Shown piece after piece: positions 1 to 64,000 of a DNA stretch of 64,000 bases. Positions within the stretch are counted from its first letter, which is position 1. Each line of letters opens with the position of its first letter. The notes beneath the pieces were generated by a model. The model had not been told where the DNA came from. It searched no databases and was given only the letters and a program-made list of their open reading frames with translations. Made by a program: the position numbers and the translations under genes. Source of the stretch: Dromiciops gliroides (Eukaryota > Chordata > Mammalia > Microbiotheria > Microbiotheriidae); the NCBI RefSeq assembly GCF_019393635.1, contig NC_057861.1, positions 62,312,532 through 62,376,531 on the forward strand. The letters are read 5' to 3'.

Positions 1-70
1 TAAAATTGGGGAAGAAAGCCAAGGACAACAAAAAAGGCTGGTAGTTTGGAGGTAGGATTGGCTGTCTTTT

Positions 71-150
71 TGGGGGGGGGTGGCAATGAAGGTTAAGTGA
101 CTTGCCCAGGGTCGCACAGCTAGTAAGTATCAAGTGTCTGAGGCCATGAC
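71..150 (-). mobile_element. WSINE1-type SINE, partial
   Basis: Reverse-strand 3' half of the common tRNA-derived SINE: it reads in from ggcaatgaaggttaagtgacttg through the cacagctagtaag block and stops before the B box. It is truncated and has no A-box end. Confidence 0.75.
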
Positions 151-179
151 TTGGATTCTTGTGAAAGTTTTCCAGCATA

Positions 180-720
180 TTATTAAAGAGAGGGTTAGTA
201 AGCATGTAGAAAAGGAAGCAGTGATCACATCATATCCAGAACTGATCATGTCAGACTAATCATATTTCCTTTTTTTTTTTGACATGGTTACTAAACGAGT
301 CAATAAAAGCAATGCTGTAGATATTGTTGACCTATGCTTTAGCAAAGAGTTTGATCAAGTATCTCATTCTATTTTCTATATTCTATTTTCCTGGTAAGGA
401 TGTGGGCTGGATGATACAGTTGGATGAATTAGGAACTGGTTGAGTGGGCAGAATCAGGAACTGGTTTTAATGCTTACATGTCAACTTAGAGGGAGGTGTC
501 CAGTGGAGGAGTGTCCTGTGGATCTGTATTTGGCTCTCTGCATTTTTACCAGTAATTTGGTTGAAGGAAAAAATGGTATTCTTTTCAAATTAGCAACCGA
601 CCTCAGACTAAGAAGGATAGCTAAAACCTGGGTCAACGGCATCAGGATCCAAAAGGTTTAATCCAATAAAATGAAATTTAAAAGAAATAAATGTAAAATC
701 TTACACCTGGGTTCAAGAAA
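180..720 (+). mobile_element. CR1/L3-type LINE remnant, end of reverse transcriptase
   Basis: Translated pieces follow the C-terminal part of a CR1/L3 reverse transcriptase: a region resembling the V-P-Q-G-S-V-L-G-P-L block near 500-550, then FKLATDLRLRRIA near 580-620 in place of the FADDTKLGGIA active-site block, then a VRIQK-like end, then the NKMKFNRDKC-like segment near 665-700. The FADD aspartates are lost and stop codons interrupt the frame. It is an ancient dead copy, not a gene. The family name is from memory. Confidence 0.7.
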
Positions 721-770
721 TCAACTTGGAGAAGATGAAGAAGATGGAGACGTATAGAGATCTATATTTG

Positions 771-864
771 AACCTGAGTTCAAATCCAACCTCAGACACT
801 TGACACTTACTAGCTGTGTGACCCTGGGCAAGTCACTTAACCCTCATTGCCTCACCAAAAAAAA
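771..864 (+). mobile_element. WSINE1-type SINE, 5'-truncated
   Basis: Begins just before the B box (gagttcaaatcc) and continues through the ctagctgtgtgaccctgggc block to an A-rich tail at 857-864. The A-box half is missing, as in 5'-truncated retroposition. Confidence 0.85.
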
Positions 865-954
865 CCCAGAATGTCAGCACTAGAATAAATAATATCAGAA
901 ATTAAAGGGACCTTATAATACAGAGTGTGAGAGCTAGCAGGGGCCTTAGGACCT
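865..954. repeat. two diverged units of the ~36-bp 'agaatgtcagagctggaagg' repeat
   Basis: Around 880-950 two copies of a unit related to gtcagagctggaagggacc occur back to back (aatatcagaaattaaagggacc and gtgagagctagcaggggcc). The same unit forms a long array at 16961-17697. Confidence 0.5.
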
Positions 955-1600
955 TGACTAATCAATCACCAAGTACTCATTAAGCACTTAACTCTGTTCC
1001 CAAGCAGGTGGAAATACAAAAACAAAATTTTAAATATCCCTGCCCTCAAGAAGCTTGGGGCTGGGAGCGGGGAAACATACACATGTAGGTAGATACAAAA
1101 CAAATACAAGGTGATAGGGGTCGCCAGCAACTAGAGGAAAACAAAGATTTCATAAGGAAAGTGGCATGAGCCAAGCCTTGAAGGAACCCAAGTGTTTTGA
1201 CAGGACCATAGGAGCATGGAGGGGAGATTTGTGCAATAAAGCTAGCAAGGTAGGTTGGGGCCAGGTTTTGAAAGGCTTTTTAAAAATTCCAAACAGAAAA
1301 GTTTACATTGGATCTTGGAGGTAACAGGGAGCCATTCGTGTTTATTGAGTAGGGAAGTGACATGGTCAGTCTCACACTTTTTTTTTTTTAATCACTTTTG
1401 TAGTTAGATGGAGGATAAGTTAGAGAGGGAAAGACCTGAGGCAGAGAGATCAATTAGGAAGCTGTTACAGTAGTCCAGCCAAGAGATGATGAGGGCTTGA
1501 ACTTAAGTGGTTGCCCTGGGAGAAGGGTAAAGATGTGAGAGATTCACGTGAGATAGAAATAACAAGATCTGGGCTATTGACTATCTAGACTGTCAGGGCT
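955..1600 (-). mobile_element. L2-type LINE 3' fragment
   Basis: Carries the phrases typical of reverse-strand L2 in mammals: a last-exon-like block at 1240-1340 (gccaggttttgaaaggc, aggtaacagggagccat), the gaagtgacatggtcag block near 1355 and the gctgttacagtagtccag block near 1460. Heavily diverged. Confidence 0.65.
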
Positions 1601-1849
1601 AGAAGTGGTTTAGAACATAGAATATCCAACCTGGAATGAGTTTGTAGATCTTTTAGTCTGTCCTACCCACCTATTGCTATTTTTCAGATAGGATCATGGA
1701 GATGCTCAGAGGGGAAGTGAATTACTTAAAATCACAGTTGGCTCGTGTCAAGATTGAGATTAGATCCTGTCTCCTTGCTCCCCATAACAATAATTCCTCC
1801 ATGTATTTATGCTCTCCTGTGCTCTACTGCCCTCCATCTCTTGAGGGAA

Positions 1850-2215
1850 GCGGGTCAGTAACACAATAGACTGAGTGCTGGTCCTGGAGTCAGGAAGACC
1901 TGAAGTCAAATGTGGTCTCAGATAGTAGCTGGGTAACCTTGGGCAAGCCACTTAGTGTCCCACTGCCTCAGTGTCCTACTCTGTAAAATGGCAGCTAGGT
2001 GGTACAGTAGATAGAGCATGGGCCCTGGATTCAGGATGACCTGAGTTCAAATCCGGCCTCAAAACACTTGACACTTACTAGCTGTGTGACCCTGGGCAAG
2101 TCACTTAACCCTCATTGCCCTGCAAAAAAAAAAAAATGGGGATAATAATAGCACCTTCCTGGACTATTGTGAGGAATCAAATGTGTAAATGCTAGTAGTT
2201 GTTATTATTATAAGT
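1850..2215 (+). mobile_element. MIR-type SINE, split by a WSINE1
   Basis: 1850-1989 reads as MIR (gtcctggagtcaggaagacc, accttgggcaagccactta, cctactctgtaaaatg) and the missing MIR end (gggataataatagcacc) resumes at 2137 after the inserted WSINE1. The nested order dates MIR before WSINE1. Confidence 0.75.
1990..2136 (+). mobile_element. WSINE1-type SINE, full length
   Basis: Starts ggcagctaggtggtacagta, has the B box gagttcaaatccgg near 2042 and ends in 13 A residues. The short duplication aaaatg flanks it, inside a MIR. Confidence 0.9.
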
Positions 2216-2640
2216 AGAAAAGGTGTGAGGTATGAGGATTTAAAAGTCAACCACAGATTCTCAAGATGTATACAGAACTGGATGCATACCCAAGTTGGAG
2301 TAGAGGCAGGAAATTCTCTGGGGACCTGGACACTGGGGCAGATTACCAGGGAAAAATGGGGACTTGGGAGTACCTTGGTGCCTTCTGAGCCCTGTGGTCA
2401 GGAGTGGTGCCAGGGGGACATTCCCTAAAGTTTGTCCTCCCAGGGCCTTTTGTGTCAGGAGTCGGGTGGATGCTGGGCCATCCCCAAAAGGACATCAGGT
2501 TTTGGTTGTTCTGGTCTGCCTGCCGACGTCCCCAGAGCAAAGCTGAGCCCATCCCTAGCAGACTTCCAAGCGTCATAGGTGTGACCTGCTGGACAAAGAG
2601 GGTATCAGGACAGTTGGAAGGAGCCACTGGACACGTGTGC
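2216..2640. other. unassigned intergenic sequence
   Basis: No repeat family, RNA gene or exon recognised. Short overlapping open frames on both strands near 2343-2727 have no recognisable domain. Confidence 0.4.
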
Positions 2641-3140
2641 CTGGCTCTCATTGGCTGGCATACAGCAGGAATGATCTTCCTAAACCACAGGTCTAGCCAG
2701 GCTTCTTCCCTGATTACAAAGCTCTAGCAGATCCCTGGTACCTCTAGGAGAAAATGTGAACCCCTACCTACACTCTATGTTCTATACAAAAAGGTCTGTG
2801 TCTGTTCCCATACAGGGCATACCATCTTCCACATTTGCACAGGCTGTCCCCCTAGCCCTGGCAATATCTCCCCTCCTCCCTTCCCTTGAAGAATACCTGG
2901 CTGCATTCCAAGCTCAGCCCAGGGACCACCTCCTGCAGAAAGCCTTCCTTGATCCCTCTGAACTGTGATCAACAGTTCTTTCCCTCCTCAAATGACAAGT
3001 ATTTATACCCAGCTTACATGTCTTCTCTGTGTGGGGTGGGACTGTGTTTAGTTTTGTTTTTGGAACCCCAGCACCTAACTCAGTGCCTTACACAGAATGG
3101 GCCCTTAATAAATGCTTATTGGAGTGGTCTGAATTAAATT
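2640..3140 (+). mobile_element. L2-type LINE 3' end
   Basis: Forward-strand L2 hallmarks: gaaagccttccttgatccctc near 2938, cagcacctaactcagtgcc near 3070 and the terminal gcccttaataaatgcttattgg at 3101-3122. Confidence 0.75.
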
Positions 3141-3318
3141 GGTTGAATTGAACTTAGTCCGATCTTCCCCCACCCCTTCCCTGGAAAGCTGGGCACATGT
3201 GTGGGGTGACTTGCATAGGGAGAATTTAGCTTTCCTTTCCCTGAGTCCTGGAGAGTTTGGGGGGGAGGGGAAGGTCCTGGTATCAAGCAGGTGGGCTGAG
3301 ATCAAATATTAAGGACTC

Positions 3319-3477
3319 GGGGCAGCTAGGTGGCACAGTGGATAGAGCATGGGCCCTGGAGTCAGGAAGACCTGAGTTCAAATGCGGCCTCAGACACTTG
3401 ACACTTACTGGCTGTGTGACCCTGGGCAAGAAGTCACTTAACCCCAGTTGCCTCAACACCCCCCCCCCAGAAAAAAA
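3319..3477 (+). mobile_element. WSINE1-type SINE
   Basis: Complete element from ggggcagctaggtggcacag to the tail. A C-run (3457-3468) and A7 followed by (TA)n form an unusual 3' end. A small internal duplication (gcaagaagtcac) is visible near 3427. Confidence 0.9.
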
Positions 3478-3502
3478 TATATATATATATAAAGCAATAT
3501 CA

Positions 3503-3663
3503 GGGCAGCTAGGTGGCGCAGGGGATAGAGCACCGGCCCTGGATTCAGGAGGACCTGAGTTCAAATCTGGCCTTAGACAGTTAACACTTACTAGCTGTGT
3601 GATCCTGGGCAAGTCACTTAACCCCAATTGCCTCACCAAAAAAAAAAAAAAAAAAAAAAAAAA
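3503..3663 (+). mobile_element. WSINE1-type SINE
   Basis: Complete element with an A tail of about 25. It is flanked by the target duplication aagcaatat (before 3501 and after 3665). It lies just after the previous copy in the same orientation. Confidence 0.92.
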
Positions 3664-4073
3664 GAAGCAATATTTTCTTCCCCTGAGCCTGGAAAGCACT
3701 CTGTTAGAACACGCCTTAGGTGATGACCACATTTTGCTCTGTATTACATCCCTGCATCTTATCTCCCATGCTGCACTGAGCACTCCTTAAGGTCAGACAA
3801 GCCTAGAGCACTCACTGCAGTACCTGGAAGATGTATGACTGTGAGCAAGTCAACTAACCTCTCTTGAACCTCTTCTATAGGGATAAATTTAAAGACCTAC
3901 CCTCAGGTTGAAAAATCCAATTGTCCAAATACATGGCTGAAGTCCCAGCTGGACAGAAGTTTTTGTGAATAAAAATTTAGGGATTTTAGTAGTCTGCAAG
4001 CTTGGTATAAATCAACAAAGTGACCTGCCAGTCACAAAGCCTCACAATGGTAGACTCTTTTAAGAAAGACATA

Positions 4074-4215
4074 GGGGCGGCTAGGTGGCGCAGTGGATAA
4101 AGCACCGGCCCTGGATTCAGGAGGACCTGAGTTCAAATCCGGCCTCAGACACTTGACACTTACTAGCTGTGTGACCCTGGGCAAGTCACTTAACCCCCAT
4201 TGCCCCACAAAAAAA
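4074..4215 (+). mobile_element. WSINE1-type SINE
   Basis: Complete element (ggggcggctaggtggcgcag) whose A tail has grown into an AAAG microsatellite. The target duplication aagaaagacata lies before the element and again after the microsatellite. Confidence 0.93.
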
Positions 4216-4217
4216 AA

Positions 4218-4296
<79 letters not shown>
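4216..4296 (+). repeat. (AAAG)n microsatellite in a SINE tail
   Basis: About 20 uninterrupted AAAG units, seeded by the poly(A) tail of the WSINE1 copy just upstream. Confidence 0.97.
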
Positions 4297-4297
<1 letters not shown>

Positions 4298-4305
4298 CAT
4301 AACAA

Positions 4306-4454
4306 GGGGCAGCTAGGTGGCGCAGTGGATAGAGCAAGGGCCCTGGAATCAGGAGGATCTGAGTTCAAGTGTGGCTTCAGACACTTGACACTTACTAGCT
4401 GTGTGACCCTGAGCAATTCACTTAACCCCAATTGCCTCACACACACACACACAG
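4306..4454 (+). mobile_element. WSINE1-type SINE
   Basis: Complete second element directly after the AAAG tract. Its tail is an (AC)n run at 4439-4454 in place of A's. Another gaaagacata copy follows it, so three copies of the same target bracket the pair. Confidence 0.92.
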
Positions 4455-4489
4455 AGGAAAGACATAGCATCCAGGATGAAGGTAAGAAA

Positions 4490-5070
4490 TGCTAGCACCA
4501 AATGGGCTGGTTAGATCCCATCTGGACCATTGTCTTCAGTCCTTGCTGTCTCATTTAAGGACATTGAGAAAGTGGAGTCCATCCCAAGGCTGACCAGGAT
4601 GGAGAGAGGACTGGAGAACAGGCCATACATGGATGGACTGACCGAGCTAAGGATGCTTAGCCTGGAGTGGAGAAAAATGCTCTGGGCCAGTCACTGTACT
4701 AAGTACCAAGGTGACAAAGGAAGGCCGAAACCCGGTCCCCTCCCTCAACCAGGTCACATTCTAATGGGGGAGATGACATGCAAACAGCTTTGTACATACA
4801 AGACTTGTAAGATGTAAAAGGGAGGGCATCCGAGGGAAAAGGCACTAGCAAGAGGTGGAACGTGAGCGTCTTGAAGCCAGATTAGATTTGTTCTCTGCTT
4901 AGCCTCAGAGGGCAGAGGGAGTAGCAATGAATTGTGGGGGAGAGGGGCTCCAGAGAGCTCAATTCCCTTGGCTAGAAGGAAAACTTTCCCAATAATGAGG
5001 CCTGCCCCAAAGTGGGGTGAGCTGTCCCACTCAGAGAGTCTGGGACTCTTAACATTCTATGGTCTACTCG
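4490..5070 (+). mobile_element. CR1/L3-type LINE 3' region, interrupted by an L2 piece
   Basis: 4500-4675 and 4867-5060 match the CR1/L3 untranslated tail (catctggaccattgtcttcag, gaccaggatggagagaggac, then agctgtcccactcagagag). 4680-4866 is an L2-like insertion (cactgtactaagtacc, aatgggggagatgacatgc). Both are old and diverged. Confidence 0.55.
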
Positions 5071-5092
5071 ATAGCCCCTACTAGACAGGACC

Positions 5093-5134
5093 TTCTGGGT
5101 TCTGGGTTCTAAGTTCTGGGTTCTACGTTCTAAG
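5093..5134 (+). repeat. heptamer tandem repeat (TTCTRRG)6
   Basis: Six head-to-tail 7-bp units: TTCTGGG, TTCTGGG, TTCTAAG, TTCTGGG, TTCTACG, TTCTAAG. Confidence 0.9.
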
Positions 5135-5239
5135 TCTTTGTTGTGGCATTCTCAAGTCCAGAGCTTCTGGCCCCCAGGATTCTCTTGTGCCCATTAGGTA
5201 ACCCTGATGGGGAGCATGTGTATGTGGACACCATGTGTG

Positions 5240-5405
5240 TCCAAACCACACACACACACAGAGCTACATATGGGAACACAAATGTAGATTCACACACATC
5301 CAGCAGCTACACACTCACACGGACCCTTCCCCAGATATATACACACGTACACTCAGATATACTCACACACACTCACACTTACACACATACATCCTTACAC
5401 TCCAC
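5240..5405 (+). repeat. CA-rich low-complexity tract
   Basis: Imperfect cacacaca and tacacacata runs scattered over about 160 bp. It gives an open frame rich in His-Thr that is not a gene. Confidence 0.8.
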
Positions 5406-5439
5406 AGGCCATGGTGAGAGATTAATAACCATGAGCAGT

Positions 5440-5580
5440 CGCTGCATTCCCGGCGACAGGCTGAGCCCAGCTTTCTGCAGAGTCAGCAGCTCCCCCCCCC
5501 TGCACTCCCCCCCTCCAGCCATCGATCGGCTCCAAGCCCCACGCCCTGCCCCTGCGCACCGACTGCTGCAGCAGTGAGGA
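5440..5580. promoter_or_regulatory. isolated CpG-containing GC-rich cluster, function unknown
   Basis: About ten CpG dinucleotides in 140 bp (cagtcgctg, cccggcgac, atcgatcgg, ctgcgcaccg) in surroundings almost free of CpG. It ends in the perfect 14-bp palindrome actgctgcagcagt (5562-5575). It could be a distal regulatory element. No exon is supported. Confidence 0.35.
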
Positions 5581-6149
5581 GGGGGAAGGGGGAGCATTGG
5601 GCCAAGGGGGGATGGGGGAGTCCCCTCCCCCTTCCTCTGCAGTGATTCCTCCTGGCCCAGGGCCAGCATCTCTCCCTCAGACCCACTGAGACTAGGGGGA
5701 GGGGATTCCAGCAAGGGGGAAGAGGTGTGAGTGAGGCTACCCACGGATGCAGTCAGCATTGAGCCCTGGAGAGGAGGGCATGATTGCACACAGTGCCCAG
5801 CATGGGGCTGCAAGCCTGGAATCTTGCCACCAGGAAACCTCCTGTTCAGCCCTTTTATTCTGTAGATGGGGAAAACTGAGAACCAGAGATAGGGAAAGAC
5901 TTGTTCAAGTTCACAGTCACCCTGGGCTAGGGTCTAGGACTGACCTCCTCCCTCACTCTTCACATCTAATCAGTTGCCAAGTCCTGTCATTCCTAAGTCT
6001 GCAAGAGTTCTTGTATCTGGCCTGCCCTCTGCTCCTCCTGCAGCTCCCCCACCCCCCACACTTTAGTCTTTCATCTCTTCCTGCCTCAAATAGTATGCTA
6101 GCCTGCTTCCTCGTCTCCCTGACTCCGTCCACCCTGTACAAACTGATGG

Positions 6150-6402
6150 AGAGGTCAGCCAGTGCTGCGGAGGGAAGCTGGGCTTTGGAGTCACGAGCCT
6201 TGGGTTTGAATTACCTCTGTGACAATTACTAGTTGTCTGACCATAGCTTGGACATCATGACTTATCCTCAGGTTCTTCGTCTGAAATAATGGGGGGGGGC
6301 AGGAAATGACGGGGTGGGGGTGGGGGTATTCATACCAACCTCATAGGGCTATTGTGAGGAAATCGGTTTTTAAACCTCTAAATGTTAGTTTTTGCTATGT
6401 CA
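6150..6402 (+). mobile_element. MIR-type SINE
   Basis: Diverged MIR: gctttggagtcacgagcc, ggtttgaattacctctgtgac, then a tail resembling cctcatagggctattgtgagg and the taaatgttag end. Confidence 0.6.
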
Positions 6403-6434
6403 TTACCCTTCTTGAAAACCACACTGACTGTAGG

Positions 6435-6436
<2 letters not shown>

Positions 6437-6486
<50 letters not shown>
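6437..6486 (+). repeat. (TG)n microsatellite
   Basis: About 24 perfect TG units. Confidence 0.97.
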
Positions 6487-6488
<2 letters not shown>

Positions 6489-6734
6489 ATGGACTATTTG
6501 TGCCCGACCTGTGGTAGAGCCTTCTGAGCTCATATTGGTCTGATCAGCCAGTCAACACACTGTAACTTGACTCTAAGATAGTGATGTCATTTTGGTCCTC
6601 TTCAAGAATGAAAGAAATAATATATATGTGTATGCACATGTGTGTATTTACATTCATATACATGTGTGCTTATACACATATGTGTGTAGATGGAGACAGA
6701 CAGAGACAGACAGAGAGAGAATAGAAATATTCCT

Positions 6735-7030
6735 AACCCTAGCATTCAATGCTCTCTACAACCTGGCTCCATCTTACCCACCTTTCCAACTTTATCTCAA
6801 ACCACTCTCTTGCATATTTCACATTCCAGCCATATGCTGGACTCTATTCTATCCCTGTTCTCTCATCCTCTCCTATCCACTCTCTGAGCCTTTGCTCAGA
6901 TCATTCTCCCATGACTGGAACAGACTCCCCTCCCCTCCTTCTTCTCCCACCCCTCCTATCCCCTCCTCTCCGTATCCCCAACTCTCATCTCTGTCTGCTG
7001 ATGCTCTTTCCTTCAAGGTTCAATTGCAAT
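6735..7030 (+). mobile_element. L2-type LINE 3' region
   Basis: Forward L2 phrases: tcaatgctctctacaacctggctcc, tttccaactttatctc, cttttgctcaga-like and ttccttcaaggttcaa. C/T-rich and diverged. Confidence 0.6.
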
Positions 7031-7034
7031 ACAA

Positions 7035-8330
7035 TTCAACAAGAATTTGTTAAGTGTTCATAAGGGGCAAGGCACTGTGCTAAAACTGGGATTACAGAAA
7101 TTAGAGATCAGGAGTCTTGATCTCAGGCATCTTACTATTTAATGGGAACAAGGGGGAGGTAGACAAATAACCATGATATAAGTGAGAGTGAAATGGGTAC
7201 AGCCATATTCCAAAATGTGATGGGAAATTTAAGGAATGGGAAAGCATTATGTTCAGGGGAGGGAAGGGTGGGTTCTAAGAAAGGTTTCATGGTGGAAATG
7301 GCATCTGAATTGAGCATTGAAAGAATATGTGGGGGGCGGGGCAGCTAGGTGTCACAGTGGATAAAGCACTGGCACTGGATTCAGGAGGACCTGAGTTAAA
7401 ATCTGGCCTGAGACACTGGCCGTGTGACCCTGGGCAAGTCACTTAACCCTCATTGCCCTAAAAAAAAAAATATGTAGAGATGGAGGTGAGAGGTAGAATG
7501 AGAGTTGAAGTCTATTCCAGGCATGGGTGTCAGCATGAGCGAAGGCAAGAAGACACAAGAAATCAGGACAAGAATAGGACAAATAGGAGTCCAAGTCTGC
7601 TGGGAATGTAGAAAACCTGAGCTGGGAGTAAGAAGAGATAAGACTAGAAAGGTAGGGGTGAGCCTGATGACAAAAAAAAAAATCTTGAATTCCAAAGTGA
7701 GAGGTTCACGCTTTATTCAGTAGGCACTGGGGAGCCACTGACAACATTTGAGGCGAGGAGTGACATGGTCCTAGCTGTGTCCTGGAAATGTTGCTTGGTC
7801 AAGCAATAGGGAAGATGGATTGGAAAGAAGACAGACTTGGGGTAGGAAAACGTGTCTGGAGGCTCTTCATAATAATCTAGGCAAGGATACTAGCGTACAA
7901 GGATACTAGCATGGCTGCAGGGAGAATGAAGAGGAGGGGCTGGCTGGAAGAGATATTGCAGAGGTAAAAATGACAGGACTTGGCAACTAATTGGATTTGT
8001 GCGGTGAGGGAGAGGAAAGAGTCAAAGATAACTCCAAGGTTAGGAGCCTGGGAGGCTGGGAGGACGGCAGTGCCATTAACAGAAATAGAGAAGTTAGGGG
8101 GGAGGGGCAGGTCGAGTGAGCAGAGATAATGGGTTCAGTTTGAGACAAGTTGAGTTGAAGGTGCCAGCAGGCTGGGCTGGAGAAGCACAGGAGGCAGTTG
8201 GGGAAAATGGAGACTGGAGCACATAGGGGAGGTTTGGGGAGGGGGCTGCAGACTGGGGCAGCATCTGCAGAGAGGTGATCATCCCAGCCCCGAGAATGGG
8301 GTTGATCACCAAGGAAAAGAGTGTGGAGAT
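7035..8330 (-). mobile_element. L2-type LINE 3' region, reverse strand
   Basis: Long reverse-strand L2 match: aagtgttcataaggggcaagg, aatgggaacaagggggagg, gtaggcactggggagccactg, cgaggagtgacatggtcc, aataatctaggcaag, then the aaagataactccaaggtta and agtttgagacaagttgag blocks. A WSINE1 sits inside at 7338-7470. Confidence 0.75.
7338..7470 (+). mobile_element. WSINE1-type SINE
   Basis: Near-complete element lacking about 15 bp between the B box and the tail. A10 tail. Flanked by aatatgt duplications. Inserted into an L2. Confidence 0.9.
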
Positions 8331-8489
8331 GTCAGAAAAGGGGGGCCAAGGACAGAACCTTAGGGGAACCCCATGTTTAAGGGGTAGGAGGAGACTGAGG
8401 AACCAGCAAAAGGGACAGACTTAAGTCTTTTCTGACCCTCCCTTTCCCCCAGCCCCTCCCACAAGTGAAAGTGATCCCCCCTCAAAATG

Positions 8490-8690
8490 CTTGGAGCACT
8501 TGGCCTGGATCTCTTCTCCTTTGTACTTATCTCAGTCTCCTTTGTATCTTTGCTTTCTCCCCCACCCCATTAGTTTATAACTTCCTTGAGCACTGGATCT
8601 GTGTCTTCTCTATCCGTCCCCGGGACCTAGCATGGTGCCTTACCCGTAGTAGGCGCCTAATATTTGTTGACTTGAACAGCTCCTACATAC
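8490..8690 (+). mobile_element. L2-type LINE 3' end
   Basis: Recognised from ctggatctgtgtcttctc, gggacctagcatggtgcc and gtaggcgcctaatatttgttgac near 8650-8672, the standard L2 terminus. Confidence 0.7.
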
Positions 8691-8799
8691 ATAGTGGACC
8701 CGTGCTGGGCTCCAACAGAGAGATATAAATGCTAGTTGTATGCCTCCTGGACTTAAACACTCTTCCTGCCTTCTCATTAGCTACGGCAGAAATGTATTT

Positions 8800-9098
8800 A
8801 ATCATGGAAGTTCAAGGCTAGAAGGGACCTTAGAAAATAGATCATCAGAGCTGGAAGGTGCCTAAGAGACTATCTGAGACTAATTTCCTCATGTGTGAGG
8901 CGGCATAGCATAGTGGCTGGAGCTAAAACTAGGAAATTCAAAGCCCTGACTCATACTTCCTAGCTGTGAGACTCTTGAGCAAGTTACTTCACTTTTCTCA
9001 GCCTCAGTTTCTTCATCTGTAAAAATGAGGAGGTTGAGCTAGATAGCCTGTGAGCTTCCTTTGAGTTCAAAATCCATGATCCTTGACTTTGACTTTTT
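8800..9098 (+). mobile_element. ~36-bp repeat units followed by MIR
   Basis: 8810-8870 holds two copies of the 'gctagaagggaccttag / cagagctggaagg' unit. 8897-9060 is a MIR (cctagctgtgagactcttgagc, cctcagtttcttcatctg) that continues past the WSINE1 at 9100. Confidence 0.55.
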
Positions 9099-9099
9099 C

Positions 9100-9251
9100 T
9101 TTTTTTTTTTTTTTTTGCGGGGCATTGAAAGTTAAGTGACTTGCCCAGGGTCACACAGCTAGTAAGTGTCAAGTGTCTGAGGCAGGGTTTGAACTCAGGT
9201 TCTCCTAAATCCAAGGCCGGTGCTCTATCCACTTCACCACCTAGCTGCCCC
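9100..9251 (-). mobile_element. WSINE1-type SINE
   Basis: Complete reverse-strand copy, T tail at its left edge. It is flanked by the 15-bp target duplication atgatccttgacttt (left copy 9076-9090, right copy 9254-9268). Confidence 0.94.
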
Positions 9252-9553
9252 CTATGATCCTTGACTTTTACAGGTGGGGAAAATGAGGCTCACAGAGTGG
9301 AAGTGATTTGCTGCCTCTTCTAGGAGGCCTCTCCTGATTCCCTGTCTCCTGGTTAGGAATGACCATCCCCCACCACCCACCCTCACAACCTCTCCATTGA
9401 CAATCCTAGGACCCAGCACACAGGCGGTGCTTAATAAGTATTGAATTTCGTGAGGTTTTAATGCAACTAAAGAAGAAAGAAAACCCAAATCCCCAGCCCT
9501 TGGGTCCTGGGCTCTTTCCATTGTCCTCTGCTACTCTGTACCTCTTCCATTAA

Positions 9554-9685
9554 GGACAGCTAGGTGGTACAGTGGATAGAGTACTGGTCCTGAAGTTGGG
9601 AAGACCTGAGTTCAAATCTCACCCTAGCCACTTACTGGCTGTGTGACCCTGGGCAAGTCACTGAACCCTAATTGCCTTAAGACAC
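9554..9685 (+). mobile_element. WSINE1-type SINE, diverged copy
   Basis: ggacagctaggtggtacag start, gagttcaaatctcaccc B box, tail decayed to taattgccttaag. Shorter and older than its neighbours. Confidence 0.8.
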
Positions 9686-9929
9686 CCAGGGCCATCTCCA
9701 CTTGTCCTGATGTATATCTTGCCACTGGACCCGCCAACAATCTCTTCCATTCCTCCCCCTCCTGCTCAAGTGCGAGGGGGCAACAAGAGCACTCCAGCAG
9801 AAGCCTCATCGGAGGCCGACTTGAAAAGCCTTGGGCAAAACAAGGCCTCATTGGCTGTGGTTCTGCAGCCTTCCCTCTATCAGGATCCTGGGCTATACAA
9901 CTTAGCACCCCTGGGATAGGCCTGTCAGC

Positions 9930-10205
9930 CAGTCAACAAGCATTTATTAAACACTCACTACTATGTGCAGGGTGGGCAGCAGATCTGGGCCTGGAGTTAG
10001 GAAGACTTATCTCCCTGAGTTCAAATCCAGCCTCAGATACCTCCTAGCTTTGTGACCCTACCTAAGTCACTTCACCCTGTTTGCCTCAGTTTCCTCATCT
10101 GCAAAATGAACTGGAGAAGGAAATGGCAACCCCCTCCAGTATCTTTGCCAAGAAAACCCCAAACGGGGTCACAAAGATAAGACTGAAACAACCAGACAAC
10201 AGCAA
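9930..10205 (+). mobile_element. L2 scrap plus Mar1-like CORE-SINE
   Basis: 9930-9970 is an L2 scrap (agcatttattaaacac). 9974-10205 is the other marsupial SINE: a tRNA-like head, then ctggagaaggaaatggcaac, gccaagaaaaccccaaacgg and a BovB/RTE-like end (gtcacaaagataagactg). Confidence 0.75.
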
Positions 10206-10222
10206 ATGGAGAGTAATCTGAA

Positions 10223-10373
10223 GGGGACAGCTAGGTGGCACAATGGATAGAGCACTGGCCCTGGATTCAGGAGGACCTGAGTCCAAATCCGGCCTCAGAC
10301 ACTTAACACTTACTAGCTGTGTGACCTTGGGCAAGTCACTTAACCCCAATTGCCTCACCAAAAAAAAAAAAAA
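10223..10373 (+). mobile_element. WSINE1-type SINE
   Basis: Complete element with A13 tail, flanked by the exact duplication gagagtaatctga on both sides. Confidence 0.95.
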
Positions 10374-10374
10374 T

Positions 10375-11380
10375 AGAGAGAGAGTAATCTGAGTGAAGAC
10401 AGTATTGGTGCAGGGGGTGGAATTTGGAGGAAATCAGATACACCAAGAGGTAGAAGTAAGGAAAAACATTCCAGGAATGGGGAACAGCCAGTGCAAAGAC
10501 ACTGGATATGGACATTTCTCTTTCCCTAGCACCTCCTATTGCTGCTTCTGTCCCTTATTACTGCAGGTAGCTTTACATTCATTCCCTCTAATGGGGCCCT
10601 TATCCTCCTCACTTCAGCCCCATTCCCTCACTCACTGAGCTCCCATGCTCCTCATTGAACCACAGTCCCAACTCATCTGCAAAACATATGGGGAGGAGAA
10701 CATATCTTTGTGTGAAATCTGCAATAGGCTGACCTTGCAATGAATGTATCTCTGTCTTCTGACGTCTACTCCCACAATCCTTCAGTCTCCCCAATATTAC
10801 CATTGTATTTGTGAGTAAGAATTACTTCACAGCTCCTCTTCTCCACAATGCTTAATCTGGCACCTGCCCAACGGGGATCTCCCTACACCAACTTTAAGCA
10901 GAATGGGCTCCCATGCTGGCAGAAGCAACCCAAAGTTTCCTCCCACCCTCCCCACCTTTAAGTCAAGGTTGCAAGAAATGGTGGAGTGGTGGGTGGAGCC
11001 CAAGGCATGCCAATGCCACCCTGGGTTGCAAAATCCCAACTGGGAGGGCATGCCCAGGCGGCACCTATTCAATCTGTCCTTGGGGTATAAAGAGAACAGT
11101 TTTAGAAAACCCAGAACCTAACCTGGCAGAGGGTGGAACCTTCCTAGATTCCAGGTTTTTAGCAGGACTCCCCCCAAATCATGGTTCCAACTCCCGGCAG
11201 ACCCAAGTCACTCCAACTATTGTCTGGTCGGAACCAAACACTGAATGCCACACTCTGCCCTGGAACTGAGGGTCTAATACCATGATCTCAATCTCATTTG
11301 GCATCATTGACATTTGTTCTAATATCAAAGGATAAGAGATCTAGAGGTGGGAGAGATGTTTGACGTCATCTCGTCTAGGG
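10375..11380. other. mostly unassigned; L2 scrap at start
   Basis: 10400-10500 is L2-like (acattccaggaatggggaacagcc). 10500-11380 matches no family I know. It holds two p53-half-site-like sequences (aggcatgcca near 11004, gggcatgccc near 11046) too far apart to be a standard site, and a gggtataaaga sequence near 11083. No exon recognised. Confidence 0.4.
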
Positions 11381-11535
11381 CTTCTTAAACCTTTTCCACT
11401 CATGACCCCTTCTTGCCAGAGCAATTTTACGCGGCCCCGGTATATAGGTATAGAAAATAGGTACAAACCCAACATTTACTGCTAAATTTTTGTGCCCCCC
11501 ACATTCAGGCCCAGAGGGCCCAAAGATCAGCTTTT
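11380..11535 (+). mobile_element. hAT-like non-autonomous element, fragment
   Basis: Begins ggcttcttaaaccttttcc and resembles the short 'cttcttaaac' elements at 14943 and 53690. The right inverted end is lost or unrecognisable. Confidence 0.4.
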
Positions 11536-11821
11536 CTGACCAGGAGTCCAGCACTGTTTCCTCTAAGGTATCCTGGACAACTCATAAAGTATCAGAGTGG
11601 AGACTTGAACCCAGATTCAGGCAGTTCTGGGACTGACTTCTTCAGTCATAGACTTCCTCATGCAGGCCTGCACTCAAGCACACAGGTAAGCCACCACAGA
11701 GCAGATTGAGGCCTGGTGAGGGTAGCACCACCCACCAACCATCTAGTTGGGAATAGAGCACCCACCCACCCACCCAAGGAAGTGATTTGTCAATAATAGC
11801 AAATGATTAAGACTTAAGTGG

Positions 11822-11970
11822 GGGGCAGCTAGGTGGCACAGTGGATAAAGCACCAGCCCTGGATTCAAAAGGACCTGAGTTCAAATCCAGCCTCAGACAC
11901 TTGACACTTACTAGCTGTATGACCTTGGGCAAGTCACTTAACCCTCATTGCCCTGCCCCCCCCCCCAAAA
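11822..11970 (+). mobile_element. WSINE1-type SINE
   Basis: Complete element with a C-run before the A tail. Flanked by the duplication agacttaagtggg. Confidence 0.95.
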
Positions 11971-12049
11971 AGACTTAAGTGGGATCCAGGTGTTTACAAT
12001 TTAGGAGTTGATGAGATGAGATTTGGAGCTAGGAAGGGGAAGGGGAAGG

Positions 12050-12540
12050 GGAATGGACCAAGCATTTAAGTGCCTATTATGTGTCAGGTCACTATGTTAA
12101 ATGCTTTATAAATATTATCTCATTTGATTTTCATAATAACCCTGGGAGGTAGATGCTATTATTATATGAATTTTACAGTTGAGGAAACTGAGGCAGACAG
12201 AGGTTGAAATGACTTGCCTAGGGTCACAAGCTAGTAAGTATCTGAGGCTGGATCTGAACACAGGTCTCTCTGACTCATCATTCTATCCACTGAGCCATCC
12301 AAATGCCTCAAAAGCTCCACCTTCCCCCACCCCAGCTCCCCAGATTATTTAGTCCAAACTTCAGTCAGTCAGTAAGCATTTACTAAGTGCTTGAACCAAT
12401 GGGAAAAGCATTTATTAAGCACCTACTATGTGCCAAGCCCTGTGTTACACACTGGGTATAGTCCCTGGTCTCAGGGAGCTCACTCTTAGACTAGGAGAAA
12501 ACAGCAGCACATAAAACAGTACAGTTACACCTACATATGG
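12050..12540 (-). mobile_element. L2/MIR-type fragments
   Basis: 12055-12300 reads gcctattatgtgtcagg, tcataataaccctgggaggtag, actgaggcagacagagg, ending in a SINE-like catcattctatccactgagcc. 12400-12540 is L2-like (tattaagcacctactatgtgcc). Confidence 0.6.
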
Positions 12541-13860
12541 AACCATCCCACTTCCATTATTTTGTATGTTTCTCCAACTAACTAGTGCCCTAGTGCCCCA
12601 AGCTTCCAGAGCTCTCATGTTTTCCTAGGTCTTCCACTGTGGCATCTTGTTTTTAACTCCTTATTCCTGCTCACTCTCCTGGCTAGAATTTTGGTCATCT
12701 AGTGCTAAACTTGAGAAATAGATCAAGGAGTGGACAAAGATTGTGATCTATGCAAGTAGAGGGAATACCTAAACAGATGAAATTATGGGTGCTTGAAGTA
12801 TATTATTAAGCATTTATTAGATGCCCATAGTAGTCTTCGTACAATAATCCTATACTCTCTGATATGACATGGTTCTGTATACTTTAGTATAGTCATGGAA
12901 TTGATATTACATTCCATTCAATAAGTGTCAGATACCTGAGCTCCACTGACCATTAAAGTATGATTACATGTGCTCCATTTTACACACTAAACTTGATAAA
13001 CAGTTATTATCCTGCTTTACCTTTGTTAAGGTGAGTAAATATCTGTTCTGCATAAATGGTATCTTTCTCAAAAACTTTCAACTCAAGATTTGGATTTTAA
13101 TTGCTTCTAGTGTGGTATGCCAATTATTTTGGTGTATATTAGACACCTGAGCTCCACTGCTTGTAGCTGATTATTGACTTAAGAGGCTGAATATGTACAT
13201 CATTCTTGGCTAAAAAAAAAAAAAGGAAGAATAAAAGGAATGGGGACTCAGGGGAGTGAAAGATTATGGGAATGTGTTGGTACATTTGGATTCATGATCA
13301 GAGAACTTGTAATATAGATTATATACTCTATTAATATGATTCATGTAATATATCGTTATGTATATATGTATGTATATATATATATATATATGTTACCCTT
13401 CTATATCTAAAATGAGAAAAATAAAAATACCATCTGAAGAGGTGGAAAAGAGGAAAAAAAACAGTACAGTTACAGGGCAGATGGAAAGATTGGGTATAGT
13501 CAAGGCTCACATGGCAGGGACCTGGGGTCCTTCAGTTGTCATTCTACAGGGATTAGAAACAACATGGTGGTCTTCTACCATGTGGGAAGGAATAGAATTG
13601 GCAATTCCCATTTCCTCCAAGCTCAGTTGGGATGGGTTTTGGAAGGCCCTGGCTGCAGGCAGTAGGCAAAGAGGGAAGGAAAGAGAATAAAGGTATCCCT
13701 GGTGATATGGGGGGAGCGGGGGGGGGGGGGGGCGGTATTCCTGCCATTCTGTAATGAAGAGTGAATTGTAGCAGTCAGAGTTGAATTGACCCTGACAGAG
13801 ATTGATGAGGTGACAGCTGCTTCTCTCTCTGATTATTAATGAATGTGAACAATTCCTCTG
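12540..13860. other. AT-rich unassigned intergenic stretch
   Basis: No known family recognised. It contains a 15-bp direct repeat (acctgagctccactg) at 12934-12948 and 13145-13159, a (TA)n run at 13370-13391 and a G-run at 13719-13732. Open frames here are short and lack domains. Confidence 0.4.
13362..13391. repeat. (TA)n / (TATG)n microsatellite
   Basis: tatgtatgtata followed by about ten TA units. Confidence 0.85.
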
Positions 13861-14084
13861 GGTTTTGGTAGCCTGTATTTCTTTTTTGTACTATTTTAAA
13901 TGGATTTTAAAATATCACTATATACAAGACCCTAGAAAGTACATGAAGCAAAAGAGAGAGGAAAATGGCCACAGGCAGCTATGGAATGTATATAGCTCAA
14001 AGTCAAAGGGGGAAAAGGTAACAGAGAATGGTTTAGAGATGGTGTATTAGAGTTAGACGGAATACTGTCTTTTTGTTTGTTTGT

Positions 14085-14740
14085 TTGTTTCAGAATACTG
14101 TCTTAAGCCAAATCCAACCTCTATCTGCCAGGCATTGTGCTAAGTGCTAGGGGTACAAAGAAAGGCAAAAACAGTCCCTGGCCATGAGCAACTATAGTGT
14201 AATGGGGGAGACAACATGTAAATAACTGGGCACATACAAGGTATGTTTGTTGATTGAAATTATATATGGAATAGATGGAAGGTAGCCTTGGGGAAGGATC
14301 TTGCAGTTGGGGTGGGGAAGGACCAGAAAAGGCCCCCACTGGAAGGAAGGATTTGAGCTGAGTCTCAAAGTCCACTATGGATCCTAAGAGACAGAGGGGA
14401 AGAGAGAGGGTATTCAAGAGACAGCCAGCAATGGGGCTTAGATGATGCGTAAGAGTTAGGCAGAATACTCTCTTGAGCCAAATCCAACATCTATCTCTGT
14501 CAGGCATTGTGCTAAGTGATAGGGGTGCAAAGGAAAATATAAGACAGCCCCTGCCTTCAAAGAGCTCACGGTCCAAGATAACACATAAAGAGACACTGAG
14601 GAAGAGGGGAAAGAGGAAGGGGCAGCATGGTGAAACCCAGGAGAGCATCTGGGTGGAAAATGATGCCTTGGAATGGCTGCCCTGGGCTCCCTCCTTAAAC
14701 AGAGGATCTGGGAGGAGCTCTCCCCTATCCACCCCCTACC
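14085..14740 (-). mobile_element. two tandem L2-type fragments
   Basis: The phrase 'gaatactgtctt(a/g)agccaaatccaac..ctatct' and the following ggcattgtgctaagtg block occur twice (14094-14220 and 14464-14560), 370 bp apart. This is either a local duplication of an L2-containing segment or two nearby insertions. The first copy is preceded by a (GTTT)n run near 14073. Confidence 0.6.
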
Positions 14741-14749
14741 CTCCCCAGT

Positions 14750-14945
14750 GGCAGGGGATTCTGAGGAGGAGTGAGTTTCAGTGCTGATGTCATCCTGCGG
14801 GATGACGAGTTTCTGGAGTCCATGATGAAGAGCAGGAGAGCTGCCAGGTGGACAGCGATGAGCAATGGGGCAGAGTCAGGCTTAGTGGCCACTACAGCAC
14901 TGTGTTGGGAGAATTGGAATGACCCTTGTGTGTTGAGGCAGACTC
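14750..14945. other. unassigned sequence with CRE-like inverted repeat
   Basis: Open for about 60 codons on + from 14762, with a peptide containing ILRDDEFLESMMKSRRAA that I do not recognise as any family. It contains the inverted repeat gtcatcc-tgcg-ggatgac (14789-14806). No splice-site pair or start was convincing, so I do not call an exon. Confidence 0.3.
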
Positions 14946-15152
14946 TTTAGGCCTTAGAGCTCGGTTTCTTAACTTTGGGGGGATCCTGGACCTCTTTGGC
15001 AGTCAGTCTGATGAAGCCTACGAGCCCCTTCTTGGAATCATGTTGCTAAATGCACAAAATAAAACATATAGGATTACAAAGGAAACCATTTCTATCGAAA
15101 TAGTTAGCAAAATATTCTTTAAAAAACTAAGTTTACAGACCCCAGGTTAATA
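14943..15152 (+). mobile_element. hAT-like non-autonomous element
   Basis: Starts ggtttcttaactttgggggg and ends cagaccccaggttaataag, giving imperfect inverted ends. The middle has the aaaggaaaccatttctat segment shared with the elements near 18.6 and 30.8 kb. Confidence 0.5.
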
Positions 15153-15199
15153 AGTCACGCTGCCTTCAAGGATGAAGGGGGTTCTTGGGGTTACTGAGG

Positions 15200-15530
15200 T
15201 GAACCTGTGTGTGTGTGAATTGTGCTCCAGGTGAGAAGACGGTATGAGAGCAAAGGAAAGGCCCAGGAGTAGGAATGAGCCAGGCCTGTATGGGAATAGG
15301 AGGCCTGTTTAGTTTGGAGGAGTTTAGAGGGAGATGAGTCTGGTAAGGGAGGGTGAGATCAGATCTTGGAGAACCTCAAATGCCAGGCTGAGGAGATGGC
15401 ACTTAATCTGGGGGAGAGCCACGGAATGTGGGGGCTGAGAGGTGCCCAGAGCTGGCTTCTGGAGAGCTGAATTGGGTATCTTGGACAGGATGGAATGGAG
15501 TGGGAGGAAGGAGAGATTTTAACTGTGGAT
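15200..15530 (-). mobile_element. L2-like fragment
   Basis: Diverged L2-like words: ccaggagtaggaatgagcc, gtgagatcagatcttgg, aatgccaggctgaggag. Continuous open frames on the minus strand here are incidental. Confidence 0.4.
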
Positions 15531-15629
15531 GAGGTGCCGATGGGAGGCCATTGCCATCTCCCTGGCAGGAGGTCAGATATGCCCTCCCTTTGCCAGGGCC
15601 TCCTGGCCTTCTCCAGCCCGTTCTCCAGA

Positions 15630-15835
15630 AAGGAAAACATTTGGTGTGGTAGCGGGCACCGCCCGGCGGGCTGGGAGTTGAGCCAGGGCAGCCGCAATCA
15701 GGGCACAGCCGGGCTTCGTGGGAGAGAGAGCCGGAACGGGCAACCAGCCAGCCTGGGCCCTGGCATCGGCTGAATGGATGAGCGGTGCTGCCAAACCCGT
15801 TCTCGCCAACGGGCGGGCCTGGCACAGCTGCCTGC
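15630..15835. promoter_or_regulatory. isolated CpG-rich cluster, function unknown
   Basis: At least 15 CpGs in 200 bp (caccgcccggcgggc, gcagccgcaatc, cgggcttcg, gccggaacgggc) far from any recognised gene, including the inverted repeat cccgtt-ctcgcc-aacggg (15796-15813). Possibly a distal enhancer or an unrecognised first exon on either strand. Confidence 0.4.
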
Positions 15836-15993
15836 CTTGTTAACCCCTCAGGGGCACCAGGGCTCCAGCAGAGGCAAAAGAAGAGGTGAGGGTGGAGAAG
15901 GCTGATAAAGCAGTGATGCTGTTGGGGGTTAAGAGTCATTCCTAGCCCCAAATAAGCACTAGCTGTTCCACCAAACTTCCACTTCCTCCTCCT

Positions 15994-16035
15994 CATCCCC
16001 ATCCCCATCCCCATCCCCATCCCCATCCCCATCCC
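15994..16035 (-). repeat. (ATCCCC)n hexamer repeat
   Basis: Seven perfect ATCCCC units. On the minus strand it reads Met-Gly repeats, an artefactual protein start. Confidence 0.95.
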
Positions 16036-16124
16036 TCACCTCCACCCCAGGCCCAAGGATTTAACCCTTCACTACCAAGTGGGAAAACAAAAAATGCCAA
16101 GCCAAACAAAATAACAAAGAGCTA

Positions 16125-16450
16125 AGCCCTACTCTTAACTCTGCCACTGCCTGTCTTTGGGCATGTCCTTTCTCTTCTCAATTTCCTGTAAAATTAGTAG
16201 GCTAGTCTTGGCGATGTAGGAAGCTAAGACTCTCCCGTTCTGTTCAACTCTAACACTTTATGACTCCCCAGAACACTTTCATATCCATTATCTCCTTTGA
16301 TCCTCACACCAGCCCTATAAGGTTGGTAGACCAGGTGTTTATTATCCCCATTTTACAAGGAATGAAACTGAGGCTCAGAGAAGGGAAATAATTGGCTTGA
16401 AGTCATGTAGCAAGTTAGTTGACTTGTCCCAGCCTGAGTCCTGCCCCTCG
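16125..16450 (+). mobile_element. MIR and related SINE fragments
   Basis: ccactgcctgtctttgggc, cttctcaatttcctgtaaaa (MIR core), then cattatctcctttgatcctcac, cattttacaaggaatgaaactgagg, the common L2/MIR-associated block. Confidence 0.55.
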
Positions 16451-16960
16451 ACCCCAGGTTGACCCAGGGGGCAGCAGGTTGAAGAGTGGGGATGGTTCAC
16501 TGAAACTTGTTCCCAACCACTGGAGACTCAACTAAGAGCCCCAGTTTTGCAGAGAGGGGGTATAGGACTGCTTTGGTGTCTTTTTGTGGACCTCTCCCCA
16601 GTGCCCTGGCCTCTGGTGAACTCCAGGTACCTCACTCCCAGAGGCTAAGTCAGTAACAGTTGGAAGTTCTCCTGAGGGACCCCTTTCCTCCAAAACACCT
16701 TCCCTGTCCCAGCTAAGCCAGGTCTAGAAGGGGATAGACACCAATGCCCAACCCCACCTCCTTCCCTGGGGGTTCCCATCTTCTCTCTCTGCCCCCATCC
16801 ACTGGGAAACCCACAGAGCTGGGGGCCCCAGAGGTAAACATCGGGTCGTTAGGTCCTGGGAGTAAAACAGTAAAACAAACGATTTAATTGGTTCTCCAGG
16901 GATCCTGGGGGGATGTTAATGAGAATTATGGCTTTTCACTGATGAAAATTAGTCTGCAAA
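16450..16960. other. unassigned sequence, AT-rich at the end
   Basis: 16450-16850 is neutral unique sequence. 16863-16965 is an AT-rich run with forkhead-like (gtaaaacaaac) and homeodomain-like (tttaattgg, gttaatgag, aaaattag) words. It could be a conserved non-coding element, which needs alignment to test. Confidence 0.35.
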
Positions 16961-17697
16961 TCATAGGACCAGAGGGTGTCAAAGCTGGAAGGACCCTTGA
17001 AACATAAACACATAATATGCCAGAGTTGGAAGAGACTGTAGGATCTAGGGCATGGCGTGTCAGAACTAGAACTAGAACTAGCAGTTTTAGAGCCCAGAAC
17101 ATTGGCTATCAGAGCTGAGAGCACCCTTAGAATTCAGGATGTCAGCTGAGAACATCCCTCCTAGAGGCTGTCTGAATGTCAGAGGTGAAAGGGATTTAGG
17201 AACATGGAACATCAGAGCTGGAATGGACTTGGAGAACAAAATCCAGAACGTCAATGCAACGCTAAAAGGGACTTTAGGACCCAAAATGTCAGAGGAGGCA
17301 GACAGAACAGAGAATGCCAGAGCTAGAAAGCTTCTGGAAGATCAAAAATAGACCATAGGGGCAGCTAGGTGGCATAGTGGATAAAGCACCAGCCCTGGAT
17401 TCAGGAGTACCTGAGTTCAAATCCAGCCTCAAACACTTGACACTTACTAGCTGTGTGACCCTGGGCAAGTCACTTAACCCCCATTGCCCTGCAAAAAAAA
17501 AAAAAAAAAAAAAGACCATAAACCCTGAAGAGACTTTTAAACATAAAACCTAGAGCATGAGAACTGGAAGGCGGGTCTTAGAACATAAAAAGGCCCAGGC
17601 TGGAAAAAACTTTAGAACAAGGAATGCTAGAGCTAGAAGGAGGGTGTCTTGGAGCATACAAATGTCAGGACTGAACAGAGGATCTCAGAACACAAAA
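16961..17697 (+). repeat. degenerate minisatellite, ~36-bp unit, about 16 copies
   Basis: Repeated phrase of the form gaacata(g/a)aatgtcagagctgg followed by aagggac(t/c)tta, recurring about every 33-45 bp (for example near 17080, 17180, 17205, 17275, 17305, 17580, 17615, 17650). The array is split by a WSINE1 at 17358-17512. Smaller clusters of the same unit occur near 890, 1620, 8820, 54790 and 62600. Confidence 0.75.
17358..17512 (+). mobile_element. WSINE1-type SINE inside the minisatellite
   Basis: Complete element with about 21 A's, flanked by the duplication agaccata. It cuts the ~36-bp array in two. Confidence 0.95.
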
Positions 17698-17699
17698 TA

Positions 17700-18300
17700 A
17701 TAATAAAACTACCACTTAGATCGTGCCTACTATGTGCCAGGCATTGGTAATCTGCCCAAGATTGCATATCACGTCAATGGCAGAAGCAGGCCCAGAACCC
17801 AGATCTCCTGACTCCCGGCTGTTTCAGCCACTCTGCATTGTCTCTTAGGTTTAATTCAAGAGTATTAACTGAGCACCTACAACTCATCCTGCCTTGGGAG
17901 AGTTCCGAGGCTGGGCACGGAGACAAGATGCATGCCCATGGATCTATTAGGGGCAAGGTTGAATGGAGACTCCCAAGGGAATGGTACCGAGTCCAGAGTC
18001 TGGGGGCAGGAGGAGTTTTGAACCCCTAAGGGCTTAAGAGGCTGTGTGGAGGCTGGGCAGATGTAGAAAAGGGCATTGAGTATTCTAGGTGGGGCTGGAG
18101 ATAGGAGTGGATCTGTGTATGGGCACGTAGGCAGGCCCACATGCCATACTGCAAAGGGAAGGGAAGGAAAGGAGACCAGGAGGATCCTGGCTTGACAGAA
18201 TCGGGGAACCTATAAGGATGCAGAGAAAGATGAGGCTGGAGAGAGATGTTAGGGCCAGATGGAGGAATTCACCAGGGATGAGGACTTTCCCCTCCCTCTT
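17700..18300 (-). mobile_element. L2-like fragments and unassigned sequence
   Basis: 17700-17830 holds a short L2/MIR end (cctactatgtgccaggcattgg) and 17850-17900 gtattaactgagcacctac. The rest (17900-18300) is not assigned. Confidence 0.4.
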
Positions 18301-18309
18301 CAGGAGTTC

Positions 18310-18469
18310 TTTTTTTGATCTATTTATTTTTTTAGTGAGGCAATTGGGGTTAAGTGACTTGCCCAGGGTCACACAGCTAGTAAGTGCTATGTGTCTGAGG
18401 CTGGATTTGAACTCAGGTACTCCTGACTCCAGGGCCGGTGCTTTATCCACTTCGCCACCTAGCTGCCCC
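18310..18469 (-). mobile_element. WSINE1-type SINE
   Basis: Complete reverse copy with T-rich left edge, flanked by cttcaggagttctt on both sides. It inserted at the left end of a hAT-like element. Confidence 0.95.
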
Positions 18470-18745
18470 CTTCAGGAGTTCTTAATCTGGAGTCCATGGA
18501 CTTGGGTTTGTTTTTTTTAATATATGTTAAAATAAATATATATAAAATACAAATGTATAATTTCCATCTAGCTATCATTTAATATAAATATACAAAGATA
18601 ATTGTGCTTCAATATAACTGGTTTCCTTCATAATCCCAGTCATTTATTATATATTTCAAAATATTATTCTGCAGAGGCACCCATGGATTTCACTAGTCTG
18701 CCGAAGGGGTCCAATACAAAAAAGGTTAAGAACCCTTGATTGACA
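18470..18745 (+). mobile_element. hAT-like non-autonomous element
   Basis: Left end caggagttcttaatctgg and right end aaaggttaagaacccttg are imperfect inverted repeats of each other. The body includes gtttccttcataatcccag, and near 18685 agtctgccgaaggggtcc. The target duplication is no longer visible. Confidence 0.6.
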
Positions 18746-18999
18746 TACTCGCCTAGTTCAAATCAGTCTCCCAGGGTTCTCTTGCTGGGTAAAGAAATCA
18801 CTAAAGGACAGCCTGAGGGAAAGGGGAGTAGGAGGGGGAATAGATTTTGAATTATAGAATAAAAGAAAATCAGAGTTGAAAAGGCCCTTAGAACCCATCT
18901 AATGAGGACTTTCATTTCAAATATGAACAAGATGAGAACCAGAAAAAAAGAAGTGACTCGTCCAAGGTAATACAGCTAATATGTGATAAAGGAACTTGA

Positions 19000-19220
19000 A
19001 AACAATATTATGGAAAAATCTGTGCACATAGTGTCAGAAGATCCGGGTTTGTCTCTTGGGTGAGCCAAAGCCAGTCTGTCTCTTCCTCTCTGGGCTCAAG
19101 TTTCCTCATGTATAAAACTATAATAATAATAATAATGTATTATAATATTACAATAATAGTAATGCCTGCTTCCCTCACTGAGATTTCATGAGGATGAACA
19201 GAGAATGGATAGAAAAGATC
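19000..19220 (+). mobile_element. MIR-type SINE
   Basis: gatccgggtttgtctc, gctcaagtttcctcatgtataaaac, an internal (AAT)n run, then tgagatttcatgaggatgaac. Confidence 0.5.
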
Positions 19221-19229
19221 TTTGGAAAT

Positions 19230-19745
19230 TGAGGGGAGTGTTCATCCATTCAAGCAGTCCTTCATGGAGCATTTGCTCCTGGTGAGGCTTTGTGCTCAAC
19301 ACAAGGGTGATGGGGAGCCTTCTATCTAATTATGTGCACAAATAACTATGATGCAGAGGAAAATGGAAGAAGGGAAGACTTGAGGTCCAAAATACTATGT
19401 AAAATTAGAAGAGGAGATCTCTTTCAGGTAGGAGAATTGATGAAGGCTTCATGCACAAGGGGACACTCAAGCTAGGCCTTAAAGAAGGAGAAGGATTTCC
19501 ACAGGCAGAGATGAGGGTGCTTTCCAAGCATAGAGGATGAGCTTAATGAATGAAAACAGATTGGAGAAGACCAGGAAAGATCCACAGGGATCAAGTATAG
19601 GGAATATGGGAAGGGGAGTTCTATAAAATAAGGCTAGAATAGATAAGATAAAATTGGGTAGAACTGAATCCTAAAGGGCCTTAAATGACAAATAAAGGAA
19701 TTTACATATTATCATGGAGGTAGTGGGGAGTCACTGAACTCAGGA
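19230..19745 (-). mobile_element. L2-type LINE fragment
   Basis: gaggctttgtgctcaac, acactcaagctaggccttaaag, aatcctaaagggccttaaatgac, tcatggaggtagtggggagtcac: reverse-strand L2 order. Confidence 0.65.
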
Positions 19746-19821
19746 AGATAGACTTGGCTGTCTACAAAGGTCTGTAGATACTTTTCAGTATTCCCTGTCT
19801 AGACTTCCTCTCCAACCTAAT

Positions 19822-19823
<2 letters not shown>

Positions 19824-19852
<29 letters not shown>

Positions 19853-19853
19853 A
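19824..19853 (+). repeat. (AC)n microsatellite
   Basis: About 14 perfect AC units. Confidence 0.95.
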
Positions 19854-19891
19854 GACTAAGAGATCTGGACTTGAAATCAGAAGACCTGAGT

Positions 19892-20135
19892 TTAAATGGA
19901 AAGGAGCAATATACCCTAGTTGATAAAGAGCTGGTCTCAGAGGCAGGAAGATCTGAATTCAAATCTTGCCTCTGACACACAGTGACTATATGACCTTGGG
20001 CAAGTCACCTAAACTCTCATTGCCATAGGCAACTCTCCAAGACTAAAAATTTGAGTAGGTGCCAGGCTGCATTAGTAGAGAGAGTTTCATTACTAGGATT
20101 TCCCTATACCAGTGAAATCTCAGGTCATGTGAAAA
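19892..20135 (+). mobile_element. third tRNA-derived marsupial SINE type
   Basis: tRNA-like head (agttgataaagagctgg, gaattcaaatcttgcc) followed by a distinct body (taggcaactctccaagac, ggctgcattagtagagagag, tccctataccagtgaaatc) and an A9 tail. It differs from both WSINE1 and Mar1 downstream of the tRNA part. Confidence 0.6.
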
Positions 20136-20239
20136 AAAAAACAACCACCAACATCAAGGATAATAATGATTGTACTTCCTACCTTACAGGTTTTCATAAG
20201 GCAAATTATTTCTAAACCTTCAAGGACTAGACTGATGAT

Positions 20240-20400
20240 GCAAAGGCTCCCAAAGCAACATCATGGGTGGAGAGCTGGCTCTGGAGTCAGAAAAATGTGG
20301 GTTCAAGTCCCTTCTCTGACCTGTACTGGCTCTGTGACCCGGGGCAAGTCATTCTTCACTTGTTTGAGTAGATGGAGTTTCTTCACCAGCAGTTCTTTAT
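20240..20400 (+). mobile_element. MIR-type SINE
   Basis: gctggctctggagtcagaaaaatg, gttcaagtcccttctctgacc, ggctctgtgacccggggcaag. Confidence 0.6.
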
Positions 20401-20416
20401 ACTAGTAGAATAATTG

Positions 20417-20530
20417 CTTATGAGAAGAAAGGAAAGAAGAAAAAAGGGAGGGAGGAAAGAAAAGAAAAGAAGGAAAGGAAGGAAGGAAAAGAGCGAGAGC
20501 GAGAGCGAGAAAGGAAAAGAAAAGAAAGAG
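20417..20530 (+). repeat. polypurine GAAA/GGAA tract
   Basis: Nearly pure A/G over about 110 bp, including gagcgagagcgagagcgag. Confidence 0.9.
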
Positions 20531-20639
20531 ATAGTGGGTTTCCAAAAAGGTGTGTTTGATACTTCAGGGCAAAATTTGGCAACTCACAGGAAAAATAGAG
20601 AATGGTAGAGGGAGACTCAAAATCAGAACATGAGGACTG

Positions 20640-20870
20640 GTGTGAAGGAAGTTTGAAAGCTTAATTCGGAGAAAAGAAACCTTGGGGCTGAGAGAGGGGC
20701 TGATTAGTTTATTTCAATACCTGAGAAGCTCTCCTGAGGAAGGGGAAACAAACTAGCTTCTCTTGACATCAGAGGACAGTAGATCTAGGACTAGTGAGTG
20801 AAAGTTACCTGGAGGCAGAGGCTTTCTGGGATCTCTTCCAACTCTGAGATCCTTGGATTCTCAAAAGTTG
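20640..20870 (+). mobile_element. possible CR1/L3 3' end
   Basis: Ends ctttctgggatctcttccaactctgagatccttggattct, the usual final block of marsupial CR1/L3 copies. The upstream part is diverged. Confidence 0.45.
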
Positions 20871-20989
20871 AGAAGGAAGAAAGAAGTAAAGATTAATAGT
20901 CCTTTGGGAATCCCCAGTCATCTCTCTTGTGTTTCCTGGCTAGGAATTTCAATAATTAAAAATTGTTTCAGCTGGACATCCCACCTTCA

Positions 20990-21025
20990 CCCCTTCCAAA
21001 CCCCCCCACCCCCCCACCCCCTCCC
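20990..21025 (+). repeat. C-rich low-complexity run
   Basis: Three C-runs separated by A (cccccccaccccccccaccccc-like), just before an unassigned stretch to 21330 with no recognised gene. Confidence 0.8.
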
Positions 21026-21520
21026 CGCAAAAGGCATCAATGTTGCTTCCATAGTAACTAGCAAATGCCAGAGGAAGATTGTAAATGGCAAGTTTTATAT
21101 AGGTCTTAAGAGAAAGGCAGCTTCCAGTTAGATCATTTTTAATCATGCTCCCCAATTTAACTTCTCTTCTTTCCAGAGTTGCCTTCTGCAACAGAGTCAT
21201 TTTTCTCTCTCATAGAAGGAAATGAAAGGGAGAGAGGAGGAGGGAGCAGGCCTTTATGTTTAAAGAAAAGGTTTGGGAGTCCTCTGTTTATTACACGTTG
21301 TCAGTAGTAATACAATTTAGCACCAGCAATTGATTATAGGAAGTAGCTATATATCCCAGATCCTAATTTTGTCTTCCCAGGAGATGAATATGATGATAAT
21401 CCTAAATCTATAGCTCTTTACAAAGTGTCTGTCCTCCCAACAACCCTGTGAGGCAGTTAATGCATGTACTATTGCCCCCATTTTAGAGATGAGGAAAGCA
21501 ATCTTCATGTGGATTTGGGG

Positions 21521-21659
21521 GGGGGCAGGGCAATGAGGGTTAAGTGACTTGCCCAAGGTCACACAGCTAGTAATTGTCAAGTGTCTGAGGTTGGATTTGA
21601 ACTCAGGTCCTCCTGAATCCAGGACTGGTGCTTTGTCCACTGCGCCACCTAGCTGCCCC
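21521..21659 (-). mobile_element. WSINE1-type SINE
   Basis: Complete reverse copy with G-run left edge. Flanked by the 15-bp duplication gaggaaagcaatctt. Confidence 0.95.
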
Positions 21660-22215
21660 GAGGAAAGCAATCTTAAAGAAGCTGGGCTTGGCATAAGGAA
21701 GACCTGAGTTCAAACCCTTCCTCAGATACCAGCTGTATGATCCTAGGCAAGTTACTTCACTTCTCTGCCTCAGTTTCCTCATCTGTAAAATGGAGATAAT
21801 TTTTGTTATTGAGTTGTTTCAGATTCTTCATGACCCCATTTGGGGTCTTCTTGACAAAGATATTGAAGTGGTTTGCCATTTCCTTCTCCAGCTCATTTTA
21901 CAGATGAGGAAACTGAGGTAAACAGGGTTAAGTGACTTGTCCAGGGTCACACAACTAATAAGTGTCTGAGGCCAGATTTGAATTCAGGAAGATGGATGTT
22001 TCTGATTCCAAACCAAGTGCTCTATCTACTGATGCATCTAGCTGCCTGAGGAAGAAGAAGATGATGATGAAGATGAAGATAATGACAAAGTAGAAGAGGA
22101 AGAAGAAGAAGAAGATAACACCTAATTTCCAGGGTTGTCATGAAGGCCAAATGAGATAACATGTAAAGCACTTTGCAAAACTTAAAGCAGTATAAAAATG
22201 CTAACAATGATGATG
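21660..22215 (+). mobile_element. MIR-type SINE, split by a Mar1-like SINE
   Basis: 21670-21801 is the MIR head and core (cctgagttcaaacccttcc, tcctcatctgtaaaatggag) and its tail resumes at 22117 (acctaatttccagggttgtc, gtaaagcactttgcaaaac). Between them lie a reverse Mar1-like copy and a GAA/GAT-rich tract (22049-22116). Confidence 0.75.
21802..22048 (-). mobile_element. Mar1-like CORE-SINE with BovB/RTE-like tail
   Basis: Left edge gttgtttcagattcttcatg then accccatttggggtcttc, ggtttgccatttccttctcc, and the tRNA-like end (ctctatctactgatgcatc, ctagctgcc) at the right. Confidence 0.8.
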
Positions 22216-22264
22216 GTAGTGTATTGATCAGAGCCAGGATACAAACACAGGTCAGCTGACTTCA

Positions 22265-23090
22265 AACCTAGTCAGGAGCTGAAAAGACCCCAACAAACTA
22301 GAACTTTGGACTGACTAAATCTAATAAGATGAAATGTGATAGGGACAGATGTAAAGTCATATTTTTGTTGTTCAGAAAATCAGTTTCACAAGTGAAAATA
22401 GGGGAGTCTTGGGTAAATAGCAGTTTGTCTGAAAAGGATCTGGAGGCCTCAGTGGATCACAGTATCAGTAGTAATTAAGAGTATAAACAGTGTGATGGGG
22501 CAATCAGAAGAGTTAATGTAATCTGCACAGCATTTAGAGAGGAATCATATCCAGGACTGGGGAGATTATATCCTGCTGTCTCCTTGGTCAGACTATATAT
22601 AGAGTATTGTGTTCAATTGTGGCATTTTAGGAAAGCCATTATAAGTTGGAGAACATCCAAAAGAGGGTAACGAGAAGCCCATGCCATATGTGAATCCAGG
22701 AATGTTTAGCCCAGGAAGAAGAAGAGTTAGTTGAGACAAGAAAGCTACATCTTTAAGTATCTGAAAGACTGTCAGATGGAAGAGGAATTAGGCTTGGGCT
22801 TTGGCCCCCTGGGGGCAGAACTAGAAGCAATGAGAAGACAATGTAGTAGCAGAGGCCAATTGCAGGCTTGAGGGAACTTCCTTGCCATTACAGCTCTCCC
22901 ATGGGGAATGGGCTGTCTCTGGAGGCAGTGGAGTCCTCCTCCCTGGAGGTCTTGAGGCAGACTCTGGATGACCAACCATTTGCACTGTGTGTCCTCAAGA
23001 AAATTCTTGCTCAGATGCAGGTTGGCCTGGGTGGCTTCTGAAGTCTTGGCCAACTCCAATTTCATTTTTTCCACTCTGCCACATGGGTAC
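22265..23090 (+). mobile_element. CR1/L3-type LINE 3' end, about 0.8 kb
   Basis: Starts in the last reverse-transcriptase codons (ctaataagatgaaatgtg), then runs through ctggaggcctcagtggatc, gagtattgtgttcaattgtg, gaagaagaagagttag, aagactgtcagatggaagagg, ctggaggtcttgaggcagac, ggatgaccaaccatttg. Best-preserved CR1/L3 copy in the window. No intact open frame. Confidence 0.75.
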
Positions 23091-24650
23091 AAAAATTCAG
23101 AGGGGTTAGTCCTTCAGCCCCACTCTCTGGGAAGCCCAGATACACCTTTTTGGTTCTTTAAGGGGAGGAGGGGCTGATTGGCTAGGGGCTCTTCCCGTTA
23201 ATTCTAAGACCATTTGCAAATTAAACCCTGGGAGCTCCAGCCTCTTCAATTATGAACAGATGTCCTTTTGGTGAAGTGGGGGTGGGGACTGCTCAGTGGA
23301 GGGGTCCAGGATTCCCCACCTGCTTTCTGCAGCTTACCTTCAGGGATGAGAGGCAGAGAACATAAAAGCATAAAAGCCGAGGTGGTCGGAAGTGTCTAGT
23401 CCCTGAGCTGGGTCCTCCTCCCATTCTTATTCTGGCTGCGGGTTTAGCTGATGACCTTTATTATCCCCTTGGCAAAGCTGAACTAGGCTGAGCTGGGCTG
23501 GGGTGGGGGGGGGTGAAGGGAGGGTCTGGGCCGACAGCCACTGAGCATTCATTCTTTCCCCCATGATCAGGGAGAGGTTTCTCCCTCAGAATTAAAAGCA
23601 GGAGAGAGCTCTTGGCATTGATGAGGGAGTGATGGGGAATGGTAGGCCTCCAATCCTGGCCCAGATCTGGATCCAGAGCCAGGACCCTCTCAGACTGTTA
23701 AACTCACAAACTCATTCTTTCTAGTGAATGGAATTTGAATAGGGATAGCCATCATGGGGAGGGGAGAGGGGAGACTTAAGTAACATTAACACCACCATTT
23801 TGCCAAAAAATCAAATTAAAATAAAACTGAGGCCAGGGAAGTGAAGGAAAGAAAAAACAGAAGGGAAGGGAGGGGCCACAGAACCTGGCATTAGAGGCCC
23901 TCCATTGACTGGCCTTGGTCTTTCTCTCCAATTTATCTAAACCCCTTCTCTCCAGCCTGACTAGATAACTCCCTTTCCCTCTAACACGCCTAGCCTTTCC
24001 CCAAGATATTCCTTACTACAAGAATGTCTTTCTCCAGCATCTTCTCTCATCTCTGCCTATTGAAAGCCTGCCTTGTAATTGTGTGGTTAAAAAAAATCAC
24101 ACCAAGCTGTAGGCTAGTAAATGTTGTGGTTTATCTTAGAGTGAGCTAAGGGCCTGGAGTTTAGAGCAGAGTATATTGGGAGAAAGCCTGAACCAGGATT
24201 CAGGGATTCTGGGAACCATATCTTGAGTCAGTCCCTCCCTACTGGACCTCAGTTTCCCCATCTGTCAAATGAGGAAATGAATCCCTATCCACATCCTGGG
24301 GAGTGTTGTGAGGATCAGAGGATAGAATAAATGGAGGATATGTTTGGTATAGATTTAAGAGATGGTTTTAAGCATTTAGTTCTACAGTGGAACAAGGTGA
24401 GTTTGGTTGGGTGGGGTTTGGGGGAGAGGGGCAAGTGGTGGTATTTAGCCTCAGGGCATTGCAATAGGGAAATAAGGAAAGACTACTTGTACCTCTTCCA
24501 CCCCACCACTCAACTCACCTTGGCATGATTCAGCCACTACTTGTCCTATACCATGAGTGGACTAGGCCCCTTCCCCTCTCCTGTCATGATGGGTCAGTGT
24601 GAGGGAGGGCAAAAGAGATAGTAGAAATGGAGTTCCTCACCCACAAAAAA
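23090..24650. other. unassigned intergenic sequence with possible regulatory words
   Basis: Mostly unique. 23190-23560 holds the palindrome atttgcaaat (23212-23221), an E-box (cagatg near 23257) and ttagctgatgacctttattatc near 23445. 23880-24060 is C/T-rich L2-like. 24081-24131 holds two tgtggtt (RUNX-like) words. No exon recognised. Confidence 0.35.
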
Positions 24651-25010
24651 GACAGTCCAACCTTAGGATTGTGCCAGGTTATATACCAGGTTGTCCTGCC
24701 TCCATGACTCAGTTTATGCTTTTGCTCTCTCTACTTGGAATTCACTCCTCCACTTCCAGGTCTGCCTTTGGGTACTATGTCCATCCTTTGAGGCCCCATT
24801 CAAACACTGCCTATTCCAGGATAACTTCTTTAATCTCCACCCCACTCCCTAGTCAGGAAAAATCTTTCAGTTTTCAAATATCACGCAGTAACAGCTTTGT
24901 ACCTTTCTTATTAATTTATCAAATTTTATATTGTATTATAATTATTATGCATGTACCTCATTCCCTTGTTAGCCTATGAGTGGTGCCCACAAGTAGGGCA
25001 TGCTCACTGG
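24650..25010 (+). mobile_element. L2-type LINE 3' end
   Basis: Forward L2 order: tgctctctctacttggaattc, ttgaggccccattcaaacac, tattccaggataacttc, then an AT-rich run and gttagcctatgagtgg. Confidence 0.6.
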
Positions 25011-25084
25011 GAACAGCCTCTTCCATCTTTCCGGTCTCTTTCCCCCTCCCAACCCAGGACCCTTTAAATGGGAGCTCAGTTGGT

Positions 25085-26700
25085 CAATAAGTCTTTACTG
25101 AGCCCACCTCACTGTGGGCCCAGCCTTGGGGTGCAGTCTGGTTAGGGAGGCAAACCTCTCGCCCAGGAAATAACCAGAATATAATACAAAACTACTAAAT
25201 CAGTTCAGTCAGGGCTGGAGGGACATAAAGGAAGAGAAGTCACTAATTAATGGCTATGGGGGATGCATCAGGGAAGGCTTCAAAAGGTAAGACTTGAGCT
25301 CAACTCTGAAAGAAGAGTAGGAGTTGGTCAGGTGGAGAGGAAAAGATAGGCATTCCTCAGAACAGTGTCAAGGAAGCTAATTGGGGTCAGGTGCCCCATA
25401 ACAAGGCTGCTGCATCTGCTTGTTCAGAGGTTTATTTCTATAGGATGAACCCAAATAACCCAGGGCAACTAAAGGGTTCTTCCCCTCCCCCTCCACCTCC
25501 ACCTCAGATCCAGGGATGCTCATAGAATCAAAGGTCAAAGCTTAAAGATACCATGCAGTCCCCACCCCCAACCCCTCATTTTATGAGGCTCAGAGAAGGT
25601 TAGGGATAGACTTTAAATCCGTGGCAGAGCCAGCCAGATTTCTGGCCCATAGTCCTTTGCCTTGTACCCTGTTGCTTTTTTCCCCTGGGGAATAGGAGAT
25701 CAGTCAGGGTCTGCTTCTGGTGATTTAATACTGTGTAGGCCACCAGTGAGTCCGTCAATAAACATTTATTAAGTGGATACTATATGCCAGGCACCATGCT
25801 AAAGGATGGGGATGCAAAGTAGGGCAAAAGATAGTCCCTTCTCTGGAGGCTTTCAGACTCTAATGGGGGAGAAAGCATGCAGATAACTATTTGCAAACAA
25901 ACTATATAACAGGATAAAATAGAGATAAGCAACAAAGGGAGGGCATTAGAATTAAGGGGGATCAGGAAAGGTATCCTGTAAAATATGGGGTTTTAGCTGG
26001 GGCTTGAAGGAAACCTGGGAGAGGTCAGGAGGTGAAGGTAAAAGGGGCGGGGGAGACAGCCAGAGGACATGCTTGGAGTCAAGAGATGGATTGTCTTGTG
26101 GGAGGAACAGCAAAGAGGCCAGGCTGGGGGCATAAGGTGTGAGAAGTTTGGAAAGATGCTGGAGGGACAGGCGATGAACTCCAAACAGAGGATTTTATAT
26201 TTGATCTTGAAGGTTATAAGGAGACACTGGAGTGTATGGGTTGGGTGGGACATGATATGGTCAGACCAGTGTTTTAGGAAGGGCGCTGAGAGCGGAAGAT
26301 GGACTGGAGCAGGGACAGAGCACCCAATAGGCGATTGTAATAGTCTGGGTGCAAAGTGATGAGGGTCCTAACCAGGCTGCTGGCAGTGTCAAAGGGGAGA
26401 AGTGGGCATGTCTCAGAGATGTTACAAAGGTAAAATTGACAGGACGTGGCAACCAAATTGAATATGGCAGAGAGGGGAGGATGAAGAGTTCAGGATTTTA
26501 CCTAGGTTTCAAACCTGGGTAACTGGGAAGATTGTGGTACCCTTGACAGTAACAGGGAAGGAAAAGGGAAAGGTTTAGGGGGAAAGACAATGAGTTCAGT
26601 TTCAACATGTTGAATTTAAGATATTTATAGGACATCCAGTTGGAGCTGCCCAATAGGCAGCTGGAGATGGAAGGCTGGAGGTCTGCAAAGAGTGTAGGGC
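25085..26700 (-). mobile_element. L2-type LINE fragments, one long
   Basis: 25745-26690 is the clearest reverse L2 here: aaacatttattaagtgg, aatgggggagaaagcatgc, gtggtagtctgg-like blocks, tttatatttgatcttgaagg, ggagacactggagtg, catgatatggtcag, atagtctgggtgcaaag, ttcagtttcaacatgttgaatttaag. 25085-25400 is a second fragment. 25400-25745 is unassigned. Confidence 0.7.
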
Positions 26701-26716
26701 TGGATAAGTCTATTTT

Positions 26717-26962
26717 GGGCAGCTAGGTGGTACAGTGGATACAGCACTGGGGTTGGAATCAGAAAGACTCCCCTTCATGTGTTCAAATCTGGCCTCAGAC
26801 AGGTATTAGCTGTGTGACCCTGGGAAAGTCACTTAACCTTGTTTGCTCAATTCCTCATCTGTAAGATGAGCTGGAGACAGAAATGGCAAGCCACTCCAAT
26901 ATTTTGCCAAGAAAACCCCAAATGGGGTCATAAAGAATTGGACACAACTGAATAAATATTTT
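26717..26962 (+). mobile_element. Mar1-like CORE-SINE
   Basis: gggcagctaggtggtacag head, gtgttcaaatctggcc B box, gccaagaaaaccccaaatgg, and the RTE/BovB-like end cataaagaattggacacaac. Inserted in L2. Confidence 0.9.
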
Positions 26963-27071
26963 TAGGATCATTAGCATAGAGGTAATAATTGAATCCATGG
27001 GAAATGTGATCAATAACTGAAAGAATATATAAGAAGAAGAGGGCCCAGGACAGAACCACCAGTGGGGAGAA

Positions 27072-27870
27072 ATGAGACAATCCATCAACAAGAATTTATG
27101 AAGCACCTACAGTATAGCCAGTACTCTGCTTGGGTCTGAGAACACAATGACAAAAATAAAACTGTCCTCATCCTCCAAAAACTTACATTTTATTGTGGGG
27201 AGAGGGAACATGTACACATATAAATACAAACAAAATATGTACAACGTAAACAAAAAGTAATTGGGGTGGAGAGAGGCACTAGCTGCTGAAAGGATACTGA
27301 AGGATGTAGGAGGCTGCACTTGAGTGAAGCCTTAAAGAAAGCTAGGGATGCCAAGAAGATGAAGTAAGGTAAGAAGAGAGGGCATTCCAGGTGTGGGGAA
27401 CAGCTTGGGCAAAGGTATGGAAGCAGGAGATGAATATTATATGGAGGGGGCCAGTAAGGGGCTGGAGCAAAGGGTGAAGAAGAGTAATATGGACTGAACC
27501 TGGAAAGGTAGGCTGGGGCTGAGTTGTAAAGAGCTTTGAATGGCAGGCAGAAGAATTGGTGTTTTAACAGCTGAACAGTAGAGAGTCACTGGAGCTTTGG
27601 CATGGTTGGACCTGTGCTTTGCTTTAGGAAGATCCCTTTGGTAGCTGTGGGGAGGATGGATTGGAGAGGGGAGAACCTAGGACAGGAGTTATTGCAGGAG
27701 TCCAAGTGAGAGATGCCAGGGCACTGAGCTAAGGTGATTGTGTTGTAAGTCAAGGAGAGGGATGGGTGAGGGTGATGCTGTGGAGGTATAATCAGGAAAG
27801 TCTGACAACTGACTGGATATGGGGGGATTTAAGGAGGGGGAAATTCAAGAATGAGTTGGAGGTTGTGAAC
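27072..27870 (-). mobile_element. L2-type LINE 3' region
   Basis: tatgaagcacctacagtatagcc, agggcattccaggtgtggggaacagc, gagctttgaatggcagg, tagagagtcactggag, ggagtccaagtgagag, in reverse L2 order. Continues the L2-rich block. Confidence 0.7.
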
Positions 27871-28950
27871 TGAAAGTACATATAGGGATCCAGGGGTTGG
27901 CTGCCCCTCTTCTCCCCCACCCTAGGCAGGGTCTACCGGGCATTTGTACCAAGACCTTCCAGGGATGTTTCCTATCCTCCCTACATACACCTCTCCAGAT
28001 TCCCTAGGTATATCAGAGACAAGGCCAGGAAAAGGGAGAACTTTGATTCTGTATGTCTCTTATCTCCTACAAAGCCACAGTCCCTTGTTCCTTCTCTCAA
28101 CAGAGGGAAGGTTTAGCCTTGGGCAACCCACATATATTCAATGACACAAGCATACCCACAAGTATAGACATGGGCATACAGGCCTAAAAAAAAAGATTCA
28201 TATATAGACACACACATATGGACACATGTACAGACAGACCTCATACCTACATTCATAGACAGTTATATATTAAGATGAACACAGGATTCTGGGGAATCCT
28301 GATGGCCCGGATTTTACTTGTAGCAAATTGCCTGACCTCTTCCTGGTCCTTTAACTGCCCACCTACTCCTTGGAGACAATTAGGTATTGCTGGCTGGTGG
28401 GAAGAGGGCACTGGGGGATCCCCAGGGATCCTAGCTAACTGACCAGCCCCGAGGAGCTGAATCATGCTTATATTTATGGAAAAAGAAAGTGAGTCAGACA
28501 CTAGGCACCAGGCAGTCGCTGCCCACTCTCTCCCTCTGCCCTTTCTCCTGCTTCTGCACTTTCCCTAGGGTTCTAAATCCTCAGGAGGTCAGGTCCAAAA
28601 CATCAAAAGTATCCAAAAGTGACCTGACTCTCCCATATAATTGGCATTGAGGTAGGGACTTCTAAGTGACATCCAATGGACATTTATACTACTCAGAGTA
28701 ACTTGGCTATTACCCAAACAGGGCACAGGATGAGAAGGCAGCAATCTGCAATCATGGAGAGAATAGCTACACTGATAATCTCTGAAAATATCCAAGTATT
28801 ATCCCTATTTCTGGGTGCTACATAAAATCTTCTGTTCTGCTTTGGGGTGGAAACCAACACTCTTTCCCTGGGCAACAATAGAGTCTTTAGCTTAATTTTC
28901 CATATAAATGAACCAGTGTAGACCTGCCTAGAACAGGCTAGGTACTGGAG
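27870..28950. other. unassigned intergenic sequence
   Basis: No repeat family, RNA gene or exon recognised. Imperfect CA/TA-rich runs at 28120-28270. Confidence 0.4.
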
Positions 28951-29180
28951 GCAATGTAATACAATGGAAATCACTCTGAGACAGGAGTAGACAGGGGACC
29001 TGGAGTCTAGTCCTTTTCTGGCAGTGACGCTATGTAATCTTGGGCATATCAGTTCTTCCCTCTTTGTCTCAGTTTCCTGATCTGTAGAGTGGGGCTGATT
29101 TATTATTCCTGTCCTGCCTCCCTCATAAGTCTGTCTGGTGGATCAAATGCAATAATAAATGGGAAAGTGATTTGAAAACT
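28950..29180 (+). mobile_element. MIR-type SINE
   Basis: ctggagtctagtccttttctgg, atgtaatcttgggcatatc, tgtctcagtttcctgatctgtagagtgg. Confidence 0.65.
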
Positions 29181-29354
29181 TTAAATGAATCCAAATATGA
29201 GAGATATTCTTTGTTATTGAAATGTTGTATTGTTGCTCCACATCAGGAGCTAAATGGGAGGCAGGGGAAGAGATTGGATCTTTGCTCCCAAACAAGATCA
29301 TTTCCCACCCCACCCCCCCATCACAGAGTAGGAGTTGGGGGCTACTAAGAGTGT

Positions 29355-29831
29355 TCATTCAACAAAGGCAAATAGATTCAACATTCATTAAATGCCTACT
29401 GGGTACAAGGCTTTTTCCTAGGCCTGGGGACAGGAAACTGACTGACTTCAAGGAGTTTACATTTTATTGGGGAAGGGGAATGCAGTTTGTAGGTAACAGG
29501 TGAAATAAGGCTAGAGAGAGCATTAGCATGGGATGGGGGGGGTTGTCTGGGACACTGAGTACATCCCCTAAAACAAAAAATGAGAGAATCAAAGGCGATA
29601 AATTAGCATTTGCATATATGGCATTAAGGTTTGCAAGGGGCTCTTCCTATGTTAACTTTTTTGAACTTCACAACAACCCTGTAAGATAGGTGCTATTATC
29701 TCCATTTTACAAATGAAGAAACTGAGAGGTTAAGTGACTTGGCTAGGGTCACACAGCTAGTAAAGGGTCAGATGGGGAATTAGATCTTCTGGCTCCAAGT
29801 CCAGCACTGTATCCAATTCACCACCTAGCTT
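29355..29831 (-). mobile_element. L2 scrap and MIR-type SINE
   Basis: 29355-29520 is L2-like (cattcattaaatgcctactgg, ttacattttattggggaagg). 29600-29831 is a reverse SINE of MIR/Mar type (cattttacaaatgaagaaactgag, ggtcacacagctagtaaagg, ccaattcaccacctagct). Confidence 0.6.
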
Positions 29832-30254
29832 TGACAAGTAGGCTAGGGACAGGGGAAACTGGGGAAAAGGTGTGATTTTTAAAAAGGCAGCAATGGAGGA
29901 GGCAAAGAGAAAAGAGGCAGAGATAGGAAGAAAGGCAGACCTAGAGTCTAAAGGGAGGAGAGAAGACAGACAGAGGGATGCAGAGATCTAGAAAACGGGA
30001 GGAGGAGACACTATGTTATGGTTTAGGCTGCTATCTTGTGTCTGTGGCTGCTTTGGAAGAACTATAACAATCACCTCTGTCCTCTGCCCCCACCCCCTTC
30101 TTCCCAAGTCAGATGAGCAGTTCTGAGCATCTTTCCAGAGCCCCTGAGGTTAGAGTTTCATGGGTGCTTGCTGGGTCTCTTCAGATGTTGAGAAGCCTTT
30201 GGAGATGGAATGAAAGGAGAGAAAGGGAAATCATTCTCTGCTCTAGGCTGCACC

Positions 30255-30480
30255 CTTTGGCCTGGACTCTAAGCCAGGGCAACCTGAGTTCAAACCCTGC
30301 TTCAGACACTAACTATATGACCCTAGGCAAGTTACTTAACTTCAGTCGGCCTCATCAGTTTCCTAATCTGTAACATAGAGTTAATAATAACTCCTCACTC
30401 CCAGGGTTGGTGGAAGGATCAAATGAGTTAACATATACAAAATGCTTTGCAAACCTTCAAGTGCATGTAAGGATCTGTGA
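30255..30480 (+). mobile_element. MIR-type SINE
   Basis: ctgagttcaaaccctgcttc, tatatgaccctaggcaagttac, cctaatctgtaacatagag, gttaacatatacaaaatgctttgc. Confidence 0.65.
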
Positions 30481-30705
30481 GGGGTCAGCTAGGTGTCCAA
30501 GTTGGTCACTGGGCTTGGAATCAGGAGGGACCTGAGTTCAAATCTGTCTTCAGACACTTAATAGCTGTGTGACCCTGGGCAAATCACTTAACTCTGTTTG
30601 CCTCAGTTCCTCATCTGTAAAATGAGCTGGAGAAGGAAATGGCAAACCATTCCAGAATCTTTGCCAAGAAACCCCAAATGGGGTCAAAACTGAAATGACT
30701 CAGTA
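30481..30705 (+). mobile_element. Mar1-like CORE-SINE
   Basis: ggggtcagctaggtgtcc head, gagttcaaatctgtc, ctggagaaggaaatggc, gccaagaaaccccaaatgggg, with a shortened RTE-like end. Confidence 0.85.
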
Positions 30706-30723
30706 GTTATTGTCCACCAAAAA

Positions 30724-30965
30724 TACCATGGGTTCTTAACCTGGGGGAAAGGGGGGAGAGGTTCCTGTGGATAGAAACCAGAGGGTCCATAAAGTTAGGA
30801 AAAAAATACATCTTTTGTTTTCACTAACTTCTAGCTGAAATCTAACATTTCCTTTCATTGCGATTTAAAAAAAAAACACCAAACCATTCTGAGGAGGTGC
30901 TTCTAACAATGGAGGACAATAGGTTAGGAAATCCTGAACTCCATAGAAAGTTGAGGGCCAGAGGG
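30724..30965 (+). mobile_element. hAT-like non-autonomous element
   Basis: Left gggttcttaacctgggggaa, right acaataggttaggaaatcctg. The body shows ggtccataaagttagg and an interrupted A-run. Same family as 18470-18745. Confidence 0.5.
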
Positions 30966-31348
30966 CTAAGCAAAGGGTACCTGGAACAGCCAGGCAGTAC
31001 CAGAAGGTTCTTGGTTGTTTCCTAATCCAGTTTCTTGTTCACTATGTACATCTGTACAGTGAGGGGAAATGAAAAATGAGATGGGAAAGCCTAGATAATC
31101 TTTATGCCCCCTCTGAGCCTTATATCCAATGATCTCCTACTATCCTTAGCCCATTTGCCTTTCTCCATATAGTAGCCCCAACGATACACCCAGTCCAGAT
31201 TCCCCTCATCACTGTCCAATCCCTCCCCCTAACCCCTGACCCAGACTCCTGGTCCCCATCCCTATTTCTCTCAGCTTCAAAAGCTATTTCTATTTTGCTA
31301 TCCAACCTCTCTGGGACTCATCTCCCTCCTCTTTAAAATGAGAAGATT

Positions 31349-31498
31349 GGGGCAGCTAGGTGGCACAGTGGATAGAGCACCGGCCCTGGAGTCAAGAGGA
31401 CCTGAGTTCAAATCTGGCCTCAGACATTTAACACTTACTAGCTGTGTGACCCTGGCAAGTCACTTAACCCCAAATGCCTCACTTAAAAAAAAAAAAAA
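31349..31498 (+). mobile_element. WSINE1-type SINE
   Basis: Complete element with A14 tail. The last WSINE1 before a 17-kb stretch without any. Confidence 0.93.
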
Positions 31499-31499
31499 G

Positions 31500-33060
<1,561 letters not shown>

Positions 33061-33124
33061 ATACATACATACATACATACATACATACATACATACATAC
33101 ATACATACATACATACATACATAC
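33061..33124 (+). repeat. (ATAC)16 microsatellite
   Basis: Sixteen perfect ATAC units (64 bp), just upstream of the first NFIC CpG island. Confidence 0.97.
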
Positions 33125-33486
33125 AACGGAGAGGGACAGAGGGACCGGGCAGAGGGAAAGAGTGAGAGAGGAAGAGGCGGTGGCCGGGGGAGGAGAGAGC
33201 CGAGGAAGGGGAGGGGCTGCGAGAGCAAGGGGCCGGCTCCCAGGTTCCAAGCCCGAGCTTACCGGCTCGGATCTGGGCCACCGGCAGCTTTCCAGCCTTT
33301 CCCTAGGGTCAGGACAGCAGAGACCCCGCTGCCCCAGAGCGGGCTGGGCCCGTTCCCGCAACCTCCCGGCCCGAGGGAAGCGCAAGGCCGGGGCTCAGGG
33401 GGCGCAGGCCCCGGGCTGCTCTGAGCCACCTCCCACACCTTCGTTAGTGGTATTATATCATTGGTGGTTATTATTATTAGTGATGT

Positions 33487-33507
33487 TAATAATAATAATA
33501 ATAATAA
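33487..33507 (+). repeat. (AAT)n microsatellite
   Basis: Seven AAT units inside a short AT-rich island (33445-33520) between two GC-rich blocks. Confidence 0.9.
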
Positions 33508-33589
33508 CTTGATATTTCCATCTGCCTCCGTCCCACACTCTAAGCATTTATCTCTCATTCTCCCCGTACCCTGCACTCAGGAAGAGAGC

Positions 33590-34135
33590 CCCTGGGCCCT
33601 CTTGGACCCTTCCACCTGTGCCTTCTCTTTCGCTCTCCTCTCCTCTTCACTCCTTCCCCTCTTGTGCTTCCCCTCAGTCTCCTTCCTCACATCTGTTTCT
33701 CCCCCAATCCTTTTCAGTGGTCTTCATTCTGTCTCATCTCTCGCTCTAATTTCTCTCTCAATCTATGTCTTCCTCTCTTCTCTTTCGGTTCTGTCGCTCT
33801 CCTCATCTCTCGGTCAGGTTCTTTTCTTGCCTTCTCCCCTCCTCTCTCTGCCTCCCTTTTTGTCTTTCTGTGTCCCCCTCAAACCCCCCATTTCTTTCCC
33901 TCTTGTGCTCTCTCTGACCTGTCTGATTTCCTCTCATTCCTTTCTTCTGAGTCTGTCTGCGTCTGTGTCTCCCTCACTTCTGCCCTCTCCCTCTTTCTCT
34001 CTCCTATTCTGCCTCTTCTGATTCTCTATCTCCTCACCTCTGTCTGTCTCTCTGTTTCTATTTCTACATGTGTCTCTCATGGTTTCTGTCTCTCTCCTCG
34101 CGCTGCTTTTTTTTTTTTCATCTTTTTTTTTTTTT
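33590..34135 (+). repeat. polypyrimidine tract, about 545 bp
   Basis: C/T make up nearly the whole + strand, ending in T11 and T17 runs at 34108-34139, directly upstream of the CpG block that precedes the Met-only exon. Confidence 0.85.
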
Positions 34136-34248
34136 TTTTGTAAAATCGCGAAGGTGGATCGGCTCACACTGCAACCCGGGTCCTAGAAGGAAATCGCCCG
34201 AGATGATTAAACACTGAGCTAGCAACTCCAACCCCGGGGACACGGAAT

Positions 34249-34360
34249 TGGGGGGGGGGGGGAAGGAGGGCGGGGGGAGGGCCGAGGGGAGGTCCCTCCG
34301 TTGGGGGGTGTTGGGTGTTCTGTTTTCCGGAGGGGGGGCGTGGAGTTTCTCTCCCCCCTC
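34249..34360 (+). other. G-run cluster, potential G-quadruplex
   Basis: At least eight runs of three or more G's in 110 bp, including runs of 14, 6 and 7, ending about 60 bp before the NFIC start codon. A matching C-run follows at 34352-34373. Confidence 0.6.
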
Positions 34361-34419
34361 CCTCCCCCCCCCTTTTGCCGGGACTGCTACTTGCTCGGCG
34401 CCGGCCGGATCCGGGGACT

Positions 34420-34422
34420 ATG
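34420..34422 (+). CDS. NFIC: NFIC alternative first coding exon: initiator Met only
   Basis: What is seen: a CpG-island sequence ending ggatccggggactATG, with the ATG followed immediately by the splice donor GTAGGT (34423-34428). What is known: mammalian NFIC has a transcript form whose protein begins with Met joined directly to the shared second exon (DEFHPF...), which starts in phase 0. In human, as I recall, this promoter lies about 7 kb upstream of the MYSSPLCLTQ exon; here the spacing is 6.85 kb, same strand. Inference: this is the coding end of that exon, giving an NFIC isoform without the ten-residue N-terminus. The 5'UTR should extend left into 34140-34419; its start cannot be set from sequence. 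The second exon, with the DNA-binding domain, lies beyond the window. A chance ATG-GT cannot be excluded by sequence alone. Confidence 0.72.
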
Positions 34423-35699
34423 GTAGGTTTCACGACACTTTCGTTTTCGCCGGACTTTTTTTTCCCTAGCTCTGATCAAAAGTTTGATTGTCTGAGGGAG
34501 GGGGTAGAATGTTGGGGGGGGGATGTCCAATGTTTGGAGACTGGGGGGTGCGTTAGGAGGTCTAAGGAGGGGCTCCCCTGCGTCCGCCTGGGGGTAGAAC
34601 AGGAGCCAAGGCAGGGGGTCGGATGGGGGTGTCCACTAGTATCTCTCCCCCCCCCCCGTGGTTCCCTGTAGCCTGCCTGCTGCCCCCACATCACGGAGAA
34701 GGGAAAAGACAGGGCGGTGGCGGTGTGTCGGAGTTAGATTTGGTGTATGAGCCGGGGGCAGAGCAGGACAGGGTCGGGGCTGGGGGAAGTGTTTCCCCCC
34801 AAGAAGATGCCGGGGACCGCTCCATCCAAGGAGAAGGGGAGGGGGCTTCACCCAAACGCTGGGGGCGCGGGCCGCGGGAGAGGGGGAGGGGAGGTCAGCC
34901 CCAGGAGCTAGCAGCGAGGAAGAGGAGAGGGAGGGGAGGGGATAAGAGAAGAGGGGAGGGAAAAAAAGGGGAGGGGAGCTGGGCGGGGGGAGCCGCCGCA
35001 GCCCCCCAAGCCCACACCGCAGGCAGGAGAGGGTGGATGTAGCGGAAAATGGCCGCTGTGGAAGGGGGCGGAGAAGGACCGCAGCCCCGAACCGACTTGA
35101 ACTTGAAAGGAAAGCAAGGGGAGGGAGAGGGGAGGGGGAAGTGCGTCCGGGGCCTGCGGGGCCTCCAGCTACTGGAGCTGGGGTGCCCCCTGCCCCTAGG
35201 GCCCCCCCCCGGCCTATCACCCACCCCTTGTGGCCTCCCCGGGGCGTTCTTCTCCGCCTACCCCCCCCCCCCCGCCCAGGCCCGGGAGGGCGCTCCACGC
35301 TCCATCCGCAGACGCCAGCTCGCCGAGCTGCTCCTCCCCTCCCCTCGCTTCTCCTCTCCTCCCCTCCCCTCCCCTCGCCTCTCCTCCCCACGCGCGGCCC
35401 CGAGCCTGGCCCGGCAGGGGGAGGGGAAAAGAAAAGGGGGGCGGCGGAACTGCCCCGTATCCAGCCTGTCCCCCCGGGACAGCGTGGACTCCCCAAAGTT
35501 CCAGGGAGCCCCATCTTCAGCAAAGTTCACTTAGACTCTGCAACTTGAGGGGTAGCCCCTAGCATCAGAATCATCCCTCTCTTAGGGTCTGGGGGCTTCC
35601 TCCTCTACGAACTCAGAGTCTACGGGAGTCCTGAGGGTAGAAGGGGGCTCCTGGGCCCCATCTGTCCCCCTCGCTTTCCCTCTCCCCAGTCTGAAATCC

Positions 35700-36150
35700 C
35701 AGTGCATCCCGTCGCCTCCCCCCACCCCCACCACTCAATTGCCATTCAGCTTTTCATCCCTTCCTTTCTTCCATCATTCTTCCTCTTCCTTCTTTCTTTT
35801 CTCTCCTCTCTTCCCTTTCTCCCCTTTTCTCATCTCTTCCTCACTGCCCCCTCTTTCCCCCACTTTTCCCTTTTTTCTCTACTTTTCTCCTTTCTCCTTT
35901 CCACTTTTCTCCCTTTCTCTCCTCTTCCCTTCTCTCCACTTTCCCTCATCTCTCTCCTCTCCTCCAATCTTTCCTCTTTTTTCTCCACTTCGCTACTATC
36001 TTCCCCAGATACTCTTCCTCTCATTTCCTCTATTTTGTCTCTTTTCTCCTGTTCTGTCTTCGTACGTTCCTCTCTTCCCATCTCCTTTATTCTCACCGCC
36101 CTTTCCCCTCCTTTTCATCTACCTTATCTTCTCCTAATTTGCCCTCCCAG
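35700..36150 (+). repeat. second polypyrimidine tract, about 450 bp
   Basis: Almost pure C/T on + (many ttctcctctctt-type words). With the 33590-34135 tract it brackets the Met-only exon. The Ser/Phe/Pro-rich open frames it creates are not genes. Confidence 0.85.
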
Positions 36151-36659
36151 TCTTCTACAACCACGGTAGGCCACGGTCCTACGTCGCGGGGTGAGCAAAG
36201 GTGTGTCTTCCCGCTCGCTATCGTTTTGGAGTGTGTGGAAAGAGAACGATGAGACCGTCATTTCTCCCAGGGGAAAAAGGAGGCCAGACAGCAGCGCCGT
36301 TTCTCTAGGGATGAGGGTTATATGAGCGCATGGACTACGACCTGGAGCATGAGGGGGGACATGCTTGCTGTTAGGGCCTGGGGCTCACATCCCGAGGCCT
36401 GGGGTGCCCACGTGTAGGGAAAACTGGCCTTCTGCTAGCAGCGTACCCGTGTGTCTACGGTCACCAATCAGACTCCAGAAGCCGTTCTGGGTTCCCTCGC
36501 TGCCTCACACATGCGGAGGCCTAAGGTGTTTACATCTGCCAACTGCGACTGGATTCCGCAGCGGGCTGGCGAGGAGAGCTGGGGAGAGGTGATCAGAGCC
36601 CACAGTTCGGGGTTCCCACAGAGCATTATATCCGGGCGACTGGCCTGCCTATAGCGTTC

Positions 36660-37020
36660 CTGCCAGCCAGTCCCCGCACCAGCCTCTGCCCCAGAATTAG
36701 CCCTCGGTCCATTCCCAGCCCCTGCCTCAGATCCACCTCCCAACCACCTCCTAGCCTCTGCCTTTCCCTCAGCTTTGGCCTCTGATTCATCCTTTGCCTT
36801 AGCTCCTGCTTCAGCCCCAGTCCTAGCACCGGACCTTGCTTCCAGTCCCAGTCCCAGTATCTGCCCAGGCCTTTACCTTAGTCTCTTCCCTGTCCCAGAT
36901 TCTGATCCAGCCCCAGCCCTTGATCCTGCCCCTACCTCACTCCCGACCCCTACCTCACTCCCGACCCCTACCCCTGCCCCCCTCTTCTCTGCCCGTACTC
37001 AGCCCCAGATATTGCCCCTG
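36660..37020 (+). repeat. degenerate C-rich minisatellite, ~6/12/18-bp unit
   Basis: Phrases such as ccagccccagccc, cctgcctcagatcc and cccctacctcactcccga (the last tandemly duplicated at 36933-36968) recur throughout. On the minus strand it reads as repetitive Gly/Ala/Leu/Arg frames. No gene implied. Confidence 0.65.
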
Positions 37021-37775
37021 CCCAGTTGTGTTTGTTTCAAGTTCTGCATACAGTTGGGGCAGAAAGGAAAATCTCCAGGGAAAATCCCCAAGTGTCTGCC
37101 TCCTGGCCACTCGTTTTTATGTACTCCCCTAAATATATAAATGCACGCACGCATGCACATATACCTACCCACACATACAGACGAAAACGCACATATAACT
37201 AAACACCAAAGGCCATTTGGGTTTTGACTCTTTTCCTCTGCCCTTTCATGGGGAAGGACAGGCCAAGGACGGGTCAGAAAAGTTTTTCAGCAGCAGCAGC
37301 ATCTATCTGAGGTGGGCAAAAAAGGGGTGGGGGGTGGGTAATATATCAAAACAGAGATAGACCCTCCCCTTCCTAAGCCACAGACGACAAGGACCTAGGT
37401 TCCTAGGCTGCTGGGGGAAGGGGGGCGGGGGAGAGCGGGAGAAGTGTTGTCACTTTCAGGTGGAGCAACCCAGAGCAGATTGTGGGAGATAGTGTGAATT
37501 TGACCTGGGGGGTGGGCCGTTTGCTGATGTAATATACATATGTACGTACATACATGCATGATGCATACACATATACGTGTGTGTACGAGTAGGTTGTGTT
37601 CTTGTGTGCCTAAAACCACAAAAGGCTTGGTGGGGTGTTGTGGACTGTTCCTCACTTGGGTAGCCTAAAGCTACTGGAGTAAAACCGACCCCTCGCGTCC
37701 CTCGCCCTCCCTTTTAGCGGACTAGAAGCTGATGCAGTGGTCTCCAGCTTAGAAGAGAGACCAGTCAGTGTAGCT
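37020..37775. other. unassigned intronic sequence
   Basis: No repeat family recognised. Short tandem words (gcacgcacgcatgcaca near 37142; cagcagcagcag near 37290; atacatatgtacgtac near 37530). Confidence 0.4.
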
Positions 37776-38062
37776 TTCTCCCATACTGGTCGTGAAATTC
37801 GGAGTCCTGGGTTCCAGTCCCATTGCAAGCTACTTGACCGCTGCAAAATAGGGAACTTCTCAGGGCGAACCTCCGTTTCTCTATTTTCGGAAAGTGGCGA
37901 ATCATTCTAGGGTTAAACTATAGCTGTGTGACCTTGGGCTGCCAATTCCCATCTCTGATTTAGATTTCCTCAGCGGAAAAAGGGAATGACGGTATTTAGG
38001 CTACCTACCTTGCAGTGAGGAAAGTGCTTTGTCAAGACGCTATAGAAATGCCAACTTTTATT
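37775..38062 (+). mobile_element. MIR-type SINE
   Basis: tcctgggttccagtccc, ctgtgtgaccttgggctgcc, gaggaaagtgctttgtcaagacgc, atgccaacttttattattg. Confidence 0.6.
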
Positions 38063-38069
38063 ATTGTTT

Positions 38070-39190
38070 GCTCATTCAACTACCATTGATTATTCATCTA
38101 CTACGAACTGAGGATTTAAGGAAGAAACAATAGGAGTTCGGGGCCCTAAGGAGGGCTCAGAGTCTAACAGAGGAAATAAATCACTTACATATAATTATAC
38201 TACAAGGCAAAATGTAACGGGTACAATGGGAGGTACCGATGGGGGGGGTACAATCAGATAATACTGCCTGGAAGTGGTGGCATTTGAGTTTTATACGAAG
38301 TATGGGAATTTTTCAACAGATGGAGCTAGGGCTGTGGTGTGAGGGAAGAGAAGGCAAAAGCAGGGAGAACGGATGATGAGGAGTCCAGTTTGTCCAAAGT
38401 GGAGAGTACATCCTCCCCCTCCCCAAAGGAGATAAAGGTAGTAGGTTGGCATGAACCTATGGTGGGCCTAGACCTCCAGGCTACAGAATTTGGACTTTCC
38501 CCTGTAGGCAACTAGGAGCCATTGATAGTGTCAAAAGAGGGGAGGAATATAATTATGATCAAAACTAGCCTTTGGGAAGATGACTGGGGGAAGAGGGGGA
38601 GGAATGGAGGAGAGTCCAGTGTTGAGGAAGCTAGTTAAGAGAATATTGCAATAGTCCGGGTAAGCATGGATGAGACTAATAGTAGTAGTAATCATCATAA
38701 TAATAGTAATAATAATCATTTGCATAGATCTATCGCTTTGAAGTTTTCTAAGTTTTTAAAGCTCTATTTGAGGCTCACAATATTTTTCTGAGGAAGAGTC
38801 GAGTCTATTCTGGGTTCTAGCAGTGAGTGGAGAGGACAGGTTGTGAACTGGTAGACTGTCTAGGACTTGGTAATTGACTGAATTTTGGGAAGGAAAGAAC
38901 CAGAGATGATTCTCAAATTTCTATCCTGAGAGACTAGGATGCCATCCATGATCAGAGATCTACCTAGTGGAAATAATACCTGGGTTCGAATCCCAGCTCT
39001 GCTCCTATTTATATGGCCATAAAATCATATAATCTCTGAGTCTCATTTGAAAAATAAGGGGGTTGGCCTATATGATCTCTAAGGTCCTAAAATCCTATGG
39101 AATCCTCTGAAAAGTCAGGTGGGGTAAGATTGAGGGGAAGATACCAAGTGGTTTGGGACATATTGAGTTTGAGACGCCCCTGGGACATGT
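38070..39190 (-). mobile_element. L2-type LINE fragments
   Basis: accattgattattcatctactacg, ctcagagtctaacagagg, ggcaactaggagccattgatag, aatattgcaatagtccgggtaag, tatcctgagagactagg, tgggacatattgagtttgag: reverse L2 order, broken by an (ATA)-rich run at 38680-38715 and a MIR piece near 38990. Confidence 0.6.
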
Positions 39191-39595
39191 AAGTGTAGAA
39201 TATAAGCTACTATAATGACGATGCTGTGTGTTTGTATATGAATAGGGATAAACAGAGAATTTGCATGTTGATTATTCACATATGTGTCTGGGTATATGTG
39301 CATGATTCGCTGCTTGTATAAATATATATGACATCTGTACATGTGACTGTGTCTGTGAATTTATTTCCATGGTAGTGCTTAGTCCTTCTGCTGGAGTTGA
39401 GCTTCCAATTTTTGTGAAGACAGTTGCTCCAGGGGGATGAGCTGTATAGACTATGAGGGATTTGAGACCTGGAACGAAATTTTATTTAAATTTGTATCCT
39501 GCTGCCGCCCCCCCCCCTTCCTTTCACACAATAGTCACTTAATAAACAGTTGCTGATTTCAAATTTTCCTGAACTGGAAGCAGTGTGTTCAGTGT
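39190..39595. other. unassigned intronic sequence
   Basis: Imperfect tatg/catg-rich words at 39230-39340. A C-run at 39508-39517 precedes an L2 terminus (agtcacttaataaacagttg near 39533). Confidence 0.4.
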
Positions 39596-39790
39596 ATTGC
39601 CTAGGAAAAGCACTATACTTGAAGTCAGAAAAAAATCGGGGTTTGGTTCCTAGCTGTCACCAACTTGGGACCTTGACCAAGTCACCTATAAACCTCCAAG
39701 CCTTCTGTTTTCCCATCGGTCAAATATATACACCAATATCCCTGCCCTGCCTCCGTCCCTTCTAGGGCTGTCCCGAAGGCGAAGTGGCAC
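39595..39790 (+). mobile_element. MIR-type SINE
   Basis: actatacttgaagtcag, ttggttcctagctgtcac, gaccttgaccaagtcac, then a (TA)-rich stretch. Confidence 0.5.
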
Positions 39791-39959
39791 AAACTTATGT
39801 ATACATTATGTGTATACATATATACATATATGCATATGTGTGTATACCCCGTTTGCCTGTGAGAACTAGGAGAGAGGCCAACTTTGCTGAGGCTCGATAT
39901 TTGAGGAGATCCATGTTCCTGTTCATGAGTCTGAGGGAACCATATCCCCCAATTCTCAA

Positions 39960-40800
39960 TTCCAGGATTCTGTCCCAGTTAGCTACAGGTGTGGGGTTTT
40001 AGTGGGGGAGGGGGTGGAAGGAATGAGACTTTGGCTGGGGTGAAGGGGCAGGTGTTCTGGGCACTCCCTGACTCAGAGATGTCCTTCAATCTCCCCCCCC
40101 CCAAGTCCCTCAACCACCACCCCTCCCACTCTGGGAAACTGCATTTTCTAGAGCTGGAGGAGGGTAGGGGCTTCCAATCGCTGGAGCAATCCACTTCTCA
40201 TTCCTGGGCCAGAGATGTGGGAACTTCTCCTGAGCAAAGGGGGTGCCCTGGGTCCACTAGTCTTTCCCCATCCACAGTTTTCAATAGGGTTTCAGAATTT
40301 TCCAGCCTTTTATTTTTACATTCCTTTTTTTTTTTTTTTGCCGCACCTCCCCCCACCAATCCCCAATTATTCCAACCCGGGCTGACTCCCCTAGCAGAGA
40401 GCAAAGAGCTGGGGGAAGGGGTGGGGGTGAACCAACACTGCCCCTCCTTTATTTAAAGCAACATTTCAAACCTCCACACCTGCTTGGGGAGGGGGTAACT
40501 GGATTGTTAAGGTTTGGTTTCCCCCTCCAGATTCGACCCCTTTCTAGCCCTCGCTCCCTCCCCGCTGCTGACCCTAGCCAAGGTCTCTTATTCCTGCTCA
40601 TCATCAGTAATAATTATTACTAATTATTATTAAGCGTTGTTCCTTAGTCCAGGGAGGGGAGGGGAGGTTGGGGTGGGGGGAGGCGAGTTACGGTTTCCTC
40701 CTCTCAGGCTCTCTCGGCTTTTTCCGCGTTTCTTTGAAAGTTGGATGTTGGAAAGTGGGTGGTTCGTGTTTAAAAAAAATTGGGGGGAGGGAGGGAGGAC
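39960..40800 (+). promoter_or_regulatory. unique sequence upstream of the second NFIC promoter
   Basis: No repeats recognised apart from a T-run at 40326-40339. It contains cacctg E-box words, tttatttaaag near 40449 and, at 40606-40621, the perfect 16-bp palindrome agtaataattattact followed by more TAATTATTA words, typical of homeodomain sites. Conservation would need alignment. Confidence 0.4.
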
Positions 40801-40881
40801 TGAGATTTCCGAGATCCTGAGCCAAGAAAGAGGGAGAGAGAGGGAGAGAGAGAGAGGGAGAGGGAGGGAGAGAGAGGGAGG

Positions 40882-40965
<84 letters not shown>

Positions 40966-40968
40966 GAG

Positions 40969-41013
<45 letters not shown>

Positions 41014-41165
41014 GGTGGAGGAGGAGGAGAGAGACTGAGAGGAGAGGGAGACAGAGAAGAGACAGAGACAGAGAGAGGAAAGAGACAGCAAGAGGAGAGA
41101 GACAAAGAGAGAAGAGACCCAGAGACCGGGAGAAGGACAGAGACGGGGAGCGAGACCGAGGCGGG
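40790..41165 (+). repeat. polypurine tract with (GA)n core
   Basis: A/G-rich on + over about 370 bp; 40880-41008 is nearly uninterrupted GA. It ends about 100 bp before the NFIC start codon at 41266. Such mirror-symmetric tracts can adopt triplex (H-DNA) structure. It generates long Glu-Arg and Ser-Leu frames that are not genes. Confidence 0.95.
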
Positions 41166-42480
41166 GTGGGGGGTGGGGGGGTGGGGGTGAACATATGACT
41201 CAGTAACTTTGGAGCCGCGGTGTTTTCTCCCCTGCGAACCCGGGAGCCTCCCAGGCCCGCTCGGCATGTATTCGTCCCCGCTGTGCCTGACCCAGGTAAG
41301 GCAGTCCCGACTTGGCCCCCCTCCCCCTTCCTCTACCTCGTCCCTGCAAAAATAGTTTTCCAGTTGCAGGGAGAAGGGGCGAGAAAAACACACACACACA
41401 CAAAAAGGCGGGATTTCGTCGTCTCCTGCGGCTGCCGGGGCCACGGCTGCCAGCTCCCCGCCCCCCCACCCCCACCCTAGGGCCCCGATTTTCCGGGGCC
41501 AGGTTAAATGGGGGGGGGAGTCCTCTGGGAGGGCTTCTGTATTGTCAGCCCGAACTGGGGGCACTGTTTGAACTGGGACCTCTAAATCCTTTTGGGGAGG
41601 GTAGACGGCTGCGGGGTCCCCCTCCCTCTCTCGCGGGGGGCCTGGGAGCGCGCGGGGCTTTGGGAGGAGGAGGGGGGCTCAGCGCACGTGCGCTGGGAAG
41701 AGGCTGGGGGATGGGGGCGGCAGAGTAATGCGGGGGGGAAAGAGAAGGGGAGGGGGCAGGCGGGCTGGGCGCCTTGGCAGAGTGCGCAAAGTTGCAGCGG
41801 CTCCGGAGCCGCGAAGTTTGGGGGCCGAGCGCTCCTGAGCGCCGCGTTATACCGGGGGAGGGGGTTCGTTCGGCTTCTCCCCGCCGGTAACGCGCTGCAG
41901 CCCCCCTCCCCCTCCTTGGAAGGGGGCCCAGACCGAGATAGCTGGGCGCGGGCAGCCACCCCCACCCCCTCCGGACGGGGGAGGGCGGGGGGGGGGCAGC
42001 TGCTGTGTGTGTCCAAGGGGGACGGGGGGAGGGGGAGGGAGGTCCTGTGGGCTCTCCGTCCTAGCCTCCTCCCCCTCCCCCTCGATCGAGCGCGGCTTCT
42101 TATCGCCCGCATCCATTCTGGATTTTCAATTATTGATCAGCGGCCGGCGGCCGGCGCCCGTTAACCCTTGCGGCGCCGCCCGTTCCCTCCTGGGACCCTC
42201 GGCCCACCCTCCGGGAGAGTTGGAACAGCTTCCCCTCCCCCGGGTTGCCCTGCTTCTGTGACTTGGGCGCCGCTCCTCAAAGAGTCTCGGTTTTCCGTGG
42301 CCAGGGCTCCCCCGTGTCTCGCCAGCTTGCTGGGCCCCCTCCCTGCGGTGTCCCGGGCCGTGGGCTTCCGCAGGCACTGCAGAGGCGGCGGCCGCGGCTC
42401 TGCTTCCCGCTCCCTCCCTGCAGCCAGGCTGGGTTGCTTTCCTCCTCCCCCTCCCACCTCCAGAGTCTTAGACTGCTCTA
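41120..42480 (+). promoter_or_regulatory. NFIC: NFIC second CpG island / promoter
   Basis: Dense CpG from 41140 through about 42420 (for example gcgcacgtgcgctggg near 41680, gcggctccggagccgcg near 41797, cggccggcggccggcgcc near 42140) spanning the MYSSPLCLTQ exon and the first 1.1 kb of its intron. An AP-1 word TGACTCA sits at 41196-41202, 64 bp before the ATG. No TATA box is evident. Confidence 0.75.
41266..41295 (+). CDS. NFIC: NFIC first coding exon (MYSSPLCLTQ)
   Basis: Nuclear factor I C is a nuclear transcription and replication factor that binds TTGGC-N5-GCCAA as a dimer through an N-terminal DNA-binding domain. What is seen: ATG TAT TCG TCC CCG CTG TGC CTG ACC CAG, ten codons ending in phase 0 at a strong donor (GTAAGG, 41296-41301), in a CpG island. 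What is known: MYSSPLCLTQ is the N-terminus of mammalian NFIC; the paralogues begin differently (NFIA MYSPLCLTQ, NFIX MYSPYCLTQ, NFIB MMYSPICLTQ), and the double serine picks out NFIC. The next exon, encoding the DNA-binding domain, should begin DEFHPF; none of its long open frame appears downstream here, so it lies past 64000. The start context cggcATGt is moderate. An alternative first exon lies 6.85 kb upstream. Confidence 0.93.
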
Positions 42481-43560
42481 GCTCCCAGCCCCCCCTCCCC
42501 CCCCCCAAGCCCCTTTACCGAACCATCGTCTGCCCCCACTCCCCTTCACATGAAAGGTAGTCATTCCTCTCCTCTTCTCCCCACAGACTGAGGCGGGAAG
42601 ACCTCCCTGTCGCAGGACAGAGAACTCAGACCCTATGGTCTCCCCTCTACCCCACCCCCACCTGACTCCCTATGTCTATTCTTTCCTGACCTGGGTTTCC
42701 TCTATGGTGCAATGGAAACATAGCCCTGTGCCGAGAGCAGATCTCTATTTCTGTTCTGGCTCTGTATTGACCTTGGGCAAGTCATTTTCCCACTCTAAGC
42801 CTCAGTTTCCTCTGCTGTAAAATGGAGAGAGAATCATCCCCGTCCTGCTTACTTTCCAGGGATATAGGGAAACTCAAATGAAAGCCTGGGAAGGGAATTG
42901 AGAGCGAATATAAGGCATTCTTAGAATTATCCCCTTCTCTGAGTCTCCTTTCCATTTGCTTCCCAAAGGTCCAGAAGAACCCACCCCATGAGAGGGGCTA
43001 CCTCTCTTTCCCTTCACTCCTATGGCCCAGATCCCAAGTCTCCCCAGAGCAGAGGAGGAGACATTGTGTAATACCCCCAGGGCCCAAGGAGTGGGCCAGA
43101 GGGCCTGGCACAAGGAAGGTGCCCATCAGGCACTCTCTTTATTCCTCCTCTATCCTTGACCCCCATGAGCTGGAAAGTAGCAAGCCAGGTAGGTTTCCCC
43201 TACTTTGTTAGAGGAGAGGCAGACTCCAGACCTCATCCAGTCCTCCATATATACCTATACCTCATAGTATACTTTACTAACTATTGGTCATTAATCTGTC
43301 CACTCCCCAATTCAAGACCTAACATACATTCCCAATTGGAGGTCCTTTTCTCCCTCCAAGCCCCTCAGCCCTCCCTGCCCAGGCAGGCCAAGGGAACCCA
43401 AGGCCCAGAGCTAAGATTTTAAACTCTTCTCTGCCCTCAGCAATAGACTGAACACCTCTTCTCATTCCCTGAACTGTGCCCAGCCAAATTTGCCCTAATC
43501 CCTATGAAGGTGACAAAAAGAACCCAGGGAATTAGGAGACACCCCCCCCCATTTCTAATT
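42480..43560. other. intron sequence with one MIR
   Basis: 42705-42890 is a MIR (ggtgcaatggaaacatagc, gaccttgggcaagtcattttcc, cctctgctgtaaaatgg). The rest is unassigned. Confidence 0.5.
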
Positions 43561-44235
43561 CCAGATCTACCATTGATTAACAGGGTGACTTTTGTGTGCC
43601 TCAGTTCCCTCAGATGTAAATAAATACCTTAGCCTCCTTACATGCCTCACTGGGTTGTGTGAAGAGTAAATAATGGACCCAACTATGTAACTGACAAGTA
43701 TAGTGTTGGAAATTGACACACAAATGAGTCATATGATCCTAGTAATCATGTGCCAACTGGGGTATCTGGGGAAGAGGAAATCCCCCTCCAAGTGGAAGGG
43801 GCTGCTTGGAATGGGATTAAATCATCTCTGAGGTGCCTTCCAACTTACTGAAATTCCGTGATTCTGAGTGACAGTGAGTTCCCCATCCCTGAGGGTCTTC
43901 AATTAAGGTTGAATGACCATTTATCTTACTGTATTCCTACCCAGGTATGGCTTGGACTAGGTGAAACTCTTGAGATCCCTTCCAAAAGCACCACCAATCT
44001 GGTCGGTAAATGGGAGAGATGGTTGGACTGGGGGTCAGGAGTCCCAGGTTCTGATCCCGTGTCATCCCCTAGTCCACTATGTAATTTATGGCAATGTACA
44101 TTTCTTCTCTGGGCATTCAAAATTGTTCTTATGGGCATTACATTATGCCCATCCTGATCCTAACCTTCCACGCCAGGGGTTTATGGGAATCAAATGGAGC
44201 TGTAGATGTGGAAAGATGTTGGGAGGTAGGAATCC
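43560..44235. other. diverged MIR-like and unassigned sequence
   Basis: 43570-43690 (gattaacagggtgactttt, gcctcagttccctcagatg) and 44020-44160 (ctggggtcaggagtcccagg, cactatgtaatttatggcaatg) look like decayed MIRs. Nothing else recognised. Confidence 0.4.
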
Positions 44236-44420
44236 AACCCTATATAGCCCACCTTCCATATACAAGGCACTGTGTCAGGCGGAATGGACAAAGACGAAAC
44301 AAAAACCCAGCCCCTGTCTTCAAAGAGCTTAGATTCTGTTGGAGAATTCAAATGTATACACAGATCAAGTGTACCATGTATGCTACAAGATGATTTGAAT
44401 AAGGAGAAAGCAAGGACATG
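44235..44420 (-). mobile_element. L2-type LINE fragment
   Basis: acaaggcactgtgtcaggc, cccctgtcttcaaagagcttag: reverse L2 words. Confidence 0.6.
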
Positions 44421-44837
44421 AAAGGGACCCCCACAGGAACTGAGCTGATCCTGCAAGAAAAACCGAAGCCAGAAAGCTAGGTGGAGGTGAGGAAGGGTAA
44501 CGCTGGCTTCATGGGCGCTTTCTGCTGAAGGACTTTTCTCTGGTTTCCTGCCTCCTGTAGCCAGCATTAAAGCACTCGTCTGGGGGAGGGGAACCTAAGG
44601 AAAAGTGATTTTTTTAAAGGTTTTCTGAGATAAGGATCATCTGAACTGGGTAGGTTGGATGGTATGGGAAACAGAGAGGGGGAGTAATGGTGGTAATAGG
44701 TATGGAGGGGAAGGATTCTGGGTTAATTGGAGAGGCGAGCCTTGCTCTTCATCTATACCCTGCCCTTCAAGAGCTTTGAGTTCTAATCCTGTCATTCCTT
44801 TCTCTGATATTTCATCCATTTGTAAAGTGGTTATGGG

Positions 44838-45090
44838 ATAGCTAGGTGGCACCATGGATAGAGTGTTAGGCCTGGAATCAGAAAAACTTGAGTTCAAATC
44901 CAGCCTTAGACACAGGGTTTCTTATGTGACCCTTGGCAAATCACTTAAACTCTGTTTGCCTCAGTGTTGTATCTGTAAGATGGGGATAATAATAGTGCTA
45001 CCTCCCAGGGTTGTGAGGATCAAATGAGATAATGGTTAAAGTGCCTGGCACATAGTTTGCACTCTAGAAATGTTAACTATCATGATGTTG
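44838..45090 (+). mobile_element. tRNA-derived SINE with MIR-like end
   Basis: ggatagctaggtggcaccatgg head as in Mar1/WSINE1, gagttcaaatccagcc B box, then atctgtaagatggggataataatag, cagggttgtgaggatcaaatg and ctagaaatgttaac. Confidence 0.75.
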
Positions 45091-46020
45091 TTGTGATTAG
45101 GTTGGCTTCACTGACTTCTAAGTTCTGTGCTATGTTCATGTTATGTTGAGCTATCAGAAATCCTCATCTAGAGTTTAGCCATCCCTCCTTGCTCAATGAG
45201 ATACAGTTGGGATGAATCCTGAGGAATTTGCCGTAGCCGGGTTTCAGGAGAGAAACATTGTTTTAGCTCAGCTCTGCTCAAAGGTAGTACTGGCCAGACA
45301 AAAGATTGGTTGGCATTTCCTTAGGGATGAGGGTTCAGAAACTCTTCAGAGATAGAATAGAGGTCCTAATTCCTACCTCTGCTTTCAACCCCTGCCGAAT
45401 CAAGGGCATCCAAAAAGGAGTTAGGACAATGGACAAGAGGCCTAGGGGTCAAGATCTTTGCACTGTCTCCTGTTGGGATTAGTCGGGGGGGGGGGGGGGG
45501 GGGTCTTTCCTCAACTCAGCTCCAAGCAGCTGTTGTGGCATGGACCACACCCTGGGTGATTGTGTATGTGTGGAATTTGGAATCTGGGGCCTCTGAGAGC
45601 CAAGGGAGGGGAAAGAGGGGGGTACAGGGGACAGATGTCCCTCTCCTACTCACAGGAAACCCTCTGGTTTAGGAACCCAAAGATTAGAATACAGTTAGGG
45701 AAAAGAGAAAGTCCCAACTCTCCTATTTAGGAAGCCTTTCTCCTGCCACCAACTAGGGGACCTTGAATTGCTCCCAGAGCCTGCTAAACACCACCCCCCC
45801 CCCAACACACACACAGAACTAGTCCAAAAACTTCATTTTACAATTAAGGAAACCAAGATCTAGAAAAGTCAAGAGCTTTAGAGTTGAGACCCCCCACCAC
45901 CACCACCAAGTTTAACAGATGGGTAAACTGAGGCTCCCCAAATAAGAAGGGAATTGCCTAGATCATATTGGTAGCAAGTGGGAGAGGTTGTACTAGAACC
46001 CAGGTCTGTGGATTCCTGGG
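45090..46020. other. intron sequence, mostly unassigned
   Basis: 45485-45503 is a run of 19 G's. 45830-46010 contains a decayed MIR-like stretch. No exon recognised. Confidence 0.4.
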
Positions 46021-46480
46021 CCTGGGCTCTTCCCTCAACCTGGAACTGAGCTGAGTTGAGCGGAAGCTATTTTCCCTTGTCTTTCTTCTCCCTGGGGCTC
46101 GGTGTGTGGTCTAATTTTAAAACCTGTGCCCGACCCAAAATAGATCCCCTTTTAATACAATCCCTGAACCCGGATATGTTTGGGAGAGAAGAGACCGCCA
46201 AGGGGAAGGTTTGGGGAGGGGGGAATGTCAGGCTGGCAAGCTCTGTAGGTGAGAGAGGCAGGAGCTGGGCACAGCTTCCGGCTCAGGGCTGTGCCAGCTT
46301 CCCCAGGGCACTACTCCCCACCGCCATTCCTCCTCCAGGTGGGGGGGGGGGTGGACCGAGGCCCTGAGATCTGGGGGCTGATGAATATGGCTCCTTAAGG
46401 GCTTTTAGCCATAGGTCCCAGAGGATTCTGGGAATTGTAGTTGACTGGACTCAGATATTATTTTTAAACTGTTACTCTTA
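46020..46480. promoter_or_regulatory. unique intronic segment with ZNF143/THAP11-like site
   Basis: No repeats recognised. The reverse strand of 46423-46442 reads aactacaattcccagaatcc, close to the ZNF143/THAP11 (SBS) consensus ACTACAATTCCCAGMATGC. Upstream are caaaatagatc and ccttttaata words and a short GC-richer stretch at 46250-46370. Possible intronic enhancer or internal promoter. Confidence 0.45.
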
Positions 46481-46894
46481 AGAGGAACTATTTGGAGAGC
46501 TGCTATATTACTTCCATGAATCGTGGCTGGGGCTGGGATGAGGGGGGGAGCTGGCGGGGTCTAGGGCCCAGGGCCTAGGGCCAAGCCCATCGCCCAACCC
46601 AGCCACTGCTCCACCCACCCAAGACCGCCACGTTATTCTGTCTTTGGGTCCAAATCCGACTTGGCCTGGAGTTTCCTGCTTGGCTTCTCTGGCCCAGAAT
46701 GATACCAAGGAGAAGTGGGAGCTAGGATGGTTAGCTGGGCCTCACTGGGGGATGGGATCCTCTTTTTTTTTTTTAATTCCCTCTTCCTTCTCACCATTAA
46801 AGAGCTTTTCTCTTTTTCCCTGCCCTATAAGATTAGTCTTTTTTCCAACCAAACAAGCATCCTCTTGGCCAAGTCCCCCACAGAATATTCCTCC

Positions 46895-47155
46895 TCTAAG
46901 ATGGCAAAATTGGTAAGAGTGTTGGACTTGGAATCAGGAAGATCTAAATGCAAATCCTGTCTCAAATGCTTAGTACCTGTGGGACCATAGGTGAATCATT
47001 TAACCTTTGCCTGCCTCAGTTTCCTCATTTGCAAGGTGGAGATCATCATAATAATACCACCTATCTTCCAGGGTTGTGGTGAGGATAAAATGAGATACTA
47101 TTTGTAAAATGCTTTCCAAACCTTGAAGTGCTATGTAAATGCTAGCTATCGCCAT
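46895..47155 (+). mobile_element. MIR-type SINE
   Basis: agtgttggacttggaatcaggaag, cctcagtttcctcatttgc, gttgtggtgaggataaaatgag, gtaaaatgctttccaaacc, atgtaaatgctagctatc. One of the best-kept MIR copies here. Confidence 0.8.
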
Positions 47156-48040
47156 TATCAACACCATCGTCCTCATTATGACTGGGGAACAAGTCTTTCT
47201 TGGATCCCGTCCCCAAGGAATCCCCTTCTGCCACCCCACCCCATGGCATGGCTTCCTTCCCTCCTTTTTAAGGTGCTGGGGAGAGGCACTCAAGCTGTGT
47301 CCTTCTCAGCCTCTTAGCATTTTCTTTTTCCTCCTACCCCTTCCCAATTCCTGGTGCTCCCCTTTCCTTTTCCCTAAGGTTTCATGTATTCATTTGATTG
47401 TTAGGTAATTCCCATGGGAAGGAGGGGTGGGGGTGTGGCAGCATATATTTTAGCATTTTAGCTAAGGTCCAATGTCTGTCCGTAGGAAATTTAGTAGTGC
47501 TGTGAGGTGTGTTGTGCCACGTTTGGGCTCGGTCTGTCCAACAAACACTGGCAGGTTGGATCCCCAGAGTAGGAGACTGCTCCCTCAGTAATGGGTGACT
47601 CCACCTAGCACTGATGGGGAACACCCTTCCAGACCCAGACAGCTATGCTCTGATGAATTGGAGGAACTTCATAATGTACAAATACACAGAGCACTGAGAT
47701 CCCTCATCCCTGGGAGGACTCAAGCCTGGGAGGAGGTGGCTCCCTTCTCCACCTCCCACCTGATGCCTGAGGCTGCTATCTCTCCATTCCTCCAGGAGAA
47801 CTAGGCCTGTGTCTTCCCAACACCTCGGGCTGCCTTTGATGTTGGTTGGCCTCATTAGATTTCCCCAGGAGCCCACTCAGTGGCCATCCAGGGACAGCCC
47901 TAGCACCTCCTCCCATCCCATCCTGTTCCTCCAACACATAAGGCTTTAGAACCTTTTCCCTACTCCCCCTTCTACCCTCCAACTTGGTCTCTCCCATACC
48001 TGAGGCTCAAGGGGGAAAGGGGGAAGCCTCCCCTAAACTC
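47155..48040. other. unassigned intronic sequence
   Basis: No repeat family or exon recognised. Short open frames on both strands lack domains. Confidence 0.4.
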
Positions 48041-48390
48041 TGTGTCCTGTTTAGTCTGGAAAAGGAAAGATCTTGAGGAGGAGCTCATCACTGTTTGCAT
48101 TCGTCTGAAGGGTTGTCATGTGAAAGAGGGATTAAATTGGTCCTGCTGGGCCCCAGCGAGGGAAATTGCAGGGAGGCAGATTTTGGCTGGATATTAGAAA
48201 GAATTTCCTCACAATAAGAGCTGTCCAAAAGTAGAATGAGCTGCCTTGGGAGGCAGCCTGGAGTTCCTCAGGCAGAGGCTGGATAACCCCTTGTGGTGGG
48301 TGTCATCAAGGGGGTTTCTGCTCAGGATGGTCTAAGATTAGCTACTTTCCTGAGGTCTCTTCCCACTCAGAGAGCCTGAGAGTCTAGGCC
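48040..48390 (+). mobile_element. CR1/L3-type LINE 3' end
   Basis: ctgaagggttgtcatgtg, gaaagagggattaaattgg, ggatattagaaagaatttcc, ggctggataaccccttg, ggtctcttcccactcagag, the usual CR1/L3 order. Confidence 0.75.
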
Positions 48391-48722
48391 TCCGTATGCA
48401 TGGGCTCAGACTCCTAGACTATCCAAACTGGAAGGGACCTTTGATCCCATATGATCCAGTCTCTTTTCTCCCATTTTATTTTCTCACCTCCAACCCTGAA
48501 ACTGAAGTCCAGTGACTACACACAGTGTCACTTACCCAAGGGAGGAGCAATATTCATTACTCCTCCCCAGTCCCCTAAGAGTTTGAGGGCCCTTGCACAC
48601 TGCAAGGCTTCATTCAAGTGATGATGGTTAACAATCAGGTCACACTATAAGCCAGTTATTTATTATTCCCCAACCATCCCAAAGAATTCAACCCTACTGC
48701 CCTTGCAAACATCCCCTCCCTA

Positions 48723-48869
48723 GGGGTGGCTAGGTGGCGCAGTGGCTAGAGCACCGGCCCTGGAGTCAGGAGGACCTGAGTTCAAATCCAGCCTCAGACA
48801 CTTAACACTTACTAGCTGTGTGACCCTGGGCAAGTCACTTAACCCCAATTGCCTCACTAAAAAAAAAAA
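48723..48869 (+). mobile_element. WSINE1-type SINE
   Basis: Complete, with A10 tail and duplication atcccctccc. First WSINE1 after the 17-kb gap. Confidence 0.94.
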
Positions 48870-49390
48870 TCCCCTCCCATGCCTTAGTGCCCCCATCCCC
48901 CACCCTCAAGCTTTCTATGGTCAAGAACAAGATATCCCAGAATCTTCCCTTCTCTCTCGAGCACTGGATGGTGGGCAACATAGAAAAACCAGTTCTTTCT
49001 CCTTTTAACCCTGGATTCTGTGTTCCTCACCTCAGATCTTGATTCTGACAGGGAAAACTGGGAAGTGGGGAAAGTGTATCATGTCCATGGACACTCCCCA
49101 TGATCCCCTTTTCAGAAAAGTAGGGGTGGATTTCCCTCTGTTTCCCCCCTGTTTAGCCAAGGAATTTGAATTGAGGATGGAGATTCAGGGTATAACTGGT
49201 CCCCAGACAGCACCAGACAAAAGGACTGACCTGGGTTACCCTCTGAGGTTCCTTTTCACTCTTAGATACTGTGATTCTGTGATACAGTGTAGCAACCATC
49301 TCTTATTCTCTACTGTATCTCCTACCCTGGGGGTGGCCTTCCTTGATCCTAAATAGTGAAAATGACTCTCAGGTTCTTGATCAAGGGCAG
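48870..49390. other. unassigned intronic sequence
   Basis: 48990-49280 ends in ggttccttttcactcttagatactgtgattctgtg, a CR1/L3-like terminus. Otherwise unassigned. Confidence 0.4.
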
Positions 49391-49560
49391 GTGCTTATGT
49401 GGGGGCAGTCTTCAGTCAAGGTTTCAGTTTGGGGTTGGGGTTAGAGGTTAAATGTTAGATCAGAGTCAAGGCTCAGTCTGGAATCAGGATTGGGGGGGGC
49501 TAGTCTGGGGCTAGGGTCAGGGCAGGAGAACAAGGACTCAGTCTGGGACTGTGAAACAGG
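49390..49560 (+). repeat. degenerate G-rich tandem repeat
   Basis: Loose repetition of gtctgggg, ggtcaggg, ggttgggg and ggttagagg words over about 170 bp; locally resembles decayed TTAGGG but with no array. Confidence 0.5.
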
Positions 49561-50059
49561 AAAAATGGCTAATTGCATGACTGAGAAAATCTAGCCTAAT
49601 AACCCTAGAGACTTGTATTGGTCAATAGGGAGAAAAGCCAGGCCCGAGTTAAAAAGACAATGCTATTGCTTGGTGGGGGGGGGGGGCACTCCCACAGCCT
49701 TTGTGTCCTTACAGAGCTGGTATGCACATGCCTGGGCCAGTCCCAAAGGGGGGACTGGGGAAGAGAGGGTGAAATAGTCCTGGTCTTCTCCTTCCAGGCA
49801 GGGACAGTCCCAGAGCCCAACCCTGGCGTTGCTGCTGCTGCCCATGCTCAGTGTTAGCCTAGTAAATCACGGTGGGCATTCTGGCCGAGTCAGCATTCTG
49901 TTCTCTATCACCCCAGGTCACGTGAAGCCCTGAGCCTCCTGCCTTGCATCAAACGGATCCGAAAAGCTGCTTCCCTTTAACCTTCTCCTCTGACTCTCCC
50001 TCTGTGTGGAGGTTGGGAGCCTGGTAATTTGGCACATGTACACTAACCACCCCTCTTTC

Positions 50060-50060
<1 letters not shown>
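49560..50060. promoter_or_regulatory. unique intronic segment with MARE-like and E-box words
   Basis: No repeats recognised. ccgagtcagca (49885-49895; MAF/NRF2-like half) and ggtcacgtga (49916-49925; USF/TFE-type E-box) lie 20 bp apart. A poly-G run at 49673-49686. Regulatory role is inferred from motifs only. Confidence 0.35.

Positions 50061-50061
<1 letters not shown>

Positions 50062-50111
<50 letters not shown>
50062..50111 (+). repeat. (CA)n microsatellite
   Basis: About 25 perfect CA units. Confidence 0.97.
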
Positions 50112-50112
<1 letters not shown>

Positions 50113-50798
50113 GTCTCCTAACCCAACCCCATATATAAACATACACATTAACCCCCTCCTACACACAGACATCTCTGCACACACGTATTCACATATACTG
50201 AACCAAAGGCTCACGTTTACACCTTCACTCATACATATACCTACTAAACACACCCAGAGAAACCTAAGATCTCAAAGGTGGAAGGGCCCAGCAAGATGAT
50301 CTAGTCCAACCCCTTTATTTCACAGATGGGGAAACTGAGGCCTTAAAGAGGGAAGTGACTTGCCCAAGTTCACACAAAGAAGTCACTATCAGAGCCAGGA
50401 CTGTGCCTAGGCTTCCCTGATCACTGCCAATCCTATGATTATGGGGAAAACTAAGGGTGGGAGCAGTTCTAAACTTTCCTGACCCATACCCTTATGCTCC
50501 TGTTTTGGGAGTCCACCCCTCAGAAGTGTGGGGTGATGTGGGGCGTTGCACTGTACTCTGGAAGTTCAGACTCCTGGCATCACCTTACACCACCTTGCTG
50601 TGGTCAGGGCTTCCTTCCCCCTCATGACTTGTTCTACCCCGAGCTCTGTCCAAGGGCTCCACCCCCAACACTATTCCCCACCCTTTGGGTTGGAGAGACT
50701 GAGAGGAGACCAGACTTGATCTGTGCTAAACAGAGGGAATGGAAGTCCTTGGAGAGAGGGTGGAACCAATTCAGTTCAACAAACATCTACTGAGAAGA
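50112..50798. other. unassigned intronic sequence
   Basis: 50270-50440 is a MIR-associated block (agatctcaaaggtggaagg, ttcacagatggggaaactgagg). Otherwise no assignment. Confidence 0.4.
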
Positions 50799-51045
50799 AG
50801 AAGGGTAGAATCTGTTTCGGGGATGGTGGAATCATGTGAGAAAAGATGGAATCCTTGGAGAATGACTGTATTTGAGAACAGTGGCAGTATCCCTTTGAGA
50901 ACCTTTAGAATCCTTTGCAGAGGATGGAATCCTAGGGAAGAGAATGGTATCCTTTGCAAAAAGGATGAAACTCTTTGAGAAAGGATGTAGCTCTTTGAAA
51001 ACTGAATCCTTTGTAGAGGGAATGGAATCCTGGGAGAAGGTTGAA
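50799..51045 (+). repeat. degenerate ~20/21-bp minisatellite, about 12 copies
   Basis: Unit near ggatggaatcctttgagaga, repeated with substitutions and small indels (for example at 50840, 50880, 50900, 50925, 50945, 50965, 50985). The minus strand stays open for 95 codons because the period is close to seven codons, giving a peptide with recurring R-I-P-F and L-Q words. No evidence that it is a gene. Confidence 0.75.
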
Positions 51046-51059
51046 AAGGTACCATTCTT

Positions 51060-51350
51060 ATCTAGCTAATGGATTACCATCTTTTGTATATCAAAGTGCC
51101 TCATTTCACAATTTAATCTGCCCAAGTCCTTGGAAGAGATCCCAGCAGAGGCATAGGCTGCAGTGAGCTATCCACAGTCTCTTATTCCCACTGAGGAGCA
51201 GCTTTGAGGCTGGAAGTGGGATGGGCCTCCAGCTTTGAATTAAGGCGGGATCTTCAGCCTCCCCTCCGGCCTTTTAGGTAGGAGGTTGAGAAGCCAGGAA
51301 GCTGGTAGGTTGGGAGGGGCAATAGTCATCTTCTAGGTTTGCAGTTTGAG
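51060..51350. other. unassigned intronic sequence
   Basis: No known family recognised. Contains taggaggttgagaagccagg-type purine-rich words. Confidence 0.4.
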
Positions 51351-51600
51351 AAGGTTGGTATTAACCTTGCCAGAAACAGGAAAATTGGGAGGAGGGATAA
51401 ATTTAAGGGGAAAAGAAAATGAGATCGGTTTTGGACATGTTGACTTTGAGGTACAACTGGAAATTTGGGACTGGAACCTGGGGGTTGAGGAGGTACAGCA
51501 AAATCATTTCATCCTACAATCCCATAGCAGAAAATGGTCTGAAAACATAGAAGCCCAAACATAAGAGCTGGAACAGTTGGGTTCTTCCCAACCTCCAAAG
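51350..51600 (-). mobile_element. L2-type fragment and one ~36-bp repeat unit
   Basis: aatttaaggggaaaagaaaatgag, ggacatgttgactttgagg (reverse L2). 51545-51575 resembles the gaacatagaa...agagctgg unit. A near-identical pair of blocks lies at 54600-54810. Confidence 0.55.
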
Positions 51601-51619
51601 AATTTGGGTGCCTCGTATG

Positions 51620-51868
51620 TTGTTCATTTGTTTTTCAGTCGTGCCCAACTCTTTGTAACCCTATTTGGGGTTTTCTTGGCAGAGATTCTATACTGGGAGT
51701 GGTTTGCCATTTCCTTTCCTGGCTCATTTTACAGATGAGGAAACTAAGGCAAATAGGGTTAAATGACTTGCCCAAGGTCACAGGTCTGAGGCCAGATTTG
51801 AACTCAGGAAGAAGAGTATTCCTGACTTCAGGCTCAAGCACTCTACCCACAGCACCACCTAGGTGCCA
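51620..51868 (-). mobile_element. Mar1-like CORE-SINE
   Basis: tgttcatttgtttttcagtc, gtgcccaactctttgtaacc, atttggggttttcttggc, tggtttgccatttcctttcc, right end cacagcaccacctaggtgcc. Confidence 0.9.
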
Positions 51869-51889
51869 GGGGTGGGGGGACCCCATGGG

Positions 51890-52240
51890 TCCCTTGATGA
51901 TGACGATGATGAGAACAAGAACTCCTAGTTACCTGGACCATTTTCACTCCTTATCTCCATCTCTCAGCTTTCCTAAAGTCTCAGCTAAATCTCTACCTTC
52001 TCCAAAAAGCCTTTCCTAGTCTTCCTTGATCTTGGTGCCTTTCCTCTGAGATGACTCCCAAGTCATTCTATATATGTCTTGTGTGTACGTTGTTGTTTGC
52101 ATATTGTCTCTCTTTGCACGTTGACTGTGAGCTCATTGAGAGCAAGGACTGTCTTGGGCCTTTCTTTGTATCTCTGGTGCTTAGAACAGTGCCTGACACC
52201 TAATAGCCGCTCAATCAATGTGGTCTGACTGGCTGACTCC
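51890..52240 (+). mobile_element. L2-type LINE 3' end
   Basis: aaaagcctttcctagtcttcc, gactgtgagctcattgagagc, ggtgcttagaacagtgcctg, ccgctcaatcaatgtggtc. Confidence 0.8.
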
Positions 52241-53460
52241 TAAGGTATAAAGGGCATTTTACAGTGTCCAGCCCCACGGGTACGTGGTACGGATCCATTC
52301 CTTTCCCAATTTACCGATGAGTAAACTGAGGCTGAGATCTAGGCAATGATTCCCTTTTTAAGTTCTCTGTTGAATCACTGACATCCCACTTGCCACCATC
52401 CTAGAAGGCTCCTAGCCCCCGATGATCTAGGGAAGTGCCCAGGACAGAGACCAGGAATCCTGGGCTGAGACTTGGGGAGAACTAGTCCAAACTGTTGACC
52501 TTGGAACAGTGGGACCCGGGACTGCAGTCCCACATCCGCCCCTGGCCCAGCCGGTTGGAAGGCGGTTTATTTCCCCAGCCTGAGCCAAACACAGCTGCCA
52601 GGGAGGCTAGGGCCTGGGGGGAGGGGGGAGAGTGGGGGAGGAGAAGGAGGAGGAGGAGGAGGGAGGGGCCACTCTGTTCCAATTCAAACTGAACCCCAGA
52701 GGAGATGGGGCAGGGATCTAGTAGGTGGGGGTGGGGGTGAGGAAGGTGGCCCCACCTGTGTGTCTGAGACACCCAGATACTGGCCCTAGGGCTTTAGAGG
52801 CTTGACTGGGAGGCAGGATTAGCACTTCCTAGTCAGTTCTCTAAGCCCTGTTCAGATTCAGCTCCGTCTCTAAATGCTGTTGGGGGTGGGGGAGCGGGGA
52901 ATCATTCTTCTGATATGCAGGACACAGGCTCTCTACCCCTTCCCGCCCCCTCGGCCCCTTCCTCAATCCAAACCATTCAAACCCTCTGATGATTTGGTTT
53001 AGAAAGAAGCCTGCAAATTCATGCAGAATGGAAGGCAAATTAGGAAGGCCAGGTTGGTAAGTGGAGTGTGAGGGCCCAGGGCTAGCCTACTTCCCTCCCT
53101 CCTCTTCGCACCACCCCATGGCTATTTCAATTTGGTGTGACTGATCAATCTTGCCCAATTTGCCTTGCTCTTCGTCTAGACTAGCCTGCAGCCCGAGTCA
53201 ATGAGCCCATGGTGAAGAGTTGAATTTCCCCCTCCCCAATACCTCTCACAGGGAACCACCAATCCTGACAAAGTCCCACCCTAAACACCCGAGTGCTCCA
53301 TCCCCCTTTGCCCTCTTTCCTGGCTTTTGCAGGAACTTTCCCATCTTGCCAAGCTCCAGTGGACCAACCCTTCTGGGCAGACTTTGGGTGAACAGTCAAA
53401 ATATTACTGTCTCTAATCCTGCCACCTCCTCCTTCTCCTTGTCGGCTGGGAACAAGGAAT
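52240..53460. other. mostly unique intronic sequence
   Basis: No clear repeat beyond a short (AGG)n at 52637-52658. Words such as gccaaacacagctgccagg and ggcggtttatttcccc (52560-52605) and tgatgatttggtttag (52988) could belong to a conserved element. No exon recognised. Confidence 0.4.
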
Positions 53461-53462
53461 AA

Positions 53463-53585
53463 CTCAATCAACAAGCATTTATTAAGCACCTACGTCCCAG
53501 GTGCTGAGCTCATTGCTGGGGATACTAATACAAAGGGGGAACATCACTGTTGAGGAGACACATCAAGTTAGAAACAAAGGCCACA
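53463..53585 (-). mobile_element. L2-type fragment
   Basis: caatcaacaagcatttattaagcacctac, ggtgctgagctcattgctgggg. Confidence 0.65.
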
Positions 53586-53689
53586 GGATTAAAGACTGGA
53601 CCCGGGATTTTATTGGTAGAAGCACGTCCCTCTACCAATTCAAGTCATCACCTTCTCTGTAATTTAGAGTTTTGGAGAACTGTCTAGAG

Positions 53690-53874
53690 CCTAGCTTCTT
53701 AAACTGTGGGTAGAGATCCAATATGAGGTTGCATAACTGAATGTGGGGGTCACAAAAAAAATTGGCAACAGTAAAGGGTTATGTGAAGCTATTTTAAATA
53801 CTTATATGCCTGGGGTCATGTAAAAAATTCTTGGGCAAAAGGGATCATGAGTGGAAAAAGTTTAAGAAGTCCTG
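53690..53874 (+). mobile_element. hAT-like MITE with 8-bp target duplication
   Basis: 185-bp element whose ends cctagcttcttaaact and agtttaagaagtcctg are imperfect inverted repeats. Both sides carry gtctagag (53682-53689 and 53875-53882), an 8-bp duplication typical of hAT transposition. No transposase frame inside. Confidence 0.7.
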
Positions 53875-54039
53875 GTCTAGAGCACTTAGACATGAAATGA
53901 TTTACCCAGAATCCCACAGGAAAGCGGTATGGCATCAGAGTCAGGATTTGAACTCAGCGCTTCTTGGTTCCTACTACAACACTTTGCCTTTCAAATACAG
54001 GAGATATACAAAATAGATACAGTATTTGGGGGAGGGAGT

Positions 54040-55000
54040 GACGTGAGACAGAGTCAAGACTAATAAACTGTGAGAATCAAGAAAGGGTTCTTAAAGGTTA
54101 AAGGTAAGGGTACTTGGGTTGAGCTTCGAAAGGAACCAGGGGTTCCTAGAGATGGAAGTAAGGAAGGGGGGGAATTTGGGAATAAGGTAGAGGCAGACAG
54201 ACTGTGCCAAGATCTGGAGGTAGGAGATGAAATGACTTTGTAGGGCTAAAAGCTAACAGGCCAGCTTGGCTAGATCCAAGACTGGGTGTCTAAGCCTGGA
54301 AAAATGGGCTGGGGCTAAACTGGGAAGGGTTTGCTAAACAGGAGAAATTGTATTATATTCCAGAGGTAGTAGGGAGCCACTGGAAGTTTCAGAGCACTGA
54401 CATGGTCAGGCCCCTGCTTTAGAAATATCAATTTGGCAGCTATGCGGATGATGGATTGGAGAGATTAGAGACAGGGAGACCAATTAAGAATTCACTATAA
54501 TAGTTCAGACAAGAGGTGATGAGAATCCGAGTGGCATCTCAGTGGAAAAAAGGCTTCTTGGGGGTAAGAGCAACGTTACCCTTGTCAGAAATCAGAAAGT
54601 TAGGACGAGGGATAAGTTTAAGGGGAAAGAAAATTAATTCAGTTTTGGATATATTGAGTTTGTGATGCTTATGGGACATCCAGGTGGAAATGTCTAGCTT
54701 GCAATTGGAAGTTTGGGACTGGAGCTGGGAGTGGGGGGATATAGGGAAACCATATCATCCTAGAATGCTGTAGGAGAAATTAGTCTGAGAACGTAGAAAC
54801 CCAAATATGAGTGCTGGAAGGGACCTGAGACCATAGAATGTTAGGCTAGAAGGCATCTAGAACAATGGAATGTCAGGAGGCTGAGGAACCTTATAGACCA
54901 ACCATCTCATTCCACCTCTTAACTTTAGAGATGAGGAAAGTGAGGCCTAGAGATTGGCCCAAGGTCACACAAGTGGGTCTGTGTCTGGTATGAGGTTCCC
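54040..55000 (-). mobile_element. L2-type LINE region followed by ~36-bp units
   Basis: gggtgtctaagcctgg-like block, aggtagtagggagccactgg, gcactgacatggtcagg, attcactataatagttcag, ttttggatatattgagtttg (reverse L2). 54790-54880 holds three ~36-bp units (gagtgctggaagggacc, agaatgttaggctagaagg, ggaatgtcaggagg), then a MIR-associated ctgagg-like block. Confidence 0.7.
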
Positions 55001-55540
55001 TTTAAAATCCCGCCTAGGCAAGGATCTCACACACCAAAGAATCCTGTTTCCATGGTGGCTTCCAGACCCTCCCCCACCCCCTGCATTCCTCCTTAATTAG
55101 AACTCTCAGCCAACTCTCTCCCTCTGCTTTGTGGGTTCTCCATGGGGAATTTTTAATCCTGGCTGTGGCTTTCTACAGTCCCCCCACCCCAGCTCCCCTC
55201 AACCCCCCCCCAGCCCTTATACACACACGTGGTGTCCAATGCAAAGGGGAGGAGAGGGCTTTCCTATAATTAGGCCTTGATTCACCCTCTAGCCCCCAGC
55301 CCCAGAAGTGGTGACATCAAAAAACCCCAAACGACAGATAATTCCCAAATCCCTTCAGGTGAACTTAATAAATGCTGCCTGGGAGTCACATAGACTTCTA
55401 TATTTGGGGGGCATCCATCCTAAGGATGCTGAATAGGCTCCTTCCTTTCATGGGGTTTTTGAGATGGAAGGGACCTTAACGATAATGTAATCTAAACCCC
55501 ATCTTTTAGAGTTGGAGAACCCAGAGACAAGAAGTGGATT
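55000..55540. other. unique intronic sequence
   Basis: No repeats recognised. AT-rich words (ccttaattagaac near 55092, gggaatttttaatcc near 55146, cctataattaggcc near 55264) spaced over 180 bp could mark a regulatory element. Confidence 0.35.
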
Positions 55541-55543
55541 GGC

Positions 55544-55693
55544 GGGGGCAGCTAGGTAGTGCAGTGGATAAAGCACTGACCCTGGATTCAGGAGGACCTG
55601 AGTTCAAAGCTAGCCTCAGACACTTGACATTTACTACCTATGCGACCCTGGACAAGTCACTTAACCCCCATTGCCCCCGCAAAAAAAAAAAAA
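55544..55693 (+). mobile_element. WSINE1-type SINE
   Basis: Complete, A14 tail, duplication aagtggattgg on both sides. Confidence 0.95.
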
Positions 55694-55699
55694 AGTGGA

Positions 55700-57525
55700 T
55701 TGGCCACATTCCCTCCCCCTTGAATGACTAGGAATCTGGTTTCTCAAATCCCAGTTCAGGGATTTTTTTTCTCTGTGCTGTACACTCTGTCTCAGCTACC
55801 AAGGAGTTTCAAACTAGGGGCTAGTTACAAACCTGCTGGGAGACACACACTTGGCTGCCCCCCCACCTACACCCCCCAACCTCTACTGCCCTATGGGAGG
55901 TGGAGGAGTGGAGGAGGCTTCCAGCCCCCAAATTGGGTCTGGATTTTCCTGTCTTAGACATCAGACAGTGGTGACTTGAGTCAGATGCATAGGAAACAGG
56001 AGGTGCCTGAATTCTTAGTTGGAATTCAGATGTGTGGAAGGGATTTGGAGGAGACCTGGGAAGCATTCTAGAGGGGGAGACATTGCCTCTCCACCATCCC
56101 GACCACTGGAGTATTCCGCTGCAAGGAACACAGTTGTCCCCTCCTTCTGGATCACCTGCTTAAGTAAGCTTTCCCTTTGCACCGGGAGGAGTCAAAGCAA
56201 ATGTCAGGGGTGCTCAATCCTGTCTTGTGTCATGGGCACAGGGCCTGGGAGGCCAGAATGGGAAGGAACCTCAGAAGTCGCCTAGTCCAGCCCATACCTA
56301 CACAAAAAACCCCTTTCCAACAACCCCAAAGGAGAGGCCACACAAGAGGCTTGAGCCCACCCCCTCCCGGGGCAGCCTTTTCCCACGTTCTAATAGCTCT
56401 GGATCATTTAGGAAGTTTTCCTCCTCTACCTCCCTAGGACTTCTGTCTGCCTCTGCCCCCTGGAGCCCAGCCCAACCAGCCAGATCCTTCTTCCATGTGC
56501 TGCCCTCCAAACACTTGGAAGACAGCTCTCCCGTCATCCCTGCCCCTCTCATCCAAGCTGCCCTCTCCCCATCCCACCCCCAAAATGGCAGAACACAAAG
56601 TATCAGCCCCTAACTCAGAATGTCGCTGCTGAGAGGGCTCTTAGAGCATAGACCAGATCATGGCAAGGGTGGAGAGAAGCTTCAAGTTCGTCTTGGCCAA
56701 CAGCCACTCAGTTGGCAGAAACTGAGAGCCAGAAGTGATCTGCCCAAGGTCACACAGCCTGTTGGTAGGAGTGCCCAGTCTTCCTTCCATCTCTATGGGG
56801 AGGAAGGCGGGGGAAGGAATCGGGCCTTTTTCTCTTTTCAAGTTTCTGGCTTCAGAGTCTACCTAACTTCCTTTCCCAGCTACCTCCGAGGAGGGAGAGG
56901 TGAATTCCAGAGCCTGCCTCTCTTCTCCTCTCACCTGACCTGACCTCCCATGGGACAGGAAAGGGGAGGGGGTGGGGCCTGAGACGTGTGGACCAGTTAT
57001 CCTGCCCTTTGTTTGTCTTTCTTTGGTGAGTGCCAGAATGGGTCACCGCTGACGCTAGGCCTCCCCCAGGGCCTGGCCCCTCACCAGTGCGTCCTCCAGC
57101 CTTGTTCCTGGAGAGCCAGTGCCAGGCTAGAGGCCCCAAGGAAGGTGGGGGGGGGAGGCAGAGGAAATACTCAGTGCCCCAGCCCCTCCTCCTCAACCCC
57201 AAGGCTCACAGTCTTAAGCTGCCCTGGCTTCTTCTCCCATGAGCCTAGGCTCCCAGTCATACCTTAGAACTCAGCCAAGAGCATGGCAAACATGACCATA
57301 GACTGGAGAATGGGCCTTCATTGAGGGGACAGATACCTAATAAATGAGACAGGAGAACTCAGTCAAGATGCCAACAAGTATATATATAAAGCACTTACTA
57401 TGTGTTACGCTCTCTGATAAGCTTCATGAAGAAATGCAGGGTTAGTTAGGGGGACGGGGGCTCAGGAGAGAAGAACTCTCTGAGTGCGATGGAGGCTCAG
57501 TGGAGGGGTTGATGACTCCATGTAG
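55700..57525. other. unassigned intronic sequence
   Basis: 56240-56560 contains C/T-rich words of a decayed CR1/L3-like block (aggaacctcagaagtcgcc, agtccagcccatacc). 57000-57250 is unique. 57370-57410 is an L2 scrap (aagcacttactatgtgttac). No exon recognised. Confidence 0.4.
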
Positions 57526-57748
57526 GGACAGATAGAGCACTGGGCTTGGAATCAGGAAGATTCGTCTTCATGAGTTCAAATCCTACCTCAGACACTTAGC
57601 TCATGTGACCCTGGGCAGTCACTTCACCCTGTTTGCCTCACTTTCCTCATCTGTAAAATGAGCTGGAGTAGGAAATGGCAAACCATCCTAGTATCTTTGC
57701 CAAGAAAACCCCAAATGGGGTCACAAAGAGTTGGGCAGACTGAACAGC
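57526..57748 (+). mobile_element. Mar1-like CORE-SINE
   Basis: gagcactgggcttggaatcagg, gagttcaaatcctacc, ctggagtaggaaatggc, gccaagaaaaccccaaatgg, ending in a (CAG)n run at 57744-57758. Confidence 0.85.
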
Positions 57749-57759
57749 AGCAGCAGCAG

Positions 57760-59500
57760 GAGGGAGGTGGAAACTCAATTAGACAGGATCATGAAGGCTC
57801 TTACGTAGACAAACAGTAATCTCAGAACATCCAAACAGCCCCTTTGCTTGTGTCCTGAGACCCACCCCTGACCTACGTTTTTCTGGCTTGGCAGTGACAC
57901 CATCCCACCATGAGCAAATTCCGTATCTTATCAATGTCCTGGTGTGTGTGGGGGGAGATAAGAGACTTGTGCTTAATGCCACCTGATGTCAGGGAATTCT
58001 TATCAGGAATAAGCGTCACCTCCTCCCCTGCTCAGGCCTAGAACACTGCAATTCCATCGATCAGGCCAGCCCAGCATTGAAGCACCTCCTCTCACCACTT
58101 CTGTGCCTCAGTTTTCTCCTCACTGAGGTGGGCAGTAGGGAGAGTTGAAAGGAAAGATGAGAAGGGAGTAGTCATCTCAGCCTGGGAAACCCTATCCACA
58201 GGCCTGGACATCCCTGCTTTTGTGTAAACCATGGCCATTCCTTCTCCAGTCCTGACCTTGAAGCCCTGAACCCAAATCATCAGATAGAAGCAGTGGACCA
58301 TCCACCACAGGGGCTTATTCTGGCTCGAATACTCAGCTGTGTGAGTCAGGCCAAGTTCCTTAACTTTCCTAAGGCTCGCGAGAATGCTACTGGGACCATC
58401 GAAGAAACACTGTATATAGGATGGTAGATTTAGAGCAGGAGGCACTATTAGAGGCCCATGAATGCAACTGTCTCATTTTAAAGATGAAGAAACTGAGGCT
58501 GGATGGGAACTTGGCTGGGATCTTCCTGATGCCTGATTTGGCGCTCTACCCACAGTGCCATGTGGCTGTCTCAATGTCCCCTTCCCTCCTCCCCTCCCCA
58601 CCTCAGAGCTGGGCTTTCATCCTGGTCCTTTCCCCTCTCTGGGCCTTATCTCTAAAGTGAAATATTCTAAGGTTCTCTCCCAGCTCCAACCGTCTGTGTC
58701 TCCCTCTTCTCAGGGCTGCCTGTTGGGGAAAACAGAACTGGAATTCAAACTCAGGTCTTCTGACTCCCAATTTCCCCCTGCTCTCTCCATTGGCTATGCC
58801 TCAGGAGCCCCCAGTGTGGGAGGATCCTGCTTACAGTAGATTTGCATTCCCTGTTGGGAGGAAGGGGGAAAGCTGTTGGGGAAAGGGGAAGGTAGGGAGA
58901 GGAGGGGGGAGGTGGCTAGGAGGAGACAGATGAGGGAAGGGGGGTCCTTAAAGTTGGCCTAGAGTTGGGAAGAGGGGCAGTAATTCACCACTGAGAGGAG
59001 CAGTGGGATCCAGTGGAGAGAACCCTTGGACCGGATTATATTTCCCAGCCTTGCCCCAGACTGCTTATGTGACCTGGGCCCAATTGCTTCCTTAACTGTC
59101 TCTGTCCAATGAGAGGACTGTGCTCGGGGGTCCTTAAGCTCCCTTCTTGCCCCCAGGATTCTATGACTATCTCTCCCCTCCCCCTTTCCTTATCTTCTTT
59201 AAAAGAGGCTCATAAAGTCAGCCTCCATAGAAGTTGAGAGCTGGTAGAGACCTCCGCTGGGCTCCAGCAAGTCTGGAGCCCTCCAAGATTTTCTTTCTCG
59301 AGTCCCCCCACCTTCTCCAGTGTGCTTGTCCCCACTTGACTTTAGGACGATGAGAGCTTAAACCGCCCTTCTTCCACCTGCCACACTATTCAGAGTTCTT
59401 GGCACGGGCCTGTCTTTTCTGCCTGGGTCTGATGGCAAAGTCACCTTGTCCAGTCCTCTGCTTCTTGGGGGGGGGGGGAGGGAAGCTGCATTGCCCACTG
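57760..59500. other. unassigned intronic sequence with MIR remnants
   Basis: 58320-58380, 58480-58570 and 59000-59165 resemble decayed MIR copies. 58850-58940 is purine-rich. A G-run at 59467-59479. No exon recognised. Confidence 0.4.
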
Positions 59501-59509
59501 GCTAGCTGC

Positions 59510-59700
59510 TCATAGTCTGGAAGAACTCAGTTCAAATCCTACCTCAGACACTTCCTAACGGTGCGATCCTCAGTTTCCTTATCTGTTAATTGGGGATAAT
59601 AATAGCACAGGGTTGCTGTGAGGATCAGATGAAATAACTCCTGAGTGCTTTAGGCAGACCTTAAAGGCATATATAACTATTAATTATTGTCATTATTATT
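59510..59700 (+). mobile_element. MIR-type SINE
   Basis: gaagaactcagttcaaatcc, tcagtttccttatctgttaattgggg, gttgctgtgaggatcagatg, aggcatatataactattaattattg. Confidence 0.7.
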
Positions 59701-59859
59701 ATTACCCCTTTGCCACCCACCTAAGAGCTCCCTTCTCAGTTCTAAATGCTTTAATCCTGTGATTTCTCCAGGGATCCCAGGATCATGGACTTAGAGTTCA
59801 GAGATCTCCTCTGTTCCCTTTCCTGGTGTTCAAGGCTGAGAGCGAGGGATGGGGCAATG

Positions 59860-60060
59860 GACTTGTACCTCTTGGTTGAGTCCTCCAGGAAAGGCAGTTG
59901 TGAAGCCCCAAAGGATTGGAAGTCAGGTGACCTGTATTCCTGCCCTCCATGTCACTTACTCACTATGGCCTGAGGCAAATCACTTACTTCTCTTGGTATG
60001 TTTCCTTCTCTGTAAAGCAAGAGAATTGGACAAGAGCTGTGGTGTCCCTTCCAGCTCTCA
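59860..60060 (+). mobile_element. diverged MIR-type SINE
   Basis: aagtcaggtgacctgtattcc, ggcctgaggcaaatcacttac, tgtttccttctctgtaaagc. Confidence 0.5.
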
Positions 60061-60064
60061 TTGC

Positions 60065-60975
60065 TAAGACCCAGACAAGAGGACGGGTAGCAGCATTGGG
60101 GGTTGTGGGGTGGGCATAGGGATGGTTTTATTTAAGGCCTGGAGAATGGCAAGAGGGGCTGGGGAGTCAGAGAAAGGGAACATTTCTCATCCCTGCATTA
60201 CTTCAAGTGGCTCATCTTTGGCTCTCCCCCACCCCAGGCCCCAAGAGCAGTAACTTACACTCGTGGGGAATCCAGGCAGCGGGGAGCATATCCCACATGG
60301 GCACTCTGCTGCCCTCCCCATCCCTGGTGCCCAGAGCCCCAAGCCTATCTTCCTCCCCCACTGGCCTAGCCCAGCTGCACCAAAGAGAAAGGGGGTGGTG
60401 AGGGAGGCCTGAGGCTATATTAAGAACTTCTCTATTTGGGGGAAAATTGATGGGGACGAAATCTGTGTACCCTCTCATACCACTACCCCTCCCTGACTCC
60501 CAGGAGGTCTGGCCTTTCAGCCACGTGGAGAGAATGAACAACTAGAAAAGGAAGGGTGGGTTAATACATTGACTGAGAAGGCCCTAAGAGAAAGGAAGAA
60601 GCCTCCTGTGGGCTGCACCCTGCCTGGGGCGGAGGGGAGAGAGAGACAGAGAGACAGAGACAGAGAGAAAGAGAGGAGACAGTCCCAGCCTGGGCCCTGA
60701 GCCTGGGCCCTGGGCCCAGCCTGGCTGAGATGCCGGAAGCTTTGGGAGATCAGGGGAGGACAAAAGAGAAAGAAGTCCTAGACTGTGAGCTAGAGCTTAG
60801 GCTATGAAGAGGAGATCCCGATGGGCTGATGCTCGGGGTGCTTGGGACAAGTCCCGACTGCTAGGCTGGCAGCCTGGGGAACTGACCAGGAAGACAGTGG
60901 AGCCATTGAGCCAGGGAACAGAGGAGGAGAGACAGCTTTGGGCAGAGCAGCCCTCAGTCTTCCATAGCTGGACAC
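60065..60975. other. unassigned intronic sequence
   Basis: 60640-60680 is an agagacagagagacagag low-complexity run and 60690-60725 repeats the word cctgggccctgag three times. No exon recognised. Confidence 0.4.
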
Positions 60976-61280
60976 AGAGCTTTGCCTCATGTTAGCTACG
61001 TGACCTTGAACAAGTCACTTCTCTTTCTCTGGGCCCTCAGTTTTCTCATCTGTAAAATAGGAGAGTTAGGCCGGTTGATCTCTGAAGGGTCCTTTCAGTT
61101 CTGACTCATAGTGATTCTGCAGGCAGTCTAGTGGGAAGAAGATAGGATTTGGATTCTAAGGGATCTGGATTTGTATCTCAACTCTGTATTTAACAACTTA
61201 TGTGATATTTGGGGGGAAAAAAATCTCTCTGTGCCTCAGTCTTTTCATCTGTAAAATGGGGGTAGGAGGTAGAGGTTTCT
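60975..61280 (+). mobile_element. two MIR-type SINE copies
   Basis: 60985-61110 (gctacgtgaccttgaacaag, ctcagttttctcatctgtaaaatagg) and 61130-61270 (gggaagaagataggatttgg, gcctcagtcttttcatctgtaaaatg), in tandem. Confidence 0.65.
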
Positions 61281-61394
61281 GCAGGTGTGGAACATTGAAT
61301 ATAATGTTAATTTTTTTTTCATGTATCAATCAGTTTTGTTGGGTTGGGTTGGGTTTTTTTTTTCCCACTTTTCTTCTTTTAAAAAAAAAGTCTT

Positions 61395-61535
61395 GGGGCG
61401 GCTAGGTGGTGCAGTGGATTCAGGAGTACCTGAGTTCAAATTCGGCCTCAGACACTTGACACTTACTAGCTGTGTGACCCTGAGCAAGTCACTTAACCCC
61501 CATTGCCCCGCAAAAACAAAAACAAAAACAAAAAA
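61395..61535 (+). mobile_element. WSINE1-type SINE with internal deletion
   Basis: ggggcggctaggtggtgcagtgg joins directly to attcaggagtacc, so about 20 bp between the A box and the centre are missing. The tail is (CAAAAA)n. The target duplication aaaaagtctt flanks it. Confidence 0.92.
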
Positions 61536-61539
61536 GTCT

Positions 61540-62253
61540 TTATTATAAGGAATGGCTCTCTGGGAAGGGAGAGGAGGAAAGCTAGCTTGGTTATGTAAAA
61601 ACAAAAGATAGCAATAAAATTTATTAAGACAAATAAGAACAAAATGGGGAAGGTTGAGCCAAGTTCTCCCTAAGATGCCTTACAGCTTTAAATCCTCTGA
61701 GCCGAAAATGAAGATTTTGATTTTATATATCCAGGCTTTACGCTGCTGAGAAAACCCTGAGAAGTGTTCTTGACCTCAGTCAGCTTCCCTACGCATCTGA
61801 GGCCTCAGTTTCTACCAGGGTCTAATGTTCCCACTGGAACCTCATTTTCCCCAGGGATCCCCACCAGGGTTTCAATTTCCCTGGAGTAAATCAGTGACAG
61901 AACTAGCTCTTCTACTGAGGAGCTGGGTGGGTGGGTAGGCTGGTGAGGGCATTGGGAACTTCCCGGGATGGCTCCATTTTGGCTCCTGCTTCCACTTACC
62001 TAAAGGCATCTGAAAATCTCCCGGGCCTGCTATCTCCTGGATCTCAGAAAGCAGCACTTGTTGGGGGCTAGGGAGAGGGACCCAGAATTAATTCTGAGTC
62101 AGGGCCTGGGGCAAAGGAACTGAGGGACTCACCTGGGGCTGAGGAAAACCCCACTCTAGGTCCATCTGAGTTGTACACAGAGGATTTGTTTGGCCTTGCT
62201 TTTTTTCCCCTCTCTTCTCCCCTGTTCCCCCACATATTCATATCATCTATATC
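61540..62253. other. unassigned intronic sequence
   Basis: No repeat family or exon recognised. Confidence 0.4.
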
Positions 62254-62400
62254 TTTTTTTTTTTTGTAGGGCAATGGGGGTTAAGTGACTTGCCCAGGGT
62301 CACACAGCTAGTAAGTGTCAAGTGTCTGAGACTGGACTTGAACTCAGGTCCTCCTGAATCTAGAGCCAGTGTTCTATCTACTGTGCCACCTAGCTGTCCC
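62254..62400 (-). mobile_element. WSINE1-type SINE
   Basis: Complete reverse copy with a T-run at left, flanked by atcatctatatct / ccatccatatct. Confidence 0.94.
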
Positions 62401-62589
62401 CATCCATATCTCAAATCCTACGCATTTTCCTTGTCCACACCAGCACAGAACCATCTCTGCCTCCATCACCCTATCTGATCTTCATTCCATACAGACTGGA
62501 TTGGTTCTTTCTATGTGTAAATTTCTCTTTTCCTTCTAATCTGGAAGCACACCAGGAGCCAGATTCTTCAGTTAGCAAATTCTGTCTAT

Positions 62590-62810
62590 TTTATCTCTTC
62601 AGTAGTTTATAGAACCTAGAATGTCAGAGCCGGAGGTCCCTTGGAATCCAGAATATCAGAAGTGGGCGAGTCCTTAGAACAGGGAATGTCTGTGCTGGGA
62701 AGGACTTGAGAATTCCTCTTACTCAAACATCTCATTTTACAGATAAGGAAACTGAGAAGCATAGAAAGGAAGGGACTTCCCCAAGGCCACATGGTGACAA
62801 AGCTGGTCTG
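62590..62810 (+). repeat. three ~36-bp units followed by MIR-associated block
   Basis: agaacctagaatgtcagagcc, aatccagaatatcagaagtgg, agaacagggaatgtctgtgctgg recur every 36-40 bp, then cattttacagataaggaaactgag. Confidence 0.6.
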
Positions 62811-63096
62811 AGAATCTCACATTTACTGAATCCCAGTATTATGCCCTTTCCCACGACTGACAAATCAGCCCCCCAGAATTCCTACATCCTAGCCTCACCT
62901 TCATCCTTTCCCTCTCTCTTGGACTATTGTACCAGCCTCTCTGTCTCCAGTCTCTACCCTTCGCTTCCCTCCTGTTCAGGGTAACAAAGTAACCTAACCA
63001 AAGCCCCAAACTGTTTTACGTCCCATGGGAGAAAGTCTTAAGCTCATAGGATTTAGAGACGGAAGTAAGATCATGAGATTTAGAAAAGGTAGGGTT

Positions 63097-63255
63097 GGGG
63101 CAGCTAGGTGGTGCAGTGGATAAAGCACCAGCCCTGGGTTTAGGACCTGAGTTCAAATTTGGCCACAGACACATGACACTTACTAGCTGTGTGACCCTGG
63201 GCAAGTCACTTAACCCTCATTGCCCCACCAAAAAAAGAAAGAAAGAAAGAAAGAA
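63097..63255 (+). mobile_element. WSINE1-type SINE
   Basis: Near-complete copy with small deletions, A6 tail passing into (GAAA)n. Target duplication agaaaaggtagggtt on both sides. Confidence 0.94.
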
Positions 63256-63382
63256 AAGAAAAGGTAGGGTTCTCAGATGTCATCTAGTCTAGTGCCTTAA
63301 TTCTACAGGGGAGGGAACTGAGTCTCAGAGGAGTGAAATGACTTTCTGAAGGTTACACAGGTAATTATTGGAGGATATTTAT

Positions 63383-63532
63383 TAGTTTTATTTTAAAAAA
63401 AAAATTTTTCGGGGCAATGAGGTCACAGGGTCACACAGCTAGTAAGCGTCAAGTATCTGAGCCCAGATTTGAACTCAGGTCCTCCTGAATCCAGGGCCAG
63501 TGTTTTATCCACTGCACTACCTAGCTGCCCCC
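63383..63532 (-). mobile_element. WSINE1-type SINE
   Basis: Reverse copy with a small deletion (ggttaagtgacttgccc is reduced to ggtc). Flanked by gaggatattta. Confidence 0.93.
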
Positions 63533-63599
63533 AAGCAGAGGATATTTAAACCCAATTTTCTTATTCCATATCCAGTAATCTTTCCTTGCTATCCTATTC

Positions 63600-64000
63600 T
63601 ATAAACTCTTCCAGCTTGGTATTCAAGATGCTCTAAGGTCTGCCTCCAACCTCATCTCCCCTTGCTTTTCTTATACATCCTCTCTACTCCAAGCAGGCTG
63701 GAAAATTTTCTAGTTCCACCCTCAGAGCTAGACAATCTAGTGATTACCATTTATATAAGCACTTTGCATATATTATCTCTGCTGACTTCCACAGGCCTAT
63801 GAGATAGGTATTATGGGTACTATTACTATTCCCATTTTACAGATTAAAAAAAAAAACAAAACAAATCACTGAGGCTCAGAGAATTGAAGTGATTTACTCA
63901 TGCCCACATAATCTGTAAGTTATGAGGCATCTTAGTGGCCTAGTGGATAGAGTGCTAGTCTTGGAGTCACAAAGATGTGAGTTGGAATTCTTCCTCAGAC
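63600..64000 (+). mobile_element. L2 scrap and MIR-type SINE running off the window
   Basis: 63600-63720 forward L2 (ctctaaggtctgcctccaacc). 63740-63920 MIR-associated block (catttatataagcactttgc, cattttacagatt). 63930-64000 is the head of a tRNA-like SINE (cctagtggatagagtgctag) cut by the window edge. Confidence 0.6.

Follow-up and report, generated by a model that had tools for sequence, protein, structure and literature searches.

The closest described counterpart of the site considered here lies in the same gene in human, where an isoform of NFIC begins MDEFHPF and has its first exon ~7 kb 5' of the exon that encodes MYSSPLCLTQ. A further possible alternative N-terminus in the NFI family, likewise replacing the residues of canonical exon 1, is the NFIX start MLPSCRLQ, which has a human counterpart. 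Alternative transcription starts have also been reported for mouse Nfix in the portions of PMC10241085 consulted. With regard to gene layout, the consulted portions of PMC554972 describe, as a common design, a leader exon that ends in the start codon, with the rest of the protein supplied by exon 2.

We examined a window of 64 kb, by which we mean the whole stretch of DNA analysed (C1:62312532-62376531, in a genome of 3.3 Gb and 17 contigs), in which an ATG followed directly by a splice donor is located 5' of canonical NFIC exon 1. The site shares with the human MDEFHPF isoform the gene, the junction with exon 2 and the predicted N-terminus, and its distance from the canonical start is 6846 bp as against ~7 kb; the species is different, and the exon is here a prediction from genome sequence. 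Unlike the NFIX start, which is a continuous extension of exon 2, the NFIC candidate is a spliced first exon. It has the same arrangement as the system of PMC554972, but whereas in the latter, in the portions consulted, the promoter is the main one of its gene and has a polypyrimidine start, the present site would belong to a promoter that a gene for a transcription factor uses as an alternative.

We consider it probable (roughly 0.85) that positions 34140-34422 constitute an upstream alternative first exon of NFIC that supplies Met to exon 2 and has a role in promoter choice. The feature is most likely the already known NFIC upstream first exon, found in the present species and of ordinary layout. 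A sequence-only reading of this DNA had regarded a one-codon coding contribution as unusual, a view that the common design described in the accessible part of PMC554972 does not support; we rejected a rare layout on the same ground, and that part of the text does not say that the codon is always exactly ATG followed by GT. Among the papers listed on NFI first exons and isoforms, titles and abstract openings yielded no description of an upstream NFIC exon, and a literature match to DEFHPF, in the text available, concerned NFIX. Nothing on the upstream exon appeared in the accessible portions of PMC1277823, PMC4528330, PMC6886504, PMC10241085, PMC12634031 and PMC7546476, and PMC3241690 was without terms for it.

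Several features of the sequence indicate that the gene is NFIC, in agreement with the sequence-only reading. The coding part of canonical exon 1 specifies MYSSPLCLTQ, which we take to be the NFIC form of the N-terminus, and lies on the same strand as the candidate exon (Table 1). Common exon 2 begins at window coordinate 68874, 4.9 kb beyond the window end, at a phase 0 boundary that reads ...GACTTCTAG/GATGAGTTCCACCCG (tag/GATGAG). Its 177-residue translation matched Pfam families PF10524 and PF03165 as well as nine distinct PDB NFI chain sequences, the best being 9xvd, Nuclear factor 1 C-type, at 391 bits; the best scores for the other types, from chains of unequal length, were 363 (A-type), 352 (X-type) and 324 bits (B-type).

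Table 1. Positions of the candidate upstream first exon of NFIC, its parts, canonical exon 1 and the site compared in NFIA (window coordinates unless otherwise given)
Feature	Position	Strand	Remarks
Candidate NFIC upstream first exon, last codon ATG its sole coding codon	34140..34422	+	5' bound 34140 is a guess of the sequence-only reading
Candidate initiator ATG	34420..34422	+	A at -3; G at +4 in unspliced sequence and likewise in the exon 2 join
Splice donor GTAGGT	34423..34428	+	4.09 bits; U1 pairing -8.3 kcal/mol
Possible upstream ORF, 4 codons, ATG ATT AAA CAC TGA	34203..34217	+	relevant if transcription begins 5' of the ORF
Canonical NFIC exon 1, coding part ATGTATTCGTCCCCGCTGTGCCTGACCCAG (MYSSPLCLTQ), then donor GTAAGG	41266..41295	+	
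NFIA ATG/GTACGT	L006:2543 (G000:C4:17631542)	minus	3.5 bits; CpG o/e 0.76; 6272 bp before NFIA exon 1

Direct reading of the sequence from 34407 gives GGATCCGGGGACT ATG GTAGGTTTCACG, which confirms the ATG at 34420-34422 and the GTAGGT that had been noticed immediately 3' of it, from 34423 (GGATCCGGGGACT-ATG-GTAGGTTTCACGAC). When 34422 is joined to exon 2, the result is ATG GAT GAG TTC, or MDEFHPFIEALL..., which reads M-DEFHPF in frame. The proposed joining of Met to the common exon 2 is thus supported by the layout, that is, by a phase-0 donor, an in-frame MDEFHPF and a good start context. The proposed loss of a ten-residue N-terminus stands in that MYSSPLCLTQ would be replaced by M, but the net loss is nine residues, since one of the ten canonical residues is itself the initiator Met. 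Followed 5' from 34420, the frame runs into a stop (TGA) at 34204, and no in-frame ATG lies between the two positions; two more ATGs, at 34068 and 34079, would be of consequence only in a transcript that begins 5' of them.

The next in-frame Met after the joined start is residue 40, which falls inside the stretch covered by solved DNA-binding domain chains, and a transcript from the upstream promoter would therefore need the ATG at 34420 in order to encode the whole domain. In all nine of the matched PDB sequences no more than two residues precede the first Asp, indicating that NFI domain structures exist without the canonical N-terminus. Moreover, an NFIX construct comprising residues 13-175 is described, in the portions of PMC12854730 consulted, as binding DNA similarly to the full-length protein. 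On these two grounds we rejected a cost of the shorter N-terminus to DNA binding; the DNA-binding domain of the predicted MDEFHPF product is expected to be intact, so that the consequence of the upstream exon would be one of promoter choice.

We infer the following course for the transcription, splicing, translation and role of the candidate exon. A CpG-enriched promoter near 34140-34420 would be transcribed to give a leader with the start codon as its last three bases. The donor at 34423 would then skip canonical exon 1 and splice to exon 2 at 68874, generating Met-Asp-Glu-Phe-His-Pro-Phe, and the product would be NFIC with M in place of MYSSPLCLTQ and with its DNA-binding domain intact. Its likely role would lie in promoter choice, which would set the site and timing of NFIC production and the leader of the mRNA, rather than in altered protein activity. 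A one-codon first exon of this kind would separate promoter choice from protein change and leave the known function of NFIC unaltered. Recognizing it would aid NFIC annotation, as gene finders that require coding length in the first exon would miss such a promoter.

Alternatively, the donor may be used in an exon that is non-coding, with the leader joining exon 2 or canonical exon 1 and translation beginning elsewhere. Consistent with this, an acceptor-like CCTCCCAG lies shortly 5' of 41266, where the 34420 ATG, if joined, would be read in a different frame from MYSSPLCLTQ, and initiation at 34420 could be reduced by the upstream ORF of 4 codons at 34203. However, the ATG is in frame and in good context when joined to exon 2, and a start at the next in-frame Met, residue 40, would truncate the DNA-binding domain, as that residue lies within the solved domain chains. 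We therefore regard a non-coding exon as unlikely.

Donor scores are approximate. On this scale the donor at 34423 is weak to modest (G at +4, T at -2), with 4.09 bits and -8.3 kcal/mol compared with 7.67 bits and -12.8 kcal/mol for the donor of canonical exon 1. Although it is the only plus-strand donor of at least 3 bits within 34000-35700, plus-strand donors of at least 4.09 bits number 49 in the 64 kb (0.77 per kb, or about one per 1.3 kb), and a single one in 1.7 kb is thus unremarkable, being about as expected. The window contains 108 ATGGT strings (50 on the plus and 58 on the minus strand), and at three of them the donor scores 4.09 bits or more: 5411 (plus), 34420 (plus) and 46797 (minus). 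For a post hoc test, 2000 first-order Markov sequences were generated with 33900-34699 as the model, and 1.25% of them had, on the given strand, an ATG with a donor at least as strong as that at 34420. The ATG-GT string by itself is weak evidence, and it is position and phase that make the case: the site is on the NFIC sense strand, in CpG-enriched sequence, 6846 bp 5' of the canonical start, and its phase fits exon 2. That an ATG and a donor-like GT met by chance in GC-rich sequence and never formed an exon end is very unlikely, for although the donor is weak and its score is reached by two of the 50 plus-strand ATGGT strings (the other, at 5411, having a CpG o/e of 0.26), such a coincidence is expected in only ~1% of 800-bp stretches of like composition (a post hoc figure), and the site fits in strand (sense), in phase, in CpG context and in its location 5' of exon 1.

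The CpG setting that had been claimed for the 34420 ATG was borne out, if modestly. The CpG o/e was 0.69 in 34001-34500, 0.47 in 34501-35000 and 0.54 in 35001-35500, and a value of 0.54 in the 500 bp centred on the ATG indicates that the CpG block is modest. The stretch 35001-35500, with a GC content of 0.72, contains a YY1-like ATGGCCGC at 35049 and Sp1-like sites and has no plus-strand donor of at least 3 bits; it may act as a further promoter or as an enhancer. This GC-rich stretch with its YY1-like site is unexplained by the candidate exon and counts against our reading of it. On the minus strand, the only donor of at least 4 bits in 33601-35700 is GAG/GTGAGG at 34037 (5.9 bits), by way of which a divergent transcript from the CpG block is possible.

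A whole-genome search with NFIC exon 2 returned four matches in three NFI genes, with NFIX in two pieces. From their sequences we take these genes to be NFIC, NFIA (by its N-terminus) and NFIX. NFIB was not among the whole-genome exon 2 matches, possibly owing to assembly, masking or limits of the search. The NFIX N-terminus is printed as MYSPYCLTQDEFHPF in the accessible part of PMC12634031. At NFIX exon 2 in the present genome (L001, minus strand), where the exon 2 stretch is partly N, an in-frame MLPSCRLQ lies just 5' of DEFHPF.

Sense-strand ATGs with a donor of at least 3.4 bits number two in the 30 kb that run up to NFIA exon 2, including the ATG/GTACGT site in Table 1, which was picked out post hoc. 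The 80 kb that lead up to NFIX exon 2 contain one, with a CpG o/e of 0.0 (0.54 for NFIC by the same measure), and an ATG with a donor in CpG-enriched sequence was not found in those 80 kb. Since the NFIC and NFIA sites each combine an ATG and a GTANGT-like donor with a CpG-enriched patch 6-7 kb before canonical exon 1, the two genes might share an ancestral one-codon first exon that predates the vertebrate NFI duplications. If so, promoter choice in the NFI family would have gone along with a minimal Met-Asp start for a long time. We consider this shared ancestry doubtful, and the likeness between NFIC and NFIA amounts to a lead rather than a finding. In human, one NFIA isoform has an extension with Met as its last residue, immediately ahead of DEFHPF, which would fit such an ancestral exon; an NFIA N-terminal peptide, from an isoform with WWM at its end, did not turn up in the 30 kb that precede and end at NFIA exon 2.

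Sequence comparison of the NFIC and NFIA sites showed weak similarity in the downstream flank and none upstream. By blastn, the best match of 33901-34700 to the NFIA 30 kb had an E value of 0.75, in a test of low power, given that even NFIC coding exon 1 matches its NFIA counterpart at no better than E 0.038; in a search against NFIA and NFIX upstream sequence, NFIA was absent among the nine matches listed. In local alignments of -20 to +40, four of 462 NFIA ATGs scored as high, the NFIA site included, owing in part to the ATGGTA in common, and with longer windows the counts rose to 50 of 462 (-60 to +60) and 136 of 461 (-150 to +50). Aligned in the same way, the NFIX ATG/GT (tx 33082) did not stand out (750/1082, 558/1079 and 507/1079). 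Without the common ATGGTA, +6 to +40 gave 10 of 458 NFIA ATGs, 55 of 1489 patch positions and 19 of 938 window ATGs, and +6 to +60 gave 57 of 458 NFIA ATGs. The upstream flanks were no better than chance (282/458 for -40 to 0 and 175/458 for -100 to 0).

Outside the candidate exon, 34696-34800 has 64.5% identity over 110 bases (blastn, E 0.001) to sequence ~0.5 kb before NFIX exon 1, a similarity that may reflect common base composition. A scan of the window against Rfam gave no matches at the gathering score. Finally, the candidate exon is immediately preceded by a long CT-rich tract (33580-34140), and canonical exon 1 by a long GA-rich one (40790-41160) that is in part a GA microsatellite.
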